DNA of 64,000 nt from an uncultured delta proteobacterium. Its GTDB lineage: Bacteria; Desulfobacterota; Desulfovibrionia; Desulfovibrionales; Desulfovibrionaceae. Both the position numbers and the translations under genes were made by a program. The notes beneath the pieces were generated by a model. It was not told the origin of the DNA. It searched no databases and saw only the letters and a list, made by a program, of their open reading frames with translations. This document shows, in pieces, positions 1-64,000 of the stretch (positions are counted from its first letter, which is position 1; the number at the start of each line of letters is the position of its first letter). The DNA lies in the NCBI GenBank assembly GCA_903843965.1, contig CAIMRY010000008.1:62001-126000 (forward strand), written 5' to 3'.

Positions 1-10
1 TTTGCGCCAG

Positions 11-41
11 CCAAAAAAGAAGGCCGGGTCGCCCCGGCCTT
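11..41 (-). terminator. Rho-independent terminator of the M23 peptidase gene
   Basis: A perfect GC-rich inverted repeat (AAGGCCGGG / CCCCGGCCTT, 20-41) lies just past the stop codon of the minus-strand peptidase gene. On that strand it is followed by a T-run (complement of 13-18). This is a standard intrinsic terminator shape. Confidence 0.85.
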
Positions 42-45
42 GTCG

Positions 46-1371
46 TTAATGCTTGTTCAGGTGTTTCAAGATGTTGTCGCTAATCCAGTGCTCGTCCCAC
101 CATTCCATTGGGCTCACCTGCACGCCGCTGATCAGGATGCCGAAGTGCAGGTGGTCGCCGCCGGCCAGGCCCGTGGTGCCGGTTTTGCCGATGACCTGGC
201 CGCGTTTGACCTCCGCGCCCACGGCAACTTCCATGGAGTCCAGGTGCGAGTACAGGCTCTGCAAACCCAGGCCGTGGTCGATGATGACGCAGTTGCCGTA
301 GATGCCGAAGAACTCGGCGAAGACGACCTTGCCGTCGTTGGCGGCGGGCACGGGCGCATTGGCCACGCTGGCAAGATCCACGCCCAGGTGGGTCTGGTGG
401 TCGATCTTCGCGCCGTTGTAGTAGTAGTCGCGCTGGTCGCCAAAGCCTGCGCGGCCCGCCGCGTTGGGCAGCCGCAAAAACGGCCCGGCCCAAAGCGCGG
501 TGGGGGAGGTGTCCTGGCCGACGCGCAGCAGGGTGCTCTCGTTCTGCTTGCGCAGCTCGTTGTTCACCCGCTTGTAGATCTCAAGCGGCGAGGTCTCCTC
601 GGGATACAGGGCCGAGTACTGGCTCATCTTGTCGTTCAGGAAGCTGTCGGGAATGTTCAGTTTGTCGAACTTGAAGCGCTTGGGAACGGCGTAAATGTAC
701 AGGCTCTGGGTGGCCTCGTTGCCCGCCGGGTCGCGCGCGACGATGCGCGGCTTGAAGTTTGCGGGCTGCATCTCGTGGGGCATGGCGAAGAAGCAGAAGT
801 AGTCGCCGTTTTTTTGCAGGTAGGCCGGGAAGAAGTACGCGCCCACGGCCACACCCACGCGCAACAGGGGCTTGGACACGCTGAAGCTGACCACGCCCGC
901 TCCGCCCTGGTTCACGTTGTGCACGCCCTGGTTCACGGTGATGCGCGGCGGGGTCATGTCCAGGGTCAGCTTGCGCACCAGGCTGACCTTCCCGCGGCCG
1001 ATGTAGGACAAAAGCGAATAGGTGCGCACCACGATGGTCAGCTCAACGGGGCCTTCCTTGAAGCCGCCGTCGCGCGGGAGGCGGAAGACCTCGGTGTGCG
1101 CCAAGGGCTTGTCCTTGAAGGTGCGGTGCAGGACGTTCACGTTCTTGCCATCCTGGGACAGGGTGACGGAGAGGCTTTTGAGACCGATGTGCCTGGCCTT
1201 GAGCTCCACGGTGAAGTCCGTGTTGAAGGAGGCCACCTCGCCCTGGGGTTCGAGGCTTAAGGACGGTTGGCTGCCGTCGCGGATGAAGACGTAGATGCCC
1301 AGGCCGATGGCGGCCAGCAGGAACAGAATGAAAAAATTGCGCACAAAGGTGCCGGAACCTTTCTTGTCCAT
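46..1371 (-). CDS. M23 family (LytM-like) metallopeptidase, membrane-anchored
   Basis: This is a 441-residue protein with one N-terminal membrane segment (about residues 11-30) and a C-terminal peptidase_M23 domain. The zinc site is recognisable: THLGVDLAS supplies the first His and Asp, and GDHLHFGIL supplies the HxH motif. Such enzymes cut peptidoglycan cross-links or activate amidases from the periplasmic side. The long middle part, rich in beta-type sequence, is not recognised and may be Ig-like or a substrate arm. The start at Lys-rich MDKKGSG places the anchor directly at the N terminus. The gene is transcribed alone with a terminator behind it. The family is secure; the exact substrate is not. 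Confidence 0.9.
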   Translation of the reverse strand: MDKKGSGTFVRNFFILFLLAAIGLGIYVFIRDGSQPSLSLEPQGEVASFNTDFTVELKARHIGLKSLSVTLSQDGKNVNVLHRTFKDKPLAHTEVFRLPRDGGFKEGPVELTIVVRTYSLLSYIGRGKVSLVRKLTLDMTPPRITVNQGVHNVNQGGAGVVSFSVSKPLLRVGVAVGAYFFPAYLQKNGDYFCFFAMPHEMQPANFKPRIVARDPAGNEATQSLYIYAVPKRFKFDKLNIPDSFLNDKMSQYSALYPEETSPLEIYKRVNNELRKQNESTLLRVGQDTSPTALWAGPFLRLPNAAGRAGFGDQRDYYYNGAKIDHQTHLGVDLASVANAPVPAANDGKVVFAEFFGIYGNCVIIDHGLGLQSLYSHLDSMEVAVGAEVKRGQVIGKTGTTGLAGGDHLHFGILISGVQVSPMEWWDEHWISDNILKHLNKH

Positions 1372-1429
1372 GTGGCATGACCTCGCTCACGGAGACGGGC
1401 GGACCCGTACAGCGGAATGGAATTGATGT

Positions 1430-1876
1430 TCAGGGCTTGGCGGCGGCGCTGGCCTGATCCATGGCTTCCAGAAGCTGGATGGTGAGCTGCAGGAAGTCGG
1501 CCTCGGTGACGATGCCCACCAGCTTGCCGTTGTCCACCACCGGCAGGCAGCCGTATTTGTTGTGGTAGAGGATGTTGGCGGCCTCTTTCACCGTGTCCTC
1601 GGGGGAAACGGTGCGTACGTCGGTGCGCATGATCTCCTGCAGGGGGATGCCCGCGTCGATCTCGTTCTGGGTGGCCTGATCGATGTCGGCCAGATGTGAG
1701 ATGGTGTTGGCCAGCACGTCGCGGTTGGTGATGAGCCCCCGGAAGATGTTGCTGCCCGTGGTGATTGGCACGTGGCGGATGCGTTTCTGGTCCATGAGCA
1801 CCCGGGCGCTCTGGAGGGTGTCTGTCTCCCGCAGGGAATAGACCGGGCTGGTCATGAGCTCGCTGATCTTGAACAT
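1430..1876 (-). CDS. Tandem CBS-domain protein
   Basis: The 148-residue protein consists almost only of two CBS motifs: MTSPVYSLRETDTLQSA to TNRDVLA (about 8-57) and MRTDVRTVSPEDTVKEA to VTEADFLQ (about 83-131). A CBS pair (Bateman module) binds adenine nucleotides such as AMP or ATP and acts as a sensor. No enzyme or channel domain is attached, so it must regulate a partner in trans, and that partner is not visible here. A strong ribosome site (GGAGGA, complement of 1881-1886) precedes the ATG. The function is unknown beyond ligand sensing. Confidence 0.88.
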   Translation of the reverse strand: MFKISELMTSPVYSLRETDTLQSARVLMDQKRIRHVPITTGSNIFRGLITNRDVLANTISHLADIDQATQNEIDAGIPLQEIMRTDVRTVSPEDTVKEAANILYHNKYGCLPVVDNGKLVGIVTEADFLQLTIQLLEAMDQASAAAKP

Positions 1877-1930
1877 GGGCGTTCCTCCAGGTTGGCCTGC
1901 TCGGCCGATGCCGCTTGGCGCTGGCAGTGA

Positions 1931-1959
1931 TATTTTTCAGGAAAGCCTTGTCCTGTCAA
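1931..1959 (-). promoter_or_regulatory. Candidate sigma-70 promoter for the CBS-domain gene
   Basis: On the minus strand a perfect -35 TTGACA (complement of 1954-1959) is followed after 17-19 bases by an A/T-rich -10 region (AAAATATC, about 1930-1937). It lies about 55 bases upstream of the CBS-domain start codon. The -10 match is weak. Confidence 0.45.
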
Positions 1960-2053
1960 GGGAGGCGACAAAGGCGCGAGTTGACTTGGGCGTGGAAAAA
2001 TGCTCAGCAGCTGTGCACAAACAAGTACACGGGCGCAGCAGGGAGAAGGGCGT

Positions 2054-2698
2054 ATGCGGGTTGATCCACGAAGAATGCGCGAGCGCATGGTGGACGAGCA
2101 GATCGTTGCGCGCGGCATCACCGATGCGCGCGTCATAAGCGTCATGCGCGAGCTGCCCCGGCATCTTTTCGTGGAGGAGGCCATGGCCAAGCAGGCCTAC
2201 AAGGACAACCCCCTGCCCATTGGCGAGGGCCAGACCATCTCCCAGCCGTACATCGTGGCGCTGATGACCGAACTCTTGCAGGTGGAGCCGGGCATGAAGG
2301 TGCTTGAGATCGGCACCGGCTCCGGCTACCAGGCCGCTGTGCTGGCCAAACTCGGGGCCGACGTGCATACGGTGGAGCGCATCCCCAAACTGTGCGAGAG
2401 CGCCCGCGACAGACTTCGGGCCATGGGGCTGTTCAACGTGCACGTCAAACTCGACGACGGCACCCTGGGCTGGCCGAGCATCGCGCCCTTTGACCGCATC
2501 CTGGTCACGGCCGGCGGGCCGGAGGTGCCGCCGCCCCTGGTCGACCAGCTGGCCGAGGGCGGGCGGCTGGTTCTGCCCGTTGGGCCCACGCACAGGCTGC
2601 AAAGCCTGCTGTTGATCGAGAAGAAGGGCGGCCAGGTGCAGCGCCGCGAGGTCTGCGGGGTGCAGTTTGTGGACCTGGTGGGCGCACATGGCTGGTAA
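2054..2698 (+). CDS. pcm: Protein-L-isoaspartate O-methyltransferase
   Basis: The enzyme transfers a methyl group from S-adenosylmethionine to isoaspartyl residues in damaged proteins and so starts their repair in the cytosol. The SAM-binding loop [15 protein letters not shown] is clear, as are the family segments RHLFVEE near the N terminus and the post-I region DGTLGW with [10 protein letters not shown] place the start at ATG 2054 ([11 protein letters not shown]), behind GGGAGAAGGG. An upstream ATG at 2000 would add 18 unconserved-looking residues. The resulting 214 aa match the usual family length. The gene is divergent from the CBS-domain gene. Confidence 0.93.
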
Positions 2699-2699
2699 A

Positions 2700-2718
2700 C
2701 GCTCACTGATGGTGAGCG
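2700..2718 (+). terminator. Hairpin after pcm, possible terminator
   Basis: A perfect 7-bp inverted repeat (CGCTCAC, loop TGATG, GTGAGCG) begins two bases after the pcm stop codon. There is no T-run behind it, so termination is uncertain. It could instead protect the 3' end. Confidence 0.35.
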
Positions 2719-2828
2719 CCCAGAGCCTGCGGGAGCGCCTGCCTCGCGGCGATTTACACGGGCCGCGAAATCAGCCATAGTTGTTTTTTTGAATTGGCCC
2801 AAGAGGCCAAACCCTCATTTTTTGGAGT

Positions 2829-3719
2829 ATGCCCGTGAGTTTGTGCAGCGGTGGTTCCTCTTCCCCTGACGTCGGCTCCGGCAACGCCAAGATCGCGTTG
2901 CAGGACCAGCGTATAATCAAGGCCTTGGAGCGCATCCGCTACAAGCTTTTCGTCATGAGCGGCAAGGGCGGCGTGGGCAAGAGCTCGATCTCCGTCAATA
3001 TCGCTGCGGCCCTGGCCAAGAGGGGCTTCAAGGTCGGGCTCATGGACGTGGACATCCACGGCCCCAGCGTGCCGCGCCTGCTCGGCCTCACCGGCCAGCT
3101 GGAGACCGATCTGTTCGGCCAGATCAAGCCCAAGCGCTACAACGAGAACCTGCATGTGGTGTCCATGGAGTCCTTGCTGCTCGACCCGGACCAGGCCGTG
3201 CTCTGGCGCGGGCCCATGAAGACCTCGGCCATCCGGCAGTTCATCTCCGACGTGCAGTGGGGCGAGCTGGACTTTCTGGTGGTGGACTCGCCCCCGGGCA
3301 CCGGCGACGAGCCCATGACCGTGCTCAAGCTCATCCCCGAGGCCCTGGCCGTGGTGGTCACCACCCCGCAGGAGGTCTCCCTGGCCGATGTGCGCAAGGC
3401 CATCAACTTTCTGCAATACGCCCAGGCCAACATCCTTGGCGTGGTGGAGAACATGAGCGGGCTGGCCTGCCCGCATTGCGGCAAGGCCATCGACCTGTTC
3501 AAGAAGGGCGGCGGCAAGGCCCTGGCCGAGCAGTACGGCCTGGAGTTCCTGGGGGCCATTCCCCTCGACCCCGCCAGCGTGGTGGCCGGCGACCTGGGCA
3601 CGCCCGTGGTCCTGCTTCAGGCCGCAAGCCCGGCCAAGGACGCGCTGCTGGCCCTGGGCGACCGCGTGGCCGAGGCCGCGCAGAACAGCCTTGAAGCCGC
3701 CTCCACCGTGCACCGCTAG
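2829..3719 (+). CDS. mrp: Mrp/NBP35 family Fe-S cluster carrier ATPase
   Basis: This is a P-loop protein of the ApbC/Nbp35 type that binds and hands over iron-sulfur clusters. The deviant Walker A motif MSGKGGVGKSS starts near residue 43. DVDIHGPSVPRLLG is the family's switch region, and FLVVDSPPGTGDEP carries Walker B. CPHCGK (near residue 218) supplies the CxxC that bridges a [4Fe-4S] cluster in the dimer. The N-terminal DUF59 domain present in some homologues is missing and is replaced by about 35 Ser/Gly-rich residues. At 296 aa it is the usual short form. It stands just upstream of pgsA, perhaps co-transcribed with it. Confidence 0.94.
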   Translation: MPVSLCSGGSSSPDVGSGNAKIALQDQRIIKALERIRYKLFVMSGKGGVGKSSISVNIAAALAKRGFKVGLMDVDIHGPSVPRLLGLTGQLETDLFGQIKPKRYNENLHVVSMESLLLDPDQAVLWRGPMKTSAIRQFISDVQWGELDFLVVDSPPGTGDEPMTVLKLIPEALAVVVTTPQEVSLADVRKAINFLQYAQANILGVVENMSGLACPHCGKAIDLFKKGGGKALAEQYGLEFLGAIPLDPASVVAGDLGTPVVLLQAASPAKDALLALGDRVAEAAQNSLEAASTVHR

Positions 3720-3738
3720 GAACCAGGGGGAGCCGCGC

Positions 3739-4299
3739 GTGAACCTGAACCTGGCCAACATGCTGACCATGACCCGCGTGTTCGCGGTGCCGGTCATCGT
3801 GGTCCTCTTGGGCATTGAGCATGCGCATCAGGCCTTCATCTGGCCCTACCTCGCCGCAGGCGTGTTCGTGCTGGCCTCGCTTACGGACATGGCCGACGGG
3901 TACGTGGCCCGGCGCCAGAACCTGATCACCAACCTGGGCAAGTTTCTGGACCCCCTGGCCGACAAGCTGCTCATCGGCTCGGCCCTGATCATGCTTGTGG
4001 ATCTGGGCTGGATTCCGGGCTGGATCGTCGTGGTCATCGTCTGCCGCGAACTGGCCGTCACCGGCATGCGCGGCGTTGCGGCGGACAGGGGCGTGGTCAT
4101 CGCGGCGGACTCGCTGGGCAAACTCAAGACCATCAGCCAGACCTTCGCCCTGGCGCCGCTTTTGGCCCACTACCCGATCTTCGGGTTCGACCCGCATCCG
4201 CTGGGCATGGTCCTCTTGTATGTGGCTCTAGCTCTTACTGTTTTTTCCGGTGGAAATTATCTGTACAATTTCTATAAAAATTGGTTACAACTTGAATGA
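3739..4299 (+). CDS. pgsA: CDP-diacylglycerol-glycerol-3-phosphate 3-phosphatidyltransferase
   Basis: This inner-membrane enzyme makes phosphatidylglycerol phosphate, the committed step to phosphatidylglycerol and cardiolipin. The CDP-alcohol phosphotransferase signature D-x2-DG-x2-AR-x8-G-x3-D-x3-D is complete, running from DMADGYVARR to GKFLDPLADK (about residues 50-76). Several hydrophobic membrane segments surround it. I use the GTG start at 3739, behind AGGGGGA at 3725-3731, which gives 186 aa starting VNLNLANMLTMTR, as the family does. The longer frame from 3691 overlaps the mrp end and adds no conserved sequence. Confidence 0.94.
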   Translation: MNLNLANMLTMTRVFAVPVIVVLLGIEHAHQAFIWPYLAAGVFVLASLTDMADGYVARRQNLITNLGKFLDPLADKLLIGSALIMLVDLGWIPGWIVVVIVCRELAVTGMRGVAADRGVVIAADSLGKLKTISQTFALAPLLAHYPIFGFDPHPLGMVLLYVALALTVFSGGNYLYNFYKNWLQLE

Positions 4300-4342
4300 A
4301 CAAACACTCGCGCACGGTTAGAGAACTTTCATGGAGAGCGGA

Positions 4343-4618
4343 ATGAGAAGGGCGTCCAGCAGCCATCTGGCACGCATATCCAATTGCCTGCAGACCATCC
4401 TGGAGCTTGAGCCCGAGCTGGAGAAGATCGAGCTCGGCAAAAGCCTCCTGGAGGAGTTCTCTGTGCTCAAGGACTTTTTGCAGAAGATCGACACCGTGTC
4501 CTTGTGCGAAGACGACGTGGAGCGCGTGGAGACCGCGACCTCCAATTTCCTTGATGAGCTGCGCGGGCCACTAGCCCAGATACGCCCAGGGCGGTTTGGT
4601 TCGCTGCGTTTGCAGTGA
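4343..4618 (+). CDS. Small protein of unknown function
   Basis: I do not recognise this 91-residue protein. It is Leu/Glu-rich and probably helical (for example LELEPELEKIELGKSLLEE), with no signal peptide or membrane segment. The start at ATG 4343 has GGAG six bases upstream. ATG 4331, in the same frame, is an alternative that would add four residues. It sits 9 bases ahead of the FtsB/DivIC-like gene and reads the same way, so it is probably in the same transcript. An association with division or with the membrane is possible only by context. Confidence 0.75.
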   Translation: MRRASSSHLARISNCLQTILELEPELEKIELGKSLLEEFSVLKDFLQKIDTVSLCEDDVERVETATSNFLDELRGPLAQIRPGRFGSLRLQ

Positions 4619-4627
4619 GGAGCGCTG

Positions 4628-4948
4628 ATGGCCCGGCGCATCCTTCTTGGCATACTGATCTTTGTGAACATCGTTCTGTTGTTTCGCCTTTTTTGGACCG
4701 AGCACGGGCTCTTCGCCTACCTGAACATGCGCAAGCACCAGGTGAAGCTGCAGAACCAACTACAGGAAGTGGACGCCAGGAGCCTGGACCTCAGCAGAGA
4801 GATCCGCAGGCTGAAAAGCGACCGCAACTACCAGGAGATGGTCATCCGCGAGCGCATGAATTACGTGAAGGAAAACGAGGTGCTCTACATCTTCTCCGGA
4901 AAGGTCGACGTACCCCAGGGGGCCGAAGGCGATGAGAAGAAAGATTGA
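4628..4948 (+). CDS. Septum formation initiator family protein (FtsB/DivIC-like)
   Basis: The 106-residue protein has a very short cytoplasmic N terminus, one membrane helix (about residues 5-22) and a periplasmic coiled coil with heptad-like Leu spacing (about 33-68). It ends with the family feature ERMNYVKENEVLYIF. FtsB/DivIC proteins join FtsL and FtsQ in the division complex and control septal peptidoglycan synthesis. Size, topology and the C-terminal segment all fit. The last 17 bases overlap the next gene, indicating translational coupling. Confidence 0.85.
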   Translation: MARRILLGILIFVNIVLLFRLFWTEHGLFAYLNMRKHQVKLQNQLQEVDARSLDLSREIRRLKSDRNYQEMVIRERMNYVKENEVLYIFSGKVDVPQGAEGDEKKD

Positions 4949-5774
4949 ATGGTACCAAGAGGTTCTGGCGCTGGAGCCTGGCTCGCGGATATTTTTTCCG
5001 CTGGCCAAGCTCTTTGTCGAATTCGGACAGCTTGAAGACGCCGCCAAGACCCTGCGCCAGGGCCTGGACCGGCACCCGGACACCGTGGAGGCGCGTCTGC
5101 TGCTCATCCAGGTGCTGACCAAGCTGGAGCGCCAGGAAGAAGCCCAGGAACAGCTGGCCGCCGTGGTCAAGCCGCTGGAGCGCTACCCGGCCTTCTGGTC
5201 CCTCTGGGCGCAGCAAAAGGCCGGGCAGGACCGCGACTTTGCTGTGTTCCTCATGCTTGTGGCCTCGCATTTCACCGGCAAGCCCATCAAGTGGACGGAT
5301 GTCGTCATCGAGGGCCTGAACTCCCTCTCCGACCGGCTCATCGGCCCGCAGCAAGTCCAGGCCCGCAGGCCAAAACACCAGGCCGCGCCCGAGTTCCCGG
5401 CGCCGCCCCTGGATGAGGTCCTGGCCGAGCCGCCCCTGGAGGAATCCGCCTACACAAGCCCGATGCCCGTGGCGGGCAGCTTCCGCACGCGCACCATGGC
5501 CGAGTTGTTGGCCTCGCAGGGCGACTACAACGGCGCGCTCGGCATCTACCGCGATCTCTGGGGACGCGCCCTGGACGAGCGGGAGAAGGCCGACCTGTCC
5601 TCGCGCATCCGCACCCTGGAGGACGGCCTGTCCAAGGCTCCGGAGCCGGTCATCGACTCCAAGCCGGAGTATCTGGACGATCCCTTTGGCAAGCACGCCA
5701 AAAACCGCCTCATGAGCACCCTGGAAGCCCTGGCCTCACGGCTTGAGTCGCGGGTCCAAGCCAGAACCAAATGA
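4932..5774 (+). CDS. TPR-repeat protein
   Basis: This 280-residue protein has TPR-like helices at the N terminus (WYQEVLALEPGSRIFFPLAK and the following repeat with GLDRHPDTVEARLLL, about 6-70). It also has a late TPR-like unit (ELLASQGDYNGALGIYRDLW, about 195-215), and the two are joined by a Pro-rich linker. No signal peptide is seen, so it is likely a cytosolic scaffold. It overlaps the FtsB/DivIC-like gene and runs close to the lipoprotein gene behind it. The operon setting hints at an envelope or division role, but the partner is unknown. Confidence 0.8.
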   Translation: MRRKIEWYQEVLALEPGSRIFFPLAKLFVEFGQLEDAAKTLRQGLDRHPDTVEARLLLIQVLTKLERQEEAQEQLAAVVKPLERYPAFWSLWAQQKAGQDRDFAVFLMLVASHFTGKPIKWTDVVIEGLNSLSDRLIGPQQVQARRPKHQAAPEFPAPPLDEVLAEPPLEESAYTSPMPVAGSFRTRTMAELLASQGDYNGALGIYRDLWGRALDEREKADLSSRIRTLEDGLSKAPEPVIDSKPEYLDDPFGKHAKNRLMSTLEALASRLESRVQARTK

Positions 5775-5787
5775 CCAGAGGTTTCAA

Positions 5788-6669
5788 TTGACCACTCGTT
5801 CCCGTCACCAGTCCGGCTCCCATGTGGTTTCCGGCAGGCGTTTTGTCGCCCTCCTCGTCCTCATGGCGTCTTTTGCGGTTACAGCCTGCGGCGCCCTCGG
5901 CCCCAGCTGGGACGACAGCAAACGCGTGGTGAAGACCACCGTGCTCGGCACCCGCGACTACATCAATCCGAACCCGAAGATCGACGTGAACCGCTACAGC
6001 TGGGAGAATCCCAACCAGGAAAAGCTGGCCCTGCTGTTCTCGCCCGTGGACGCCAAGGTCATGGAGCTCATGCGCTACGTCACCAGCCAGGACTTTCGCC
6101 CCAACGACGCCTGGATGAGCTACCTCATGACGCGCTTCAACTGGATCGACGGCGTGCTCGTCGCCGACGCCAATGGAGACATCCTGGAGCGCCGTCCGCC
6201 CGTGCCCGTGAAGCGTTTCAGCGAGCCGCTGATCTTCGAGTCCATCTGGCGCGACACCCTGGTCAAGACCGTGGTCGACTACACCACGCTGGGCCCGGAG
6301 GTCTATTTCGGCATGCCGAACTTCGAGGGCACCGAGTTTGTGGGCCTGCACGTGGTCAGCTTTGACCCGCGCGTGCTGTTCACCTTCTGCCCCGCGCCCG
6401 AGCAGCTGCTCATCATCGACCCCCGCGCCCACAAGATCTGGGCCGCAGGAACCGTGCCGCCGCCGGAAGACGAGGCCCTGACCGCCATCGCCTGGGACAC
6501 GGTGCTGCTGGAGAAGAGCCAGGGCACTGTGGACGCCGCCGGGAAGCAGTTCACCTGGCTGGCCCGCTACATCGGGCGCGACCGCTTCATCTACGCTACC
6601 GAAAGCGCCAACGCCTCATATGAGGACAAGGGCCTGCAGCTGATCCCGTTCTTCGGCTCATCCAAGTAG
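5788..6669 (+). CDS. Lipoprotein of unknown function
   Basis: The N terminus has a positively charged start, a hydrophobic stretch and the lipobox VTAC (lipidated Cys near residue 34), so this is an exported lipoprotein. The mature part of about 260 residues contains a segment reminiscent of sensor (cache-like) folds (FNWIDGVLVADANGDIL), but the match is too weak to name. I choose TTG 5788 as the start because AGAGG lies seven bases upstream. An earlier TTG at 5743 lies inside the TPR gene. The gene precedes fbp in the same direction. Confidence 0.75.
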   Translation: MTTRSRHQSGSHVVSGRRFVALLVLMASFAVTACGALGPSWDDSKRVVKTTVLGTRDYINPNPKIDVNRYSWENPNQEKLALLFSPVDAKVMELMRYVTSQDFRPNDAWMSYLMTRFNWIDGVLVADANGDILERRPPVPVKRFSEPLIFESIWRDTLVKTVVDYTTLGPEVYFGMPNFEGTEFVGLHVVSFDPRVLFTFCPAPEQLLIIDPRAHKIWAAGTVPPPEDEALTAIAWDTVLLEKSQGTVDAAGKQFTWLARYIGRDRFIYATESANASYEDKGLQLIPFFGSSK

Positions 6670-6715
6670 CGCATCCCACCGCGCCTGAACCCCTCGCAAC
6701 GCGGAGGAACCGACC

Positions 6716-7744
6716 ATGTCCCAGCAGATCACCGTCACCGAGCACCTGCTGCTGCACCAGAAGCACGTGCCCATGGCCACGGGCCGCTTCACCCGCCTGT
6801 TCAACGAGCTCATACTCTCGGCCAAGATCATCACGCGCGAGGTCAGCAAGGCCGGGCTGGTGGACGTTCTCGGCTTCACCGGCGAGATCAACGTCCAGGG
6901 CGAAGAGGTCAAGAAGCTCGACGAGTTCGCCAACCGCGTGCTCATCCACCGCCTTTCGCGTTGCGGCGCGCTGTGCGCCATGGCCTCTGAGGAGAACGCC
7001 GACATCATCGAGATCCCCGACGGCCTGCCCACGGGCGACTACTTCGTCGTCTTCGACCCGCTGGACGGGTCCTCAAACATCGACGCCAACGTCAGCATCG
7101 GCACCATCTTCTCCATTTACCGCCGCAAGAGCCCCAGCGACACCCAGCTCATGAGCACGGACATCCTGCAAAAGGGCTCGGACCAGGTGGCCGCTGGCTA
7201 CATCATCTATGGCTCCTCGACCATGATGGTCTACACCACCGGCGACGGGGTCAACGGCTTCACGCTGGACCCCAGCGTGGGCGAGTTTCTGCTCTCGCAC
7301 CCGAACATCCGCATCCCGGAGCAGGGCAAGATCTACTCGGTGAACGAGGGCTATTACCACTACTGGGACAAGCCGACCCTGGACGTGCTGGCGCACTTCA
7401 AATCCGCCGGGGTGCCGCGCCGCAAACCCTACAGCCTGCGTTACATCGGCTCGCTTGTCAGCGACTTCCACCGCAACCTGATCTACGGCGGCATCTTCCT
7501 GTACCCGGCCGACAACCGCGATCCGAGCAAGCCCGGCGGCAAGCTGCGGCTCATGTGCGAGGCCGCGCCCATGGCCTTCATCGTGGAGCAGGCCGGAGGC
7601 CTGGCCATCGACGGAACGCGCCGCATCCTGGACATCACCCCGGACCACCTGCACCAGCGCGTGCCCCTGTTCGTGGGTTCAAAGAACGACGTGGAGCAGG
7701 TGCAGGACATCTACACCAAGGCCGCCCAGGCCCCCCAGGAGTAG
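6716..7744 (+). CDS. fbp: Fructose-1,6-bisphosphatase class I
   Basis: The enzyme hydrolyses fructose-1,6-bisphosphate to fructose-6-phosphate in gluconeogenesis. The class I metal and phosphate site is present as [20 protein letters not shown] (near residues 115-135). The C-terminal sugar-phosphate region includes [13 protein letters not shown] and GGIFLYPAD. At 342 aa it is the usual length. A good ribosome site (GCGGAGGAACC) precedes ATG 6716. Its product feeds sugar phosphates toward cell-wall and LPS precursors. Only seven bases separate it from tsaD. Confidence 0.96.
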
Positions 7745-7751
7745 CCGCGCC

Positions 7752-8933
7752 ATGCTCGTGCTGGGTGTCGAGACCTCCTGCGACGAGACCGGGCTCGCCC
7801 TGGTGCGCGACGGCGCGCTCGTGGCCGAGGTTCTGGCCTCCCAAACCGACATGCACGCCGTTTTCGGCGGGGTCGTGCCAGAAATCGCCTCGCGCGAGCA
7901 CCTGCGCATGCTGCCCCTGCTTTTGCCGCGCCTGCTGGCCCAGGCCAGTGTAGCCATCCCGGACATCGGCATCCCGGACATCGACGCCGTGGCCGTGGCG
8001 CGCGGGCCCGGACTGCTGGGCGCGCTGCTGGTGGGCCTGTCCTTTGCCAAGGGCCTGTGCCTGGCCACGGGGGCAAAGCTCATCGGCGTGAACCACCTGC
8101 ACGCGCACCTGCTGGCCCCAGGGCTTGAATCCGAGCTGGGCTACCCGGCGCTGGGCCTGCTGGTCTCCGGCGGGCACACGCACTTGTACCGCATGGACGG
8201 CCCGCTCGCGTTTAAGCTGCTCGGCCGCACCCTGGACGACGCGGCGGGCGAGGCCTTTGACAAGGTGGCCAAGCTTCTCAACCTGCCCTATCCCGGCGGG
8301 CGCTACCTGGACGAGCTGGCCCAGGGCGTAGAGCCCGATACGCGCCTGTTTCCGCGTGCGTACATCCACAACGACAACCTGGACTTCAGCTTCAGCGGGC
8401 TCAAGACCGCCGTGGCCGAGGAGCTGGGCAGGCGCCCGCACCTGACCCTGGCGGCCATGCCCAGCGCCGACGAACTGCGCGAGCGCGGGGCCCTGGCCCT
8501 GACCGCGCACCCGGACGAGCTGGCCATGATCGCGGCCTCCTTCAACTGGGCCGTGGCCGAAACCCTGCGCATCAAGGCCGAACGGGCGCTCGACCGCGAG
8601 TTTGACCGTGAGCCGAGGCTGCGGGGCCTCGTGGTGGCGGGCGGGGTCGCGGCCAACAGCTTTGTGCGCCAGGCCTTGGCGCGCCTGGCCAAGGACCGGG
8701 GGCTGGCGCTGCATCTGCCCAGCCTGGCCCTGTGCACGGACAACGCGGCCATGATCGCCCATGCCGGGTGGCTGGCCCTGCGCGCCGGGTGCCGCCACGG
8801 GCTGGACCTGGAGTCCGTGCCGCGCGGCCGTGCCGTGCCCCAGGACTGGGTCTGCGTCGGGGCCAATGAAATAGGGGCCGGGGCGATCGGGGCCGAGCCC
8901 CTGGCGGCCTGCTGTTTGCCGCATCCGGCTTGA
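7752..8933 (+). CDS. tsaD: tRNA N6-adenosine threonylcarbamoyltransferase
   Basis: TsaD transfers the threonylcarbamoyl group to A37 of tRNAs that read ANN codons, together with TsaB and TsaE. Family marks are GVETSCDETGLAL at the N terminus, NHLHAHLLA (metal-binding His pair, near residue 115), LLVSGGHTHLYR, DDAAGEAFDKVAKLL, DFSFSGLKTA and VVAGGVAANSFVR. At 393 aa it is somewhat longer than the common 340-350 because of an insert near 235-250 and an alanine-rich tail. Its stop codon overlaps a strong -35 box for trxA. Confidence 0.95.
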   Translation: MLVLGVETSCDETGLALVRDGALVAEVLASQTDMHAVFGGVVPEIASREHLRMLPLLLPRLLAQASVAIPDIGIPDIDAVAVARGPGLLGALLVGLSFAKGLCLATGAKLIGVNHLHAHLLAPGLESELGYPALGLLVSGGHTHLYRMDGPLAFKLLGRTLDDAAGEAFDKVAKLLNLPYPGGRYLDELAQGVEPDTRLFPRAYIHNDNLDFSFSGLKTAVAEELGRRPHLTLAAMPSADELRERGALALTAHPDELAMIAASFNWAVAETLRIKAERALDREFDREPRLRGLVVAGGVAANSFVRQALARLAKDRGLALHLPSLALCTDNAAMIAHAGWLALRAGCRHGLDLESVPRGRAVPQDWVCVGANEIGAGAIGAEPLAACCLPHPA

Positions 8934-8958
8934 CAGAACAGGTCGGGGCAACTAGATT
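8930..8958 (+). promoter_or_regulatory. Sigma-70 type promoter for trxA
   Basis: A perfect -35 TTGACA (8930-8935) and a -10 TAGATT (8953-8958, four of six matches) are separated by exactly 17 bases. They lie about 90 bases before the trxA start. The -35 box covers the tsaD stop codon. Confidence 0.65.
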
Positions 8959-9048
8959 TGCTAAGCTGTGGCGCGGTGATTCCAGCAAGAAGCGCTGAAC
9001 GGCCCGCCATGCCAGAAATTTTAAAAGAGTGAGCACAAAGGAGATCAT

Positions 9049-9369
9049 ATGGCCATTCAGGTGACCGACAGCAATTTTGATTCCGAAGTTCTTGGGTGCG
9101 ATCTGCCTGTCCTGGTTGATTTCTGGGCCCCCTGGTGCGGCCCTTGTCGCGCCATGGGCCCGATCATCGACGAGCTGGCGCAGGAATACACCGGCCAGGT
9201 GAAGATCTGCAAAATGAACGTCGACGAGAACTCGGCCAGCCCGAGCAAGTTCGGCATCCGCGCCATCCCCACGCTCATCCTGTTCAAAAAGGGCGAAGTC
9301 GTCGACCAGACCACCGGCGCCGTCTCCAAGAGCAGCATCAAGGACATGATCGCCAAAAAGGCGCTGTAA
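9049..9369 (+). CDS. trxA: Thioredoxin
   Basis: This is a 106-residue cytosolic dithiol carrier with the classic active site FWAPWCGPCRAMGPI (near residues 26-40) and the cis-proline segment RAIPTLILFKKGE. It is reduced by the reductase encoded four bases downstream and serves ribonucleotide reductase, peroxidases and sulfate-reduction enzymes in this type of organism. AAAGGAG lies upstream of ATG 9049. The trxA-trxB pair is read from its own promoter in the tsaD-trxA gap. Confidence 0.97.
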   Translation: MAIQVTDSNFDSEVLGCDLPVLVDFWAPWCGPCRAMGPIIDELAQEYTGQVKICKMNVDENSASPSKFGIRAIPTLILFKKGEVVDQTTGAVSKSSIKDMIAKKAL

Positions 9370-9373
9370 CTCC

Positions 9374-10303
9374 ATGAAGACATACGACGCCGCCGTCATC
9401 GGTGGGGGGCCGGCCGGAATCACCGCCGCCCTCTACCTTGTCCGGGCCGGGGTGCGCACCGTCCTGGTCGAGAAGGTCTCTCCCGGCGGTCAGGTGCTCA
9501 TGACCGAGGACATCGAGAACTATCCCGGCTTTCCCAAGGCCATCAAGGGGTATGAGCTGGTGGACAGGTTCGTGGAGCATCTGGCCTCCTATGACCTCGA
9601 CCGCATGAACGACGAGGTGCGCGAACTGACCCCGGTTAAGGGGGGCTACCGCATCCTGGTGGGCGAGGAGCCCATCGAGGCCAAGACCGTGATTTTGTGC
9701 AGCGGCGCGCGCTACAAGCACGTGGGCACCCCGGGGGAGGACATGTACTCCGGTCGGGGCGTTTCGTACTGCGCCTTGTGCGACGGCAATTTCTTCAAGG
9801 GCAAGACCGTGGCCGTCATCGGCGGCGGCAATTCGGCCCTGGAGGAGAGCCTGTACCTCTCGCGCCTGGTGGACAAGCTCTACCTCATCCACCGCCGCGA
9901 CGAGTTCCGCGGCAACAAGTGCTACCAGGACAAGTGCTTCACCCACCCCAAGATGGAGATCCTGCGCAGCACCATCGTGGAGGAGATCGTGGGCGACCCC
10001 TTCAAGGGCGTCACCGGCGTCAAGCTGGCCAACGTCAAGACCGGCGAAAAGAACGCGCTCAGCGTTGACGGGGTCTTTGTCTTTGTCGGCTTCGAGCCCA
10101 CGGCCGCCTTTGTCCCGCAGGCGCTTGCGCGCGACAAGAACGGCTTTGTCATCACCGACTGCGAGATGCTCACCAATCTGCCGGGCTTCTTCGCCGCTGG
10201 TGATGTGCGCAGCAAGAACTGCCGACAGGTGGCCACCGCCGTCGGCGACGGGGCCACCGCCGCAACAGCGGCGCACGCCTACCTGGAACACCTGCATGTC
10301 TAG
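9374..10303 (+). CDS. trxB: Thioredoxin reductase
   Basis: This is a 309-residue flavoprotein that passes electrons to thioredoxin. The FAD-binding GGGPAGITAALYL is at residue 9 on, the redox pair lies in SYCALCDG (near 133-140), and the second dinucleotide fold starts at VIGGGNSALEE. The C-terminal FAD segment GFFAAGDVRSK is present. The second fold lacks the usual HRRxxxR pattern in exact form (HRRDEFRGN is seen), so NADPH preference is likely but not proven. Its last eight bases overlap bamD. Confidence 0.96.
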   Translation: MKTYDAAVIGGGPAGITAALYLVRAGVRTVLVEKVSPGGQVLMTEDIENYPGFPKAIKGYELVDRFVEHLASYDLDRMNDEVRELTPVKGGYRILVGEEPIEAKTVILCSGARYKHVGTPGEDMYSGRGVSYCALCDGNFFKGKTVAVIGGGNSALEESLYLSRLVDKLYLIHRRDEFRGNKCYQDKCFTHPKMEILRSTIVEEIVGDPFKGVTGVKLANVKTGEKNALSVDGVFVFVGFEPTAAFVPQALARDKNGFVITDCEMLTNLPGFFAAGDVRSKNCRQVATAVGDGATAATAAHAYLEHLHV

Positions 10304-11024
10304 ACGCACCTTCGCCTTGCTGATGCTGCTCCTGTTGCCGCTGGTGTCCTCCTGCGGCCTCATCGACTACTATTTCCTGCCCCCGGCGGACGACACCGCC
10401 CAGGAGCTCTTTGAGACCGGCATGGATTACATGAAGGACAAGCGCTACTCCGCCGCCGAGGAAAGCTTCCTCAAGCTCAAGGACCGCTATCCCTTCAGCC
10501 CGCTGACGCCAAAGGCCGAGGTCGCCCTGGGCGACGCCTACTTCTTTGACGGCAAGTACCCGGAGGCCGGGGAGGCCTACAAGGAATTCGAGTCGCTGCA
10601 CCCCAGCAACCCGAACATCCCCTACGTGCTGTTCCAGATGGCGCTGAGCAATTTCAACCAGTTCCGCACCATCGACCTGCGCCAGGACAACGTGAAGGAG
10701 GCCCTGGAGATCTTCTACCGCCTGGAGGAATCCTTCCCGGGCTCGGAGTACTCCAAGGCCGCCAAGAACAACATCTACAAGTGTCGCAAGATCCTGGCCG
10801 AGCACGAGATCTTTGTCGGCGACTTCTACTGGCGCACCGGGCAGTACGGCGCGGCTTGGCACCGTTACATCTTCATCCTGGAGAACTTCGCCGATGTTGT
10901 GGAGTTCAAGGACTACGTGCGCAAGCGCGCGGAATACTCTTACTACGAGTACCAGAAGAATCTGTCTGAAGAGGAGCGCGAGAAGCTGCAGTGGACCTGG
11001 AAGCGCGTCCTCAAGTGGCTCTAG
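10296..11024 (+). CDS. bamD: Outer membrane assembly lipoprotein BamD
   Basis: BamD is the essential lipoprotein of the BAM complex that inserts beta-barrel proteins into the outer membrane. The start ATG 10296 gives a signal peptide with lipobox VSSC (Cys near residue 19). The protein then carries TPR repeats: AQELFETGMDYMKDKRYSAA, LGDAYFFDGKYPEAGEAY and LEESFPGSEYSKAAKNNIYK. The late segment HEIFVGDFYWRTGQYGAA is typical of BamD/YfiO. At 242 aa it is the usual size. It overlaps trxB by eight bases. Confidence 0.92.
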   Translation: MSRRTFALLMLLLLPLVSSCGLIDYYFLPPADDTAQELFETGMDYMKDKRYSAAEESFLKLKDRYPFSPLTPKAEVALGDAYFFDGKYPEAGEAYKEFESLHPSNPNIPYVLFQMALSNFNQFRTIDLRQDNVKEALEIFYRLEESFPGSEYSKAAKNNIYKCRKILAEHEIFVGDFYWRTGQYGAAWHRYIFILENFADVVEFKDYVRKRAEYSYYEYQKNLSEEEREKLQWTWKRVLKWL

Positions 11025-11053
11025 GCGCATGAGCCGTTGCGAGGGCCCAAGGC

Positions 11054-12007
11054 ATGGAGACTGCTACCCGACCATTCGGCTCAGGCTGGGACTTCCCTTC
11101 CTGGCTTGAGCCTCGCTTCCTCCCCGACGCCCGCTTCGCCCGGGCCTACGACGCCCTTGGCGACCAGCGCCGGGCCCTGCTCAAGGGCCTCATCGCCGAC
11201 CACTACGCCCTGAACCCGCCAGCGCCCGGCCTGCGCACCCAGTGTTCGCGCCAGCTCGCCTCCGGGCTGACCATCCACCGGAGCACAGCGCCTCGGCCCT
11301 TTGTGCTGCTTTTGGCCGACGCCAGCCTGGACGCCCCGGCGCTGTTCCTGGCCGCGCTCATGCCCGCCTTGACCTCCGGCGCGGCCGAGGTGCTCGTGCT
11401 GCGCCTGGGCGCGCCAACAGGTTTACCCGACCCCCTGCTCACCGCCTGCGAGCTGTCCGGGCAGGAGCGCCTGGCCCCGGTCAACCCGGCCCAGGCCGAG
11501 CGCCTGCTGGCCGAATGCGCCGCCAGCGGTCTGCCGGGCCTGGTGCTCTGCCCGGACAGCCCGGATCTGCGCCGCGTGCTGGGCCGCCCTGGCCTGCGCG
11601 CCCAGCTCGACGCCTCGGCCCTGCGTCTGGCGACGCTGCGCCTGCCGACAGCCCTGGGCCTCTGGCGCGACACGCCCGCGCAGTTCAGCCCGGAGCGCCT
11701 GAATTTCCTGTTCGGCGCGCAACCCTTTGCAGCTGGCGGCCTGCATGGCGGACGCCGTACGTCCCAGGCCGGGGGCGACGACGGGTTCGCCGCCTTTGCC
11801 GCTACCCGGCGCGACCTGCTCCTCGTGCCCGATGCCCGCGTGCCCGATGCCCGCGTGGCCGAAGCGAACACAGCGGCGGGGCAGGGCGGCCCCAGGCTCG
11901 TGGCCGGGGAATCGCGCCTCGGCCTGTGGACCTGGCCCGAGCTCTTCCCGGAGCTGTTCCAGGTCGTCGCGCAGGCCTACACCTCCACACCAGCAACACT
12001 TCCGTAA
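11054..12007 (+). CDS. Protein of unknown function
   Basis: I do not recognise this 317-residue, Ala/Leu/Arg-rich soluble protein. The central part (APRPFVLLLADASLDAPALF and the following hydrophobic strand) looks like an alpha/beta nucleotide-binding fold, and a weak resemblance to dehydrogenase-type folds is possible but not supportable. Near the C terminus a 15-bp unit is repeated in tandem at 11825-11854, giving VPDARVPDAR. There is no signal peptide. It lies between bamD and the EF-G paralogue, 14 bases ahead of the latter, so it may be co-transcribed with it. Confidence 0.7.
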   Translation: METATRPFGSGWDFPSWLEPRFLPDARFARAYDALGDQRRALLKGLIADHYALNPPAPGLRTQCSRQLASGLTIHRSTAPRPFVLLLADASLDAPALFLAALMPALTSGAAEVLVLRLGAPTGLPDPLLTACELSGQERLAPVNPAQAERLLAECAASGLPGLVLCPDSPDLRRVLGRPGLRAQLDASALRLATLRLPTALGLWRDTPAQFSPERLNFLFGAQPFAAGGLHGGRRTSQAGGDDGFAAFAATRRDLLLVPDARVPDARVAEANTAAGQGGPRLVAGESRLGLWTWPELFPELFQVVAQAYTSTPATLP

Positions 12008-12021
12008 GGCAGGCAGCGCAC

Positions 12022-14070
12022 GTGAGCCGAAAACCCCTGTCCGCAAAGTATTTGTCGGCCATCCGCAACCTGGGCATCATCGCGCACATCGACGCGGGCA
12101 AGACCACCCTGTCCGAGCGCATTCTCTTTTACGCCGGGCGCATCCACCGCATGGGCGAGGTCCACGAGGGCACGGCCACCATGGACTTCATGCCCGAGGA
12201 GCAGGAGCGCGGCATCACCATCACCTCGGCCGTGACCTCCTGTCTGTGGAAGGGCTGCACCGTGAACCTCATCGACACGCCCGGCCACGTGGATTTCACG
12301 GTCGAGGTGGAGCGCAGCCTGCGCGTGCTAGACGGGGCCGTGGGCGTGTTCTGCGCCGTGTCCGGGGTGGAGCCCCAGTCCGAGACCGTGTGGCGGCAGA
12401 GCGAGTCCTACCACGTGCCCAAGCTGGCCTTCGTGAACAAGATCGACCGGGTGGGCGCTGATTTTGACGCTGTGCTCGTGTCCATGCGCGAGAAGCTCCA
12501 GGCCAATGTTTTGCCCGTGCAGGTGCCCGACGGCGAGGGCGCGGACTTCCGCGCCGTGTTCGACCTGGTCAGCCTGGAGCGCCTGGTCTTCGACCCGGAG
12601 AGCAAGGGCGCGGAATATGAGCGCGCGCCGCTGACCGGGCCCGAGGCCGAACGCGTGGCCCCCTGGCGCGAACGCCTGCTGGAGACCCTGTCCGAACAGG
12701 ACGACGCCATCATGGAGGCCTACCTGGCCGGAGAGGACATCGCGCCTGCGACCCTGCGCGCGGCCATCCGCAAGGCCACCATCGCCCTGGCCATCGTGCC
12801 GGTGCTGGCCGGTTCGGCCCTGAAGAACATCGGCGTGCAGCCGCTCATGGACGCGGTGTGCGACTATCTGCCGAGCCCGCTGGACCTGCCCGCGCAGCAG
12901 GGGGTCGACCCGGCCACCCACGAGCCCAAGGCCTTTGCCGTGGACCCCGAGGCCCCGCTCTCGGCCCTGGTGTTCAAGGTGGTCATGGAGTCGGGCCGCA
13001 AGCAGTCCTTTGTGCGCATCTATTCCGGGCACCTGACCGAGGGCGAGACCGTGCTCAACGTGACCCACGGCAGTGAGGAGCGCGTGGCCCGGCTGTTCCG
13101 CCTGCACGCCGACCGCCGCGAGAAGATCGAGGTGGCGCGTGCGGGCGAGATCGTGGCCGCCGCAGGCATGCGCTTTGGCCGCACGGGCGACACCCTGGCC
13201 CGCAAGGACGACCCCATCCTGCTGGAGCAGATCGCCGCGTACAAGCCGGTGATCTCGCTGGCTATCGAAACGCGCAACGCCGAGGAGTCGGACAAGCTCG
13301 ACGAGGTGCTCCAGCGCTACCTGCTGGAGGACCCGACCCTGACCGTGCTGCACGACCCGGAGACCAGCCAGGTCATTCTTTCCGGCATGGGCGAACTGCA
13401 CCTGGAGGTGCTGCTGGAGCGCATGGCGCGCGAGCACAACCTGCGCCCGCGTACCGGCAAGCCCCAGGTGGTCTTCCAGGAGACCGTGACCAGAAGCGCC
13501 GAGGCGGGCGAGGAGTTCCACCGCGAACTGGGCGAGGTCATGCACTATGGCGCGGTGCGGCTGGGCATCGAGCCCCTGGCCCGGGGCACGGGCCGGGTGG
13601 TGCATTTTGAGATCGACGTGGTGCGCACGCCCCAGGCCTGGACAGAGGCCGTGAACGAGGGCCTGCGCGACGGCCTGCAATGCGGCGTGCTTGGCGGCTA
13701 TCCCGTGCAGGACGTGAAGATCCGCGTGCTCGACCTGCCGCGCAAGGAGGGCGAGTCCAGCCCGGCCGGCTACCGCATGGCCGCGGCCATGGCCCTGCGC
13801 AGCGTGCTGGCCGCAGCCTCGCCCATGCTGCTTGAGCCCATCATGTGGCTGGAGGTCATCGCGCCCGATGCCTTTGTGGGCGAGGTGGTGGGTCTGCTCG
13901 GGGCCAAGGGCGCCAAAATTGAGAACATCATCGACCGTGGCGGGCAGAAGACCGTGCAGGCCTTTGCCGCCCTGCGCCAGATGTTCGGCTTTTCCACCTT
14001 CTTGCGTTCCGGCACCCAGGGGCGCGCCAGCTTTGTCATGAAATTCGCCAAATTCGACGTTCTGGAGTAG
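12022..14070 (+). CDS. fusA: Elongation factor G paralogue (EF-G2-like)
   Basis: This is a translational GTPase with all five EF-G domains. G1 is AHIDAGKTTLSERI, switch II is DTPGHVDF and G4 is NKIDRVG. Domain IV and V segments include GEVMHYGAVRLG and LRQMFGFSTFLRSGTQGR. I take the GTG start at 12022; the frame stays open upstream but that stretch overlaps the previous gene. At 682 aa it is slightly short for EF-G. It is not beside rpsL, rpsG or tufA, and several invariant stretches differ, so I read it as the second EF-G that many deltaproteobacteria carry. Its role (translocation or ribosome recycling) is not settled. Confidence 0.88.
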   Translation: MSRKPLSAKYLSAIRNLGIIAHIDAGKTTLSERILFYAGRIHRMGEVHEGTATMDFMPEEQERGITITSAVTSCLWKGCTVNLIDTPGHVDFTVEVERSLRVLDGAVGVFCAVSGVEPQSETVWRQSESYHVPKLAFVNKIDRVGADFDAVLVSMREKLQANVLPVQVPDGEGADFRAVFDLVSLERLVFDPESKGAEYERAPLTGPEAERVAPWRERLLETLSEQDDAIMEAYLAGEDIAPATLRAAIRKATIALAIVPVLAGSALKNIGVQPLMDAVCDYLPSPLDLPAQQGVDPATHEPKAFAVDPEAPLSALVFKVVMESGRKQSFVRIYSGHLTEGETVLNVTHGSEERVARLFRLHADRREKIEVARAGEIVAAAGMRFGRTGDTLARKDDPILLEQIAAYKPVISLAIETRNAEESDKLDEVLQRYLLEDPTLTVLHDPETSQVILSGMGELHLEVLLERMAREHNLRPRTGKPQVVFQETVTRSAEAGEEFHRELGEVMHYGAVRLGIEPLARGTGRVVHFEIDVVRTPQAWTEAVNEGLRDGLQCGVLGGYPVQDVKIRVLDLPRKEGESSPAGYRMAAAMALRSVLAAASPMLLEPIMWLEVIAPDAFVGEVVGLLGAKGAKIENIIDRGGQKTVQAFAALRQMFGFSTFLRSGTQGRASFVMKFAKFDVLE

Positions 14071-14298
14071 CCCCTCCTGTCCTTTCTTTCCTGCGCCTCT
14101 GCCCTGCGCCTCTTCGTTCAGGCGAGAGAAGGCTTGAACGGTCGAAGAGTTCGGATTGCCCTGAAGGCATTGCAATTTTCTCTGCAAATGGCTAGGTAAT
14201 GCCATGGTCGGCACCTGCCGATGAGACGTGGCACGGGTGCATGAGGTTCTATAGGTGCGCCCTGCTGACCGCTAACGTCGTTGAAAAGGACGCTGTGC
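14071..14298 (+). promoter_or_regulatory. Gap before cheA with inverted repeat and possible sigma-28 -10 box
   Basis: This 228-base gap has no gene. It holds a perfect inverted repeat TCGGCA-CC-TGCCGA (14208-14221). Overlapping that is GCCGATGA (14217-14224), which matches seven of eight bases of the sigma-28 (FliA) -10 element GCCGATAA. The matching -35 is poor. A flagellar sigma factor would suit a chemotaxis operon, but this is only a suggestion. Confidence 0.3.
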
Positions 14299-16626
14299 AT
14301 GCCCGATGATCAAAGCCGGGAGATCTTCCGTGAGGAAGCCTATGACCTGCTGGGCGAGCTCGAATCCACGCTCCTGGAGCTGGAGGCGAGCCCGAACGAT
14401 CTGGGCATGGTGAACAGGGTCTTCCGCGCCCTGCATACGATCAAAGGCTCTGGGGCCATGTTCGGCTTCGAAGACATCGCCGCGTTCACCCACGACCTGG
14501 AAAACGTCTTCGACAAGGTGCGCAACGAGCAGCTTGTCGTGTCCAAGGAACTCATCACCGTCTCCTTTGCTGCGCGCGACCATATCCTCGGCCTGCTCAA
14601 CGGGCCGGATGAAGCTGGCAACGGCACGCCGGAAAAGGACAAGGAGATCCTGGTCCATATCCGCGCCTTGCTCGCGCCGCCACAGGCCGAGCCGGAGCCT
14701 GAAGCGCCGCCCACAGACGCAGTTTTCGAGCCGGAACCGGAGGAATCGACAACCGCCAGCGTTTCCGCGTTGGAGCCGGAAGAACCCCAGGCCGGGGGTG
14801 AGCCGGAGCCGCAAGGGCCCACCAGCCAGGGAGAGGTCGCCTACCGCATCCGCATCAGCCCGCGCAAGCGCATGGTGGGCAAGGAACTGCACCTGGAGGC
14901 CCTGTTCGACGAACTGCGCGGCCTTGGGCCGTGCTCCGTGCGCCTGGACCACAGGGGCCTGCCCGAACTGGGCGACCTGGCCCCGCAGTCCCTGTACCTG
15001 GACTGGGAGGTGGACCTGGCCACGGACGTGGGCGAGGAGTCCATCCGCGACCTGTTCCTGTTCACCGACGTGGATCTGGACGTGGACATCCGGGCGGTTC
15101 TGCCGGGCGCACCCACGGCCATACCCCGGCCGGTTTTCCGGGACATTCCCGCACCGCAGGCGAATGATGCGGGCAGCGGGAGCGCTGGCGGGCAGCAGCC
15201 TCCGGACGCCCTCTACGAATCCATCGTCCCCCTTGCCCCCCTCGTCGACCCAGAGTCGGAGCCAGCCATTGCGCCCAAGCTGGGCGAGCTGCTGGTCCAG
15301 GACGGGGCCCTGCGCCCTGCGGACCTGGAGCAGGCCCTGCGCCGACAGAAGCCCATCGGCAAGATTCTCACCGAGTCCGGCCTCGTTTCCGAGGACCAGG
15401 TCGAGCAGGCCATGGCCCGCCAGCAGCAGACGCGCGAGGCCTCTGCCGCCAGGCAGCAGAAGGACGCCGGGACCAGCCTGCGCGTGTCCGCAGACAAGCT
15501 GGACCTGCTGGTGGACCTGGTGGGCGAGCTGGTCATCGTGCAGGCCCAGATCCACCAGGTCGTGACCGAACGCTCCGACCCCATCCTGACCGTGCTCTCC
15601 GAACAGCTGGAGCGCCTGAGCAGCGACCTGCGCGACAGCACCCTGGGCATCCGCATGCTGCCCATCGGCTCCACCTTCAGCAAGTTCCGCCGCCTGGTGC
15701 GCGACCTGTCCTCCGAACTCGGCAAGGAGATCGAACTGGTGACGCGCGGCGAGGAGACCGAGCTGGACAAGACCGTGCTGGAGCGCCTGGGCGACCCCCT
15801 GGTGCACCTCATCCGCAACAGCATCGACCACGGCATCGACATGCCCGAGGAGCGCCGGGCGGCGGGCAAGCGGCCGGAAGGGCTGATCCTGCTTGAGGCC
15901 GAGCATTCCGGCAGCGAGGTGCTCATCCGCATCACCGACGACGGCAAGGGCATGGACGCCGAGGCCATCCGCCAAAAGGCCGTGGAAAAGGGTCTGATCG
16001 CGGCGGATGCGGACTTAAGCGAGCAGGAGGCCCTGAAACTCATCTTCCTGCCGGGCTTCTCCACCGCAGCCAAGGTCACCAACATCTCCGGGCGCGGCGT
16101 GGGCATGGACGTGGTCCACCGGGCCATCGACGCCCTGCGCGGGGCCATCGAGGTCAAGAGCACGCCGGGCCAGGGCACCACCATCACCATCCGCCTGCCG
16201 CTGACCCTGGCGATCATCGAGGGCCTGCAGGTCGAGGTGGCGGGCAGCTTCTTCGTCATCCCCCTGTCCCTGGTGGAGGAGTGCGTGGAGCTGCACAGCA
16301 AGGACGTGGACCCCGCGCGCAACCAACAGATCATCCACCTGCGCGGCGAGCTCGTGCCCTACATCCACCTGCGCCGCTGGTTCGAGATGGAGGGAGAGCC
16401 GCCGGAGATCGAGCAGATCGTCATCACCGGGGTGGAGGGCAAGCGCGTGGGCATTGTCGTCGACAGGGTCATCGGCGAGCACCAGACCGTCATCAAGAGC
16501 CTGGGCCGCGTGTACCGCGACGTGGAAGGCATCTCCGGCGCCACCATCAAAGGCGACGGCACCCTGGCCCTGATCCTCGACGTGCCGCGCCTGGTGCGCT
16601 CCGTCGTGGCCGAATGTGGAACCTGA
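14299..16626 (+). CDS. cheA: Chemotaxis histidine kinase CheA with an extra MshEN-like segment
   Basis: CheA autophosphorylates in response to chemoreceptors and passes phosphate to CheY and CheB. Order: HPt domain with the phosphorylated His in ALHTIKGSGAMFGF (near residue 46), a Pro/Glu-rich linker, a P2-like or unknown region, then an unusual unit at about 326-380 (LGELLVQDGALRPADLEQAL). The dimerisation domain (DKLDLLVDLVGELVIVQAQI), HATPase (HLIRNSIDHGID, GDDGKG-like ITDDGKGMD, GRGVGMDVV) and a C-terminal CheW domain follow. The extra unit resembles the MshEN/GspE N-terminal motif that binds cyclic di-GMP in some ATPases. Start ATG 14299 follows AAAAGGA. Length 775 aa. Confidence 0.95.
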   Translation: MPDDQSREIFREEAYDLLGELESTLLELEASPNDLGMVNRVFRALHTIKGSGAMFGFEDIAAFTHDLENVFDKVRNEQLVVSKELITVSFAARDHILGLLNGPDEAGNGTPEKDKEILVHIRALLAPPQAEPEPEAPPTDAVFEPEPEESTTASVSALEPEEPQAGGEPEPQGPTSQGEVAYRIRISPRKRMVGKELHLEALFDELRGLGPCSVRLDHRGLPELGDLAPQSLYLDWEVDLATDVGEESIRDLFLFTDVDLDVDIRAVLPGAPTAIPRPVFRDIPAPQANDAGSGSAGGQQPPDALYESIVPLAPLVDPESEPAIAPKLGELLVQDGALRPADLEQALRRQKPIGKILTESGLVSEDQVEQAMARQQQTREASAARQQKDAGTSLRVSADKLDLLVDLVGELVIVQAQIHQVVTERSDPILTVLSEQLERLSSDLRDSTLGIRMLPIGSTFSKFRRLVRDLSSELGKEIELVTRGEETELDKTVLERLGDPLVHLIRNSIDHGIDMPEERRAAGKRPEGLILLEAEHSGSEVLIRITDDGKGMDAEAIRQKAVEKGLIAADADLSEQEALKLIFLPGFSTAAKVTNISGRGVGMDVVHRAIDALRGAIEVKSTPGQGTTITIRLPLTLAIIEGLQVEVAGSFFVIPLSLVEECVELHSKDVDPARNQQIIHLRGELVPYIHLRRWFEMEGEPPEIEQIVITGVEGKRVGIVVDRVIGEHQTVIKSLGRVYRDVEGISGATIKGDGTLALILDVPRLVRSVVAECGT

Positions 16627-16646
16627 GGCAGCGGCATCCGCACACC

Positions 16647-17534
16647 ATGGCTGACGAAAAGAACCGCACCGGCCAAGCCAGGCACAGCGCGCCCCAGTCC
16701 GGGATGCAGCTTTTGCGCATGAGCGACCGGACCTTTGAACGCTTCAGCGAGTTCATCAAGACCGAGCTGGGCATCAAGATGCCCGCCTCCAAGAAGACCC
16801 TGCTGGAGGCCCGCCTGCAAAAAAGGCTTCGCGATCTGTGCATGAACAACCACGACGAGTACTGCGACTATCTTTTCAGCGCCTCCGGCATGGAGGAGGA
16901 GCTGGCCAACCTGGTGGACGTGGTGACCACCAACACCACAGACTTCTTCCGCGAGCCCAAACACTTCGAGCTGCTGGCACGGACCATTCTGCCGGAAATC
17001 TCCGCGCGCGGCCCTTCGCCGGGCCGGGTGAACATCTGGAGCGCGGGCTGCTCCTCGGGCGAGGAGCCCTACACCCTGTCCATGGTCCTAAGCGAGCACA
17101 GCCGCCTGAATCCTGGCTTCAGCTTCAGCATCCTGGGCACGGACATCAGCACCCAGGTGCTGCGCATGGCCGTGCGCGCCGTGTACCCGGAGGCCAAGAT
17201 CGGGCCCATCCCCATCGAGTGCCGCAAGCGCTACCTTTTGCGCAGCAAGGACCATACGCGCAAGGTGGTGCGCATCGCCAAGGAGGCGCGCAGCCATGTG
17301 CGCTTCCGGCGGCTCAACTTCATGGAGCCGTTCACCTTTGACGGCCAGCTGGACATCATCTTCTGCCGCAACGTGGTCATCTACTTCGACCGCAAGACCC
17401 AGGAGACGCTCTTCAGCCGCTTCTGCCGCAAGCTCATCCCCGGCGGGTACCTGTTCATCGGCCATTCCGAGAGCCTGGCGGGCATGGATCTGCCCCTGGA
17501 GCTTGTCGCCCCGACAGTCTACAGACGCATTTAG
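16647..17534 (+). CDS. cheR: Chemotaxis protein methyltransferase CheR
   Basis: CheR methylates glutamates on chemoreceptors using S-adenosylmethionine and resets sensitivity. The SAM-binding region is seen in IWSAGCSSGEEPYTLSM, and the late family motif is DIIFCRNVVIYFDR. I use ATG 16647, giving 295 aa with about 24 loosely conserved residues ahead of the CheR N-terminal helix domain (RTFERFSEFIKTELGIKM). ATG 16719 is possible. It lies 20 bases behind cheA and 18 before cheB, so the three form one operon. No cheW or cheY is present here. Confidence 0.94.
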   Translation: MADEKNRTGQARHSAPQSGMQLLRMSDRTFERFSEFIKTELGIKMPASKKTLLEARLQKRLRDLCMNNHDEYCDYLFSASGMEEELANLVDVVTTNTTDFFREPKHFELLARTILPEISARGPSPGRVNIWSAGCSSGEEPYTLSMVLSEHSRLNPGFSFSILGTDISTQVLRMAVRAVYPEAKIGPIPIECRKRYLLRSKDHTRKVVRIAKEARSHVRFRRLNFMEPFTFDGQLDIIFCRNVVIYFDRKTQETLFSRFCRKLIPGGYLFIGHSESLAGMDLPLELVAPTVYRRI

Positions 17535-17552
17535 AACCGCAGGAGCCCCCGC

Positions 17553-18632
17553 ATGAACAGGCAGATCCGCGTCCTCGTCATCGACGATTCGGCCCTGGTG
17601 CGCCAGACCCTCACCGAGATCCTGGAGTCCGAGCCGGACATCAAGGTCATCGGGGCCGCCGTGGACCCCATCGCGGCGGCGGAGAAAATGCGCGAGCTGG
17701 CGCCCGACGTCATCACCCTGGACATTGAGATGCCGCGCATGGACGGGCTGACCTTCCTGCGCAAGCTCATGGCCCAGCACCCGATCCCGGTGGTCATCTG
17801 CTCGTCTTTGGCCATCGAGGGCGACGAGACCACCCTGCGCGCCTTTGACTACGGTGCGGTGGAGATCATCACCAAGCCAAAGCTCGGCACCAAGAAGTTT
17901 CTGGAGGAGTCGCGGGTGCGCATCTGCGACGCCGTGCGCGCCGCCGCCCAGTCCAAGGTCAAGGCCATCTCCTGCGCCACGCCCCTGAAGGTGGCCCCGA
18001 AGCTCGACGCCGACGTGATGCTGGCCAAGGCCAACCTCTCGTCACACCAGAACTTCCGCACCACGGAAAAGGTGGTGCTGGTGGGGGCCTCCACCGGAGG
18101 CACCCAGGCCCTGGAGAAGTTCCTCCTGGCCCTGCCGTTGGACAGCCCGGCCATCGCCATCGTGCAGCACATGCCGGAGAACTTCACCGCCGCATTCGCC
18201 AAGCGCCTGGACAGCATCTGCCGCGTCAGCGTCAAGGAGGCCCAGGACAACGACACGCTGCTGCGCGGCCAAGCGCTCATCGCGCCGGGCAGCATGCACA
18301 TGATGCTCAAGCGCAGCGGCGCGCGCTACCACGTGGAGGTCAAGGACGGGCCGCTGGTCTCGCGGCACCGGCCCTCGGTGGACGTGCTGTTCCGCTCGGG
18401 CGCGCGCTATGCGGGCAAGAACGCGGTGGGCGTGATCATGACCGGCATGGGCGACGACGGGGCCAAGGGCATGCGCGAGATGCACGACGCCGAGGCCTAT
18501 ACCATCGCCCAGGACGAGGCCAGCTGCGTGGTGTTCGGCATGCCCGCGGAGGCCATCAAGGCCGGGGGCGTGAAAAAGGTTTTGCCGCTCACGGCCATTG
18601 CGCCGGAGGTCATCCGCTACTGCAAGGACTAG
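17553..18632 (+). CDS. cheB: Protein-glutamate methylesterase/glutamine deamidase CheB
   Basis: CheB removes methyl groups from chemoreceptors once its receiver domain is phosphorylated by CheA. The N-terminal receiver has the acidic pair in [10 protein letters not shown] and the phosphorylated Asp in [11 protein letters not shown]. After a linker the esterase domain carries the catalytic Ser ([11 protein letters not shown]), His ([10 protein letters not shown]) and Asp ([11 protein letters not shown]). At 359 aa it is normal. It ends convergently against aat, the two stop codons overlapping within four bases. Confidence 0.96.
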
Positions 18633-19324
18633 GCGCCTGCGCCGTCCGAGGTCCACCGGCTCGGCAGCGCCGGGCTTGTGAGCCCGTGCGCCACGCGCCG
18701 CAAGAATTCCAGGCGGGTGATCTCCCGCGCGCCGAAGCGCAGCAGGTGCGCCGTGGTCTGCTGGCAGTCGATGAGCGTGCAGCCCCGGCTGCGCAGCCAG
18801 CGCGCCAGGAGCACGAAGGCCGTCTTGGAGGCGTCCTCCTCGGCGTAGAACATGGATTCCCCGAAGAACACGCTGCCCAGCGCCACGCCGTACACCCCGC
18901 CAGCCAGCCGCCCCCCGCTCCAGACCTCGGCCGAGTGCGACAGCCCCAGGGCGTGCAGGCGCTCGTAGGCGCTGACCATGGCCGGGACGATCCAGGTGCC
19001 GTTCTGCCCAGGGCGCGGGCTGCGCGCGCAGGCGCGGATGACTTGGGCAAAGGCTTGGTCCAGGGTGAAGTGGAAGCGCCCGGCATTGAGCACGCGCTTC
19101 AGGCTTCTGGGCACGTGCAGGCTGGCCGGGTCCAGCACCAGGCGCGGGTCCGGCGACCACCAGAGGATGGGCGAGTTGTCCGAGTACCAGGGGAAGATGC
19201 CCTGGCCGTAGGCCGCCACCAAACGCTCGGGCGAGAGGTCGCCGCCGACGGCCAGAAGCCCGTCCGGGTCCGCCTCGATGGGGTCCGGGAACACGGGCTC
19301 GTCAAAGAGGCGGTAGATGGTCAT
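18629..19324 (-). CDS. aat: Leucyl/phenylalanyl-tRNA-protein transferase
   Basis: Aat adds Leu or Phe from aminoacyl-tRNA to the N terminus of proteins that begin with Lys or Arg and so creates an N-degron for ClpS-ClpAP. Family segments are [40 protein letters not shown] and [36 protein letters not shown] and [11 protein letters not shown] complete the pattern. At 231 aa it has the usual length. It follows clpA by 25 bases on the same strand, placing the modifier next to the protease machinery that reads its mark. Confidence 0.96.
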
Positions 19325-19349
19325 GGCCCAGGTCCGGTGACGCGGTCGG

Positions 19350-21773
<2,424 letters not shown>

Positions 21774-21778
21774 GGGTC

Positions 21779-22090
21779 TTAAACCTCCTCCATGCTGGCG
21801 CGCAGGGGGAAGCCTGCGGCCTTGGCCATGGCGTGGACCGTGTCCACCTTGGTTTCCGCCACCTCGGCGGTGTAGATGCCGCATTCGCCCTGGCCCTGCT
21901 GGTGCACGGCCAGCATGACGCGCATGGCCTCATGCTCGGGCTTCTGGAACACCTGGCGCAGCACATGGACCACGAAGTCCATGCTGGTGTAGTCGTCGTT
22001 GTGCAGCAGCACCTTGAAGCGCCGGGGCTCCCTGGTCTCGTTCTCGTCGAAAAGGCCGGGCGCGAAACGGGTGCCGGTGTCCTCGCTCAT
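21779..22090 (-). CDS. clpS: ATP-dependent Clp protease adaptor ClpS
   Basis: ClpS recognises N-degron residues (Leu, Phe, Tyr, Trp) and delivers such proteins to ClpAP. The 103 residues include the diagnostic FKVLLHNDDYTSMDFVVHVL (ligand pocket Asn-Asp-Asp) and the late GIYTAEVAETKV segment. The flexible N-terminal tail that controls ClpA engagement is present (about 24 residues). The gene lies five bases upstream of clpA, so adaptor and unfoldase are made together. Confidence 0.96.
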   Translation of the reverse strand: MSEDTGTRFAPGLFDENETREPRRFKVLLHNDDYTSMDFVVHVLRQVFQKPEHEAMRVMLAVHQQGQGECGIYTAEVAETKVDTVHAMAKAAGFPLRASMEEV

Positions 22091-22180
22091 GCCCGGCCGC
22101 TCATGTGGTCCGCTCTGTTCCTGCGCGCCGGGCGCAACGTTTTGGGAATGCCGTGCCGGGATGTGTCCATGCTGGGCATA

Positions 22181-22885
22181 TTAGGCACTCCGGGGGCCGG
22201 TGTCGAGGGGGGCGGGCGCAATCTCCGGCATGTCCGTGGCGCGCCGGGCCAGGAGGCGGGATTTGACCGCGTCGTCGAAGACAAAGGATTCGTCCGGCTG
22301 CCTGCCCTGGGCCAGGCGCGCCTGGCGGTTCAGGTCGTGGTAGGTGGCGGTGGAGGCCTTTTCCCCGGGCAGGGCCAGCGCCTTGGCGCAGGCCCTGATG
22401 TCCTCCTCGTTGCCCTCGATCTCCACAAAATCGCCGAAGGGCAGGGTGTCCAGGCAGACCTCGCAGCCGAGCAGGGTCCATTTCTCGCGGACCTTCTCGT
22501 AGCGCAGGGCCGGGGTGTAGCCCAGGCCCGCAAGGATGGCGCGCATGCTCTGGGCGTCGTCCACATCGGTCTCGTGCTCGTGGCAGATCTTGGCGCACAG
22601 CTCGGCGTTTTCCGGGAGGATATCTGGAGCCATATCCAGGGAGCTGCCCAGGGCCATATCCGCCGTGCACTCGTCTGTGGCGCGCTTCAGGGTCAGGATG
22701 AAGCGCCCGGACTTTTCGCGCAGGCGCAGCAGGGTGCCCGTGGCCTTCAGGCTGCGCTGTTCGTCATCGAACACGGTGTTGGACTCGAACCAGCGGCCCA
22801 GGCAAAGGGCGTCCAGACTGGTCAGGTGTTGGCGCAGGGCGGCGTGGTCAGCGTCCAGAAATTTGACCTCGATTTCCAGGGACAT
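22181..22885 (-). CDS. CYTH-domain protein, class IV adenylate cyclase-like
   Basis: The start SLEIEVKFLDAD carries the ExExK motif of the CYTH superfamily, whose members bind triphosphates in a tunnel. Further matches are LLRLREKSGRFILTLKR and EKVREKWTLLGCEVCLDTL with DFVEIEGNEEDI. The domain order and length (234 aa) fit the CyaB-type class IV adenylyl cyclases or thiamine-triphosphatase-like enzymes; the sequence alone does not decide between them. It lies upstream of clpS on the same strand with a 90-base gap and so may be its own unit. Confidence 0.85.
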   Translation of the reverse strand: MSLEIEVKFLDADHAALRQHLTSLDALCLGRWFESNTVFDDEQRSLKATGTLLRLREKSGRFILTLKRATDECTADMALGSSLDMAPDILPENAELCAKICHEHETDVDDAQSMRAILAGLGYTPALRYEKVREKWTLLGCEVCLDTLPFGDFVEIEGNEEDIRACAKALALPGEKASTATYHDLNRQARLAQGRQPDESFVFDDAVKSRLLARRATDMPEIAPAPLDTGPRSA

Positions 22886-22952
22886 TTTCCGCTTTTCTCC
22901 TGTTGGTGGTGCTGCTAGGGTGTCTAGGACGCGTCAGGCGCGTGGCGTGCTC

Positions 22953-22975
22953 AAAATCCGGGCCGAAAGCGGCCC
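22953..22975 (-). terminator. Rho-independent terminator after the unknown gene at 23061
   Basis: On the minus strand a perfect 6-bp stem GGGCCG / CGGCCC with a CTTT loop (22960-22975) is followed by GGATTTTG, a short T-run at 22953-22956. It lies between the unknown gene and the CYTH gene and would separate them. The rest of 22886-23060 shows nothing else. Confidence 0.6.
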
Positions 22976-23060
22976 TTGGCCTTGCCGGGGCAGGCGGCGT
23001 GCGCGGCTCCCACCGGGCGTGGGCCCTGTCCGGCGCCCCCGGTTCGCGGCAGTCTCGGCC

Positions 23061-23552
23061 TCAGTTCGGGTTGCCCTCGGTCTCGACGATGGGCGGGTGC
23101 TGCCCCAGGTCGTAGAAGCCGCGCAAGGCCAGGCCCAGGTCGAAGTGCGGGATGCGCTCGAAGTGGATGAAGCCGATGGTCTTGCCCTCGCCCATGTCCG
23201 AAAGCGCGACCAGCCCGATGGGCACCGGGAAGGGGATGGGCATGGAGGTGATGGCCGCAAGCCTGCTGGCGTAGTGCTGCTTCAGGTAGTCCACCACGCG
23301 GTCGCGCTCCTCGGCGGTCAGGGCCTCCAGCACGACCCGGCGGCTGCCCGCAGCCTCCTCGGCCTCGGACATGCCCTGGGCGGCCAGGAGCTTGTCCCAG
23401 TCGATGGCCTCTTCTTCCTCGGGGTCCCATGTGTGGCGGAAGAGGTGCACTTCCACGTCGCGGCGGCCCTTGAAGCTCTTGATGGTCATGCTCAGCGCAT
23501 GGGCGCGGTCGATGGGCAGGTCCTTGCCCCCTTGGATGATCTGAATGTCCAC
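23061..23552 (-). CDS. Protein of unknown function
   Basis: I do not recognise this 163-residue soluble acidic protein. I place the start at GTG 23552 because CCGGAGG lies six bases upstream; a longer frame from 23618 lacks such a site. The N-terminal part (VDIQIIQGGKDLPIDRAHAL) and the aromatic C-terminal part (IGFIHFERIPHFDLGLAL) look structured, separated by an acidic stretch (DPEEEEAIDWDK). It is divergent from uvrB and alone on its strand, with a terminator behind it. Confidence 0.7.
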   Translation of the reverse strand: MDIQIIQGGKDLPIDRAHALSMTIKSFKGRRDVEVHLFRHTWDPEEEEAIDWDKLLAAQGMSEAEEAAGSRRVVLEALTAEERDRVVDYLKQHYASRLAAITSMPIPFPVPIGLVALSDMGEGKTIGFIHFERIPHFDLGLALRGFYDLGQHPPIVETEGNPN

Positions 23553-23643
23553 GTGTGCCTCCGGAGTCTGGTGTGCATGCAATGTAGTTGGTTTGTCCCC
23601 CGTATTCAAGGGGGCCATGTCGGATGGATACTAGGCGGTGATC

Positions 23644-25650
23644 ATGACCAGGCCCTTTGAGATCGTCAGCGACTTCACGCCCAGGGGCGACCAGCCCCAG
23701 GCCATTGCCGAGCTGGCCGCCAACCTGCGCGCCGGGGTGCGCCATCAGGTGCTGCTCGGCGTCACCGGCTCGGGCAAGACCTTCACCGTGGCCAATCTGG
23801 TGGCCCAGCTGAACCGCCCGGCCCTGGTGCTGGCCCCCAACAAGACCCTCGCCGCCCAGCTCTTCAACGAGTTCAAGGGCCTGTTCCCGCACAACGCCGT
23901 GGAATATTTCGTCAGCTACTACGACTACTACCAGCCCGAGGCCTACCTGCCGCACTCGGACACGTACATCGAGAAAGACTCCAGCATCAACGACGACATC
24001 GACAAGCTGCGCCACGCCGCCACCCACGCGCTCTTGACCCGGCGCGACGTGATCATCGTGGCCTCGGTGTCCTGCATCTACGGCCTGGGTTCGCCGGAAT
24101 ACTACGCCAAGATGATCATCCCCGTCGAGGTGGGGCAGCAGATGAGCCTGGAGGCGCTCATGCGCAGGCTGGTCGAGGTGCACTACGAGCGCAACGACGT
24201 GGACTTCCACCGCGGCGCCTTCCGCGTGCGCGGCGACGCCCTGGAGCTCATCCCGGCCTACAGCCGGGAGAAGGCCCTGCGCCTGAACTTCTTCGGCGAC
24301 GAGATCGAGAGCATCCAGGAGACCGACCCCCTCACCGGGCAGGTGCTCTCGGCCATGCAGAAGACCGTGATCTATCCCGGCAGCCACTACGTGTCCGACC
24401 AGGACAACCTGAAGCGCGCCACGGACGCAATCCGCCAGGAATTGCAGCAGCGCCTGGCCGAGTTCAAGGCCCAGAACAAGCTCGTGGAGGCCCAGCGCCT
24501 GGAGCAGCGCACCATGTTCGACCTGGAGACCATCGACGAGCTGGGCTACTGCAACGGCATCGAGAACTACTCGCGCCACCTGGACGGCCGCGCGCCGGGC
24601 CAACCGCCGGCCACGCTCATCGACTATTTCCCGGAGGACTTCCTGTTCTTCGTCGACGAAAGCCACATCACCATCCCCCAGGTGGGCGGCATGTCCAGCG
24701 GCGACTTCTCGCGCAAGAGCACCCTGGTCGACTTCGGCTTCCGCCTGCCCAGCGCGCTGGACAACAGGCCGCTGAATTTCGAGGAGTTCAAGGCCCGGCT
24801 GGGGCAGGTGGTCTATGTTTCGGCCACGCCCGGACCGTGGGAGCTGGACCAGTCCCAGGGGCTGGTGGTGGAGCAGGTCATCCGGCCCACGGGCCTGGTG
24901 GACCCGGAGATCGACATCCACCCGGTCAAGGGCCAGGTGGACGACCTGCTCGGCCAGTGCAAGGCCCGCGTGGCCAAGAACGAGCGCGTGCTGGTGACCA
25001 CGCTCACCAAGCGCATGGCCGAGGACCTGACCGACTACCTGAACCAGATGGGCGTTGCCGCGCGCTACCTGCACTCGGACATCGAGACGCTTGAGCGCAT
25101 GGCCATCATCCAGGCCTTGCGGGCCGGAGAGTTCAGCGTGCTCGTGGGCATCAACCTGCTGCGCGAGGGCCTGGACATCCCGGAGGTCTCGCTGGTGGCC
25201 ATCCTGGACGCGGACAAGGAGGGCTTTCTGCGTAGCGCCCGCTCGCTGATCCAGACCTTTGGCCGCGCCGCGCGCAACGCCGGGGGCCGGGTGGCGCTCT
25301 ATGCCGATCACGTGACCCCGTCCATGCGCCAGGCCCTTGACGAGACGGCCCGCAGACGCGAGAAGCAGCTTGCATACAACGCCGCCAACGGCATCGTGCC
25401 GCAGACCATCATCAAGGGCCTGGACAACCTGCTGGGCGCCCTGGCCGCCCATGTGCTGCCGGACGCCGAGGACCTGACCCCGGACGAGCTGCTGCGCGAA
25501 CTGGACCCGAAACGGCTGAAGAAGGAGATCGCCTCACTTGAACGCGAGATGCGCGAGGCGGCCAAGGAGCTGGAGTTTGAACGGGCGGCGGCCCTGCGCG
25601 ACAGGGTGCTGGCCTTGCGCGATCGGCTGCTGCAACTGGGGGGAGCGTGA
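23644..25650 (+). CDS. uvrB: Excinuclease ABC subunit B
   Basis: UvrB is the damage-verifying helicase of nucleotide excision repair. It has Walker [15 protein letters not shown] (near residue 37), the beta-hairpin [16 protein letters not shown], helicase motif II FVDESHI, motif [16 protein letters not shown] and a C-terminal UVR domain ([19 protein letters not shown]) that binds UvrA or UvrC. I choose ATG 23644 over the GTG two codons earlier. At 668 aa it is normal. It starts a plus-strand run with a K+ channel gene, ligA and dapB. Confidence 0.97.
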
Positions 25651-25652
25651 TC

Positions 25653-29184
<3,532 letters not shown>

Positions 29185-29228
29185 AAAAGTGGCACCCGAA
29201 ACACGGCCCCTGAAAATCGGAGAAAGTT

Positions 29229-30008
29229 ATGAACTGTGACGTTGTCATCATGGGCGGCTGCGGCCGCATGGGCGCGACGCTGATCCGCCTGGCCCAGCAG
29301 GACCCGGAGCTGGAGGTCAAGGCCGTCATTGAACGGGCCGAGCGCCTGGACGACCTGGAGAATCTGGACTGCGTCGTGTCCCACGACCTGGACGAGGTGC
29401 TGGCCAAAACCCCGCGCGCCGTGGTGGTGGAGTTCACCTCCCCGGAGGCCACGCTGGAGCATGTGCGCGATTGCCGGAAGCACGGCAACCCCATGGTCAT
29501 CGGCACCACGGGTTTGAAGCCCGAGCAGATGGAGATCGTGGCCGCCGCAGCCAAGGACATCCCGCTTCTGCTGGCCCCGAACATGAGCGTGGGTGTCAAC
29601 GTGCTCCTGAAGATCCTGCCGCAGATCGTGCAGATGCTCGGCCCGGCCTATGACATGGAGGTGCTGGAGATCCACCACAACCGCAAGAAGGATGCCCCCA
29701 GCGGCACGGCGCTGAAGCTGGCCCAGTGCATGGCCGAGGCGCGCGGCCTGGTGTACGACGAGGTCAAGCGCCACTGCCGCGACGGCATCGTGGGCGAGCG
29801 TGCGCAGAACGAGCTGGGCGTCGTGGCCCTGCGCGGCGGCGACGTGGTGGGCGACCACACGGCGTATTTCTTTGGTCCGGGCGAGCGCATCGAGGTGACG
29901 CACCGGGCGCACTCGCGCGAGAACTTCGCCCAGGGAGCCCTGCGCGCGGCCAAGTGGCTGAGCAAGCAGCAGCCGGGCCGCCTGTACAGCGTGGGCGACC
30001 TGCTCTAG
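29229..30008 (+). CDS. dapB: 4-hydroxy-tetrahydrodipicolinate reductase
   Basis: DapB carries out the second committed step of lysine and diaminopimelate synthesis, using NADH or NADPH. The dinucleotide fold is [13 protein letters not shown], and the catalytic and substrate-binding stretch is [15 protein letters not shown] (near residue 145). The end [10 protein letters not shown] is typical. At 259 aa it is the usual length. It closes a plus-strand run with a clear terminator behind it. The enzyme for the preceding step, dapA, is about 20 kb away on the other strand. Confidence 0.96.
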
Positions 30009-30030
30009 CTTTTCCCGTTCAGCAAAGACA

Positions 30031-30062
30031 AAACGCCGGACTCGCAAGGGTCCGGCGTTTTT
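30031..30062 (+). terminator. Rho-independent terminator of dapB
   Basis: Perfect 11-bp stem AAACGCCGGAC / GTCCGGCGTTT with loop TCGCAAGG, running into TTTTT. It lies 22 bases after the dapB stop and separates dapB from the AT-rich gene. Confidence 0.9.
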
Positions 30063-30080
30063 CGTATCTGAATCTTTGGA

Positions 30081-30109
30081 TTGACTACATTAAGTTTTAG
30101 ATATTTAAT
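30081..30109 (+). promoter_or_regulatory. Sigma-70 type promoter for the AT-rich gene
   Basis: TTGACT (30081-30086, five of six) and TTTAAT (30104-30109, five of six) are spaced exactly 17 bases. The AT-rich surroundings are unlike the rest of the window. The gene starts about 45 bases downstream. Confidence 0.65.
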
Positions 30110-30154
30110 TGACGGAGTCTGGCTTGGCAAATACGAATATCTACAGGAGCAATT

Positions 30155-30757
30155 ATGGAGACATTCCAGATAATCCTCGGAATTTGTGCAATAGCTGCCA
30201 CCGTATATGGAGCAAGCAGAGGAGCTAAGTGTGGTGTGATTTTGGCGGATGAGAAAGCAAGGAAGAGAAAGAAAGAATCTGACTTCAATGAGATTGAGAA
30301 CCTACGTAAGGCGTTGCTTGCAGAGATTCTTGTTATTGAAAAAATATATATGGAAGGTATGGGAAATGTAATTGAAGCTCATCCAGAAAATGAATCGTTT
30401 TTGTATATATATCCAACTGGGCAACGCTATTTTGTTATATATGAAGAGAATGCACATCTGATTGGACGCATACCTAACGACACTGAGCGAAGCCTTATCG
30501 TGAAAACGTACTTACAGGCAAAGGGACTACTTGATAGCTATCAATACAATAACTCAATGACTGAAAAAATGAATTACACACGTGGTCTTGGTCCAGTTAT
30601 ACTCGGGCAAAACTATATTCCAGTGCAGAGTGAAATAGATAAAATGATGCAGTTGTACACTCCTGTATTAAAAAAGCTTCATTTTGAGGTGAAGAGATCA
30701 GTCAATGAATTAAAAGATTCACTTGGTATTCCACTCAAGTCTAGGGACTTCACTTAG
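30155..30757 (+). CDS. AT-rich gene for a single-span membrane protein, unknown function, probably acquired
   Basis: The 200-residue product has one N-terminal membrane helix (about 5-22), a basic/acidic coiled stretch (about 33-55, ADEKARKRKKESDF) and a cytosolic domain of about 140 residues that I do not recognise. Aromatic segments such as FLYIYPTGQRYFVIYEENAH stand out. AGGAG lies five bases before ATG 30155. Base use is strikingly different: 30301-30360 has 21 G/C of 60, while the same length of dapB (29281-29340) has 41. It has its own promoter, follows a terminator, and overlaps the convergent HPt gene by eight bases. The look is that of a single accessory gene inserted between core genes. 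Confidence 0.85.
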   Translation: METFQIILGICAIAATVYGASRGAKCGVILADEKARKRKKESDFNEIENLRKALLAEILVIEKIYMEGMGNVIEAHPENESFLYIYPTGQRYFVIYEENAHLIGRIPNDTERSLIVKTYLQAKGLLDSYQYNNSMTEKMNYTRGLGPVILGQNYIPVQSEIDKMMQLYTPVLKKLHFEVKRSVNELKDSLGIPLKSRDFT

Positions 30758-31118
30758 TCGATCTCATCACCGCAAACACCGCCTCCACCTCGGCCCGCAC
30801 CCGCGCGTACTGCACCTCCAGCGCCTGGGTCTGGCCGTCCCTGGCCGCGAACTCCATCTCGCGCGCAGCGTCGCGCAGGCGCTCCATGCCCAGCGTGGCC
30901 GCCGCGCCCTTGATGGAATGCGTCAGGTAGCGCACCATCTCCAGGTCGGCCTTGGCCACGGCCTCGCCCAGGGCGGCCAGGCGCTGCGGCTCGTCCTCCA
31001 GAAAGACCTCGAACAATTTCGCTAGGAATTCCGGATTGGTGCTGCGCATGCGCGCCAGCCAGTCGGCGTTGATTGGCGGGCGGATGTCGGCGTTTTCGGA
31101 CATGGCTGGGTCGGTCAC
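30750..31118 (-). CDS. HPt domain protein (histidine phosphotransfer)
   Basis: The 122-residue protein is essentially one HPt domain, a four-helix unit that relays phosphate between receiver domains. The phosphorylated His is in YLTHSIKGAAATLGMERL. No kinase or receiver is attached or adjacent, so its partners lie elsewhere. I take GTG 31118 as the start, six bases behind GGAG; ATG 31103 and TTG 31130 are alternatives. Its end overlaps the convergent AT-rich gene. Confidence 0.85.
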   Translation of the reverse strand: MTDPAMSENADIRPPINADWLARMRSTNPEFLAKLFEVFLEDEPQRLAALGEAVAKADLEMVRYLTHSIKGAAATLGMERLRDAAREMEFAARDGQTQALEVQYARVRAEVEAVFAVMRSTK

Positions 31119-31197
31119 GGCAGGCTCCAACGGGAAGGCTCGGCGTCACGGACCGTGGCGCATGCACACAGGGTTTGCGAGAACATGGAACCTGTGG

Positions 31198-31234
31198 CCG
31201 GGGGGGGGAGCCTGGGCTGACCTCCCCCCCCCGG
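31198..31234 (-). terminator. Long G/C hairpin after the ACT-domain gene
   Basis: A perfect 13-bp stem (CCGGGGGGGGGAG / CTCCCCCCCCCGG) with an 11-base loop follows the ACT-domain stop codon on the minus strand. Each arm carries a run of nine identical bases. No T-run follows, so termination would be atypical. Confidence 0.5.
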
Positions 31235-31258
31235 GATCGTCGTCACATCGGATCGGCG

Positions 31259-31690
31259 CTACATCTTGTAGAGCTTTTCGCCGGGCACCATGGCGATGCT
31301 GTTCTTCTGCAACAGCTCGATGGCCTGGTCCGTGCGGTCGAAGCGGAAGATGATGATGGCGTCGGCCCCGGTCTGGGTAACAAAGGCGTACATGTACTCG
31401 ACGTTGATCTTGGCGTCGCGCAGCATGTCCAGGATGTTGTGCAGGCCGCCGGGCTGGTCCTGGACCTTCACGGCCACGACCGTGGTGCGGCCCACGGTGA
31501 AGCCGCCGGCCTTGAGGTTCTCCTTGGCCTTGTCGAAGTCGGAGACGATGAGCCGCAGGATGCCGAAGTCCGAGGTGTCGGCCAGGGACAGGGCGCGGAT
31601 GTTCACGCCGGACTCGGACAGGATGCGCGTGACCTCGGCCAGCCTGCCGGCGCGGTTTTCCAGGAAGATGGAGAGTTGATCAACCTTCAT
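31259..31690 (-). CDS. Tandem ACT-domain protein
   Basis: The 143 residues form two ACT domains: [20 protein letters not shown] to about 66, and [20 protein letters not shown] to about 135. ACT pairs bind amino acids or similar small ligands. This stand-alone type is commonly encoded beside phenylacetate-CoA ligase genes, as here (40 bases behind paaK), and is thought to regulate or sense aromatic acid metabolism; that role is inference. ATG 31690 has AGGA upstream. Confidence 0.9.
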
Positions 31691-31730
31691 GACATTCCTC
31701 GCTTGATGTGGTGGCACAGGGTTCGCCCAA

Positions 31731-33038
31731 TCAGGCCTGTTCCTTGCGCATGTCGATGATGCGTTTGGCCTTGCCTTCGCTGCGTTCGATGCCCTTGGGC
31801 TCCACCAGCTTGCACTTGGCGGTTACTCCCAGGAACTCCTTGATGTTCTTTTCTATCTTGGATTCAAGCCGTTGTAAATTCTTGATCTGGTCGGAGAAGG
31901 CGGCCTCATCGACCTCGACGCGCACCTCCATGTTGTCCAGGTTGCCCGAGCGGGTGACGATGAGCTGGTAGTGCGGGGTCAGGCCCTCGGTCTCCAGCAG
32001 GATGGTCTCGATCTGCGAGGGGAAGACGTTGACGCCGCGGATGATGAGCATGTCGTCGCTGCGGCCCGTGACCCGCTCCATCCTTGCCGTTGTCCGGCCG
32101 CAACGGCAGGGCGCGGTGTTGAGCCGACTCAGGTCGCGGGTGCGGTAGCGCAACAGAGGAATGCCTTCCTTGGTCAGGGTGGTGAAGACCAGCTCGCCCA
32201 CCTCGCCCGGCTTCATGGGGTCGCCGGTTTCGGGGTCGATGATTTCGGCCAGGAAGTGGTCCTCCTGGATGTGCAGGCCCTTTTTGACTTTGGCGCACTC
32301 GATGGCCACGCCCGGACCCATGATCTCGGACAGGCCGTAGATGTCGATGGCCGTGATGCCGAGCTTGTTCTCGATCTCGTTGCGCATGGAGTCGGTCCAG
32401 GGCTCGGCCCCGAAAATGCCGATGCGCAGGGGCAGCTCGCGGATGTCGATGCCCATCTCCTTGGCCGCCTCGTTCAGGTGCAGGGCATAGGAGGGCGTGC
32501 AGGTGAGCACCGTGGCGCCGAAGTCGCGCAGGAGCATGGCCTGGCGTCTGGTGCCGCCGCCGGAGATGGGGATGACCGTGGCGCCCAGTTCCTCGGCCCC
32601 GTAGTGCACGCCCAGGCCGCCGGTGAACAGGCCGTAGCCGTAAGCGTTGTGCACGAAGTCGCCGCTGTGGGCCCCGGCCGCGGCCAGGCAGCGGGCCACC
32701 ATCTGGCCCCAGTTCTTGATGTCGCGCCGGGTGTAGCCGACCACCGTGGCCTTGCCCGTGGTGCCGGAGGAGGAGTGGATACGCACGATGTTCTCGCGCG
32801 AGACTGCGAAAAGCCCGAAGGGGTAGTGGTTGCGCAGGTCCTGCTTCTCGGTGAAGGGCAAAAGCGAGACATCGGAGAGGCTCTGGATGTGCTCGGGCTT
32901 GACCCCGCGCTCGTCGAGCTTTTTGCGGTAGAAGGGCACGTTTTCGTACACGCGCGCCACAAGATCCTGGAGCCTGCGCAGCTGGAGCTTTTGCAGCTCC
33001 TCCCTGGGCAGGGTTTCGTTTTCCACGTCAAATATCAT
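31731..33038 (-). CDS. paaK: Phenylacetate-CoA ligase
   Basis: The enzyme joins phenylacetate (or a related aryl acetate) to CoA at the expense of ATP. The AMP-binding P-loop is [16 protein letters not shown] (near residue 90). Further adenylation motifs are [19 protein letters not shown] and the late [20 protein letters not shown]. The C-terminal AMP-binding_C_2 domain follows. AGGAGGACAGCC precedes ATG 33038. At 435 aa it is the usual length. In sulfate reducers this enzyme often serves amino acid catabolism (indolepyruvate/arylpyruvate routes), which is context, not proof. Paired with an ACT protein. Confidence 0.94.
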
Positions 33039-33368
33039 GGCTGTCCTCCTGGGATGGTGCAAAACGGATTCGTGCGCAGGACTTCTGGCGGCCAGCGGCC
33101 TGCGTCGCCCACTTTGGCCTCGTCGGCCGCAATGAAACGGCCACGGGCGGATGCCGTGGCCCGAAAGCGCCGGTTCAACCTGTTCGGACCCGAACCGGGC
33201 TCCTGCGCTGCGCAAGCGGAGCCCGGAAACGCCATTGGCGGCGTCGGCGGCGGTCGCTCAGCCTGTGACGTGCATGCCCGAAACTCGGCACTGCGTCAAG
33301 GTTGCGCGGGGGTTCTTGTCATCGCCTGCGCCCGGGCGTATCGTTTTCGGTCAGAGGAGAAACGGGTG
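33039..33368. other. 330-base gap between paaK and the permease, with a nested inverted repeat
   Basis: No gene is supported here. A 9-bp perfect inverted repeat CCGGGCTCC / GGAGCCCGG (33195-33203 with 33218-33226) encloses a second short one, TGCGC-T-GCGCA (33204-33214). The two flanking genes are divergent, so promoters for both should lie here, but I see no convincing -35/-10 pair. Confidence 0.6.
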
Positions 33369-34607
33369 ATGCAGCAGTTCGTGGCCGGGGTTTTCGTCCT
33401 GGTGTACCTGGGCATGATCTTTGGCGGGCTGCCGGGCCTGGCGCTGAACCGCACCGCCGTGGCCCTGCTCGGGGCCATCGCGCTGTTGGCCGGGGGCGCG
33501 CTCACGTCCGGGCAGGCCTGGGCCAGCGTGGACATGCCCACCATGAGCCTGCTTTTCGGGCTCATGCTCGTCTCGGCCCAGCTGCGCCTGAGCGGCCTCT
33601 ACGACCTGCTGGCCCGACGCATCGCCGGGGCCCAGGTCTCGCCCCCGCGCCTGCTGCTGTTGGTCATGGCCGCCGGGGCCGGGCTCTCCGCCCTGCTCGT
33701 CAACGACATCGTCTGCCTGGCCATGACGCCCATCCTGGCCGAGGGCTGCCTGCGCCGGGGCCTCAACCCCGTGCCCTTCCTCATCGGCCTGACCTGCGCG
33801 GCCAACATCGGCTCCGCCGCAACGCTCATCGGCAACCCGCAGAACATGCTCATCGGGCAGGTGGGCAACCTGCCCTTCGGGGCCTATTTCCTGGACGCGT
33901 TTCCTCCAGTGCTGGGCGGGCTTGTGCTGTCCTGGGGCCTCATCGTGGCCCTGTCGCGCCAGGATTGGCTGCTTGCGCGCAGCGTTGCCCCGGTGCCTGC
34001 GGTGGAGCACCGCCTGTGGCCCATGCTCAAGGGCTGCCTGTTGCTTGCGGCCACGCTCGCGGGCTTTTTGTGCACGTCCATCCCGCGCGAGGTGCTGGCC
34101 CTGGGCGCGGGCGCGCTGGTGCTGGTGAGCCGCCGCACGCAGTCGCGCCGGATCTTCGCGCTGGTGGACTGGGAGCTGCTGCTGCTGCTCCTGGGGCTGT
34201 TCGTGGTCAACCACGCCCTGGCCGCCGCCGGGCTGCTGGACGCCATGTACGCCGCCGTGCGCGGCCTGGGGGTGGACATGGCCCGTCCGGGCTGGCTGTT
34301 CGGGGCCTCGGCGCTCCTGTCCAACGTCATCTCCAACGTGCCCGCCGTGATGCTGCTTCTGCCCGCTGCGCACACGCCGCAGGACCGGCTGCTCTTGGCC
34401 CTGTCCAGCACGCTGGCCGGGAACCTGTTCCTGCTCGGCAGCATCGCCAACCTGATCGTGGCCGAGCAGGCGGCCCGCCTCGGCGTGTTCCTCACCTGGC
34501 GCAAACACCTGCGCCTGGGCCTGCCGGTGACGCTCTGCACCTTTGCCGTGACCGCGCTGTGGCTGTGGCTGCGCTGGGGCGGGCTGTACGTGGCGGCGCG
34601 GCCCTAG
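33369..34607 (+). CDS. Ion-transporter (ArsB/NhaD/CitM-type) permease
   Basis: This is a 412-residue, strongly hydrophobic protein with about eleven membrane spans. It has the superfamily marks LLVNDIVCLAMTPILAEGCL and ANIGSAATLIGNPQNMLIGQ in the first half and SNVISNVPAVMLLLPAAH in the second. The Asn-Asp and Gly-Asn-Pro-Gln motifs are typical of the IT superfamily (ArsB, NhaD, citrate and sulfate carriers). The substrate cannot be told from the sequence, and no ars regulator lies nearby. GAGGAGA sits upstream of ATG 33369. The gene is followed by a decayed copy of its own last 50 codons. Confidence 0.88.
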   Translation: MQQFVAGVFVLVYLGMIFGGLPGLALNRTAVALLGAIALLAGGALTSGQAWASVDMPTMSLLFGLMLVSAQLRLSGLYDLLARRIAGAQVSPPRLLLLVMAAGAGLSALLVNDIVCLAMTPILAEGCLRRGLNPVPFLIGLTCAANIGSAATLIGNPQNMLIGQVGNLPFGAYFLDAFPPVLGGLVLSWGLIVALSRQDWLLARSVAPVPAVEHRLWPMLKGCLLLAATLAGFLCTSIPREVLALGAGALVLVSRRTQSRRIFALVDWELLLLLLGLFVVNHALAAAGLLDAMYAAVRGLGVDMARPGWLFGASALLSNVISNVPAVMLLLPAAHTPQDRLLLALSSTLAGNLFLLGSIANLIVAEQAARLGVFLTWRKHLRLGLPVTLCTFAVTALWLWLRWGGLYVAARP

Positions 34608-34648
34608 CCGTTGCAGCCCTGCCGCCGGGCTTAAAGTTTCCCGACGGC

Positions 34649-34806
34649 CACGCCAATCTCCTCGTGGCCGGGCAGGCGGCCCGGCTCGGCGCGTTCCGCG
34701 CCTGGCTCAGGCACCTGGATCGGGTCTGGGATTTGGGCCTGGGCCTGCCGCTGGCGCTGACCACCTTTGCGGTGACGGCCCTGTGGCTGCGCCGTGGCGG
34801 GCGGGC
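34649..34806 (+). pseudogene. Decayed duplicate of the permease 3' end
   Basis: The stretch from CACGCCAATCTC onward reads ANLLVAGQAARLGAF in a frame with no start codon. The parent permease reads ANLIVAEQAARLGVF at 34446-34490. The likeness continues through GLGLPLALTTFAVTALWL (parent: LRLGLPVTLCTFAVTALWL) with small insertions. This is a tandem duplication remnant or the last piece of a second permease. It occupies most of the 280-base gap before rsfS. Confidence 0.75.
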
Positions 34807-34887
34807 CCTTGGCGCGCGCATTGCGCTACAGCGGCGATTCCAGTACAAGGACCGCAGAAACGCGCCATGTTGCGCCAACGGGGGAAT

Positions 34888-35322
34888 ATGAAGAAGAAAA
34901 GCGTACTGCCGATGACGCCCGGCCTGCCCACGGAAGAAAAAGGCCTGCTCCTGGCCCGCATGCTTGATGAGAAGCAGGGCGAGGAGATCGTGTTGCTCGA
35001 CGTGACCGGCGTGTGTCCCATCGCCGAGCAGATCATCATGGTCACGGCCAAGGGCCAGCGCCACGCCCAGGCCTTGGCCGACGCCCTGCTGCACCTGGCC
35101 AAGGAGCGCGGCATCGCCTCCCTGGGCCTGGAAGGCTACCAGACCGGCAGCTGGATCCTGCTCGATTTCAACGACATCATCGTGCATGTCTTCCAGGAGG
35201 ACCTGCGCAGTTTCTACAACATCGAGGGCCTGTGGTCCGAGGGCCGCCGCGTGGACTGGTGCGAAACCCAGAGCTCCGATCAGGGCGTTGGCCAAAACGC
35301 CGACCGGAGCGTACACCAGTGA
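34888..35322 (+). CDS. rsfS: Ribosome silencing factor RsfS
   Basis: RsfS binds protein L14 of the large subunit and blocks subunit joining when nutrients are low. The family core is LLARMLDEKQGEEIVLLDVT, then AEQIIMVTAKGQRHAQALAD and LEGYQTGSWILLDFNDIIVH. The end FYNIEGLWS is diagnostic. ATG 34888 follows GGGGGAAT. At 144 aa it is typical. The stop codon overlaps the gpmI start (GTGA), so the two are translationally coupled. Confidence 0.94.
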   Translation: MKKKSVLPMTPGLPTEEKGLLLARMLDEKQGEEIVLLDVTGVCPIAEQIIMVTAKGQRHAQALADALLHLAKERGIASLGLEGYQTGSWILLDFNDIIVHVFQEDLRSFYNIEGLWSEGRRVDWCETQSSDQGVGQNADRSVHQ

Positions 35323-36911
35323 AGCCCGCGCAACCGATCAGCCCGACACGCCCGGCATGCCCGATCCCGACCCTGCTGCTGATCCTGGACGGCTTCGGCT
35401 GTGCGCCAGGCGGTCCGGGCAACGCCGTATCCCTGGCCAGCACGCCCAACCTCGACGCCCTGTTCGCGCGCTACCCGCACACCGAGCTGGCCTGCTCGGG
35501 CCGGGCCGTGGGCCTGCCCGCCGGATTCATGGGCAACTCCGAGGTCGGGCACATGAACATCGGCGCGGGGCGCATCGTCTACCAGGACATGACGCGCATC
35601 GACATCAGCATCGAGGACGGCAGCTTCGTCAGGAATCCCGTGCTGCTGGAGCTCTGCGCCCAGGCCAAGGCCGGCAGCGGGCGGCTGCACCTCATGGGCC
35701 TTGTGTCCGACGGCGGCGTGCACAGCCACCAGAACCACCTCTACGCCCTGGTGGAGCTGGCCAAGGCCCAGGGCCTGACTGAGGTGCACGTCCACGCCTT
35801 TCTGGACGGGCGCGACACCCCGCCCTCAAGCGGCCTGGACTATGTGCGGCAGCTGGAAGCCAGGCTGGCCGCCATCGGCCTGGGGCGCATCGCCTCGGTC
35901 ATGGGCCGCTACTACGCCATGGACCGCGACAAGCATTACGAACGTAACGAGCTGGCCTATCTGGCCCTGGCCTGCGGGCAGGGCAGAGTGGCGGCCTCGG
36001 CCCGGGAGGCTGTGGAAAGCGCCTACTTAAGCGGCGAGACCGACGAGTTCGTCAAGCCCTGCCTTATCGCCGGGCCAGGCGGCCAGTCCACCGGGAACAC
36101 CGACACCAGCGGCACCATCGGCGACGGCGATGCCCTGTTCTTCTTCAATTTCCGCGCGGACCGCGCCCGGCAGATCAGCCGCGCCTTTTTCGAGGACGAT
36201 TTCGCGGAATTCGCGCGGCCAAAGCGGCCCAGGCTTGCCGGGTTCGCCAGCATGACCCGGTACGAGTCCGGCTTCCCGCTGCCCGTGGTCTCCCCGCCGC
36301 AGTCCCTGGACGGGTTCCTGGGCCAGGTGGTGAGCGGACTGGGCCTGAAGCAGCTGCGCATCGCCGAGACCGAGAAGTACGCCCACGTGACCTACTTCCT
36401 CAATTGCGGCGTCGAGGAGCCGGTGCCGGGCGAGGAACGCGTGCTGATTCCGTCCCCGCGCGAGGTGGCCACCTATGACCTCAAGCCGGAGATGAGCGCC
36501 TGCGAGGTCACGGACACGCTGCTGGCGCGGCGCAAGGGCTTCGACCTCTGTGTGTGCAACCTGGCCAACCTGGACATGGTCGGCCACACGGGCGTCATCC
36601 CGGCGGTCATCCAGGCCTGCGAGACCGTGGACGCGTGCGTGGGCCGGATCGTCGCGTCCTTTCTGGCCGACGGCGGCCAGGTGTTCCTGACCGCGGACCA
36701 CGGCAACGCCGAGGAGATGCTCGACAGCCAGGGCCACACCCAGACGGCCCACAGCCTCAACCCCGTGCCGCTTGTGCACATCGACGCCAATGGTGGCCGC
36801 AGGCTCAGGCCCGGCAGGCTGGGCGACATCGCTCCGACCATCCTGGACTCCTGGGGCCAGGCCCAGCCCGCGAGCATGACCGGCGCAAGTCTTTTCAAGG
36901 GGGAGTCATGA
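35319..36911 (+). CDS. gpmI: 2,3-bisphosphoglycerate-independent phosphoglycerate mutase
   Basis: This is a manganese enzyme that interconverts 3- and 2-phosphoglycerate in glycolysis and gluconeogenesis. The first metal site is LLILDGFGCAPGG, the phosphorylated Ser is in GFMGNSEVGHMNIG, and the late metal ligands are in NLDMVGHTG and TADHGNAEEM. The lid motif FFFNFRADRARQ is present. The start is GTG 35319 overlapping the rsfS stop, with GGAG nine bases upstream. At 530 aa it is slightly longer than usual because of a proline-rich N terminus. Confidence 0.96.
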   Translation: MKPAQPISPTRPACPIPTLLLILDGFGCAPGGPGNAVSLASTPNLDALFARYPHTELACSGRAVGLPAGFMGNSEVGHMNIGAGRIVYQDMTRIDISIEDGSFVRNPVLLELCAQAKAGSGRLHLMGLVSDGGVHSHQNHLYALVELAKAQGLTEVHVHAFLDGRDTPPSSGLDYVRQLEARLAAIGLGRIASVMGRYYAMDRDKHYERNELAYLALACGQGRVAASAREAVESAYLSGETDEFVKPCLIAGPGGQSTGNTDTSGTIGDGDALFFFNFRADRARQISRAFFEDDFAEFARPKRPRLAGFASMTRYESGFPLPVVSPPQSLDGFLGQVVSGLGLKQLRIAETEKYAHVTYFLNCGVEEPVPGEERVLIPSPREVATYDLKPEMSACEVTDTLLARRKGFDLCVCNLANLDMVGHTGVIPAVIQACETVDACVGRIVASFLADGGQVFLTADHGNAEEMLDSQGHTQTAHSLNPVPLVHIDANGGRRLRPGRLGDIAPTILDSWGQAQPASMTGASLFKGES

Positions 36912-37141
36912 CCAAGCCGCTGACGCCCGTGCGCCCCATGGGCATGGAGATCGTGTTTTTGTACCCCTGCCCGCACTGCGCGCGCGAGGTCACGCTCATC
37001 GCGCCCACGCGGCCGAGCATGGCCCAGTGCGACGCCTGCCGCAAGAATTTCCCCATCGTGCCTGTGGACGACCGCACCCTGCGCTACTTCAAGATTATGC
37101 TCAACGGGGGCAAAGCCGCCATCGACCCTGATTTTCTGTAA
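36908..37141 (+). CDS. Small zinc-ribbon-like protein
   Basis: The 77-residue protein has two CxxC pairs, YPCPHCAREV and AQCDACRKNF, about 20 residues apart, the layout of a zinc ribbon. No other domain is seen. Its ATG overlaps the gpmI stop codon (ATGA), so it is the last gene of the rsfS-gpmI unit. Function unknown. A 20-bp tandem duplication (37121-37160) runs through its stop codon. Confidence 0.82.
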   Translation: MTKPLTPVRPMGMEIVFLYPCPHCAREVTLIAPTRPSMAQCDACRKNFPIVPVDDRTLRYFKIMLNGGKAAIDPDFL

Positions 37142-37160
37142 TCGACCCTGATTTCCTGTA
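37121..37160 (+). repeat. 20-bp tandem duplication across a stop codon
   Basis: ATCGACCCTGATTTTCTGTA at 37121-37140 is repeated at 37141-37160 with one change (T to C). The first copy encodes the last codons of the zinc-ribbon protein and part of its stop. Confidence 0.9.
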
Positions 37161-37294
37161 GCCGTTTCGCCCCCGAAAGGTTTGGGGCCACGCTGTTGTG
37201 CAGGAACGTGCAGGGTGTGCAGCGGATTTGTGCGACATTTTGCGCGGAACAAATCATGCTGCAAATTCAGCAGGTAGAAAAAGTCTGATTTTGT

Positions 37295-37350
37295 CTTGAC
37301 TTTATCAAGGCTCGAAAGCGGGCCAAAAGACGTGTTTCCGGCGGTCTTTT
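37295..37350. terminator. Two hairpins between convergent units
   Basis: CTTGA-CTTTA-TCAAG (37295-37309) and AAAAGAC / GTCTTTT with a 12-base loop (37325-37350) lie between the gpmI-zinc ribbon unit and the convergent tadA. Either could end transcription in both directions; short T-runs are present. Nothing else is seen in 37161-37294. Confidence 0.4.
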
Positions 37351-37359
37351 CAGGGCGGG

Positions 37360-37866
37360 TTAGGGCTTTCTGCGGGCCAGGAAGAAGCGCTTTAAGAGCG
37401 CGCCGCAGTCCTCGGCCATTACGCCCTGGAGAATCCAGGGCCGGTGGTTCACAAAGGGCAGGGTGCGGGCGTCCAGGTTGGAGACGAGCGCCCCGGCCTT
37501 GGGGTCTGCGGCGGCAAAAACCACTCCGGCGATTCTGGCATGGATGAGCGCGCCCACGCACATCAGGCAGGGCTCCAGGGTCACGGCCAGGATGCAGCCC
37601 GTGAGCCGGTGGTTGCCCAGCTTTTGCCCGGCCTCGCGCAGGCAGAGGATTTCGGCGTGGGCCGTGGGGTCGCTGAGCGCGATGTTGCTGTTGTGCCCGC
37701 GGGCCAGAACGCGGCCGTCCGCCGCGATGAGCACCGCGCCCACCGGGGGTTCGTCCGCGCGCGCGGCGGCGCAGGCCTCGGCCAAGGCCAGGGACATGAG
37801 CGCCCGCCACGAGTCGTGTCCGGGCGGGCGTTCAAGCGGCAGGGCATCTTGCCGGGCCTGTTGCAT
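37360..37866 (-). CDS. tadA: tRNA-specific adenosine deaminase
   Basis: TadA converts A34 to inosine in tRNA-Arg(ACG). The deaminase zinc motif is complete: TAHAEILCLREAG supplies His and the proton-shuttling Glu, and LEPCLMCVGALIHARI supplies the two Cys. At 168 aa it is typical of TadA rather than of a free-nucleoside deaminase. It lies six bases downstream of purQ, which suggests one transcript, although no functional link is evident. Confidence 0.92.
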   Translation of the reverse strand: MQQARQDALPLERPPGHDSWRALMSLALAEACAAARADEPPVGAVLIAADGRVLARGHNSNIALSDPTAHAEILCLREAGQKLGNHRLTGCILAVTLEPCLMCVGALIHARIAGVVFAAADPKAGALVSNLDARTLPFVNHRPWILQGVMAEDCGALLKRFFLARRKP

Positions 37867-37872
37867 AAAGCG

Positions 37873-38682
37873 CTACAGCGCCTTGAGGTAGCGCACCCCG
37901 CCAGCCAGCAGGGTCAGGCCCAGGGGCGAGGTCTCGCCACGGGTCCAGGCCGGGTGGTTGCAGGGGTGGTTGTAGGCCTCGGGGTGGGGCATCAGCCCCA
38001 GGATGCGGCCCGTGGGGTCGGTCAGGCCTGCGATGGCGTTGGCCGAGCCGTTGGGATTTTCCGGGAACTGCATTGTGGCCACGCCCGTGGCCGGGTCGAT
38101 GTAGCGCAGGGCTACGAGGTTGGCGGCCTCCAGCGCGTCGAGGGTGGCTTGGTCCTGGGGCACGATCTTGCCCTCGCCGTGGCGCACCGGGGCCTCCAGG
38201 ATGTCGATGTCCTTGGTGAACACGCAGGGCGAGGCCGGGTTGGCCCGCAGGGTGACCCAGCGGTCCTCGTAGCGGGCGGAGTCGTTGTGCGACAAGGACA
38301 CCTGGCGCTCGAAGTAGCGGCCGCCCAGGGCGGGCAAGAGGCCCAGCTTCACCAGCAGCTGGAAGCCGTTGCAGATGCCCAGGATCAGCCCGCCAGCGGC
38401 GAAAAAGGCCTTGAGCTGGTCCAGCACGTGCTCGCCGCCCGTGGTTTTGGCGAAGCGCCAGCGCAGGGCCGCCGCCTGGGCCGAGCCCAGGTCGTCGCCA
38501 TCCAAAAAGCCGCCGGGGAAGATGAGAAAATTATAGTCCTCCATGCGCACATGGCCGGAGGCGATGTCGGAGAAATAGGCGATTGTGGCCTCGTCGGCCC
38601 CGGATTCCCGGGCTGCGTGTGCTGATTCCTGTTCACAATTGGTGCCGTATCCGGTAAGAACAAGTGCTTTGACGCGGGCCAT
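37873..38682 (-). CDS. purQ: Phosphoribosylformylglycinamidine synthase, glutaminase subunit
   Basis: PurQ releases ammonia from glutamine for the fourth step of purine synthesis, working with PurL. It is a class I glutamine amidotransferase with Cys in GGLILGICNGFQLL (near residue 104) and His/Glu in GLMPHPEAYNHP (near 235). The start YGTNCEQESAHAARE is the family mark. At 269 aa it is the larger PurQ type, like the C-terminal domain of long PurL proteins. No other pur gene is in the window. Confidence 0.93.
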   Translation of the reverse strand: MARVKALVLTGYGTNCEQESAHAARESGADEATIAYFSDIASGHVRMEDYNFLIFPGGFLDGDDLGSAQAAALRWRFAKTTGGEHVLDQLKAFFAAGGLILGICNGFQLLVKLGLLPALGGRYFERQVSLSHNDSARYEDRWVTLRANPASPCVFTKDIDILEAPVRHGEGKIVPQDQATLDALEAANLVALRYIDPATGVATMQFPENPNGSANAIAGLTDPTGRILGLMPHPEAYNHPCNHPAWTRGETSPLGLTLLAGGVRYLKAL

Positions 38683-38684
38683 GA

Positions 38685-40475
<1,791 letters not shown>

Positions 40476-40476
40476 C

Positions 40477-41295
40477 ATGGTCATGGACTCCGCCGCGCTG
40501 TATGCCAAAAGCCTGACAGGGCCGTTCATCCTGGCCGGGCCATGCGTGCTGGAGAGCAGGCAGATGGCGCTCGACGTGGCCCGGGAGCTGGCCGCCATCG
40601 CCCAGCGCCTGGATGTGACCCTGGTCTTCAAGAGCTCGTACGACAAGGCCAACCGCACCTCGGCCCTGAGCTTCCGGGGGCCTGGGATGGAGATGGGCCT
40701 GGCCTGGCTGGCCGAGGTGCGCGAGGCCACGGGCCTGCCCGTGGTCACGGACATCCACCTGCCCGAGCAGGCCGAACGCGTGGCCGAGGTGGCCGACGTG
40801 CTCCAGATCCCGGCCTTTCTCTGCCGCCAGACCGACCTTTTGCTGGCCGCAGCCGAGACGGGCCGCATCGTCAACGTCAAGAAGGGCCAGTTCCTGGCCC
40901 CCTGGGACATGAAGAACGCGGCCGACAAGCTGCGCAGCACGGGCAATGGCCGCTTCTGGCTCACCGAGCGCGGCTCCTGCTTCGGCTACAACAACCTCGT
41001 GGTCGACATGCGCTCGCTGTCCATCATGCGCAGCCTGGGCGCGCCCGTGGTCTTCGACGCAACCCACTCGGTGCAACTGCCGGGCGGACAGGGCGGAGCC
41101 TCCGGCGGGCAGCGCGAGTTCGTACCTGCGCTGGCCTCCGCCGCCGTGGCCGCCGGGGCCAACGGCGTGTTCCTGGAGGTCCACCCGGACCCGGACCATG
41201 CCCTGTGCGACGGCCCCAACAGCATCGCCCTGGACAAGGTGGAGGGCCTGCTCAAACGGCTGCTGGCCCTGTGGAGCGTGCCCAATGCCGACTGA
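40477..41295 (+). CDS. kdsA: 3-deoxy-8-phosphooctulonate synthase, metal-dependent type
   Basis: KdsA condenses phosphoenolpyruvate and arabinose-5-phosphate to Kdo-8-phosphate for the LPS inner core. Key segments are [28 protein letters not shown] and [13 protein letters not shown]. The N-terminal [10 protein letters not shown] carries a Cys where the E. coli enzyme has Asn; Cys marks the metal-dependent class, as in Aquifex. A second metal-site segment is [10 protein letters not shown]. At 272 aa it is normal. It overlaps kdsC by 11 bases. Confidence 0.95.
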
Positions 41296-41866
41296 GCCCG
41301 CAGTGCTTTCAGGCGTTGATCCTGTCGTGGACCCTGCTGTGGACCCTGCTGTTGCCGCCCTGGGCCGGGATGTCAAACTCTTGGTCCTGGACGTGGACGG
41401 GGTGCTCACCGACGGCGGGCTGACCTATGACCACGAGGGCAACGTCAGCAAGCGCTTCCATGTGCAAGATGGACTTGGAATAAAGATTGCACAATCCCTT
41501 GGGCTTGGCATTGCCGTCATCACCGGTCTGAAACACGGGGCCGTGGAGAAGCGGGTGCGCGAGCTGGGCATCGAGGAGTACCACGCCGGACACGTGGACA
41601 AGGTGCCCCTGCTGGAGGGGATTCGCGGCCGCATGGGCTGCGAGCGCACCCAGATCGCCTACCTGGGCGATGACTGGGTGGACGCGGGCGTGATGCGGGC
41701 CGTGGGCCTGCCCATGGCCGTGGCCAACGCCCAGCCGGAGATACTGCGGCTGGCGAAATGGGTTTCCAGGATGCAAGGCGGCCAGGGAGCGGTCCGAGAG
41801 GCCATCATGTTCCTTCTGCGCTGCCGGGGTCAGTTTGACGCAGCCTGGGAGAAGTGGGGCGGATGA
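41285..41866 (+). CDS. kdsC: 3-deoxy-D-manno-octulosonate 8-phosphate phosphatase
   Basis: KdsC removes phosphate from Kdo-8-phosphate, the step after KdsA. It is a short HAD enzyme without a cap: nucleophile motif [13 protein letters not shown], motif II VITGL and late acidic motif [15 protein letters not shown] 41285 lies inside kdsA. The N terminus has about 28 extra residues made of a Val-Asp-Pro repeat encoded by three 12-bp units (41315-41350), probably disordered. Length 193 aa. Confidence 0.93.
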
Positions 41867-42451
41867 ATGCGCAAGTCCTTGGTGTTTGTGGTGCTGATCT
41901 TCGTGCTCGGCCTGGCCATCGGTCTGGTGGTCAACGAGCAGCGGAACGGGCGCGGGCGCGCGCCGGAGAAGCCCGTCGCCAAGGCCTCTGATCCTGACGT
42001 CATGGCCGAAGATCTTGAACTGGTGCAAGGCGCGGAGGGCAAGGTGCTCTGGCGCGTGCGGGCCAAAACGGCCCAGTACAGCATGGACCAGCGCATCGTG
42101 CAGGTTCTGCGGCCCCAGCTCACCGCCTATGTTGGCGCGGAGCGCCAGGAGTTCTTCGTCAAGTCCGACACCGGCGAGGTGAACCAGCAGGGCAACACCA
42201 TGACCCTGCGCGACAACATCACCGGCCGCTACGGCGCCTTTGTCCTGACCTCGGATGTCTTCGACTACATCGGCGCCATGAAAAAGATTTACCTCAAGGG
42301 CAGGGTGGGCGTGAGCAGACCGGATTTTTCCGTCAACGCCACAGCAGTTGAGATCAACCTGGAGACGCGCGTGCTCACAGCTGCCGGCGGCGTCACGGCG
42401 GAACTCATTCCGGCCGCCCTGGACGCCATGAAGAAGGAGAAGTCGAAGTGA
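41867..42451 (+). CDS. lptC: LPS export protein LptC
   Basis: LptC is a single-span inner-membrane protein (helix about 5-22) whose periplasmic beta-jellyroll receives LPS from LptBFG and passes it to LptA. The domain is recognisable from VLWRVRAKTAQYSMDQ onward, with RDNITGRYGAFVLTSD and the late VNATAVEINLETRVLTAAGG. At 194 aa it is typical. It begins directly after the kdsC stop and overlaps lptA by four bases. Confidence 0.92.
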   Translation: MRKSLVFVVLIFVLGLAIGLVVNEQRNGRGRAPEKPVAKASDPDVMAEDLELVQGAEGKVLWRVRAKTAQYSMDQRIVQVLRPQLTAYVGAERQEFFVKSDTGEVNQQGNTMTLRDNITGRYGAFVLTSDVFDYIGAMKKIYLKGRVGVSRPDFSVNATAVEINLETRVLTAAGGVTAELIPAALDAMKKEKSK

Positions 42452-43689
42452 GGCACGAGCGACATCCGCGCGGGTCGGCCGCCAGCCTTTTTCTGGCCCT
42501 GGCCCTGGTTGTCCTGACCGCCGCCGCCGCCCTGGGCCAGAGCTGGGGTGAGGTGCGCGTCGTTTCGGCCCCGACCAACGTGCGCACGATCCGCGACCCG
42601 CACTCGCCCCTGGTGCGCACCCTGCAGCCCGGCGAAAAGGTCCGGGTGGACTTTGTGCGCTCTGGCTGGGGCGCGGTGTTCGACCTGGGCGAGGCCCAGC
42701 GCGACGAGGCGAAGGCCCTGGGCTTTGCCGATGTGCGCCTGCTCAAGCCCGTTGACCTGGCGGCCCAGCCCAAGGCCGCGCCTGCCCCCACCGCCCCGGC
42801 GGAGCCCTCCCGTTCCCTGGCTGCGGCGGAGCCCGCGCAGGTGCGCCAGGTGGAGGCCCGCACCGAGGTCCACAAGGAGCGCTCCCTCAAGTCCCAGGTT
42901 GTGGCCGTGCTGGCCCCGGGCGAGCGCGTGCAGACCGGTTTTCTGCGCGACGGCTTCTTTGCCGTGTTCCGCTTGAATGACCACGCCGCCAAGGAGTCCA
43001 CTGCCGTGGGCTACGTCCCACAAGGCATGGTCGGACCAGCGCCAGCCCAGGCAACGCCGGCCCAGCAGGCCCCGAAGGCCGTTGAGCCCCATGCCGCCGC
43101 CGCGCCCAGGCACGAGGGCAAGTCCGTCTCGGCTCCGGAGGTCAAGGGCGAAGTCAAGGGCGAGGCCAAGGGTGAGGCCAAGGGTGAGGCCAAGGACAGC
43201 CCGGCGCTTCTGGGCGGGCAGCCCGGACTGAACAAGCAGGCCCCGGTGCGCATCACCTCGGACAAGATGGTGTACAACCAGGCCGAGAACTCCGTGGTCT
43301 TTCTGGGCAACGTGCACGGCACCCATACCGACATGGCCATCTGGGCCGAGCGCATCACGGCCTATTTCTCGGACAAGAAGAAGGGCAAGGACCAAAAGCC
43401 TCAGGACAATGGTCCGGGCGACTTCGGCGACACCATCGAGCGCATCGTGGCCGAGGGCAACGTGCGCATGGTGGCCAACAAGAACGACGGCGCCTGCGCC
43501 AAGCTCACCTACATGGTCGCCGAGGGCGTCATCCGCATGGACGGCAACCCCATCCTGCGCGAGGGCCAGAACACCGTGCGCGGCGACATCATCAAGTTCT
43601 ACGTCCGCGAGAACCGCAGCGAGGTCTTAAGCGGCGAAAAGCGCCGGGTGGAGGCCATCTTCTACACGCCCAAGGGAGACAAGGAATAG
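42448..43689 (+). CDS. lptA: LptA with N-terminal SH3-like domains
   Basis: LptA builds the periplasmic bridge for LPS. Here the OstA/LptA domain is only the C-terminal third (about 260-413, PVRITSDKMVYNQAENSVVF to GEKRRVEAIFY). It is preceded by a signal peptide (about 1-29) and two bacterial SH3-like modules (VSAPTNVRTIRDPHSPLVRT and VEARTEVHKERSLKSQVVAV). A linker with four 12-bp repeats encodes Lys-Gly-Glu units (43144-43191). At 413 aa it is about twice a normal LptA. SH3 modules may bind peptidoglycan or peptides; that is inference. The GTG start overlaps the lptC stop. Confidence 0.9.
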   Translation: MRHERHPRGSAASLFLALALVVLTAAAALGQSWGEVRVVSAPTNVRTIRDPHSPLVRTLQPGEKVRVDFVRSGWGAVFDLGEAQRDEAKALGFADVRLLKPVDLAAQPKAAPAPTAPAEPSRSLAAAEPAQVRQVEARTEVHKERSLKSQVVAVLAPGERVQTGFLRDGFFAVFRLNDHAAKESTAVGYVPQGMVGPAPAQATPAQQAPKAVEPHAAAAPRHEGKSVSAPEVKGEVKGEAKGEAKGEAKDSPALLGGQPGLNKQAPVRITSDKMVYNQAENSVVFLGNVHGTHTDMAIWAERITAYFSDKKKGKDQKPQDNGPGDFGDTIERIVAEGNVRMVANKNDGACAKLTYMVAEGVIRMDGNPILREGQNTVRGDIIKFYVRENRSEVLSGEKRRVEAIFYTPKGDKE

Positions 43690-44412
43690 ATGGCCGAGCT
43701 CATCGCCACCAATCTGTCCAAGCGCTACGGCGACCGCGAGGTCGTGCGGCACATCAACGTGACCCTGCGCGACCGCGAGGTGGTGGGCCTGCTGGGCCCC
43801 AACGGCGCGGGCAAGACCACGACCTTCTACATGCTCGTGGGCGTGGTCAACCCGACCACCGGGAACGTGGTCCTGGACGGGGTGGACGTGACCGAGCAGC
43901 CCCTGCACGAACGCGCGCGCAATGGGCTGTCCTACCTGCCGCAGGAGAGCTCCATCTTCAAGAAGCTCTCGGTGCGCAAGAACCTGGACGTGATTCTGGA
44001 GAACACGCCCATGAGCCGCCCCCAGCGCGAGGCCAGGGCGCTGGAGCTCATGGAGATGTTCAACATCACCAAGCTGGCGCACCAGCCGGCCATGTTCCTC
44101 TCCGGCGGCGAGCGCAGACGCCTGGAGATCGCCCGCGCGCTCATCCTGAACCCCAAGTTCATCCTGCTCGACGAGCCCTTTGCCGGCATCGACCCCATCG
44201 CCGTCATCGACATCCAGGAGATTATCGCCGTGCTGAAGAAGATGGGCATCGGCATCCTCATCTCCGACCACAACGTGCGCGAGACTTTGAGCATCTGCGA
44301 CCGCGCCTATCTGGTGTACGAGGGCATGGTCATCCTGGAGGGCAGTCCCGCCGAGATCGTGCAGAGCAGCAAGGCCCGCAAGCTCTACCTGGGCGAGTCC
44401 TTCAGCCTCTAG
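43690..44412 (+). CDS. lptB: LPS export ABC transporter ATP-binding protein LptB
   Basis: LptB powers LPS extraction with LptFG. Walker A is GPNGAGKTTTFYMLVG (near residue 36), the signature motif LSGGERRRLEIARAL, Walker B ILLDEPFAGIDP and the H-loop SDHNVRET. At 240 aa it is the family length. It starts at the base after the lptA stop codon. lptF and lptG are not in the window. Confidence 0.97.
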   Translation: MAELIATNLSKRYGDREVVRHINVTLRDREVVGLLGPNGAGKTTTFYMLVGVVNPTTGNVVLDGVDVTEQPLHERARNGLSYLPQESSIFKKLSVRKNLDVILENTPMSRPQREARALELMEMFNITKLAHQPAMFLSGGERRRLEIARALILNPKFILLDEPFAGIDPIAVIDIQEIIAVLKKMGIGILISDHNVRETLSICDRAYLVYEGMVILEGSPAEIVQSSKARKLYLGESFSL

Positions 44413-44433
44413 CTTTTCACAAACATCCTGTAT

Positions 44434-44452
44434 TTGCGGGAACATCCCGCAA
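44434..44452 (+). terminator. Hairpin after lptB, possible terminator or processing site
   Basis: Perfect 8-bp stem TTGCGGGA / TCCCGCAA with a three-base loop, 22 bases after the lptB stop. No T-run follows. It may separate lptB from rpoN partially. Farther on, TTGCGG (44585-44590) and CAGAAT (44608-44613), 17 bases apart, could be a weak rpoN promoter. Nothing else is seen in 44413-44693. Confidence 0.4.
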
Positions 44453-44693
44453 CCCGCCGCGCTTTTCCCAGCCATGTGCACAGAATTGTGGATTTACACA
44501 GCCCGTGAAGGTTGGTACACTTTTTTCATGTGGGCCTCGCCTATTTGAAAAAGTACGTGTCCCTGAGGGGTTATCCTTTTTCCCTTGCGGATGAATGAGG
44601 CCTGTGGCAGAATAGAGATGCGCGAACTTGCGCGTGGCGTTTGGAAATATCGAATTTTTGACACGACGGATTTTGGAGGCAGCGGTTTCTCGT

Positions 44694-46139
44694 ATGGGTT
44701 TGGAGCTTCGCCAACAACTCAAGCTGACACAGCAACTGGTCATGACACCCCAGTTGCAGCAGGCAATCAAGCTTCTGCAGCTCTCGCGGCTGGAGCTGGT
44801 TGAGTCCATCCAGCAAGAGTTGATGGAGAATCCCTTTCTGGAGGAGCTGGACGCCGATGTCGTGGACACGGCCCCCAGCACCGACACCTTGGACGACTAC
44901 GAGGGCGCGCACAACACCGCCGAGAGCCAGGCCAACGAAGAAATCATGCGCAACGCCGACTGGGAGAACTACCTCGGCGAATTTTCCAGCGTCACCAAGC
45001 AGTCTCTCGGCCGCGAGCTGGAGGTGCCCGAGGAGGGCCTGTCGCTGGAGGCCCGGCTGACCAGCCGCCCCAGCCTGGAGGGCCACCTCACCTGGCAGAT
45101 GCGCCTGTCGCGCTTCAGCGCTGCGGAGCTGGAGATCGCCGATGTCATCGTCGGCAACCTGGATTCCCGGGGCTACCTGCAGGCCTCGGTGGAGGACCTC
45201 CAGACGCTGCTGCCCGGCGTTGTCAGCGCGGAGGCCGTGGAGTCCGTGATCCGGCGCATCCAGCGCCTTGACCCGGTGGGCGTGGCGGCGCGCACTGTGC
45301 AGGAGTGCCTGCTGGTGCAGATGGAGGTTCTCGGCCTCGACGACCCCATCCTCGTGTCGCTTGTGCGCGACCACCTGGAGGACCTGGAGAAGCACCGCTA
45401 CAAGCCCCTGACCAAGAAGTTCAAGATCAGCATGGAGGGCCTGAAGGAGTACCTGGACCTGATCCAGACCCTGGAGCCCATGCCCGGTGCGAACTTCTTC
45501 AGCGGGGAGCCGCAGTACGTCAGCCCGGACGTGTTCGTGTTCAAGAACGGCGAGGACTTCGTCATCGTGCTCAACGAGGACGGCATGCCGCGCCTGCAGC
45601 TGAACTCCTTCTACGTGGAGAACATCAAGGCCAAGACCTCCACCGAAAAGGATTATTTTCAGGACAAGATCCGCAGCGCCGAGTGGCTCATGAAGAGCCT
45701 GTACCAGCGCCAGCGAACCTTGTATAAGGTCATGGAGAGCATTGTCCGTTTCCAGCGCGAGTTCTTTGAAGACGGCGTGACGCGCCTACGACCGTTGATC
45801 CTCAAGGAGGTGGCTGAGGACATCGGCATGCACGAGTCCACGGTCAGCCGCATCACCACGAGCAAGTATGTGGCGACCCCGCACGGCATCTATGAGCTCA
45901 AGTTCTTTTTCAACAGCGCGCTGGACCTGGACGATGGGACACAGGTCGGCTCCGAATCGGTCAAGGCGCTCATCAAGCAGCTCATCGGGGACGAGAACGA
46001 CAAGCGTCCCTTGAGCGATGAGCAGATTGGCGAGATCCTGAAGCAGAAGCTGGAGGTGAACATCGCCCGGCGCACGGTGGCCAAGTACCGCACGGCCATG
46101 AACATCGAGTCCTCCTCCAAGCGCAAGCAGATTTTCTAA
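44694..46139 (+). CDS. rpoN: RNA polymerase sigma-54 factor
   Basis: Sigma-54 directs RNA polymerase to -24/-12 promoters that need an AAA+ activator. Region I is LRQQLKLTQQLVMTPQLQQA, the core-binding region follows, and the C-terminal RpoN box ARRTVAKYR that reads the -24 element is intact (near residue 463). The helix-turn-helix segment is DIGMHESTVSRITTSKY. ATG 44694 (MGLELRQQL) is the conserved start although GGAGG lies 14 bases upstream. Length 481 aa. The order lptB-rpoN-hpf-ptsN-rapZ is widely conserved in proteobacteria. Confidence 0.96.
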   Translation: MGLELRQQLKLTQQLVMTPQLQQAIKLLQLSRLELVESIQQELMENPFLEELDADVVDTAPSTDTLDDYEGAHNTAESQANEEIMRNADWENYLGEFSSVTKQSLGRELEVPEEGLSLEARLTSRPSLEGHLTWQMRLSRFSAAELEIADVIVGNLDSRGYLQASVEDLQTLLPGVVSAEAVESVIRRIQRLDPVGVAARTVQECLLVQMEVLGLDDPILVSLVRDHLEDLEKHRYKPLTKKFKISMEGLKEYLDLIQTLEPMPGANFFSGEPQYVSPDVFVFKNGEDFVIVLNEDGMPRLQLNSFYVENIKAKTSTEKDYFQDKIRSAEWLMKSLYQRQRTLYKVMESIVRFQREFFEDGVTRLRPLILKEVAEDIGMHESTVSRITTSKYVATPHGIYELKFFFNSALDLDDGTQVGSESVKALIKQLIGDENDKRPLSDEQIGEILKQKLEVNIARRTVAKYRTAMNIESSSKRKQIF

Positions 46140-46174
46140 ACCGGCGTCGCCCGCCACATTCCAGGAGGTTGCGA

Positions 46175-46717
46175 ATGAACATCTCTTACGCCTTCAAGAA
46201 CATTGAAGCTTCCGACCACTTGAAGGAATATGCCGCTTCCCGCTTTGAGAAGATGGGCAAGTTCATCGGCGACACCATTGAAACGGAGCTGCAGATCAAC
46301 CTGGGCGTGGACAAGTTCCGCCACCAGGCCGAGGTCATCCTAAGCGCCGACAATCTGCATATCTCGGCCTACGAAGAGTCCGAGGACATGTACTCGACCA
46401 TCGACCTGGTCTCGGAAAAGCTTGAAGCCCAGCTCAAGCGCATGCGCGAGCGCCACAAGGAGCGCCGCCGCGCCGGAACCCCGCGCAGCGCGCGCATGGA
46501 TGTCATCAGCTTCTCCGACGACACGACCGACACCACGCCCATCATCAAGGAGTCCGATCTCTTCGAGCCCAAGCCCATGAGCATCGACGAGGCCGCCATG
46601 CAACTGGCCGCCCTGAAGTACGAGTTCCTGGTCTTCCGCGACGCCGACACGGACCGCGTGAACGTGCTGTACCGCACCAAGACCGGCGACTTCGGCCTCA
46701 TCGATCCTGGAAACTAG
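46175..46717 (+). CDS. hpf: Ribosome hibernation promoting factor, long form
   Basis: HPF binds the small subunit and pairs ribosomes into inactive 100S dimers. The N-terminal S30AE domain runs from MNISYAFKNIEASDHLKEYA to about 105. The C-terminal dimerisation domain is at about 120-178 (KPMSIDEAAMQLAALKYEFL, FRDADTDRVNVLYR). The long form dimerises ribosomes without RMF. AGGAGG sits six bases before ATG 46175. Length 180 aa. Confidence 0.95.
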   Translation: MNISYAFKNIEASDHLKEYAASRFEKMGKFIGDTIETELQINLGVDKFRHQAEVILSADNLHISAYEESEDMYSTIDLVSEKLEAQLKRMRERHKERRRAGTPRSARMDVISFSDDTTDTTPIIKESDLFEPKPMSIDEAAMQLAALKYEFLVFRDADTDRVNVLYRTKTGDFGLIDPGN

Positions 46718-46719
46718 CG

Positions 46720-47169
46720 ATGCGTCTGGGCGAATACATCGACAAGGAGCTGGTGCTCCCCGCCCTCGCCTCCACGGGCAAGGCCGAGGTCCTGGGTGAA
46801 CTCACCGAGGCCCTGGCCGCCCGTCATCCTGGCGTGGACGCAGGCCTCGCCCTCGCGGTTCTTCTGGACCGCGAGGGTCTGGGCACCACCGGCATCGGCG
46901 AGGGTGTGGCCATTCCCCACGGCAAGCTCGCCTCGCTGGAGCGCATCATCCTCTGCGTGGGCCGCAGCCGTAAGGGCGTGGACTTCGAGGCCCTGGACTT
47001 CAAGCCCTGCACCATCTTCTTTCTTGTCCTGGCGCCGGAGCAGATGACCGGCATCCACCTGCGCATCCTGGCGCACATCTCGCGCCTCTTGAAAGACGAG
47101 CATTTCCGCAAGGAGTTTTTCGAGGCCAAAGACCGCGATGCGCTGTTCGCATTGCTGCAAGGCTACTAG
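46720..47169 (+). CDS. ptsN: PTS EIIA-Ntr-like protein
   Basis: This 149-residue protein is a fructose-type EIIA domain. The phosphorylated His is in GIGEGVAIPHGKLASL (near residue 67). In many proteobacteria PtsN is the end of a regulatory phosphorelay (EI-Ntr, NPr, PtsN) that tunes potassium, nitrogen and envelope responses rather than sugar uptake. It starts three bases after hpf and precedes rapZ, the standard arrangement. Confidence 0.93.
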   Translation: MRLGEYIDKELVLPALASTGKAEVLGELTEALAARHPGVDAGLALAVLLDREGLGTTGIGEGVAIPHGKLASLERIILCVGRSRKGVDFEALDFKPCTIFFLVLAPEQMTGIHLRILAHISRLLKDEHFRKEFFEAKDRDALFALLQGY

Positions 47170-47181
47170 CCGGGTGCCGCC

Positions 47182-48063
47182 ATGATCAAGCCCGAAGCCT
47201 TTTCCGTGGTCGTGGTGACCGGTTTGTCCGGCTCCGGCAAGAGCACGGCCTTGAACGTCTTCGAGGACCTCGGCTACTTCTGCGTGGACGGGCTGCCAGT
47301 GGCCTTGCTGCCCAAGCTGGTGTCCCTGTTCCTGGACAAGGACTCCCAGCACTGCGGGCTGGCCCTGGGCATGGACTTGCGCCAGCACGACTTCCTGGAC
47401 CAGTGGAACGACGCCCTGCGTGAGCTGTCGGCCAGGGGCGTGTTCGTGCGCGTGCTCTTTGTGGAGGCCAAGGACGCCTCGCTCATGCGCCGCTACGCCA
47501 CCACGCGGCGTCCGCATCCGCTGGAGTGCGACAGCCTCGGCCTGGAGCAGGCCCTGACCAGGGAGCGCTCCATGCTCGCGCCCCTGCGCAAGGACGCCGA
47601 GCTGGTCATCGACACCAGCGAATACTCCATCCACGACCTGCGGCGCATGATCCAGGAGCGCTTCGTCGCGACCCTGACCCCGGGCCAGGGCATGCGCGTT
47701 CATGTCTTGTCCTTTGGCTTCAAGTACGGCGTGCCGACCGAGGCTGACCTCGTCTTTGACCTGCGCTTTCTGCCCAATCCGTACTTTGTGCCGGAACTGC
47801 GGCCCCTGTCCGGCAAGGACCAGGCCGTGGCCGACTACGTGTACAAGGCCGAGCCTGGGCTGACCTTTCAGAACAAGCTGCAGGAGTTTCTGCTCTATCT
47901 TTTGCCGCTGTATGCCGCAGAGGGGCGCTACCGCATCACCCTGGCCGTGGGTTGCACCGGGGGCCGCCACCGTTCCGTGGCCATGGCCGAGCACCTGTTC
48001 GCCACCCTGCGCGACAGCGGCTATTCCGTAACACTTGAGCACCGGCACTTTGATCTCGGCTGA
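47182..48063 (+). CDS. rapZ: RNase adapter protein RapZ (YvcJ family)
   Basis: RapZ is a nucleotide-binding protein. Walker A is VVTGLSGSGKSTALNVFEDL at residue 9 on. The C-terminal domain has the conserved GCTGGRHRSVAMAEHL. In enterobacteria it guides RNase E to GlmZ and thereby controls glucosamine-6-phosphate synthase; whether that holds here is unknown. Other members hydrolyse GTP. At 293 aa it is normal. It stands between ptsN and the mannose-type PTS genes. Confidence 0.94.
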   Translation: MIKPEAFSVVVVTGLSGSGKSTALNVFEDLGYFCVDGLPVALLPKLVSLFLDKDSQHCGLALGMDLRQHDFLDQWNDALRELSARGVFVRVLFVEAKDASLMRRYATTRRPHPLECDSLGLEQALTRERSMLAPLRKDAELVIDTSEYSIHDLRRMIQERFVATLTPGQGMRVHVLSFGFKYGVPTEADLVFDLRFLPNPYFVPELRPLSGKDQAVADYVYKAEPGLTFQNKLQEFLLYLLPLYAAEGRYRITLAVGCTGGRHRSVAMAEHLFATLRDSGYSVTLEHRHFDLG

Positions 48064-48117
48064 CCGGGGAGTGCCAGAACCAGGCGCGGCGCAGTGCCGC
48101 GCACGCCAGGCGAGGCC

Positions 48118-48564
48118 ATGACGGAGAATTCGGAAACACAGACCCCGGTCCAGCAGGTGGGCGTGCTCGTGGTCACCCACGGCGAGTTCGGCTCCGCCCT
48201 GCTGGACGCCGCACAAATGATCCTGGGGCCCCTTGTCGGCGCTGCCGCCGTGAGCGTCCAGGTGTCCAAGGGCGTGGAGGAGATCCTGGTCGCCTTGAAG
48301 GCCGGGGTCTCCAGCCTGGACAGCGGCCTGGGCGTCATCGTGCTCACGGATCTTTTCGGCGGCACGCCCACGACCCTGAGCCTCTCGCTGTTGAAAAGCG
48401 GCAACCTGGAGGTTGTGTCCGGGGTGAATCTGCCCATGCTGATCAAGGTTCTGCAATGCCGCCAGATGAAGCTGCCGGAGCTTGCCTCCCAGGCGAGGTC
48501 GGCCGGGCAGGACGGCATCAAGGTGCCGGGCGAGATGTTGCGCAAGAAGCCCGCCGGGAGCTGA
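48118..48564 (+). CDS. Mannose-type PTS EIIA component
   Basis: The 148-residue protein is a mannose-family EIIA domain. The phosphorylated His is in VLVVTHGEFGSALLDAA (near residue 23) and the dimer segment is VIVLTDLFGGTPTTLS. I use ATG 48118, preceded by GCGAGG. It receives phosphate from HPr and gives it to the EIIB encoded four bases downstream. HPr and EI are not in the window. Confidence 0.92.
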   Translation: MTENSETQTPVQQVGVLVVTHGEFGSALLDAAQMILGPLVGAAAVSVQVSKGVEEILVALKAGVSSLDSGLGVIVLTDLFGGTPTTLSLSLLKSGNLEVVSGVNLPMLIKVLQCRQMKLPELASQARSAGQDGIKVPGEMLRKKPAGS

Positions 48565-48568
48565 CGCC

Positions 48569-49030
48569 ATGTTCTGGGTACGCGTCGACAACAGACTGAT
48601 CCACGGCCAGGTGGTGGAGGCGTGGGTGCCCCACATCGGGGCGCGCAGCATCATCGTGGGCAACGACGACCTGGCCAAGGACGAGCTGCAGCAGGAGATC
48701 ATGTCCCTGGCCATCCCCCGGGCCGTGGACAGCGCTTTTCTGTCCATCGACCAGCTGGTGCGCGACCCGCGCATGACCGGCGCCTCCCGCGAGGCCACGC
48801 TGCTTCTCTTCTCCTCCTGCCTGGACGTGCGCCGGGCCGTGGAAAAGGGCCTGCACCTGGATGTGCTGAACGTGGGCAACCTGCACTACGCCAATGGCAA
48901 GCGCCAGTTCTCGCCCAGCGTGTCCCTCGGCCCGGACGACGAGTCCTGCCTGCGCTACCTCATGGGCCAGGGCGTGGAGCTGGATTTTCGCTGCGTTCCA
49001 AACGACCCAGCGCATGTGAGGTTCGCATGA
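48569..49030 (+). CDS. Mannose-type PTS EIIB component
   Basis: The 153-residue protein is a mannose/sorbose-type EIIB. The phosphorylated His is in VDNRLIHGQVVEAWVPHIGA (near residue 12). The segment VLNVGNLHYANGKRQFSPSV is typical of the family. It overlaps the EIIC gene by four bases. With EIIC damaged and no EIID adjacent, its phosphate may be used for regulation instead of transport, which is inference. Confidence 0.92.
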   Translation: MFWVRVDNRLIHGQVVEAWVPHIGARSIIVGNDDLAKDELQQEIMSLAIPRAVDSAFLSIDQLVRDPRMTGASREATLLLFSSCLDVRRAVEKGLHLDVLNVGNLHYANGKRQFSPSVSLGPDDESCLRYLMGQGVELDFRCVPNDPAHVRFA

Positions 49031-49733
49031 TGGTTGACCTGCAGCTGACCGGACCGGCGTGGTTTGCCGCAGTCGGTTTTTTTTTGCCCTGTTCGCCCTG
49101 TGCAGGTTCTCCGTCAGCCTGGGGCTCATTGAGCGGCCCCTGGTCATCGGCCTGTGCTGGGGCCTGGTCTTCGGCAACCTGAATTCCTGCCTGTACATCG
49201 CCATCTTCTACGAGCTGCTCTGGCTCGACTTCATCCCGGTCGGCACCTTCATCCCGCCGCACATGACCGCAGCCGCCTTCACCGGGCTGGCCCTGGCCAC
49301 GTACTTCGGGCTGGACTCGCCTCCGCTGGTGTTCCTGGCCCTGGTCTTCGGCCTGCCCATGGCCTGGCTGGGGGCCAAGCTGGACCGCAACCTGCGCGAC
49401 CGCCTGAACCGCTCCTACAGCAGGGTTCTGCACTGGGTGCGCAGGCCTGCGGGCGACGACGTGCCGGGCAAGCTCATCCTGCGCACCCTTTTGGGCAAGC
49501 TGCTGGTGTCCTGGCTGTTCTTCCTGGTCGGCGCCGGGGTGCTGGCCGTGCTTCTGCAATTCACCTTGAACCAGTATTCCCTGTTCCTGCTCGACCTTGA
49601 TCTTTCCTGGAGCCAGTTTCTCATCGCCGCCAGCCTGGGCGGGCTGTTGTCCCTGCGACTGCGCAGCCTGTACCTTTCCGTGGGCGTGGGGGCCGTGGCG
49701 CTCGGATTTTTCCGGCTCGCTGGCATCTTCTAG
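49027..49733 (+). CDS. Mannose-type PTS EIIC component, frame interrupted at a T9 run
   Basis: From ATG 49027, overlapping the EIIB stop (ATGA), the product begins MMVDLQLTGPAWFAAVGFF. At the nine T residues 49077-49085 it runs into a different frame and stops at about 49183. The real continuation FALFALCRFSVSLGLIERPL lies one frame over and stays open to 49733 (IIC segments GLCWGLVFGNLNSCLYIAI, PVGTFIPPHMTAAAFTG). One extra T, or loss of two, restores a normal EIIC of about 235 aa with several membrane spans. The cause may be a sequencing error, a real mutation, or slippage by polymerase or ribosome. A downstream GTG (49059) could also start the second part. Confidence 0.8.
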
Positions 49734-49734
49734 C

Positions 49735-49763
49735 TTGGCAAAGCCGGTTCTTTGTGATAAATG
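49735..49763 (+). promoter_or_regulatory. Candidate promoter for ppaC
   Basis: TTGGCA (49735-49740, five of six) is followed after 17 bases by TAAATG (49758-49763, weak). It lies about 65 bases upstream of ppaC in a gap that follows the PTS cluster. Confidence 0.4.
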
Positions 49764-49827
49764 GAACAATCGTCCAATCGGAAAGGACAATTCCAGGCAA
49801 TACCAATATTTTAGAGGAGGACTTTTC

Positions 49828-50751
49828 ATGGCTATCACCGTTGTTGGTCACAAAAATCCCGATGCCGACTCCATCACCGCTGCCATCGCCGTCGCCGACC
49901 TGCTGAGCAAGCGCGGCATGGAAGCCACCCCGGTCATCCAGGGCCCCGCCACCCCGGACGCCGCCTTCGTGCTCAAGACCTTCGGCCTGGCCACCCCGGC
50001 CATCGAGACCGACGCCACCGGCAAGGACATCGCCCTGGTCGACCACTCCGACCTGGCCCAGTCCATGGACAACCTGGACAAGGCCAAGGTCCTGTTCGTC
50101 GTTGACCACCACAAGCTGGGCGACGTGACCACCCCCAACCCGCTGGAGATGTGGGTTTGGCCCGTGGGCTGCTCCGGCACCGTGATCAAGGCCATGTACG
50201 AGTTCTACGGCATCGAGATCCCCAAGGGCATCGCCGGCGCGCTCATGCTCGCCATCCTGAACGACACCGTGCTGTTCAAGTCCCCCACCTGCACCGACGC
50301 CGACAAGAAGGCCGTCGAGGGTCTGGCCAAGCTGGCCGGCGTGGCCGACTTCAAGGCCCTGGGCATGGACATGCTGAAGATCAAGGGTTCCGTCGAGGGC
50401 ATCCCGGCCGTTGACCTGATGAACCGCGACTACAAGGACTTCAACATGGGCGGCAAGAAGGTCGGCATCGGCCAGGTCGAGGTTCTGGACCTTGGCCTGC
50501 TCGACAAGATCAAGCCCGCTCTGGTTGAAGAGTGCAAGAAGCTCCAGAAGGACGGCCGCCACACCGTGCTGCTGCTGTTGACCGACATCATGAAGGAAGG
50601 CTCTGAGATCCTCGTGGTCTCCTCCGACGCCTCCCTGGTCGAGAAGGCCTTCGGCGGCAAGGTCGGCGGCGCGCTGAACTCCATGTGGGTCGAAGGCTGC
50701 ATGAGCCGCAAGAAGCAGGTCGTTCCGCCCATGGAAAAGGCCTTCGCCTAA
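49828..50751 (+). CDS. ppaC: Manganese-dependent inorganic pyrophosphatase
   Basis: This family II (DHH) pyrophosphatase hydrolyses PPi. In sulfate reducers that pulls sulfate activation by ATP sulfurylase forward. Metal motifs are VGHKNPDADSITAAIA, LVDHSDLAQS and FVVDHHKLGDV, with the C-terminal DHHA2 end SRKKQVVPPM. There are no CBS or DRTGG inserts. GAGGAGGA precedes ATG 49828. At 307 aa it is the compact form. Codon use is strongly biased to GCC, AAG and GAC, as expected of a highly expressed gene. Confidence 0.96.
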   Translation: MAITVVGHKNPDADSITAAIAVADLLSKRGMEATPVIQGPATPDAAFVLKTFGLATPAIETDATGKDIALVDHSDLAQSMDNLDKAKVLFVVDHHKLGDVTTPNPLEMWVWPVGCSGTVIKAMYEFYGIEIPKGIAGALMLAILNDTVLFKSPTCTDADKKAVEGLAKLAGVADFKALGMDMLKIKGSVEGIPAVDLMNRDYKDFNMGGKKVGIGQVEVLDLGLLDKIKPALVEECKKLQKDGRHTVLLLLTDIMKEGSEILVVSSDASLVEKAFGGKVGGALNSMWVEGCMSRKKQVVPPMEKAFA

Positions 50752-50783
50752 CCTAAGCGCTGACCAGCTGATTGGATCATTCG

Positions 50784-50814
50784 GGCGGGCTCCTGCGGGG
50801 GTCCGCCTTTTTTT
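50784..50814 (+). terminator. Rho-independent terminator of ppaC
   Basis: Stem GGCGGG / TCCGCC (50784-50789 with 50802-50807) followed by seven T residues, about 30 bases after the ppaC stop. Confidence 0.8.
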
Positions 50815-50839
50815 GCGTCTTCTGTTTGCCTGCGCCACG

Positions 50840-50878
50840 AAAAACGCCCCGGCAAGCGCATTGGCTGCCGGGGCGTTT
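50840..50878 (-). terminator. Rho-independent terminator of dapA
   Basis: Perfect 13-bp stem AAACGCCCCGGCA / TGCCGGGGCGTTT (50842-50854 with 50866-50878). On the minus strand it runs into TTTTT. It lies 20 bases past the dapA stop and could also catch plus-strand read-through. Confidence 0.9.
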
Positions 50879-50897
50879 CGAGTCGAAGGAATTTCGC

Positions 50898-51776
50898 CTA
50901 GATCAGGCCGCTCTGCTTCAACGCATCCTTGAGCTTGGCCAAGTTGGCGGGCTCCATGGGCACCAGGGGCAGCCGGAACTCCGGGCCCATCTTGCCCATG
51001 AGCGACAGCGCGGTCTTCACGGGGATGGGGTTGACCTCCAGGAACATGGCCCGGTTCACCGGGCTCAGCTCCATGTGCAGGGCCTGGGCCCGGGCCGTGT
51101 CGCGTTTGAAGAAGGCGTCGATCATGCCGGACATCTTGGCGGGCATGACGTTGGAGGTCACCGAGATGGTGCCGCAGCCGCCCACGGAGAGCAGGGGCAG
51201 CACCGTGAAGTCGTCGCCGGACAGGACGATGAAGTCCGGGCCCAGCAGCTCCACGACCTCGGAGCCCTGCCGGGCGTCGCCCGTGGCCTCCTTGCAGCCG
51301 ATGACCTCGGGAACCTCGCGCACGATGCGGGCGATGGTCTTGGGCAGCACGTTCTGGCCGGTGCGGCCGGGCACGTTGTACAGAATGATGGGCATGGGCG
51401 CCTTGGCGGCGATGGCCTTGAAGTGCGCCACCAGGCCGTCAGGGGAAGGCTTGTTGTAGTAGGGGGTGATGATGAGCGCGGCGTCGGCCCCGGCCTTTTT
51501 GGCCATGGCGGTCAGCTCGATGGCTTCCATGGTGTTGTTGGACCCGGCCCCGGCAATGACCGGAACCCGCCCCTTGACCTGATCGACACAGATGCGGATG
51601 ACCTGGCCCTGCTCCGCGTGGGAAAGGGTGGCGGCCTCGCCGGTGGTGCCGCAGGGCACGACACCGTTGATGCCCTGTTCGATCTGCCATTCGATGAAGG
51701 CTCTGTAAGCCTCCTCGTCCACGGCGCCGTTCTTGAACGGCGTCACCAGTGCGGTAAACGCGCCGCGCAGCTGCAT
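50898..51776 (-). CDS. dapA: 4-hydroxy-tetrahydrodipicolinate synthase
   Basis: DapA condenses pyruvate with aspartate semialdehyde, the first committed step to lysine and diaminopimelate. It has the substrate loop VVPCGTTGEAATL, the tyrosine segment IILYNVPGRTGQN and the Schiff-base Lys in VIGCKEATGDARQG (near residue 161). At 292 aa it is the usual length. GAGGAGGA (complement of 51781-51788) precedes the ATG. It lies downstream of the selenoprotein gene with a hairpin between them. Confidence 0.96.
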   Translation of the reverse strand: MQLRGAFTALVTPFKNGAVDEEAYRAFIEWQIEQGINGVVPCGTTGEAATLSHAEQGQVIRICVDQVKGRVPVIAGAGSNNTMEAIELTAMAKKAGADAALIITPYYNKPSPDGLVAHFKAIAAKAPMPIILYNVPGRTGQNVLPKTIARIVREVPEVIGCKEATGDARQGSEVVELLGPDFIVLSGDDFTVLPLLSVGGCGTISVTSNVMPAKMSGMIDAFFKRDTARAQALHMELSPVNRAMFLEVNPIPVKTALSLMGKMGPEFRLPLVPMEPANLAKLKDALKQSGLI

Positions 51777-51787
51777 TTCATCCTCCT

Positions 51788-51809
51788 CTGGCCGATTTTC
51801 CGCGGCCAG
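51788..51809 (-). terminator. Hairpin between selenoprotein gene and dapA
   Basis: Perfect 7-bp stem CTGGCCG / CGGCCAG with an 8-base loop, directly after the stop codon at 51811 and next to the dapA ribosome site. There is no clear T-run, so it may slow or partly end transcription, or occlude the dapA site. Confidence 0.4.
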
Positions 51810-51810
51810 G

Positions 51811-52695
51811 CTAGTCGGTGCCCATGCTCTGCATGAGCGAGAGCATGTGCGGATCTTCTTGATATTGATCCGTCAACCCGAAAAGGGTCATACGAATATT
51901 TTGCTCTTCCGTCCATTTGAAATTGGCGCTCGTGTGATCCGGCCAAGCCAGAATGTCGATGCGGCTCATGGATTTGCCCTGGGCAAAGGCGCGAATCCAC
52001 AATGTTTTCCCCTTGCCCGCAATGTTGCCCACAAGACCGATGCCGATGCCGGAACCCAGCAAAATGTCCGGCAGGGGGCCGGGGGCGCTGAGCAGCTCCT
52101 GCTCCAGATTGTAGCCCCAGGGGCTCATGGCCACCACCAGGTGCGACTTGGCGCGCAGGGTGCGCACCGCCTCCTCGATCTGGCGCAGCAGCTCCGGCGG
52201 CGGGCTGGAGGTGGCGTCCGGCAGGGGCGGCAGCAGCAGCACGCCTATCCTGTGCGCGGGGTCCGGTCCGAGCAGGTGCAGCTCCAGGCGGTCCGAACCA
52301 ACCCAGTTCTTGTGCGGGTGCAGGCCGACCTTGGCCATGGCCGCGCGTTCATAGGGCGAGACAAAGACCAGGTCGTTGCGCAGGAGCTCATAGGCCTTGG
52401 CCATGAAATCCAGGCGCTTGCGCGTGGGCGGTTTTGGGGCCTGATATTGGGCAAAGTCATAGGCCCCGGTCAGTATGAGCACCGGAGCCTCCCTGGGCGC
52501 GCCCTGGCGAAGCGCATTCTGAAACGTGGCCCGCCGGGCCAGTCCGCCTACGGTTTTCCCGCCTCAAGTGGGGCAGGGACGAACCTCGGCTTCCGTGTTG
52601 CCGCTGAAGAGCAGGGTCAGCCTGGGTGAACCTGCGTAGACATTCGATGCGAAGGCCAGGACCGCAAAAAGGAAAAGCGTGATGAAGCGCAGCAT
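51811..52695 (-). CDS. Secreted UshA-like protein with an in-frame UGA, probable selenoprotein
   Basis: From ATG 52695 the frame gives a signal peptide (about 1-21, ending VYA) and then LLFSGNTEAEVRPCPT, followed by UGA at codon 44. It continues in the same frame as GGKTVGGLARRATFQNAL through to 51811, 294 codons in all. The sequence on both sides of the UGA belongs to one protein: N-terminal parts of UshA/5'-nucleotidase-like proteins commonly have a CPxC or CPSC pair followed by GG and GGLARR, so the UGA stands where Cys is expected. A stable hairpin lies 22 bases after the UGA. I read it as selenocysteine-44 paired with Cys41. The catalytic metal motifs of true 5'-nucleotidases are not evident. 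Function unknown, possibly periplasmic redox. It starts one base after the HU stop codon. Confidence 0.8.
52527..52566 (-). promoter_or_regulatory. Candidate bacterial SECIS element
   Basis: The UGA is at 52566-52564 on the minus strand. After 22 bases comes a perfect 6-bp stem TGGCCC / GGGCCA with loop GGC (52541-52527). Bacterial SECIS hairpins that bind SelB lie directly downstream of the UGA with the apical loop, containing G, about 16-37 bases away; here it is about 29. Position and loop G fit. Pairing in RNA was judged by eye. Confidence 0.6.
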
Positions 52696-52696
52696 A

Positions 52697-52972
52697 TTAG
52701 TCGTTGATGAATTCCTTGAGTTCCTTGCCCGGACGGAAGAAGGGCAGACGTTTGGGCTGCACCTGGACCACGGTGCCGGTCTTGGGGTTGCGGCCGGTGT
52801 AGCCGTTGTAGTCCTTGACCTTGAAGCTGCCGAAACCGCGCACTTCGACCCGGTCGCCCGCGACCAGGGCGTCCTTGATGGAGTCGAAGAATGCTCCAAC
52901 GATCTTGGTGGCATCGTCGATGTGCAGCTTTTTCTCTTCGGCCAGCGCCTTGATGAGCTCGCTCTTGTTCAT
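52697..52972 (-). CDS. HU family DNA-binding protein
   Basis: This is a 91-residue histone-like protein that bends and compacts DNA as a dimer. It has the N-terminal MNKSELIKALAEEKKLHID helix pair, the signature GFGSFKVKDYNGYTGRNPKT and the DNA-gripping arm with QVQPKRLPFFRPGKELKE. It has its own promoter and a hairpin in the leader. The stop is one base before the selenoprotein start, so the two should be co-transcribed. Confidence 0.95.
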   Translation of the reverse strand: MNKSELIKALAEEKKLHIDDATKIVGAFFDSIKDALVAGDRVEVRGFGSFKVKDYNGYTGRNPKTGTVVQVQPKRLPFFRPGKELKEFIND

Positions 52973-52997
52973 GTCCGCTCCGTTTGTTGGCCTGTTG

Positions 52998-53014
52998 GGT
53001 GGGCGGCGCCCACC
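52998..53014 (-). promoter_or_regulatory. Leader hairpin of the HU gene
   Basis: Perfect 7-bp stem GGTGGGC / GCCCACC with a GCC loop on the minus strand, between the -10 box and the HU start codon. It could affect mRNA stability or cold/heat response; no direct evidence. Confidence 0.35.
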
Positions 53015-53036
53015 ACCGGTGATAAAGGCTTCCTCG

Positions 53037-53064
53037 CTTATACCAACCATATGCCTAAAAACAA
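53037..53064 (-). promoter_or_regulatory. Sigma-70 type promoter for HU
   Basis: On the minus strand TATAAG (complement of 53037-53042, five of six) is preceded after 16 bases by TTGTTT (complement of 53059-53064). A 6-bp inverted repeat ATGCCT / AGGCAT (53051-53069) overlaps the -35 and may be an operator. Confidence 0.5.
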
Positions 53065-53073
53065 GGCATTCCG

Positions 53074-53958
53074 TCAAGGGTTTCGTGCGGTTGCGCCGGG
53101 GAGAAATTCCTTCAGGGCCTTGCGCCCGGAGATGGCCTCCAGGTTCTGCTCCCGGTAGTGGGAGATGCGTTCGGCCAGGACGCGGATGTCCTTGATGGCC
53201 GGGCATTCCGGGGCGAACCGCGCCAGCGGTGTCTGGGCGATCACCGCCTGGGTCAGGGTGCGGTCCAGGCGTATATGTCCCAGGTGCACCAGCTCAAAAC
53301 CGAGAAAATTTTTACAAGCCATGTTCAACCGTTGGAAGGTGTCCTGGGCCTCCTTGGCTGTGGCCTGGTTCACCACCACGCAAAAGTCGCGCACGCCGAA
53401 CTTGGCGTTGAGCACCTTGATGATGGCGTAGCCGTCGGTCAGGGACGTGGGCTCGGGCGTCACCAGCACCACGCGCATCTGGGCCATGCGCGCCAGGGCC
53501 AGCACCGTGCCGCTGATGCCCGCGCCGAGGTCGAGCAGCAGGAAGGCGTAGCCCTTGATCAGGTCTGTCAGCGACTCGAACAGGGCGTCGCGCTGGTTTT
53601 GGTCCATCTCCACCAGTTCGGGCACGCCGCTGGCTGCGGGCAGGATGTCCAGGCCGTCTTCGACGTGGAGCAGCACGTCCGCAGGCTCCACGCCGCCGCC
53701 GAGCAGGTCCTGGAGGTTCTTCTCCGGGGTCAGTCCCAGGAGCACGTCCAGGTTGGCCAGGCCCAGGTCGCAGTCCATGAGCAGGAGCTTGTGGCCCATG
53801 TCGCGCAGGCACAGCCCCAGGTTGAGCGCCAGGTTGGTCTTGCCCACGCCGCCCTTGCCGCTCATGATGCACAGGCTGACCGTGCTGCCGGGGTTTATGG
53901 CGGCGTTCTGCGGTTCAGGAGCCGTGCCAGGGGTGGTCTCTGGATTGGTGTCGCTCAT
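53074..53958 (-). CDS. MinD/ParA family ATPase
   Basis: This is a 294-residue deviant Walker ATPase: IMSGKGGVGKTNLALNLGLC (near residue 32), LLMDCDLGLANLDVLLGLTP and FLLLDLGAGISGTVLALA. It resembles the FlhG/YlxH branch that controls flagellar number, but the N-terminal activation helix of FlhG is replaced by a Pro/Thr-rich tail, and the invariant Asp of the LDxGAG region is kept. No flagellar genes lie nearby. It starts within the stop of the degenerate GGDEF gene (ATGA-type overlap), so the pair is coupled. Confidence 0.85.
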   Translation of the reverse strand: MSDTNPETTPGTAPEPQNAAINPGSTVSLCIMSGKGGVGKTNLALNLGLCLRDMGHKLLLMDCDLGLANLDVLLGLTPEKNLQDLLGGGVEPADVLLHVEDGLDILPAASGVPELVEMDQNQRDALFESLTDLIKGYAFLLLDLGAGISGTVLALARMAQMRVVLVTPEPTSLTDGYAIIKVLNAKFGVRDFCVVVNQATAKEAQDTFQRLNMACKNFLGFELVHLGHIRLDRTLTQAVIAQTPLARFAPECPAIKDIRVLAERISHYREQNLEAISGRKALKEFLPGATARNP

Positions 53959-54779
53959 GTGTCCCCCGACCTCCTGCCGGTGAAGAGGAAATGTTTCTCG
54001 CTGGCATGCACCAGCGTGTCCCTGGAGGCCAGGCAGACATCCACGGGCGCGGCCACCTCCAGGCGGTTGCCGCCCAGGCTGCGGGCGTTGTCCAGGGCCG
54101 CCGCCGCGCTGGCGATGAGCTCGTCCGGGGTGAGCTCCACGCAGCCGCCGTAGCCCGCCAGGCCGGCCGAGCAAAGCAGGCTTGGTCCGGCCTGCGGGCC
54201 ATTTCCAGGCGTCTGGGCGCGGATGCGCCGCAGGATGCCGCCGACCATGCGTTCGGCCTCGCCCAAAGATGCGCCGGAGAAGACCAGGGCCAGGCGTCCG
54301 CCTTCCAGCACCGCCGCGTGGTCGAAGCCGCGCTTGAGGCTCTGAGCCAGCTCCAGCAGGCGCTGCAAGAGGGCCGTATCGGGCCGGGCGGAACCGTGCG
54401 GAATCATGTCGGGCGGGATGATATCGGGCTGGATCAGGGCCAGGGCCAGGGGCACGCTGCAGGCGCGGGAGCGCTCGATCTCCACGCGCAAAAAGGCGCG
54501 CGCATCAGGCCGGGCCGTGCCCGCCGCCAACTGGCCGATGGCCTGGGCCAGCAGCTCGGCCCTGGGGGTGGGGCTGCCCAGGGCCACGGCGCACCAGTGC
54601 TCCAGGCCGTGGCGCAGGCTGAGGGAGTCCCAGGCCGGGGCGTCGAGCCCCGGTACCACGCGTAGCACACACAGGGAGGCAGGGGCGGGCATGGCTTGCT
54701 CCGGGCAATTGGCCTCGATGCTGCGGATTTCATCCAGCAGCGGCGCGGCGGCGGGTTTATGCTGTTTTCTTTTCGGCAT
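53955..54779 (-). CDS. Degenerate GGDEF-domain protein
   Basis: The 274 residues show the shape of a diguanylate cyclase fold in the second part. It has FLRVEIERSRACSVPLALAL, FDHAAVLEGGRLALVFSG where the GGDEF loop should be, AERMVGGILRRIRA, and the ending AAALDNARSLGGNRLEVAA. The catalytic GG(D/E)EF residues are replaced by GGRLALV, so cyclase activity is unlikely. It may bind a nucleotide or a partner. The start ATG 54779 overlaps prfB by 23 bases. The N-terminal 100 residues are not recognised. Confidence 0.75.
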   Translation of the reverse strand: MPKRKQHKPAAAPLLDEIRSIEANCPEQAMPAPASLCVLRVVPGLDAPAWDSLSLRHGLEHWCAVALGSPTPRAELLAQAIGQLAAGTARPDARAFLRVEIERSRACSVPLALALIQPDIIPPDMIPHGSARPDTALLQRLLELAQSLKRGFDHAAVLEGGRLALVFSGASLGEAERMVGGILRRIRAQTPGNGPQAGPSLLCSAGLAGYGGCVELTPDELIASAAAALDNARSLGGNRLEVAAPVDVCLASRDTLVHASEKHFLFTGRRSGDT

Positions 54780-55876
54780 GGCTGAAGAGCAGGGTTGCGC
54801 GCAAGAATCCGTCCAGGCGGCCGTCGAGCACGGCGTCCACGCTGCTGTCCTCGGCCCCGGTGCGGTGGTCCTTGACCAGGCGGTAGGGCTGCAGGGTGTA
54901 GGTGCGGATCTGGCTGCCAAAGGCGATGGCGTCCTTGCTGGCATAGTCGGCCTTTTTGCCGGCCTCCAGCTCCTTGATCTCGCGCTCGTACAGCCGGGCC
55001 TTCAAAACCTTCAGGGCGTGCTGCTTGTTCTTGAGCTGGGACTTCTCGTTCTGGCACTGGACCACGATGCCCGAGGGATTGTGGGTGATGCGCACGGCGG
55101 AGTTGGTGCGGTTCACGTGCTGGCCGCCGGGGCCGCTGGCGCGGAACACGTCGATGCGCAGGTCCTCCTCCTTCACGTCGATCTCGATGTTCGTGTCGAT
55201 GTCCGGGTACACGTCCACCGAGGCAAACGCCGTGTGCCTGCGGCCAGAGGCGTCGAAGGGCGAAATGCGGATGAGCCTGTGGATGCCCGCCTCGCCCTTG
55301 AGCAGGCCAAAGGCGTAAGGCCCGGTGATCTGCAGGGTGACGCTCTTGATGCCCGCCTCGTCGCCGTAGAGCCGGTCCAGCTCCACCACCTGGAACCCGC
55401 GCGACTCGGCCCAGCGCAGGTACATGCGCAGCAGCATCTCGGCCCAGTCCTGGGCGTCGACCCCGCCTGCGCCCGGATGGATCTCCAGGATGGCTGCCGT
55501 GTTGTCGTCCGGGCCGGAGAGCAGGATGGACAGTTCGGTCTCGTCGAGCCGGGCCTGGAAGGTGCCCAGATACTCCTCCAAAGCCTCCAGGGCGTCCTGG
55601 CCCTGGTCCTCCTGGGCCAGCACCAGCCAGTCGTCCACGTCGGCCTTGGACTGGGCCAGGGTGTCGTACGTGGCCAGGCGGAACTCCAGGCCGCTTTTCT
55701 CGCGCAGGACCGGGGTCAACAGCTCGGGCTTGTCCCAGGCGCCGGGTTTGGAGAGCACGCTTTCTATCTCGCGCAGGCGCTCCCTGGACTCTTCATAGTC
55801 AAAGGCGCCCCCAAAGGGTTTCGTACTGCTCCAGCAGGGCGGAGCCCAGGGTCTTGAGATCGGCGAATTGCAGCAT
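54757..55876 (-). CDS. prfB: Peptide chain release factor 2, with programmed +1 frameshift
   Basis: RF2 ends translation at UAA and UGA. The protein begins at ATG 55876 (MLQFADLKTLGSALLEQYE) and meets UGA at codon 26 (55799-55801). The context is CTT-TGA-C preceded by GGGGG, the classical RF2 frameshift site: low RF2 lets ribosomes slip +1 and make the full protein, an autoregulatory loop. After the shift the frame continues DYEESRERLREIE to 54757, about 372 aa. The GGQ motif is in ASGPGGQHVNRTNSAVR. The tripeptide region is present as SPFDAS. Confidence 0.95.
55798..55817 (-). promoter_or_regulatory. RF2 programmed frameshift site
   Basis: On the minus strand CTT TGA C is preceded at short distance by GGGGG (55808-55812), which acts as an internal ribosome-binding element. 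This is the standard slip signal of prfB genes. Confidence 0.92.
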
Positions 55877-55935
55877 GGGGGATGGTGTCTCTCTGTGTCT
55901 TGGTGTTCAGGTCTGTTGTTGCGTCTGTTTTCAGG

Positions 55936-57450
55936 CTAGGGGCGCTTGCGCGCTGGTGCTGCGCCGCCCAGGAGGAGCAGGGCCGCGAACAGGGCGGCCA
56001 AAAGGCCAGCGCAGGCCAAAAGCGCCCGGTAATACTTGTGGAACGGCGTTATCTGGGTCCGGGCGTGCACCTGCCAGGCAGCGGCCAGGGGCACGAACTG
56101 GGGCCCGGCGCGGTGGATGCGCCCCAGGGGGTCGATGAAGGCCGAGATGCCGGTGTTGGTGCTGCGCACGATCCAGCGGCCCTGCTCAATGGCCCGGAGC
56201 GCGGTCAGGCTCAGGTGCTGCAAGGGCGCGGACGTGGCCCCGAACCAGGCGTCGTTGCTGATGATGCAGATGAGGTTTGCGCCCTGGGACACGCGCTCCT
56301 GCGCCAGTTCCGGAAAGATTGCTTCATAGCAGATGAGCATGCCCACGGCAAGGTCGCCTGTGTAGAGCGGTTTCTGGTCATGGCCGGGAGCGAAGTCGCC
56401 CACGCCGTGCACCAGCTTGTCCAAGGGCAGCCACTGGGACAGGGGCATGTACTCGCCAAAGGGCACCAGGTGCTCCTTGTCGTACCAGGTGGGCGCGCTG
56501 GCGCCGCTCAGAAGGTAGGCCCGGTTGAACAGGGAGTAGTCGCCGTGGCCCAGGGTGTACGCCGGGGAGCCCAGGAGCAGGGTGGCGTTGGTGCTGGCCA
56601 GAAAATCGAGCACCGGCTTGCGCAGCGGGGTGTCGTCCTGGAGGTAGAAGGGCATGGCTGTCTCGGGCCAGATGATGAGCGCGGGCTTGGCCGTGATCTG
56701 GATCTTGCGGCTCAGGTCCACGTAGCGGGCCACGGTGGCCGCCTGGTACGAGTTGTCCCACTTGAGGCTCTGGTCGATGTTGCCCTGCACGATGGCCACG
56801 GTGCGCGGCTGTGCGTCCTCGGTGTAGGTGCGCAGGGTGAACAGGCCCACGCCGAGCACCAGCAGCGCGGCCACGGCGGCCACGGCGGCGCAGGGCCGGG
56901 AGCCGCGGCCGAGCACGGCCCCGCAGGCGATGAGCGCCAGCACCCCGGACAGCCCGTAGGCCCCGATCCAGGACGCCGGGAGAACCACCACGGTCCAGGG
57001 CACAAAGGCCGAGCTCAAGGTCAGCCAGGGAAAGCCGGAGAGCAGCGTGGCCACGGCCATCTCCATGAGCGTCCAGGCCAGGCCGAGGAACAAAAGCCCG
57101 TTGAGCGGGGTCAACCGGCGCGCGGCCAGGTGCGCGGCCAGGCCGAACAGGCCGAAGTATGCGCCCATGGCCAGGCTGAGCAGCACGGGCAGGGGCAGGG
57201 CCAGGAGCCAGTGCATCCCGCCGAAGTGCTCCACCGGCCAGTAGACCCAGTACAGGCAGCCCAGGGCGGCCAGGGAGCCCGCCAGCCAGGCCTGCCGGAA
57301 GGCGTCGCGCAGGGTTGCGGCGTTTTGGCCCAGGACCATCAGGCCCGCAGGCAGGAGCAGGGCAGCCAGGGGCAGCTGCGCCAGGGGGTTGGCGTAGCCG
57401 AGCCACGCCCCGACCGCCGTGGCCAGGATGAACAGGTGTCTTGGCTGCAT
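55936..57450 (-). CDS. lnt: Apolipoprotein N-acyltransferase
   Basis: Lnt adds the third acyl chain to lipoproteins, the last maturation step before export by Lol. It has several N-terminal membrane helices and a periplasmic nitrilase-like domain with Glu in LIIWPETAMPFYL, Lys in YDKEHLVPFGEYMPL and Cys in MLICYEAIFPEL, followed by SNDAWFG. At 504 aa it is normal. It matures lipoproteins such as BamD and the 5788 gene product. It lies six bases behind the CorC-like gene. Confidence 0.95.
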   Translation of the reverse strand: MQPRHLFILATAVGAWLGYANPLAQLPLAALLLPAGLMVLGQNAATLRDAFRQAWLAGSLAALGCLYWVYWPVEHFGGMHWLLALPLPVLLSLAMGAYFGLFGLAAHLAARRLTPLNGLLFLGLAWTLMEMAVATLLSGFPWLTLSSAFVPWTVVVLPASWIGAYGLSGVLALIACGAVLGRGSRPCAAVAAVAALLVLGVGLFTLRTYTEDAQPRTVAIVQGNIDQSLKWDNSYQAATVARYVDLSRKIQITAKPALIIWPETAMPFYLQDDTPLRKPVLDFLASTNATLLLGSPAYTLGHGDYSLFNRAYLLSGASAPTWYDKEHLVPFGEYMPLSQWLPLDKLVHGVGDFAPGHDQKPLYTGDLAVGMLICYEAIFPELAQERVSQGANLICIISNDAWFGATSAPLQHLSLTALRAIEQGRWIVRSTNTGISAFIDPLGRIHRAGPQFVPLAAAWQVHARTQITPFHKYYRALLACAGLLAALFAALLLLGGAAPARKRP

Positions 57451-57456
57451 GCGGGG

Positions 57457-58272
57457 TTACTCGGCGCGTTCCACGCGCAGTGTTTCGATGTGTTTGGGGT
57501 CGGCCTCGTGCACCAGAAAGCGCCAGGGGCCCAGCGCAAAGGCCTCGCCCTGGGGCGGGATGCTTCCGGCGATCTCGCAGATGAGCCCGCCGATGGTCTC
57601 CACCTGCTGCGAATCCAGCTCCAGGCCGAAGCGCTCGTTGATCTCGTCCAGCGAGAGCCGCCCGGACACGAGTTGGCTGCCGTCTGGCAGCACCTGCACG
57701 TCTTCGGGCCGGAGGGCGTCGTGCTCGTCGCCGATCTCGCCGACGATCTTCTCCAGCACGTCCTCCAGGGTCAGCATGCCCGCCGTGCCGCCGTACTCGT
57801 CGGTGACGATGACCAGATGGCTCTTGCGGCTCTGCATGTCGTGCAGCAGGGTCTTCAGGTTGGCCGTTTCGGGCACGAAGTAGGTGGGCCGGATCAGGCT
57901 CGACAGCGCCGGGTGCTGGTCCTGCGGCAGCAAAAGCTGGCCCACGATGTCCTTGGCGTGCAGCACGCCCACGATGTGGTCGCGGTTCTCGCGGTACACC
58001 GGGATGCGCGAATGCCCGTTCTGGACGATGAGCTCCGCCGCCTCGGCCAGGGTGCTGTCCATCTCGATGCTGATCATGTCTGGCCTGGGCACCATGACCT
58101 CGCTGGCGAGCTTGTTCTCCAGCTCCAGCACGTTGGTCAGGATGCGGATGTCCTCCAGCGGGATCTCGCCCTCGTTCAGGGCCTCCCGGAGGCATTCCTC
58201 CATCGGGGTGTCGGATTTGCGGAAGAGGTTGCGAAATGCAGAAAGAATACTGCCTGTTGAGCCTTCGTCCAA
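57457..58272 (-). CDS. CorC/HlyC-type CBS-domain protein
   Basis: This soluble 271-residue protein has a CBS pair (VMVPRPDMISIEMDSTLAEA to about 190, including DEYGGTAGMLTLEDVLEKIV) and a C-terminal transporter-associated domain (CorC_HlyC, about 195-268). It resembles CorC, which modulates Mg2+/Co2+ efflux. The DUF21 membrane domain of larger relatives is absent. The combination with lnt is common in proteobacteria (ybeX-lnt order). A strong promoter precedes it. Confidence 0.92.
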   Translation of the reverse strand: MDEGSTGSILSAFRNLFRKSDTPMEECLREALNEGEIPLEDIRILTNVLELENKLASEVMVPRPDMISIEMDSTLAEAAELIVQNGHSRIPVYRENRDHIVGVLHAKDIVGQLLLPQDQHPALSSLIRPTYFVPETANLKTLLHDMQSRKSHLVIVTDEYGGTAGMLTLEDVLEKIVGEIGDEHDALRPEDVQVLPDGSQLVSGRLSLDEINERFGLELDSQQVETIGGLICEIAGSIPPQGEAFALGPWRFLVHEADPKHIETLRVERAE

Positions 58273-58334
58273 GATGTCTGCTCCTGCGGACGGCGCCGTG
58301 GTGGAGTTTGTTCGGTTTGTCTACGTAAAATCTA

Positions 58335-58363
58335 AAGATATTTCGCGCCTGGGTCAATGTCAA
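58335..58363 (-). promoter_or_regulatory. Strong sigma-70 type promoter of the corC-lnt-prfB operon
   Basis: On the minus strand a perfect -35 TTGACA (complement of 58358-58363) and -10 TATCTT (complement of 58335-58340) are separated by exactly 17 bases. The leader is about 55 bases. Confidence 0.7.
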
Positions 58364-58429
58364 GGCTGGGCAGGCTGGGCAGGCCGGGCAGGCTGGGCAT
58401 GGTCAGCCTGGGCATGGTCAGGCTGGGTG
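58364..58429. repeat. Short tandem repeats next to the corC promoter
   Basis: Four 9-bp units (GGCTGGGCA, the third with one change) at 58364-58399 are followed by two 15-bp units starting TGGTCAG (58400-58429). They abut the -35 box. They lie in the 190-base gap between corC and the mnmG stop. Confidence 0.9.
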
Positions 58430-58462
58430 TAGTCCGGCCCCGCGCAAAAGACGCCGGTCTGG

Positions 58463-60394
58463 TCAGTGCAGCCTGCGCTGGCCAAGCAGGCCCAGCTTGC
58501 GCAGGTGGACCTCCAGGCAGATGACCGCCGCCGGGGTGAGCCCGGAGATGCGTCCGGCCTGGCCCAGGGTGGCCGGGCGGATGCGCGTGAGCTTCTCCAC
58601 GGCCTCCCGCGTGAGGCCGTACACTCCGGCATAGTCGAGGTCCGGCGGCAGGGCTGCGCCTTCCAGGCCCCGGCTGCGCTCCACCACCATGCCCTCGCGC
58701 TCCAGGTAGCTGGCGTAGCGGATGCGCGTCTCGGCCTCCTCCAGCACCAGCGGGTCCACCTGGGCCAGCTGCGGCCAGAAGGGCGCAAGATCGCCGATGC
58801 GCACCTGGGGCTGGCGCAGAAGCGCGGCCAGGGGCACGGCCTTGCCCGGCGCATTGGCCCCGATGCGCGCCAGGAGGTCGCGCGTGGGCGCGTCCGGGCG
58901 CACGCGGATGGCGTCAAAGGCCTCCAGCACCTGCGCCAGGCTGGCCTGCTTGACTTGGAACAGCGCGTGGCGCTGGTCGTCCACCAGCCCCAGCTCGCGG
59001 CCCAGCGGGGTCAGGCGCTCGTCGGCGTTGCCCTCGCGCAGGAGCAGGCGGTGCTCCGCGCGGGAGGTGAACATGCGATAGGGTTCCAGCGTGCCGCGCG
59101 TCACCAGGTCGTCCACCAGCACGGCCATGTAGGCCTGGTCGCGGCGCAGGATGAAGGGCGGCAGGCCCTGCTGCGCGCAGAAGACGTTGAGCGCGGCCCA
59201 CAGGCCCTGGGCGGCGGCCTCCTCGTAGCCCGAGGTGCCGTTGATCTGCCCGGCCAGGTACAGGCCCGGCAAGGGCTTGGACTCCAACGTAGGCAAAAGC
59301 TGCGTGGGCGGGGCGAAGTCGTACTCGATGGCGTAGCCGGGCCGCACGATGCGCGCCCGCTCCAGGCCAGGAATCGTGGTCAGAAGCAGCTTCTGGATGT
59401 CGAGCGGCAGGCTGGTGGAGATGCCGTTGGGGTACACCTCCGGGCTGTCCAGCCCCTCGGGCTCGATGAAGATCTGGTGACGCTCCTTGTCCGGGAAGCG
59501 GGCCACCTTGTCCTCCACGGACGGGCAGTAGCGCGCGCCCGTGCCCTGGATCACGCCGGAGAACAGCGGCGAGCGGTCGAACCCGGTGCGGATGGCCGCG
59601 TGCGTGGCCTCGTTGGTGTACGTGAGGTGGCAGGGCGCCTGAGGCAGGGGCACGCTGCGGTTCAGGAAGCTGAAGGGCGTGGGCGGGTCGTCGCCGTGCT
59701 GCGCGGCCATGACCGAAAAGTCGATGCTCGATTTGAGCAGGCGCGGCGGGGTGCCGGTTTTGAGCCTGCCCAGCTCGAAGCCCAGGCCGCGTAAGGATGG
59801 CGAGAGGCCCTGGGCCGCCGGATCGCCCAGGCGGCCCCCGGAAAAGTGCGTGAGCCCGATGTGCAGCAGCCCGGCGAGAAAGGTTCCGGTGGTCAAGAGC
59901 ACGGCGCGCGCGCGGAACTCCTGCCCCAATAGCGTGCGCACGCCTGCGGCGCGGCCATGCTCGGCCAGCACGGCCTCGGCCATGTCCTGGCAGATGCGCA
60001 GGTTTTTCTGGGCGAAGAGGTCTCGCTGGACCACGCGCAGGTACTCGGCGCGGTCTATCTGGGCGCGGCTGGAGCGCACGGCCGGGCCCTTGCTCATGTT
60101 CAGCTGGCGGAACTGGATGCCTGCGGCGTCGGCCCAGAGGCCCATGGACCCGCCAAGCGCGTCGATCTCGCGGACCATGTGGCCTTTTGCGAGGCCGCCG
60201 ATGGCCGGGTTGCAGGACAGGTGCCCGATGCGGTCGATGTTGACCGTGAGCAGAAGCGTGGACAGGCCCAGGCGCGCGGCGGCCATGGCCGCCTCGCACC
60301 CGGCGTGCCCGGCCCCGACCACGATGAGGTCGAAGCTGTCGGGCAGGGGGCTGTCCGGCTGGGGAGAGGCTGGAGAAGTCGGCCTGCGCTGCAT
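58463..60394 (-). CDS. mnmG: tRNA uridine 5-carboxymethylaminomethyl modification enzyme MnmG (GidA)
   Basis: MnmG, with MnmE, installs the cmnm5 group on U34 of several tRNAs, using FAD. The FAD-binding start is [20 protein letters not shown], and family signatures are [20 protein letters not shown] and [20 protein letters not shown]. The C-terminal helical domain that binds MnmE ends at [10 protein letters not shown]. At 643 aa it is slightly longer than average because of the Pro/Ser-rich first 20 residues. mnmE is not in the window. Confidence 0.96.
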
Positions 60395-60413
60395 GGAGGC
60401 CTCTGCGCTCCGG

Positions 60414-61637
60414 TTAGTCGAAAAGCATGGCCGCCATGACCTTGGCGTCCTTGATGCTGTTCTGGATGGATGTGCGCTCGTTGGGCTGGTGGGCGTTGTG
60501 CATCAGCGTGCCCCACACCGCGGCCTTGTGCCCGGCGCGGCGCAGGTAGGCCGCCACGGTGCCGCCGCCGATGCCCATGAGCCTGGGGTGGTTGCCGAAC
60601 ACGGCCTTGACGCTGCGCACCAGCCTGGTCACGACCTCGCTGTCCGCCGGGGTGGGCGGGGCGGCCTGCTCGCGCTGCACGAACTCGTAGCTGATGCTCA
60701 CGCCATAGTCGCGCTCCACCTGGTCGCCGAAGCCCTTGATGGCCGCGAGGATCACGTCCAGGTCGTAGCCGGGCATGACCCGGCAGTCCAGGTAGAACAC
60801 GTCGCGGCCGGGGATGGTGTTGATGTTCTCCACGTTGGCCTCTTTCTTGGTGGGCTCAAAGGTGGAGTAGGGCGGGTTGAACAGCGGGTCGGTGCGGTCG
60901 AAGAGCTGGCGCAGCTTGGGTATCTGCACGATGAGCGCCGAGGCGGCCACCAGGCTGTTGATCCCGGCGTCCGGCGTGCTGGCGTGGCACTGCTTGCCCT
61001 CCACCACGACCTTGAGCCAGAACATGCTCTTTTCGGCGATCTCGATCATTTCCGAGGTCGGCTCGCCAAAGTCCGGCACCAGGAACAGGTCGTCCGGCCC
61101 GAAGAGGTCGGCGTGGTGCTTGACCACGTACTCCAGGCCGTACTTGCTGCCGGTTTCCTCGTCGGCCACCAGGAGCACCCCGTAGTTTATGGGCGGGGTC
61201 AGGCCCTGGTCCAGCAGCGCCTCCGCCACCAGAAGCGAGCAGACGATGCCCTGGTGGTTGTCCTCCACGCCCCGGCCGATGAGGATGTCGCCCTCGACCT
61301 TCAGGGTGTACGGGTCGGAGTCCCACAGGGCCAGGTCGCCGGGGGGCACGATGTCCGTGTGCGAGATGACCCAGAAGGTCTTGGAGGCGTCCGCTCCGGG
61401 CACCACGGCGGCCAGGCTGGGACGGTAGCCGCAGGGCACGGCCGGGTCCGGGGCGCGCAGCTCGCGCACCTTGGCGAAGCCCATGTCCCGCAGGTAGCCC
61501 TTGAGGAACTCGGTCTTGTCCTTTTCGCCAGAGCCGCCGTTCATCGGGCCCAGGGCAGGAATGGCCACCAGTGCGCGCTGCAGGTCGATGACCATCTTGG
61601 ACTGCGCTTCGATGTGCCGGGTGAGCTGGGCAAGCAT
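60414..61637 (-). CDS. M20 family metallohydrolase (ArgE/DapE-like)
   Basis: The zinc peptidase fold has [12 protein letters not shown] (first His and Asp), [12 protein letters not shown], the general base in [13 protein letters not shown] and a late His in [11 protein letters not shown]. Relatives remove acyl groups from amino acids or dipeptides; this branch (with the [18 protein letters not shown] dimer region) has no assigned substrate that I can name. I use ATG 61637 because GGAG lies six bases upstream and because the region before it holds a terminator. Length 407 aa. It lies 19 bases upstream of mnmG. Confidence 0.85.
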
Positions 61638-61684
61638 GGCGGGCTCCGTGTTGGCGACAGAGATTGGACGCATGGCCTGCGCCG

Positions 61685-61716
61685 AAAACAACAAGGCGGG
61701 GTTGCCCCCGCCTTGT
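61685..61716 (-). terminator. Rho-independent terminator of the PxxKW gene
   Basis: Stem ACAAGGCGGG / CCCGCCTTGT (61691-61700 with 61707-61716) followed on the minus strand by TGTTTT. It lies 13 bases after the small gene's stop. Confidence 0.85.
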
Positions 61717-61728
61717 CTTGACTTCTGG

Positions 61729-62016
61729 TTAGCGGCCCCTGGCGGCGCGCTTGGACGCCTTCAGCGGGTTGACCTTGGTCTTGCCCTGCACCACCGTGCC
61801 CTTGACGTGGGTGGCGAAGTTGCAGATGCCGTGCGTCCACTTGGTGGCCGGTTTGGCGTAGGTGGGACAGTAGGAGGCGCTCTCAAACTCGGTGATGCGT
61901 TCACACCCGGTGCAGTTCTCCACCACGGGGCTCATGATGACGCCCTTGAAGGACAGGCCTTCAGCGGTCATGACCGCGCCGTCCAGGGGGCTTGCCTTCT
62001 TCTTGTCTTCAGCCAT
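61729..62016 (-). CDS. PxxKW family cysteine-rich protein
   Basis: This is a 95-residue protein with Cys at ENCTGCERI, ASYCPTY and HGICNFA, and the name-giving motif PATKWTHGICNFATH. Such proteins are known from anaerobic deltaproteobacteria; the Cys pattern suggests metal binding, but no function is established. GGAGGAAG precedes ATG 62016. It is a single-gene unit with its own promoter and terminator, suggesting substantial expression. Confidence 0.85.
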   Translation of the reverse strand: MAEDKKKASPLDGAVMTAEGLSFKGVIMSPVVENCTGCERITEFESASYCPTYAKPATKWTHGICNFATHVKGTVVQGKTKVNPLKASKRAARGR

Positions 62017-62086
62017 GGGAATCTTCCTCCTTGCCTGGCGCGGATGCCGCTGCCAGGGTGTCATCGTAAAAATTAGAGAGAGGGTG

Positions 62087-62114
62087 TTTATGCATACGCA
62101 CCCTGGTTTGTCAA
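62087..62114 (-). promoter_or_regulatory. Sigma-70 type promoter of the PxxKW gene
   Basis: On the minus strand a perfect -35 TTGACA (complement of 62109-62114) is followed after 16 bases by CATAAA (complement of 62087-62092, four of six). The leader to ATG 62016 is about 65 bases. Confidence 0.55.
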
Positions 62115-62150
62115 GCCCGCCCGGTCCGGAAATCGCTGGCCGGTCCGGGT

Positions 62151-62900
62151 TCAGGCAAACGCCTTGATGGTCCGGATGAGCACATCCGTGACCTTCTGGG
62201 CGTTCTGCGTGAAGATGGCCATGATCTCGTCCCAGGTCACCGGGGCCTCGTCGGTCTTCCAGCAGTCGTAGTCCGTTGACATGGCCACGGAGGCATACGG
62301 GATGCCCGCCTCGCCCGCAAGGATGGCCTCGGGCGCGATGCTCATGTTGATCACGTCCGCGCCCCAGAGGCGGAACATGTTCGATTCCGCGCGGGTGGAG
62401 AAGCGTGGCCCCTCGATGGTGACCACCGTGCCTTTTGTGTGGTGGGCTATGCCCAGCTCCTGGCAGGAGGCGTTGAGCAGGGCGCGCAGCTTCTCGTCAA
62501 AGGGATCGGCCAGGGGCGTGTGCATCGGGTCGTGCGGGGCAAAGGTCTCGTGGAAGGTGGTGATGCGGTGCTTTGTGAAGTCGATGAACTGGTCCAGGAC
62601 CACGAGGTCGCCCCGGCGGATATCCTCGCGCAGGGAGCCCACGGCCGTGGTGGTCAGGATGCAGTCGCAGCCCAGGTCTTTCAGCACCGAGATGTTGGCG
62701 CGGTAGTTGACCTGGGTGGGCGGGATGGTGTGCTCGCGGCCGTGCCGGGCCAGCAGGTGGACCGTGTGCGCGCCCATGCGGCCCGTGCGCACGGGAGAAG
62801 AGGGCGCGCCGTACCGGGTGCCGAGCTTGATGTCCTTGGGGTCGTGCAGGATGTCCGGGTTGTCCAGGCCGCTGCCGCCGATGATGCCGATGTTCGCCAT
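62151..62900 (-). CDS. mtnP: S-methyl-5'-thioadenosine phosphorylase
   Basis: MtnP splits methylthioadenosine (from polyamine and homoserine-lactone synthesis) into adenine and methylthioribose-1-phosphate. Family marks are IIGGSGLDNPDIL, LARHGREHTIPPTQVNYRAN, EGPRFSTRAESNMFRLWGAD and the late MSTDYDCWK. At 249 aa it is typical. It follows apt by 15 bases; apt turns the released adenine back into AMP, so the pair forms a short salvage unit. Confidence 0.94.
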   Translation of the reverse strand: MANIGIIGGSGLDNPDILHDPKDIKLGTRYGAPSSPVRTGRMGAHTVHLLARHGREHTIPPTQVNYRANISVLKDLGCDCILTTTAVGSLREDIRRGDLVVLDQFIDFTKHRITTFHETFAPHDPMHTPLADPFDEKLRALLNASCQELGIAHHTKGTVVTIEGPRFSTRAESNMFRLWGADVINMSIAPEAILAGEAGIPYASVAMSTDYDCWKTDEAPVTWDEIMAIFTQNAQKVTDVLIRTIKAFA

Positions 62901-62915
62901 TGTGCCTGCCCGCGT

Positions 62916-63425
62916 CTAGAGCTTGAGCAGGTACTGGTGGGGAATGCCCTCAAGCTTGCTCGGGCCGTCGAGGAAGCCCAGCTCGATGAGGAAGCCGATG
63001 CCGGCCACGTCGCCGCCGGACTGCTTCACCAGCTGGATCATGCCGCCCGTGGTGCCGCCGGTGGCCAGCAGGTCGTCGATGATCAGCACCTTGTCGCCCG
63101 GGACCACTGCGTCCACATGCATGCTCAGGGTGTCTGTGCCGTACTCCAGTTCGTAGGTGACGGAGGTGGTCTTGTAGGGCAGCTTGCCGGGCTTGCGCAC
63201 GGGGATGAAGCCGATGTTCAGCTTGTAGGCCAGGGGCGCGCCGAAGATGAAGCCGCGCGCCTCCGCCGCCAGGATCTTGTTGGCGCCGCTGTCCTTGTAG
63301 CGCTCGGCCAGGGCGTCGATGCTGTAGCTGAAGGCCTTGGGGTCGGCCAAAAGCGGGGTGATGTCGAAGAAGGTGATGCCGGGCTTGAAATCAAGAACGT
63401 CGCGGATGTATTTGCGCAGGTCCAT
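62916..63425 (-). CDS. apt: Adenine phosphoribosyltransferase
   Basis: Apt makes AMP from adenine and PRPP. It has the adenine loop EARGFIFGAPLAYKLNIGF and the PRPP-binding VLIIDDLLATGGTTGGMIQL (near residue 115). At 169 aa it is normal. AAGGAGCC lies upstream of ATG 63425. It heads the apt-mtnP unit. Confidence 0.95.
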   Translation of the reverse strand: MDLRKYIRDVLDFKPGITFFDITPLLADPKAFSYSIDALAERYKDSGANKILAAEARGFIFGAPLAYKLNIGFIPVRKPGKLPYKTTSVTYELEYGTDTLSMHVDAVVPGDKVLIIDDLLATGGTTGGMIQLVKQSGGDVAGIGFLIELGFLDGPSKLEGIPHQYLLKL

Positions 63426-63455
63426 GCTTGGGGCTCCTTATGTGAATGATATGGG

Positions 63456-63485
63456 GTTCTACTGAGTCTCTAAAGGAGTTGTCAA
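63456..63485 (-). promoter_or_regulatory. Sigma-70 type promoter of apt-mtnP
   Basis: On the minus strand TTGACA (complement of 63480-63485, perfect) and TAGAAC (complement of 63456-63461) are 18 bases apart. The -35 box overlaps that of the divergent rsmA promoter. Confidence 0.6.
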
Positions 63486-63507
63486 CCGTCTGGGCAGTTG
63501 CTACGAT
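63479..63507 (+). promoter_or_regulatory. Sigma-70 type promoter of rsmA
   Basis: TTGTCA (63479-63484, five of six) and TACGAT (63502-63507) are separated by exactly 17 bases. The -35 lies in the palindrome GTTGTCAAC shared with apt. Confidence 0.55.
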
Positions 63508-63530
63508 GAAAGGATGACAGGAACACGCAC

Positions 63531-64000
63531 ATGCCCCTAGGCGGGCCCGAGGGCAGGGGACGGAACGCGTCCGCCAAGCGCAGCCTGGGGCAGAATTTCC
63601 TCACCGACGCCAACATCGCCCGCAAGATCGTGGACAGCCTGGACATCCGCCCCGGCGACAATGTCTTGGAGATCGGGCCGGGACGCGGCGCGCTCACGCG
63701 GCACATCCTGGACCGGCAGCCGGGGCGGCTGGTGGTGCTGGAAAAGGACGACGACCTGGCCCAGGCCCTGGTCGAGCGCTGCCCCACCATTGAATTGATC
63801 GCGGGCGACGCCCTGCGCTTCCCCTGGCCGACCCTGGAGCCCGGGGCCGGCTGGAAGATCGTCGGCAACCTGCCGTACAACATCGCCTCGCCGCTCATCT
63901 GGGACATCGTGAGCCAGGCCCGGTTCGCCTCGGCTGTGTTCATGGTGCAGCTTGAGGTGGGGCAGCGGATCAAGGCCCCGTACGGGGGCAAGGAATACGG
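63531..64000 (+). CDS. rsmA: 16S rRNA dimethyladenosine transferase (partial, runs off the window)
   Basis: RsmA (KsgA) dimethylates A1518 and A1519 of 16S rRNA late in small-subunit assembly. The start MPLGGPEGRGRNASAKRSLG is followed by GQNFLTDANIARKIV, the SAM loop NVLEIGPGRGALTRHIL, LVVLEKDDDLA, IAGDALRF and the catalytic NLPYNIASPLIWDIV. AGGA lies upstream of ATG 63531. About 157 residues are visible; the C-terminal part is beyond position 64000. Confidence 0.94.
   Translation, partial: MPLGGPEGRGRNASAKRSLGQNFLTDANIARKIVDSLDIRPGDNVLEIGPGRGALTRHILDRQPGRLVVLEKDDDLAQALVERCPTIELIAGDALRFPWPTLEPGAGWKIVGNLPYNIASPLIWDIVSQARFASAVFMVQLEVGQRIKAPYGGKEY

Follow-up and report, generated by a model that had tools for sequence, protein, structure and literature searches.

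The selenoprotein gene, its neighbours and its family

The window analysed here, a stretch of 64,000 nucleotides from a sulfate-reducing bacterium, carries on its minus strand a frame that runs from an ATG to a TAG over 294 codons and whose sole in-frame stop is the TGA at codon 44 (Table 1). This codon stands in the context R-P-C-P-T-TGA-G-G-K-T-V-G-G-L-A-R-R, and 250 sense codons follow it. The original prediction had described a frame opening behind an HU gene, broken only by a UGA in CPT-U-GG and continuing for 250 codons, and we found both the coordinates and the description to be correct. It had also anticipated that conventional gene calling would report either two fragments or the downstream part alone; the list of open reading frames, which was made without read-through, contains in this frame only a 223-aa piece that starts at a GTG (52482). 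The TAA stop codon of the HU gene lies 1 base ahead of the selenoprotein ATG, and the dapA-like gene starts 34 bases past the selenoprotein stop. By eye, the N-terminus (MLRFITLFLFAVLAFASNVYA-G) resembles a Sec signal peptide and probably is one. Two relatives (L098 and L099) keep the TGA at codon 44, and in both comparisons changes at the third codon position outnumbered those of any other class on either side of the UGA.

Table 1. Features at the selenoprotein locus (window positions).
Feature	Position	Strand	Remark
CDS, UshA-like selenoprotein family 2 member, 294 aa, Sec at residue 44	51811..52695	-	NF049981, 292.2 bits
UGA codon 44, read as selenocysteine	52564..52566	-	column Cys/Sec in 81/81 family loci read
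Cys41 codon, partner of Sec44 (CPTU)	52573..52575	-	invariant in 20/20 aligned family members
Probable signal peptide, residues 1-22	52630..52695	-	judged by eye
Bacterial SECIS hairpin	52527..52541	-	6-bp stem, 52541-52536 with 52532-52527; loop GGC, 52535-52533
HU-type DNA-binding protein gene, directly upstream	52697..52972	-	PF00216; HU homologue in 73/85 family loci
dapA-like gene, directly downstream	50898..51776	-	PF00701; homologue in 58/85 family loci

The joined translation, searched with C in place of U, strongly matched the NCBIfam model NF049981, "UshA-like (seleno)protein family 2", scoring well above the cut-off of 140 bits (292.2 bits, E 3.5e-87). Since this match covers the whole profile (1-262 of 262) and residues 26-289 of the protein, thereby spanning both sides of the UGA, the read-through frame is not due to chance, and the gene is confirmed to encode one protein and not two fragments. 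The CxxU/CxxC motif of the family is present as CPTU. The model of the first UshA-like family, NF041198, whose motif is CxU, reached only 41.2 bits (8.2e-11), below its cut-off of 275. The earlier assignment to UshA-like proteins thus stood, but the family is not the previously reported CxU one; it is family 2 (CxxU), from which the window protein differs in nothing essential. The gene is a genuine selenoprotein gene of an already catalogued family, and the family itself is not new. A scan of named genome contigs returned four homologous loci, two in Humidesulfovibrio (76% and 55% identity) and two others at about 82%. No Pfam family matched the window protein; among the 20 family proteins of alignment A1 there were only two Pfam matches, each in one member, and no haem domain.

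In the literature searched as full text, NF049981 is named only in a 2026 review (PMC13188914), a table of which lists it with the motif CxxU, the note GA ("GenBank annotated"). Passages of PMC2398784 and PMC9312934 describe the earlier CxU family, and a 2006 table of the selenoproteins of two Desulfovibrio species (PMC1794560) has no UshA-like one among its entries. The same full-text searches gave nothing that joins Humidesulfovibrio with a selenoprotein and nothing that combines selenoprotein, UshA, cytochrome and Desulfovibrio. The available parts of PMC13188914, PMC9312934 and PMC2398784 contain no SECIS or metal-site analysis of family 2.

Four proteins of the window were tested as neighbours across 85 family loci, and among these four no redox partner or substrate of the UshA-like selenoprotein was found. 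The HU and dapA neighbours say nothing about the function of the selenoprotein.

Evidence for selenocysteine at codon 44

A class-wide scan found NF049981 matches in 186 of 348 genomes, 180 of them over the cut-off, as against a single match below the cut-off in 14 control genomes. Of the matching genomes, 170 have an in-frame TGA (a hand count that includes the fragments or weak matches in G008, G051, G054, G206 and G281), 15 have TGA-free copies only, and one (G142, 19 bits) is unclear. At the loci that were read by residue, the UGA column holds Sec or Cys in 81/81, the other genomes contributing a stop count only, and none of the 81 lacks the partner Cys; three of these loci failed the reading pattern of Cys followed by Sec/Cys and were read directly, as CPVC. 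The Cys homologues comprise 15 distinct sequences. Sec or Cys also occupies the column at 54/54 more distant loci (14 + 40, chosen from the sub-cut-off list), and the expectation that homologues would carry one or the other at this position was thereby borne out.

SelB was detected by PF09107 in 160 of the 170 TGA genomes. TIGR00475 adds two over its cut-off (G181, G011), and sub-cut-off fragments suggest SelB in another two (G228, G329), which brings the count to 164. The TGA genomes without SelB evidence (G215, G084, G235, G302, G323 and G017) are all drafts of about 180-590 contigs. Cys-only genomes mostly lacked SelB, which was present in 4 of the 15 (G065, G066, G067 and G183; a very weak match in G186 was not counted). 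The difference between TGA and Cys-only genomes gave Fisher values of 9e-11 (for 164/170) and 2e-9 (for 160/170), which are too small because the tests treat related sequences as independent. All 13 matching genomes of genus g39 hold a TGA-free copy as well as a TGA copy, and in the two that were read (G321 and G328; L045 and L044) the TGA-free copy has Cys and the two copies adjoin in tandem.

The genome that contains the window encodes SelA (567.9 bits, contig G000:C31), the C-terminal domain of SelB about 3.5 kb further along the same contig (70.3 bits), and SelD (319.1 bits), whose gene carries an in-frame TGA. A tRNA-Sec scored 82.9 bits against a gathering score of 47, with seven other matches below the cut-off. 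Because 5 of 14 control genomes also gave matches over the cut-off of this tRNA-Sec family search, the locus was checked with ARAGORN, which called it tRNA-SeC with anticodon TCA. The products of selA, selB, selC and selD, which had been named as a check on the reading of the UGA, are therefore all present, each over its cut-off. The SelD locus itself (L041, G000:C9:74481-75407) is a probable selenoprotein gene with its in-frame TGA at AAGUAAK.

We then considered the RNA downstream of the UGA. The rule given for bacterial SECIS elements in PMC13188914 specifies a loop of 3-9 nt with G in its first two positions, a stem of 4-16 bp, a distance of 16-37 nt from the UGA and an energy at or below -7.5 kcal/mol. 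The window hairpin agrees with the constraints set out there, having a 3-nt loop, 6 bp, a distance of 28 nt and, as an isolated hairpin, -10.2 kcal/mol. Folded as a stretch of 54 or 58 bases, the window RNA has another, larger pairing as its minimum and is not unusually stable (z -0.76). Across the family, Sec and Cys genes could not be told apart by the mean folding energy of the first 54 nt downstream of the UGA relative to a synonymous-codon null (z -0.55 versus -1.21), and folding stability alone was dropped as evidence for a SECIS element. Since total folding energy fails to discriminate, the hairpin was instead tested pair by pair.

Folding 72 distinct Sec sequences together gave a single hairpin as the consensus (alifold -9.09); when codons were permuted within columns, 0 of 200 sets reached this value (z -2.7). 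Counted from the U of the UGA, nucleotides 26-31 pair with 35-40 and enclose a loop at 32-34, which reads GGC in 55 Sec sequences, GTC in 10 and GGA in 7 (G[G/U]N overall). Among 72 distinct Sec sequences taken as 54-nt windows, not quite the same set as for the consensus fold, 70 form all six pairs, as against none of 15 Cys sequences (Fisher 5e-15, again too small on account of kinship). Pair 27-39 shows compensatory change, being G-C in 50 sequences, G-U in 13, U-G in 4, U-A in 3 and unpaired in 2. Codon choice follows the same division: Sec genes do not use CGC at either Arg codon of the hairpin (0/144), although 322 of their 828 other Arg codons are CGC, whereas Cys genes have CGC at these two codons in 16 of 30 cases, like the rest of the gene (92/157). 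Genus g21 has the complete hairpin in 4/4 Sec genes and in 0/8 Cys genes, and such a contrast inside one genus is a better control than the Fisher tests. Both g39 tandem pairs that were read have a complete hairpin in the Sec copy and an incomplete one in the Cys copy. The family thus offers a clean and testable Sec/Cys exchange in which the SECIS element is present or absent inside single genera. The same six-pair hairpin does not extend throughout the more distant Sec proteins: 3 of 27 in the intermediate group described below and 1 of 9 in the CxU family form it, and these groups may use other SECIS shapes. A search of positions 52400-52800 against Rfam returned only a sub-threshold snoRNA match, which we judged to be chance.

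The proposal that UGA 44 encodes selenocysteine is supported by the Cys/Sec column, by the Sec machinery of the genome and by the recurrence of the same TGA triplet at this site in other genomes. On this comparative evidence, insertion of selenocysteine at UGA 44 appears nearly certain.

Relationship to UshA and to other selenoprotein groups

The family 2 profile aligned with a profile of intermediate CxxU/CxxC relatives over 280 columns (E 4.7e-38), and this intermediate profile in turn aligned with Escherichia coli UshA over 250 columns (E 2.3e-24). Direct comparison by hhalign of the family 2 alignment A1 (20 proteins) with one UshA was weak (probability 4%), and homology to UshA was therefore taken via the intermediate group. 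The likeness to the UshA/5'-nucleotidase domain, as found in E. coli UshA and in the UshA-type enzyme P0003 of the same genome, consists of a collinear profile alignment, which is best by this route. AlphaFold, applied to the window protein together with four relatives, yielded a model of no use (mean pLDDT 43.9, pTM 0.43), so we infer the fold from the sequence profiles.

We examined the UshA residues D41, H43, D84, N116, H217, H252 and Q254, which we take to be its metal and catalytic residues. Family 2 has lost most of this binuclear metal site. The equivalents of N116, H117, H217, H252 and Q254 are kept in 0/20 proteins, D41 is kept in 4/20, H43 in 3/20 and D84 in 2/20, and the positions of H252 and Q254 are both Gly in all 20. 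The residues that are invariant in these aligned proteins are instead P40, C41, C/U44, G50, G51, R54, R55, P156, E198, G214, G216, G218, W233 and G240. Neither the window protein nor any of the 20 family proteins matched Pfam Metallophos (PF00149) at E up to 0.1. P0003, by contrast, is a normal UshA-type enzyme with all ligands present. Compared with UshA, the window protein has lost most metal ligands and gained a CxxU site, and at 294 aa it is too short for the C-terminal 5'-nucleotidase domain. As judged from the profiles, it is a distant form of the UshA/5'-nucleotidase phosphoesterase domain in which little of the metal site is left. The fold therefore resembles a relic of a phosphoesterase, free of metal and bearing a Cys-x-x-Sec motif, and metallophosphoesterase activity has very probably been lost.

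A scan of 395 genomes of the phylum gave NF049981 matches in 153, of which six were over the cut-off, all in the window's own family. Among the 54 selected distant loci, the partner Cys is missing in six (Sec at the column in L139, L141, L159, L169 and L170, Cys in L163); since Sec or Cys is kept there without a partner, a Cys-Sec pair is not needed everywhere. Thirteen of the 54, comprising 10 with Sec and 3 with Cys at the column and including the six without partner Cys, failed the pattern of Cys followed by Sec/Cys and were excluded from alignments A3 and A4, the ligand counts and the tree. A3 (28 rows) and A4 (12 rows) are accordingly a selected set, with one near copy, L122, left out of A4 (12/13).

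The intermediate group, A3, consists of 28 CxxU/CxxC relatives from other Desulfobacterota (L110-L116, L118-L120 and most of L136-L175), 27 with Sec and one with Cys. At E-value limits near the respective cut-offs, 1e-40 for NF049981 and 1e-80 for NF041198, not one of the 28 gave a match, the best value being 5.6e-77 to NF041198. As all 28 pass neither cut-off, the group falls between the two curated models and is perhaps a selenoprotein group without a model of its own; because its members were chosen from the sub-cut-off list, the 28 of 28 is not a frequency. It retains remnants of the metal site, with equivalents of D84 in 19/28, of H217 in 11/28 and of H252 in 11/28. In one intermediate protein (L137:838-1944) a D-T-H metal motif stands shortly before CPTU, and other ligands are lost. 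Six intermediate relatives match the profile of the SoxB thiosulfohydrolase (TIGR04486) at 2.5e-22 to 1.8e-11, far below its 550-bit cut-off; the window protein gave no match to it at E up to 1.

NF041198 proteins share with the window protein a homologous N-terminal part in which Sec stands beside the same Cys and is followed by GGLAR. They differ in that the Cys-Sec spacing is one residue shorter ('PCGU'), the protein is longer and the C-terminus is a multihaem cytochrome. This C-terminus is cytochrome c554-like, with PF13435 matches in L121 and L117 and C-x-x-C-H columns in A4. In the tree, the 20 family 2 rows lie on one side of a branch with support of 100/100, and there is no clean division between the intermediate group and the CxU group.

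Possible redox function and alternatives

We propose, with a probability of about 0.77, that the gene encodes an exported selenoprotein with Sec at residue 44, in which a metal-free UshA-like domain presents a CPTU redox site in the periplasm. SelB and Sec-tRNA would read UGA 44 as selenocysteine, and the Sec pathway would export the protein to the periplasm. There the CPTU pair would cycle between the selenol/thiol and selenenylsulfide states and would form the active site of a reductase or electron-transfer protein. We infer that the most likely function is that of a periplasmic selenol/thiol redox protein. Some redox role is reasonably probable, and the odds that Cys41 and Sec44 act as the working pair are about even; the odds of a redox role and the overall confidence were both lowered slightly because distant relatives have Sec or Cys without the partner Cys. 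Reducing power might come from periplasmic carriers such as c-type cytochromes, which are suggested because the sister family NF041198 (CxU) carries a multihaem domain in the same chain, although a cytochrome partner is on balance unlikely.

The strongest alternative is that the Cys/Sec site binds a metal or cofactor, perhaps across a dimer, or that Sec acts as a lone nucleophile, with no Cys-Sec redox pair in either case. Selenocysteine is a metal ligand in some enzymes, such as formate dehydrogenase and NiFeSe hydrogenase. The CPxCG motif resembles a zinc-knuckle or rubredoxin half-site, most Cys versions read CPxC-G with one pair per chain, and the distant relatives that keep Sec/Cys without the partner would suit either a metal site or a lone Sec. 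A zinc knuckle, however, normally needs four ligands and A1 contains no further invariant Cys or His; every family 2 locus read has the partner Cys, and the related CxU proteins differ in spacing. We regard this alternative as a minority possibility, with odds of about one in four. Far less probable is that the protein has remained a phosphoesterase or nucleotidase that depends on metal, with Sec close to its active site: its homology to UshA and other 5'-nucleotidases and the name of the family would favour this, but the loss of most metal ligands across the 20 family proteins, the lack of Metallophos matches among them and the presence of a complete UshA-type enzyme in the same genome argue against it. 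The least likely alternative, that UGA 44 is a true stop arising from a pseudogene, a sequencing error or two separate products, agrees with the 223-aa downstream frame in the mechanical list but is scarcely credible, as an in-match TGA recurs in 170 genomes (at this column in the loci read), the conserved GGLARR sits between the UGA and the downstream start, and both the Sec machinery and the SECIS hairpin are present.

The periplasmic redox reading can be extended, speculatively and at odds of about one in three, to the suggestion that anaerobic Desulfobacterota have turned a 5'-nucleotidase-type fold into a metal-free selenium module, whose selenol, whether or not a partner Cys is present, would exchange electrons with periplasmic cytochromes and act on a substrate containing sulfur or selenium. 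The path would lead from proteins with metal-site remnants (the CxU multihaem proteins and the unnamed CxxU group) to family 2, in which the histidines and the asparagine of the metal site would have been replaced and GxGxG and CPxU fixed. If the redox reading is true, a phosphoesterase fold has been reused for selenium chemistry.

Two further observations concern other parts of the window. The prfB gene for release factor 2 (55876-54757, minus strand) contains an in-frame TGA at codon 26 (55801-55799), a second recoded UGA in the window; it lies in CTTTGAC, which we take to be the classical programmed +1 frameshift site. At 47182-49733, RapZ adjoins mannose-type PTS EIIA and EIIC-like genes, as identified by Pfam.
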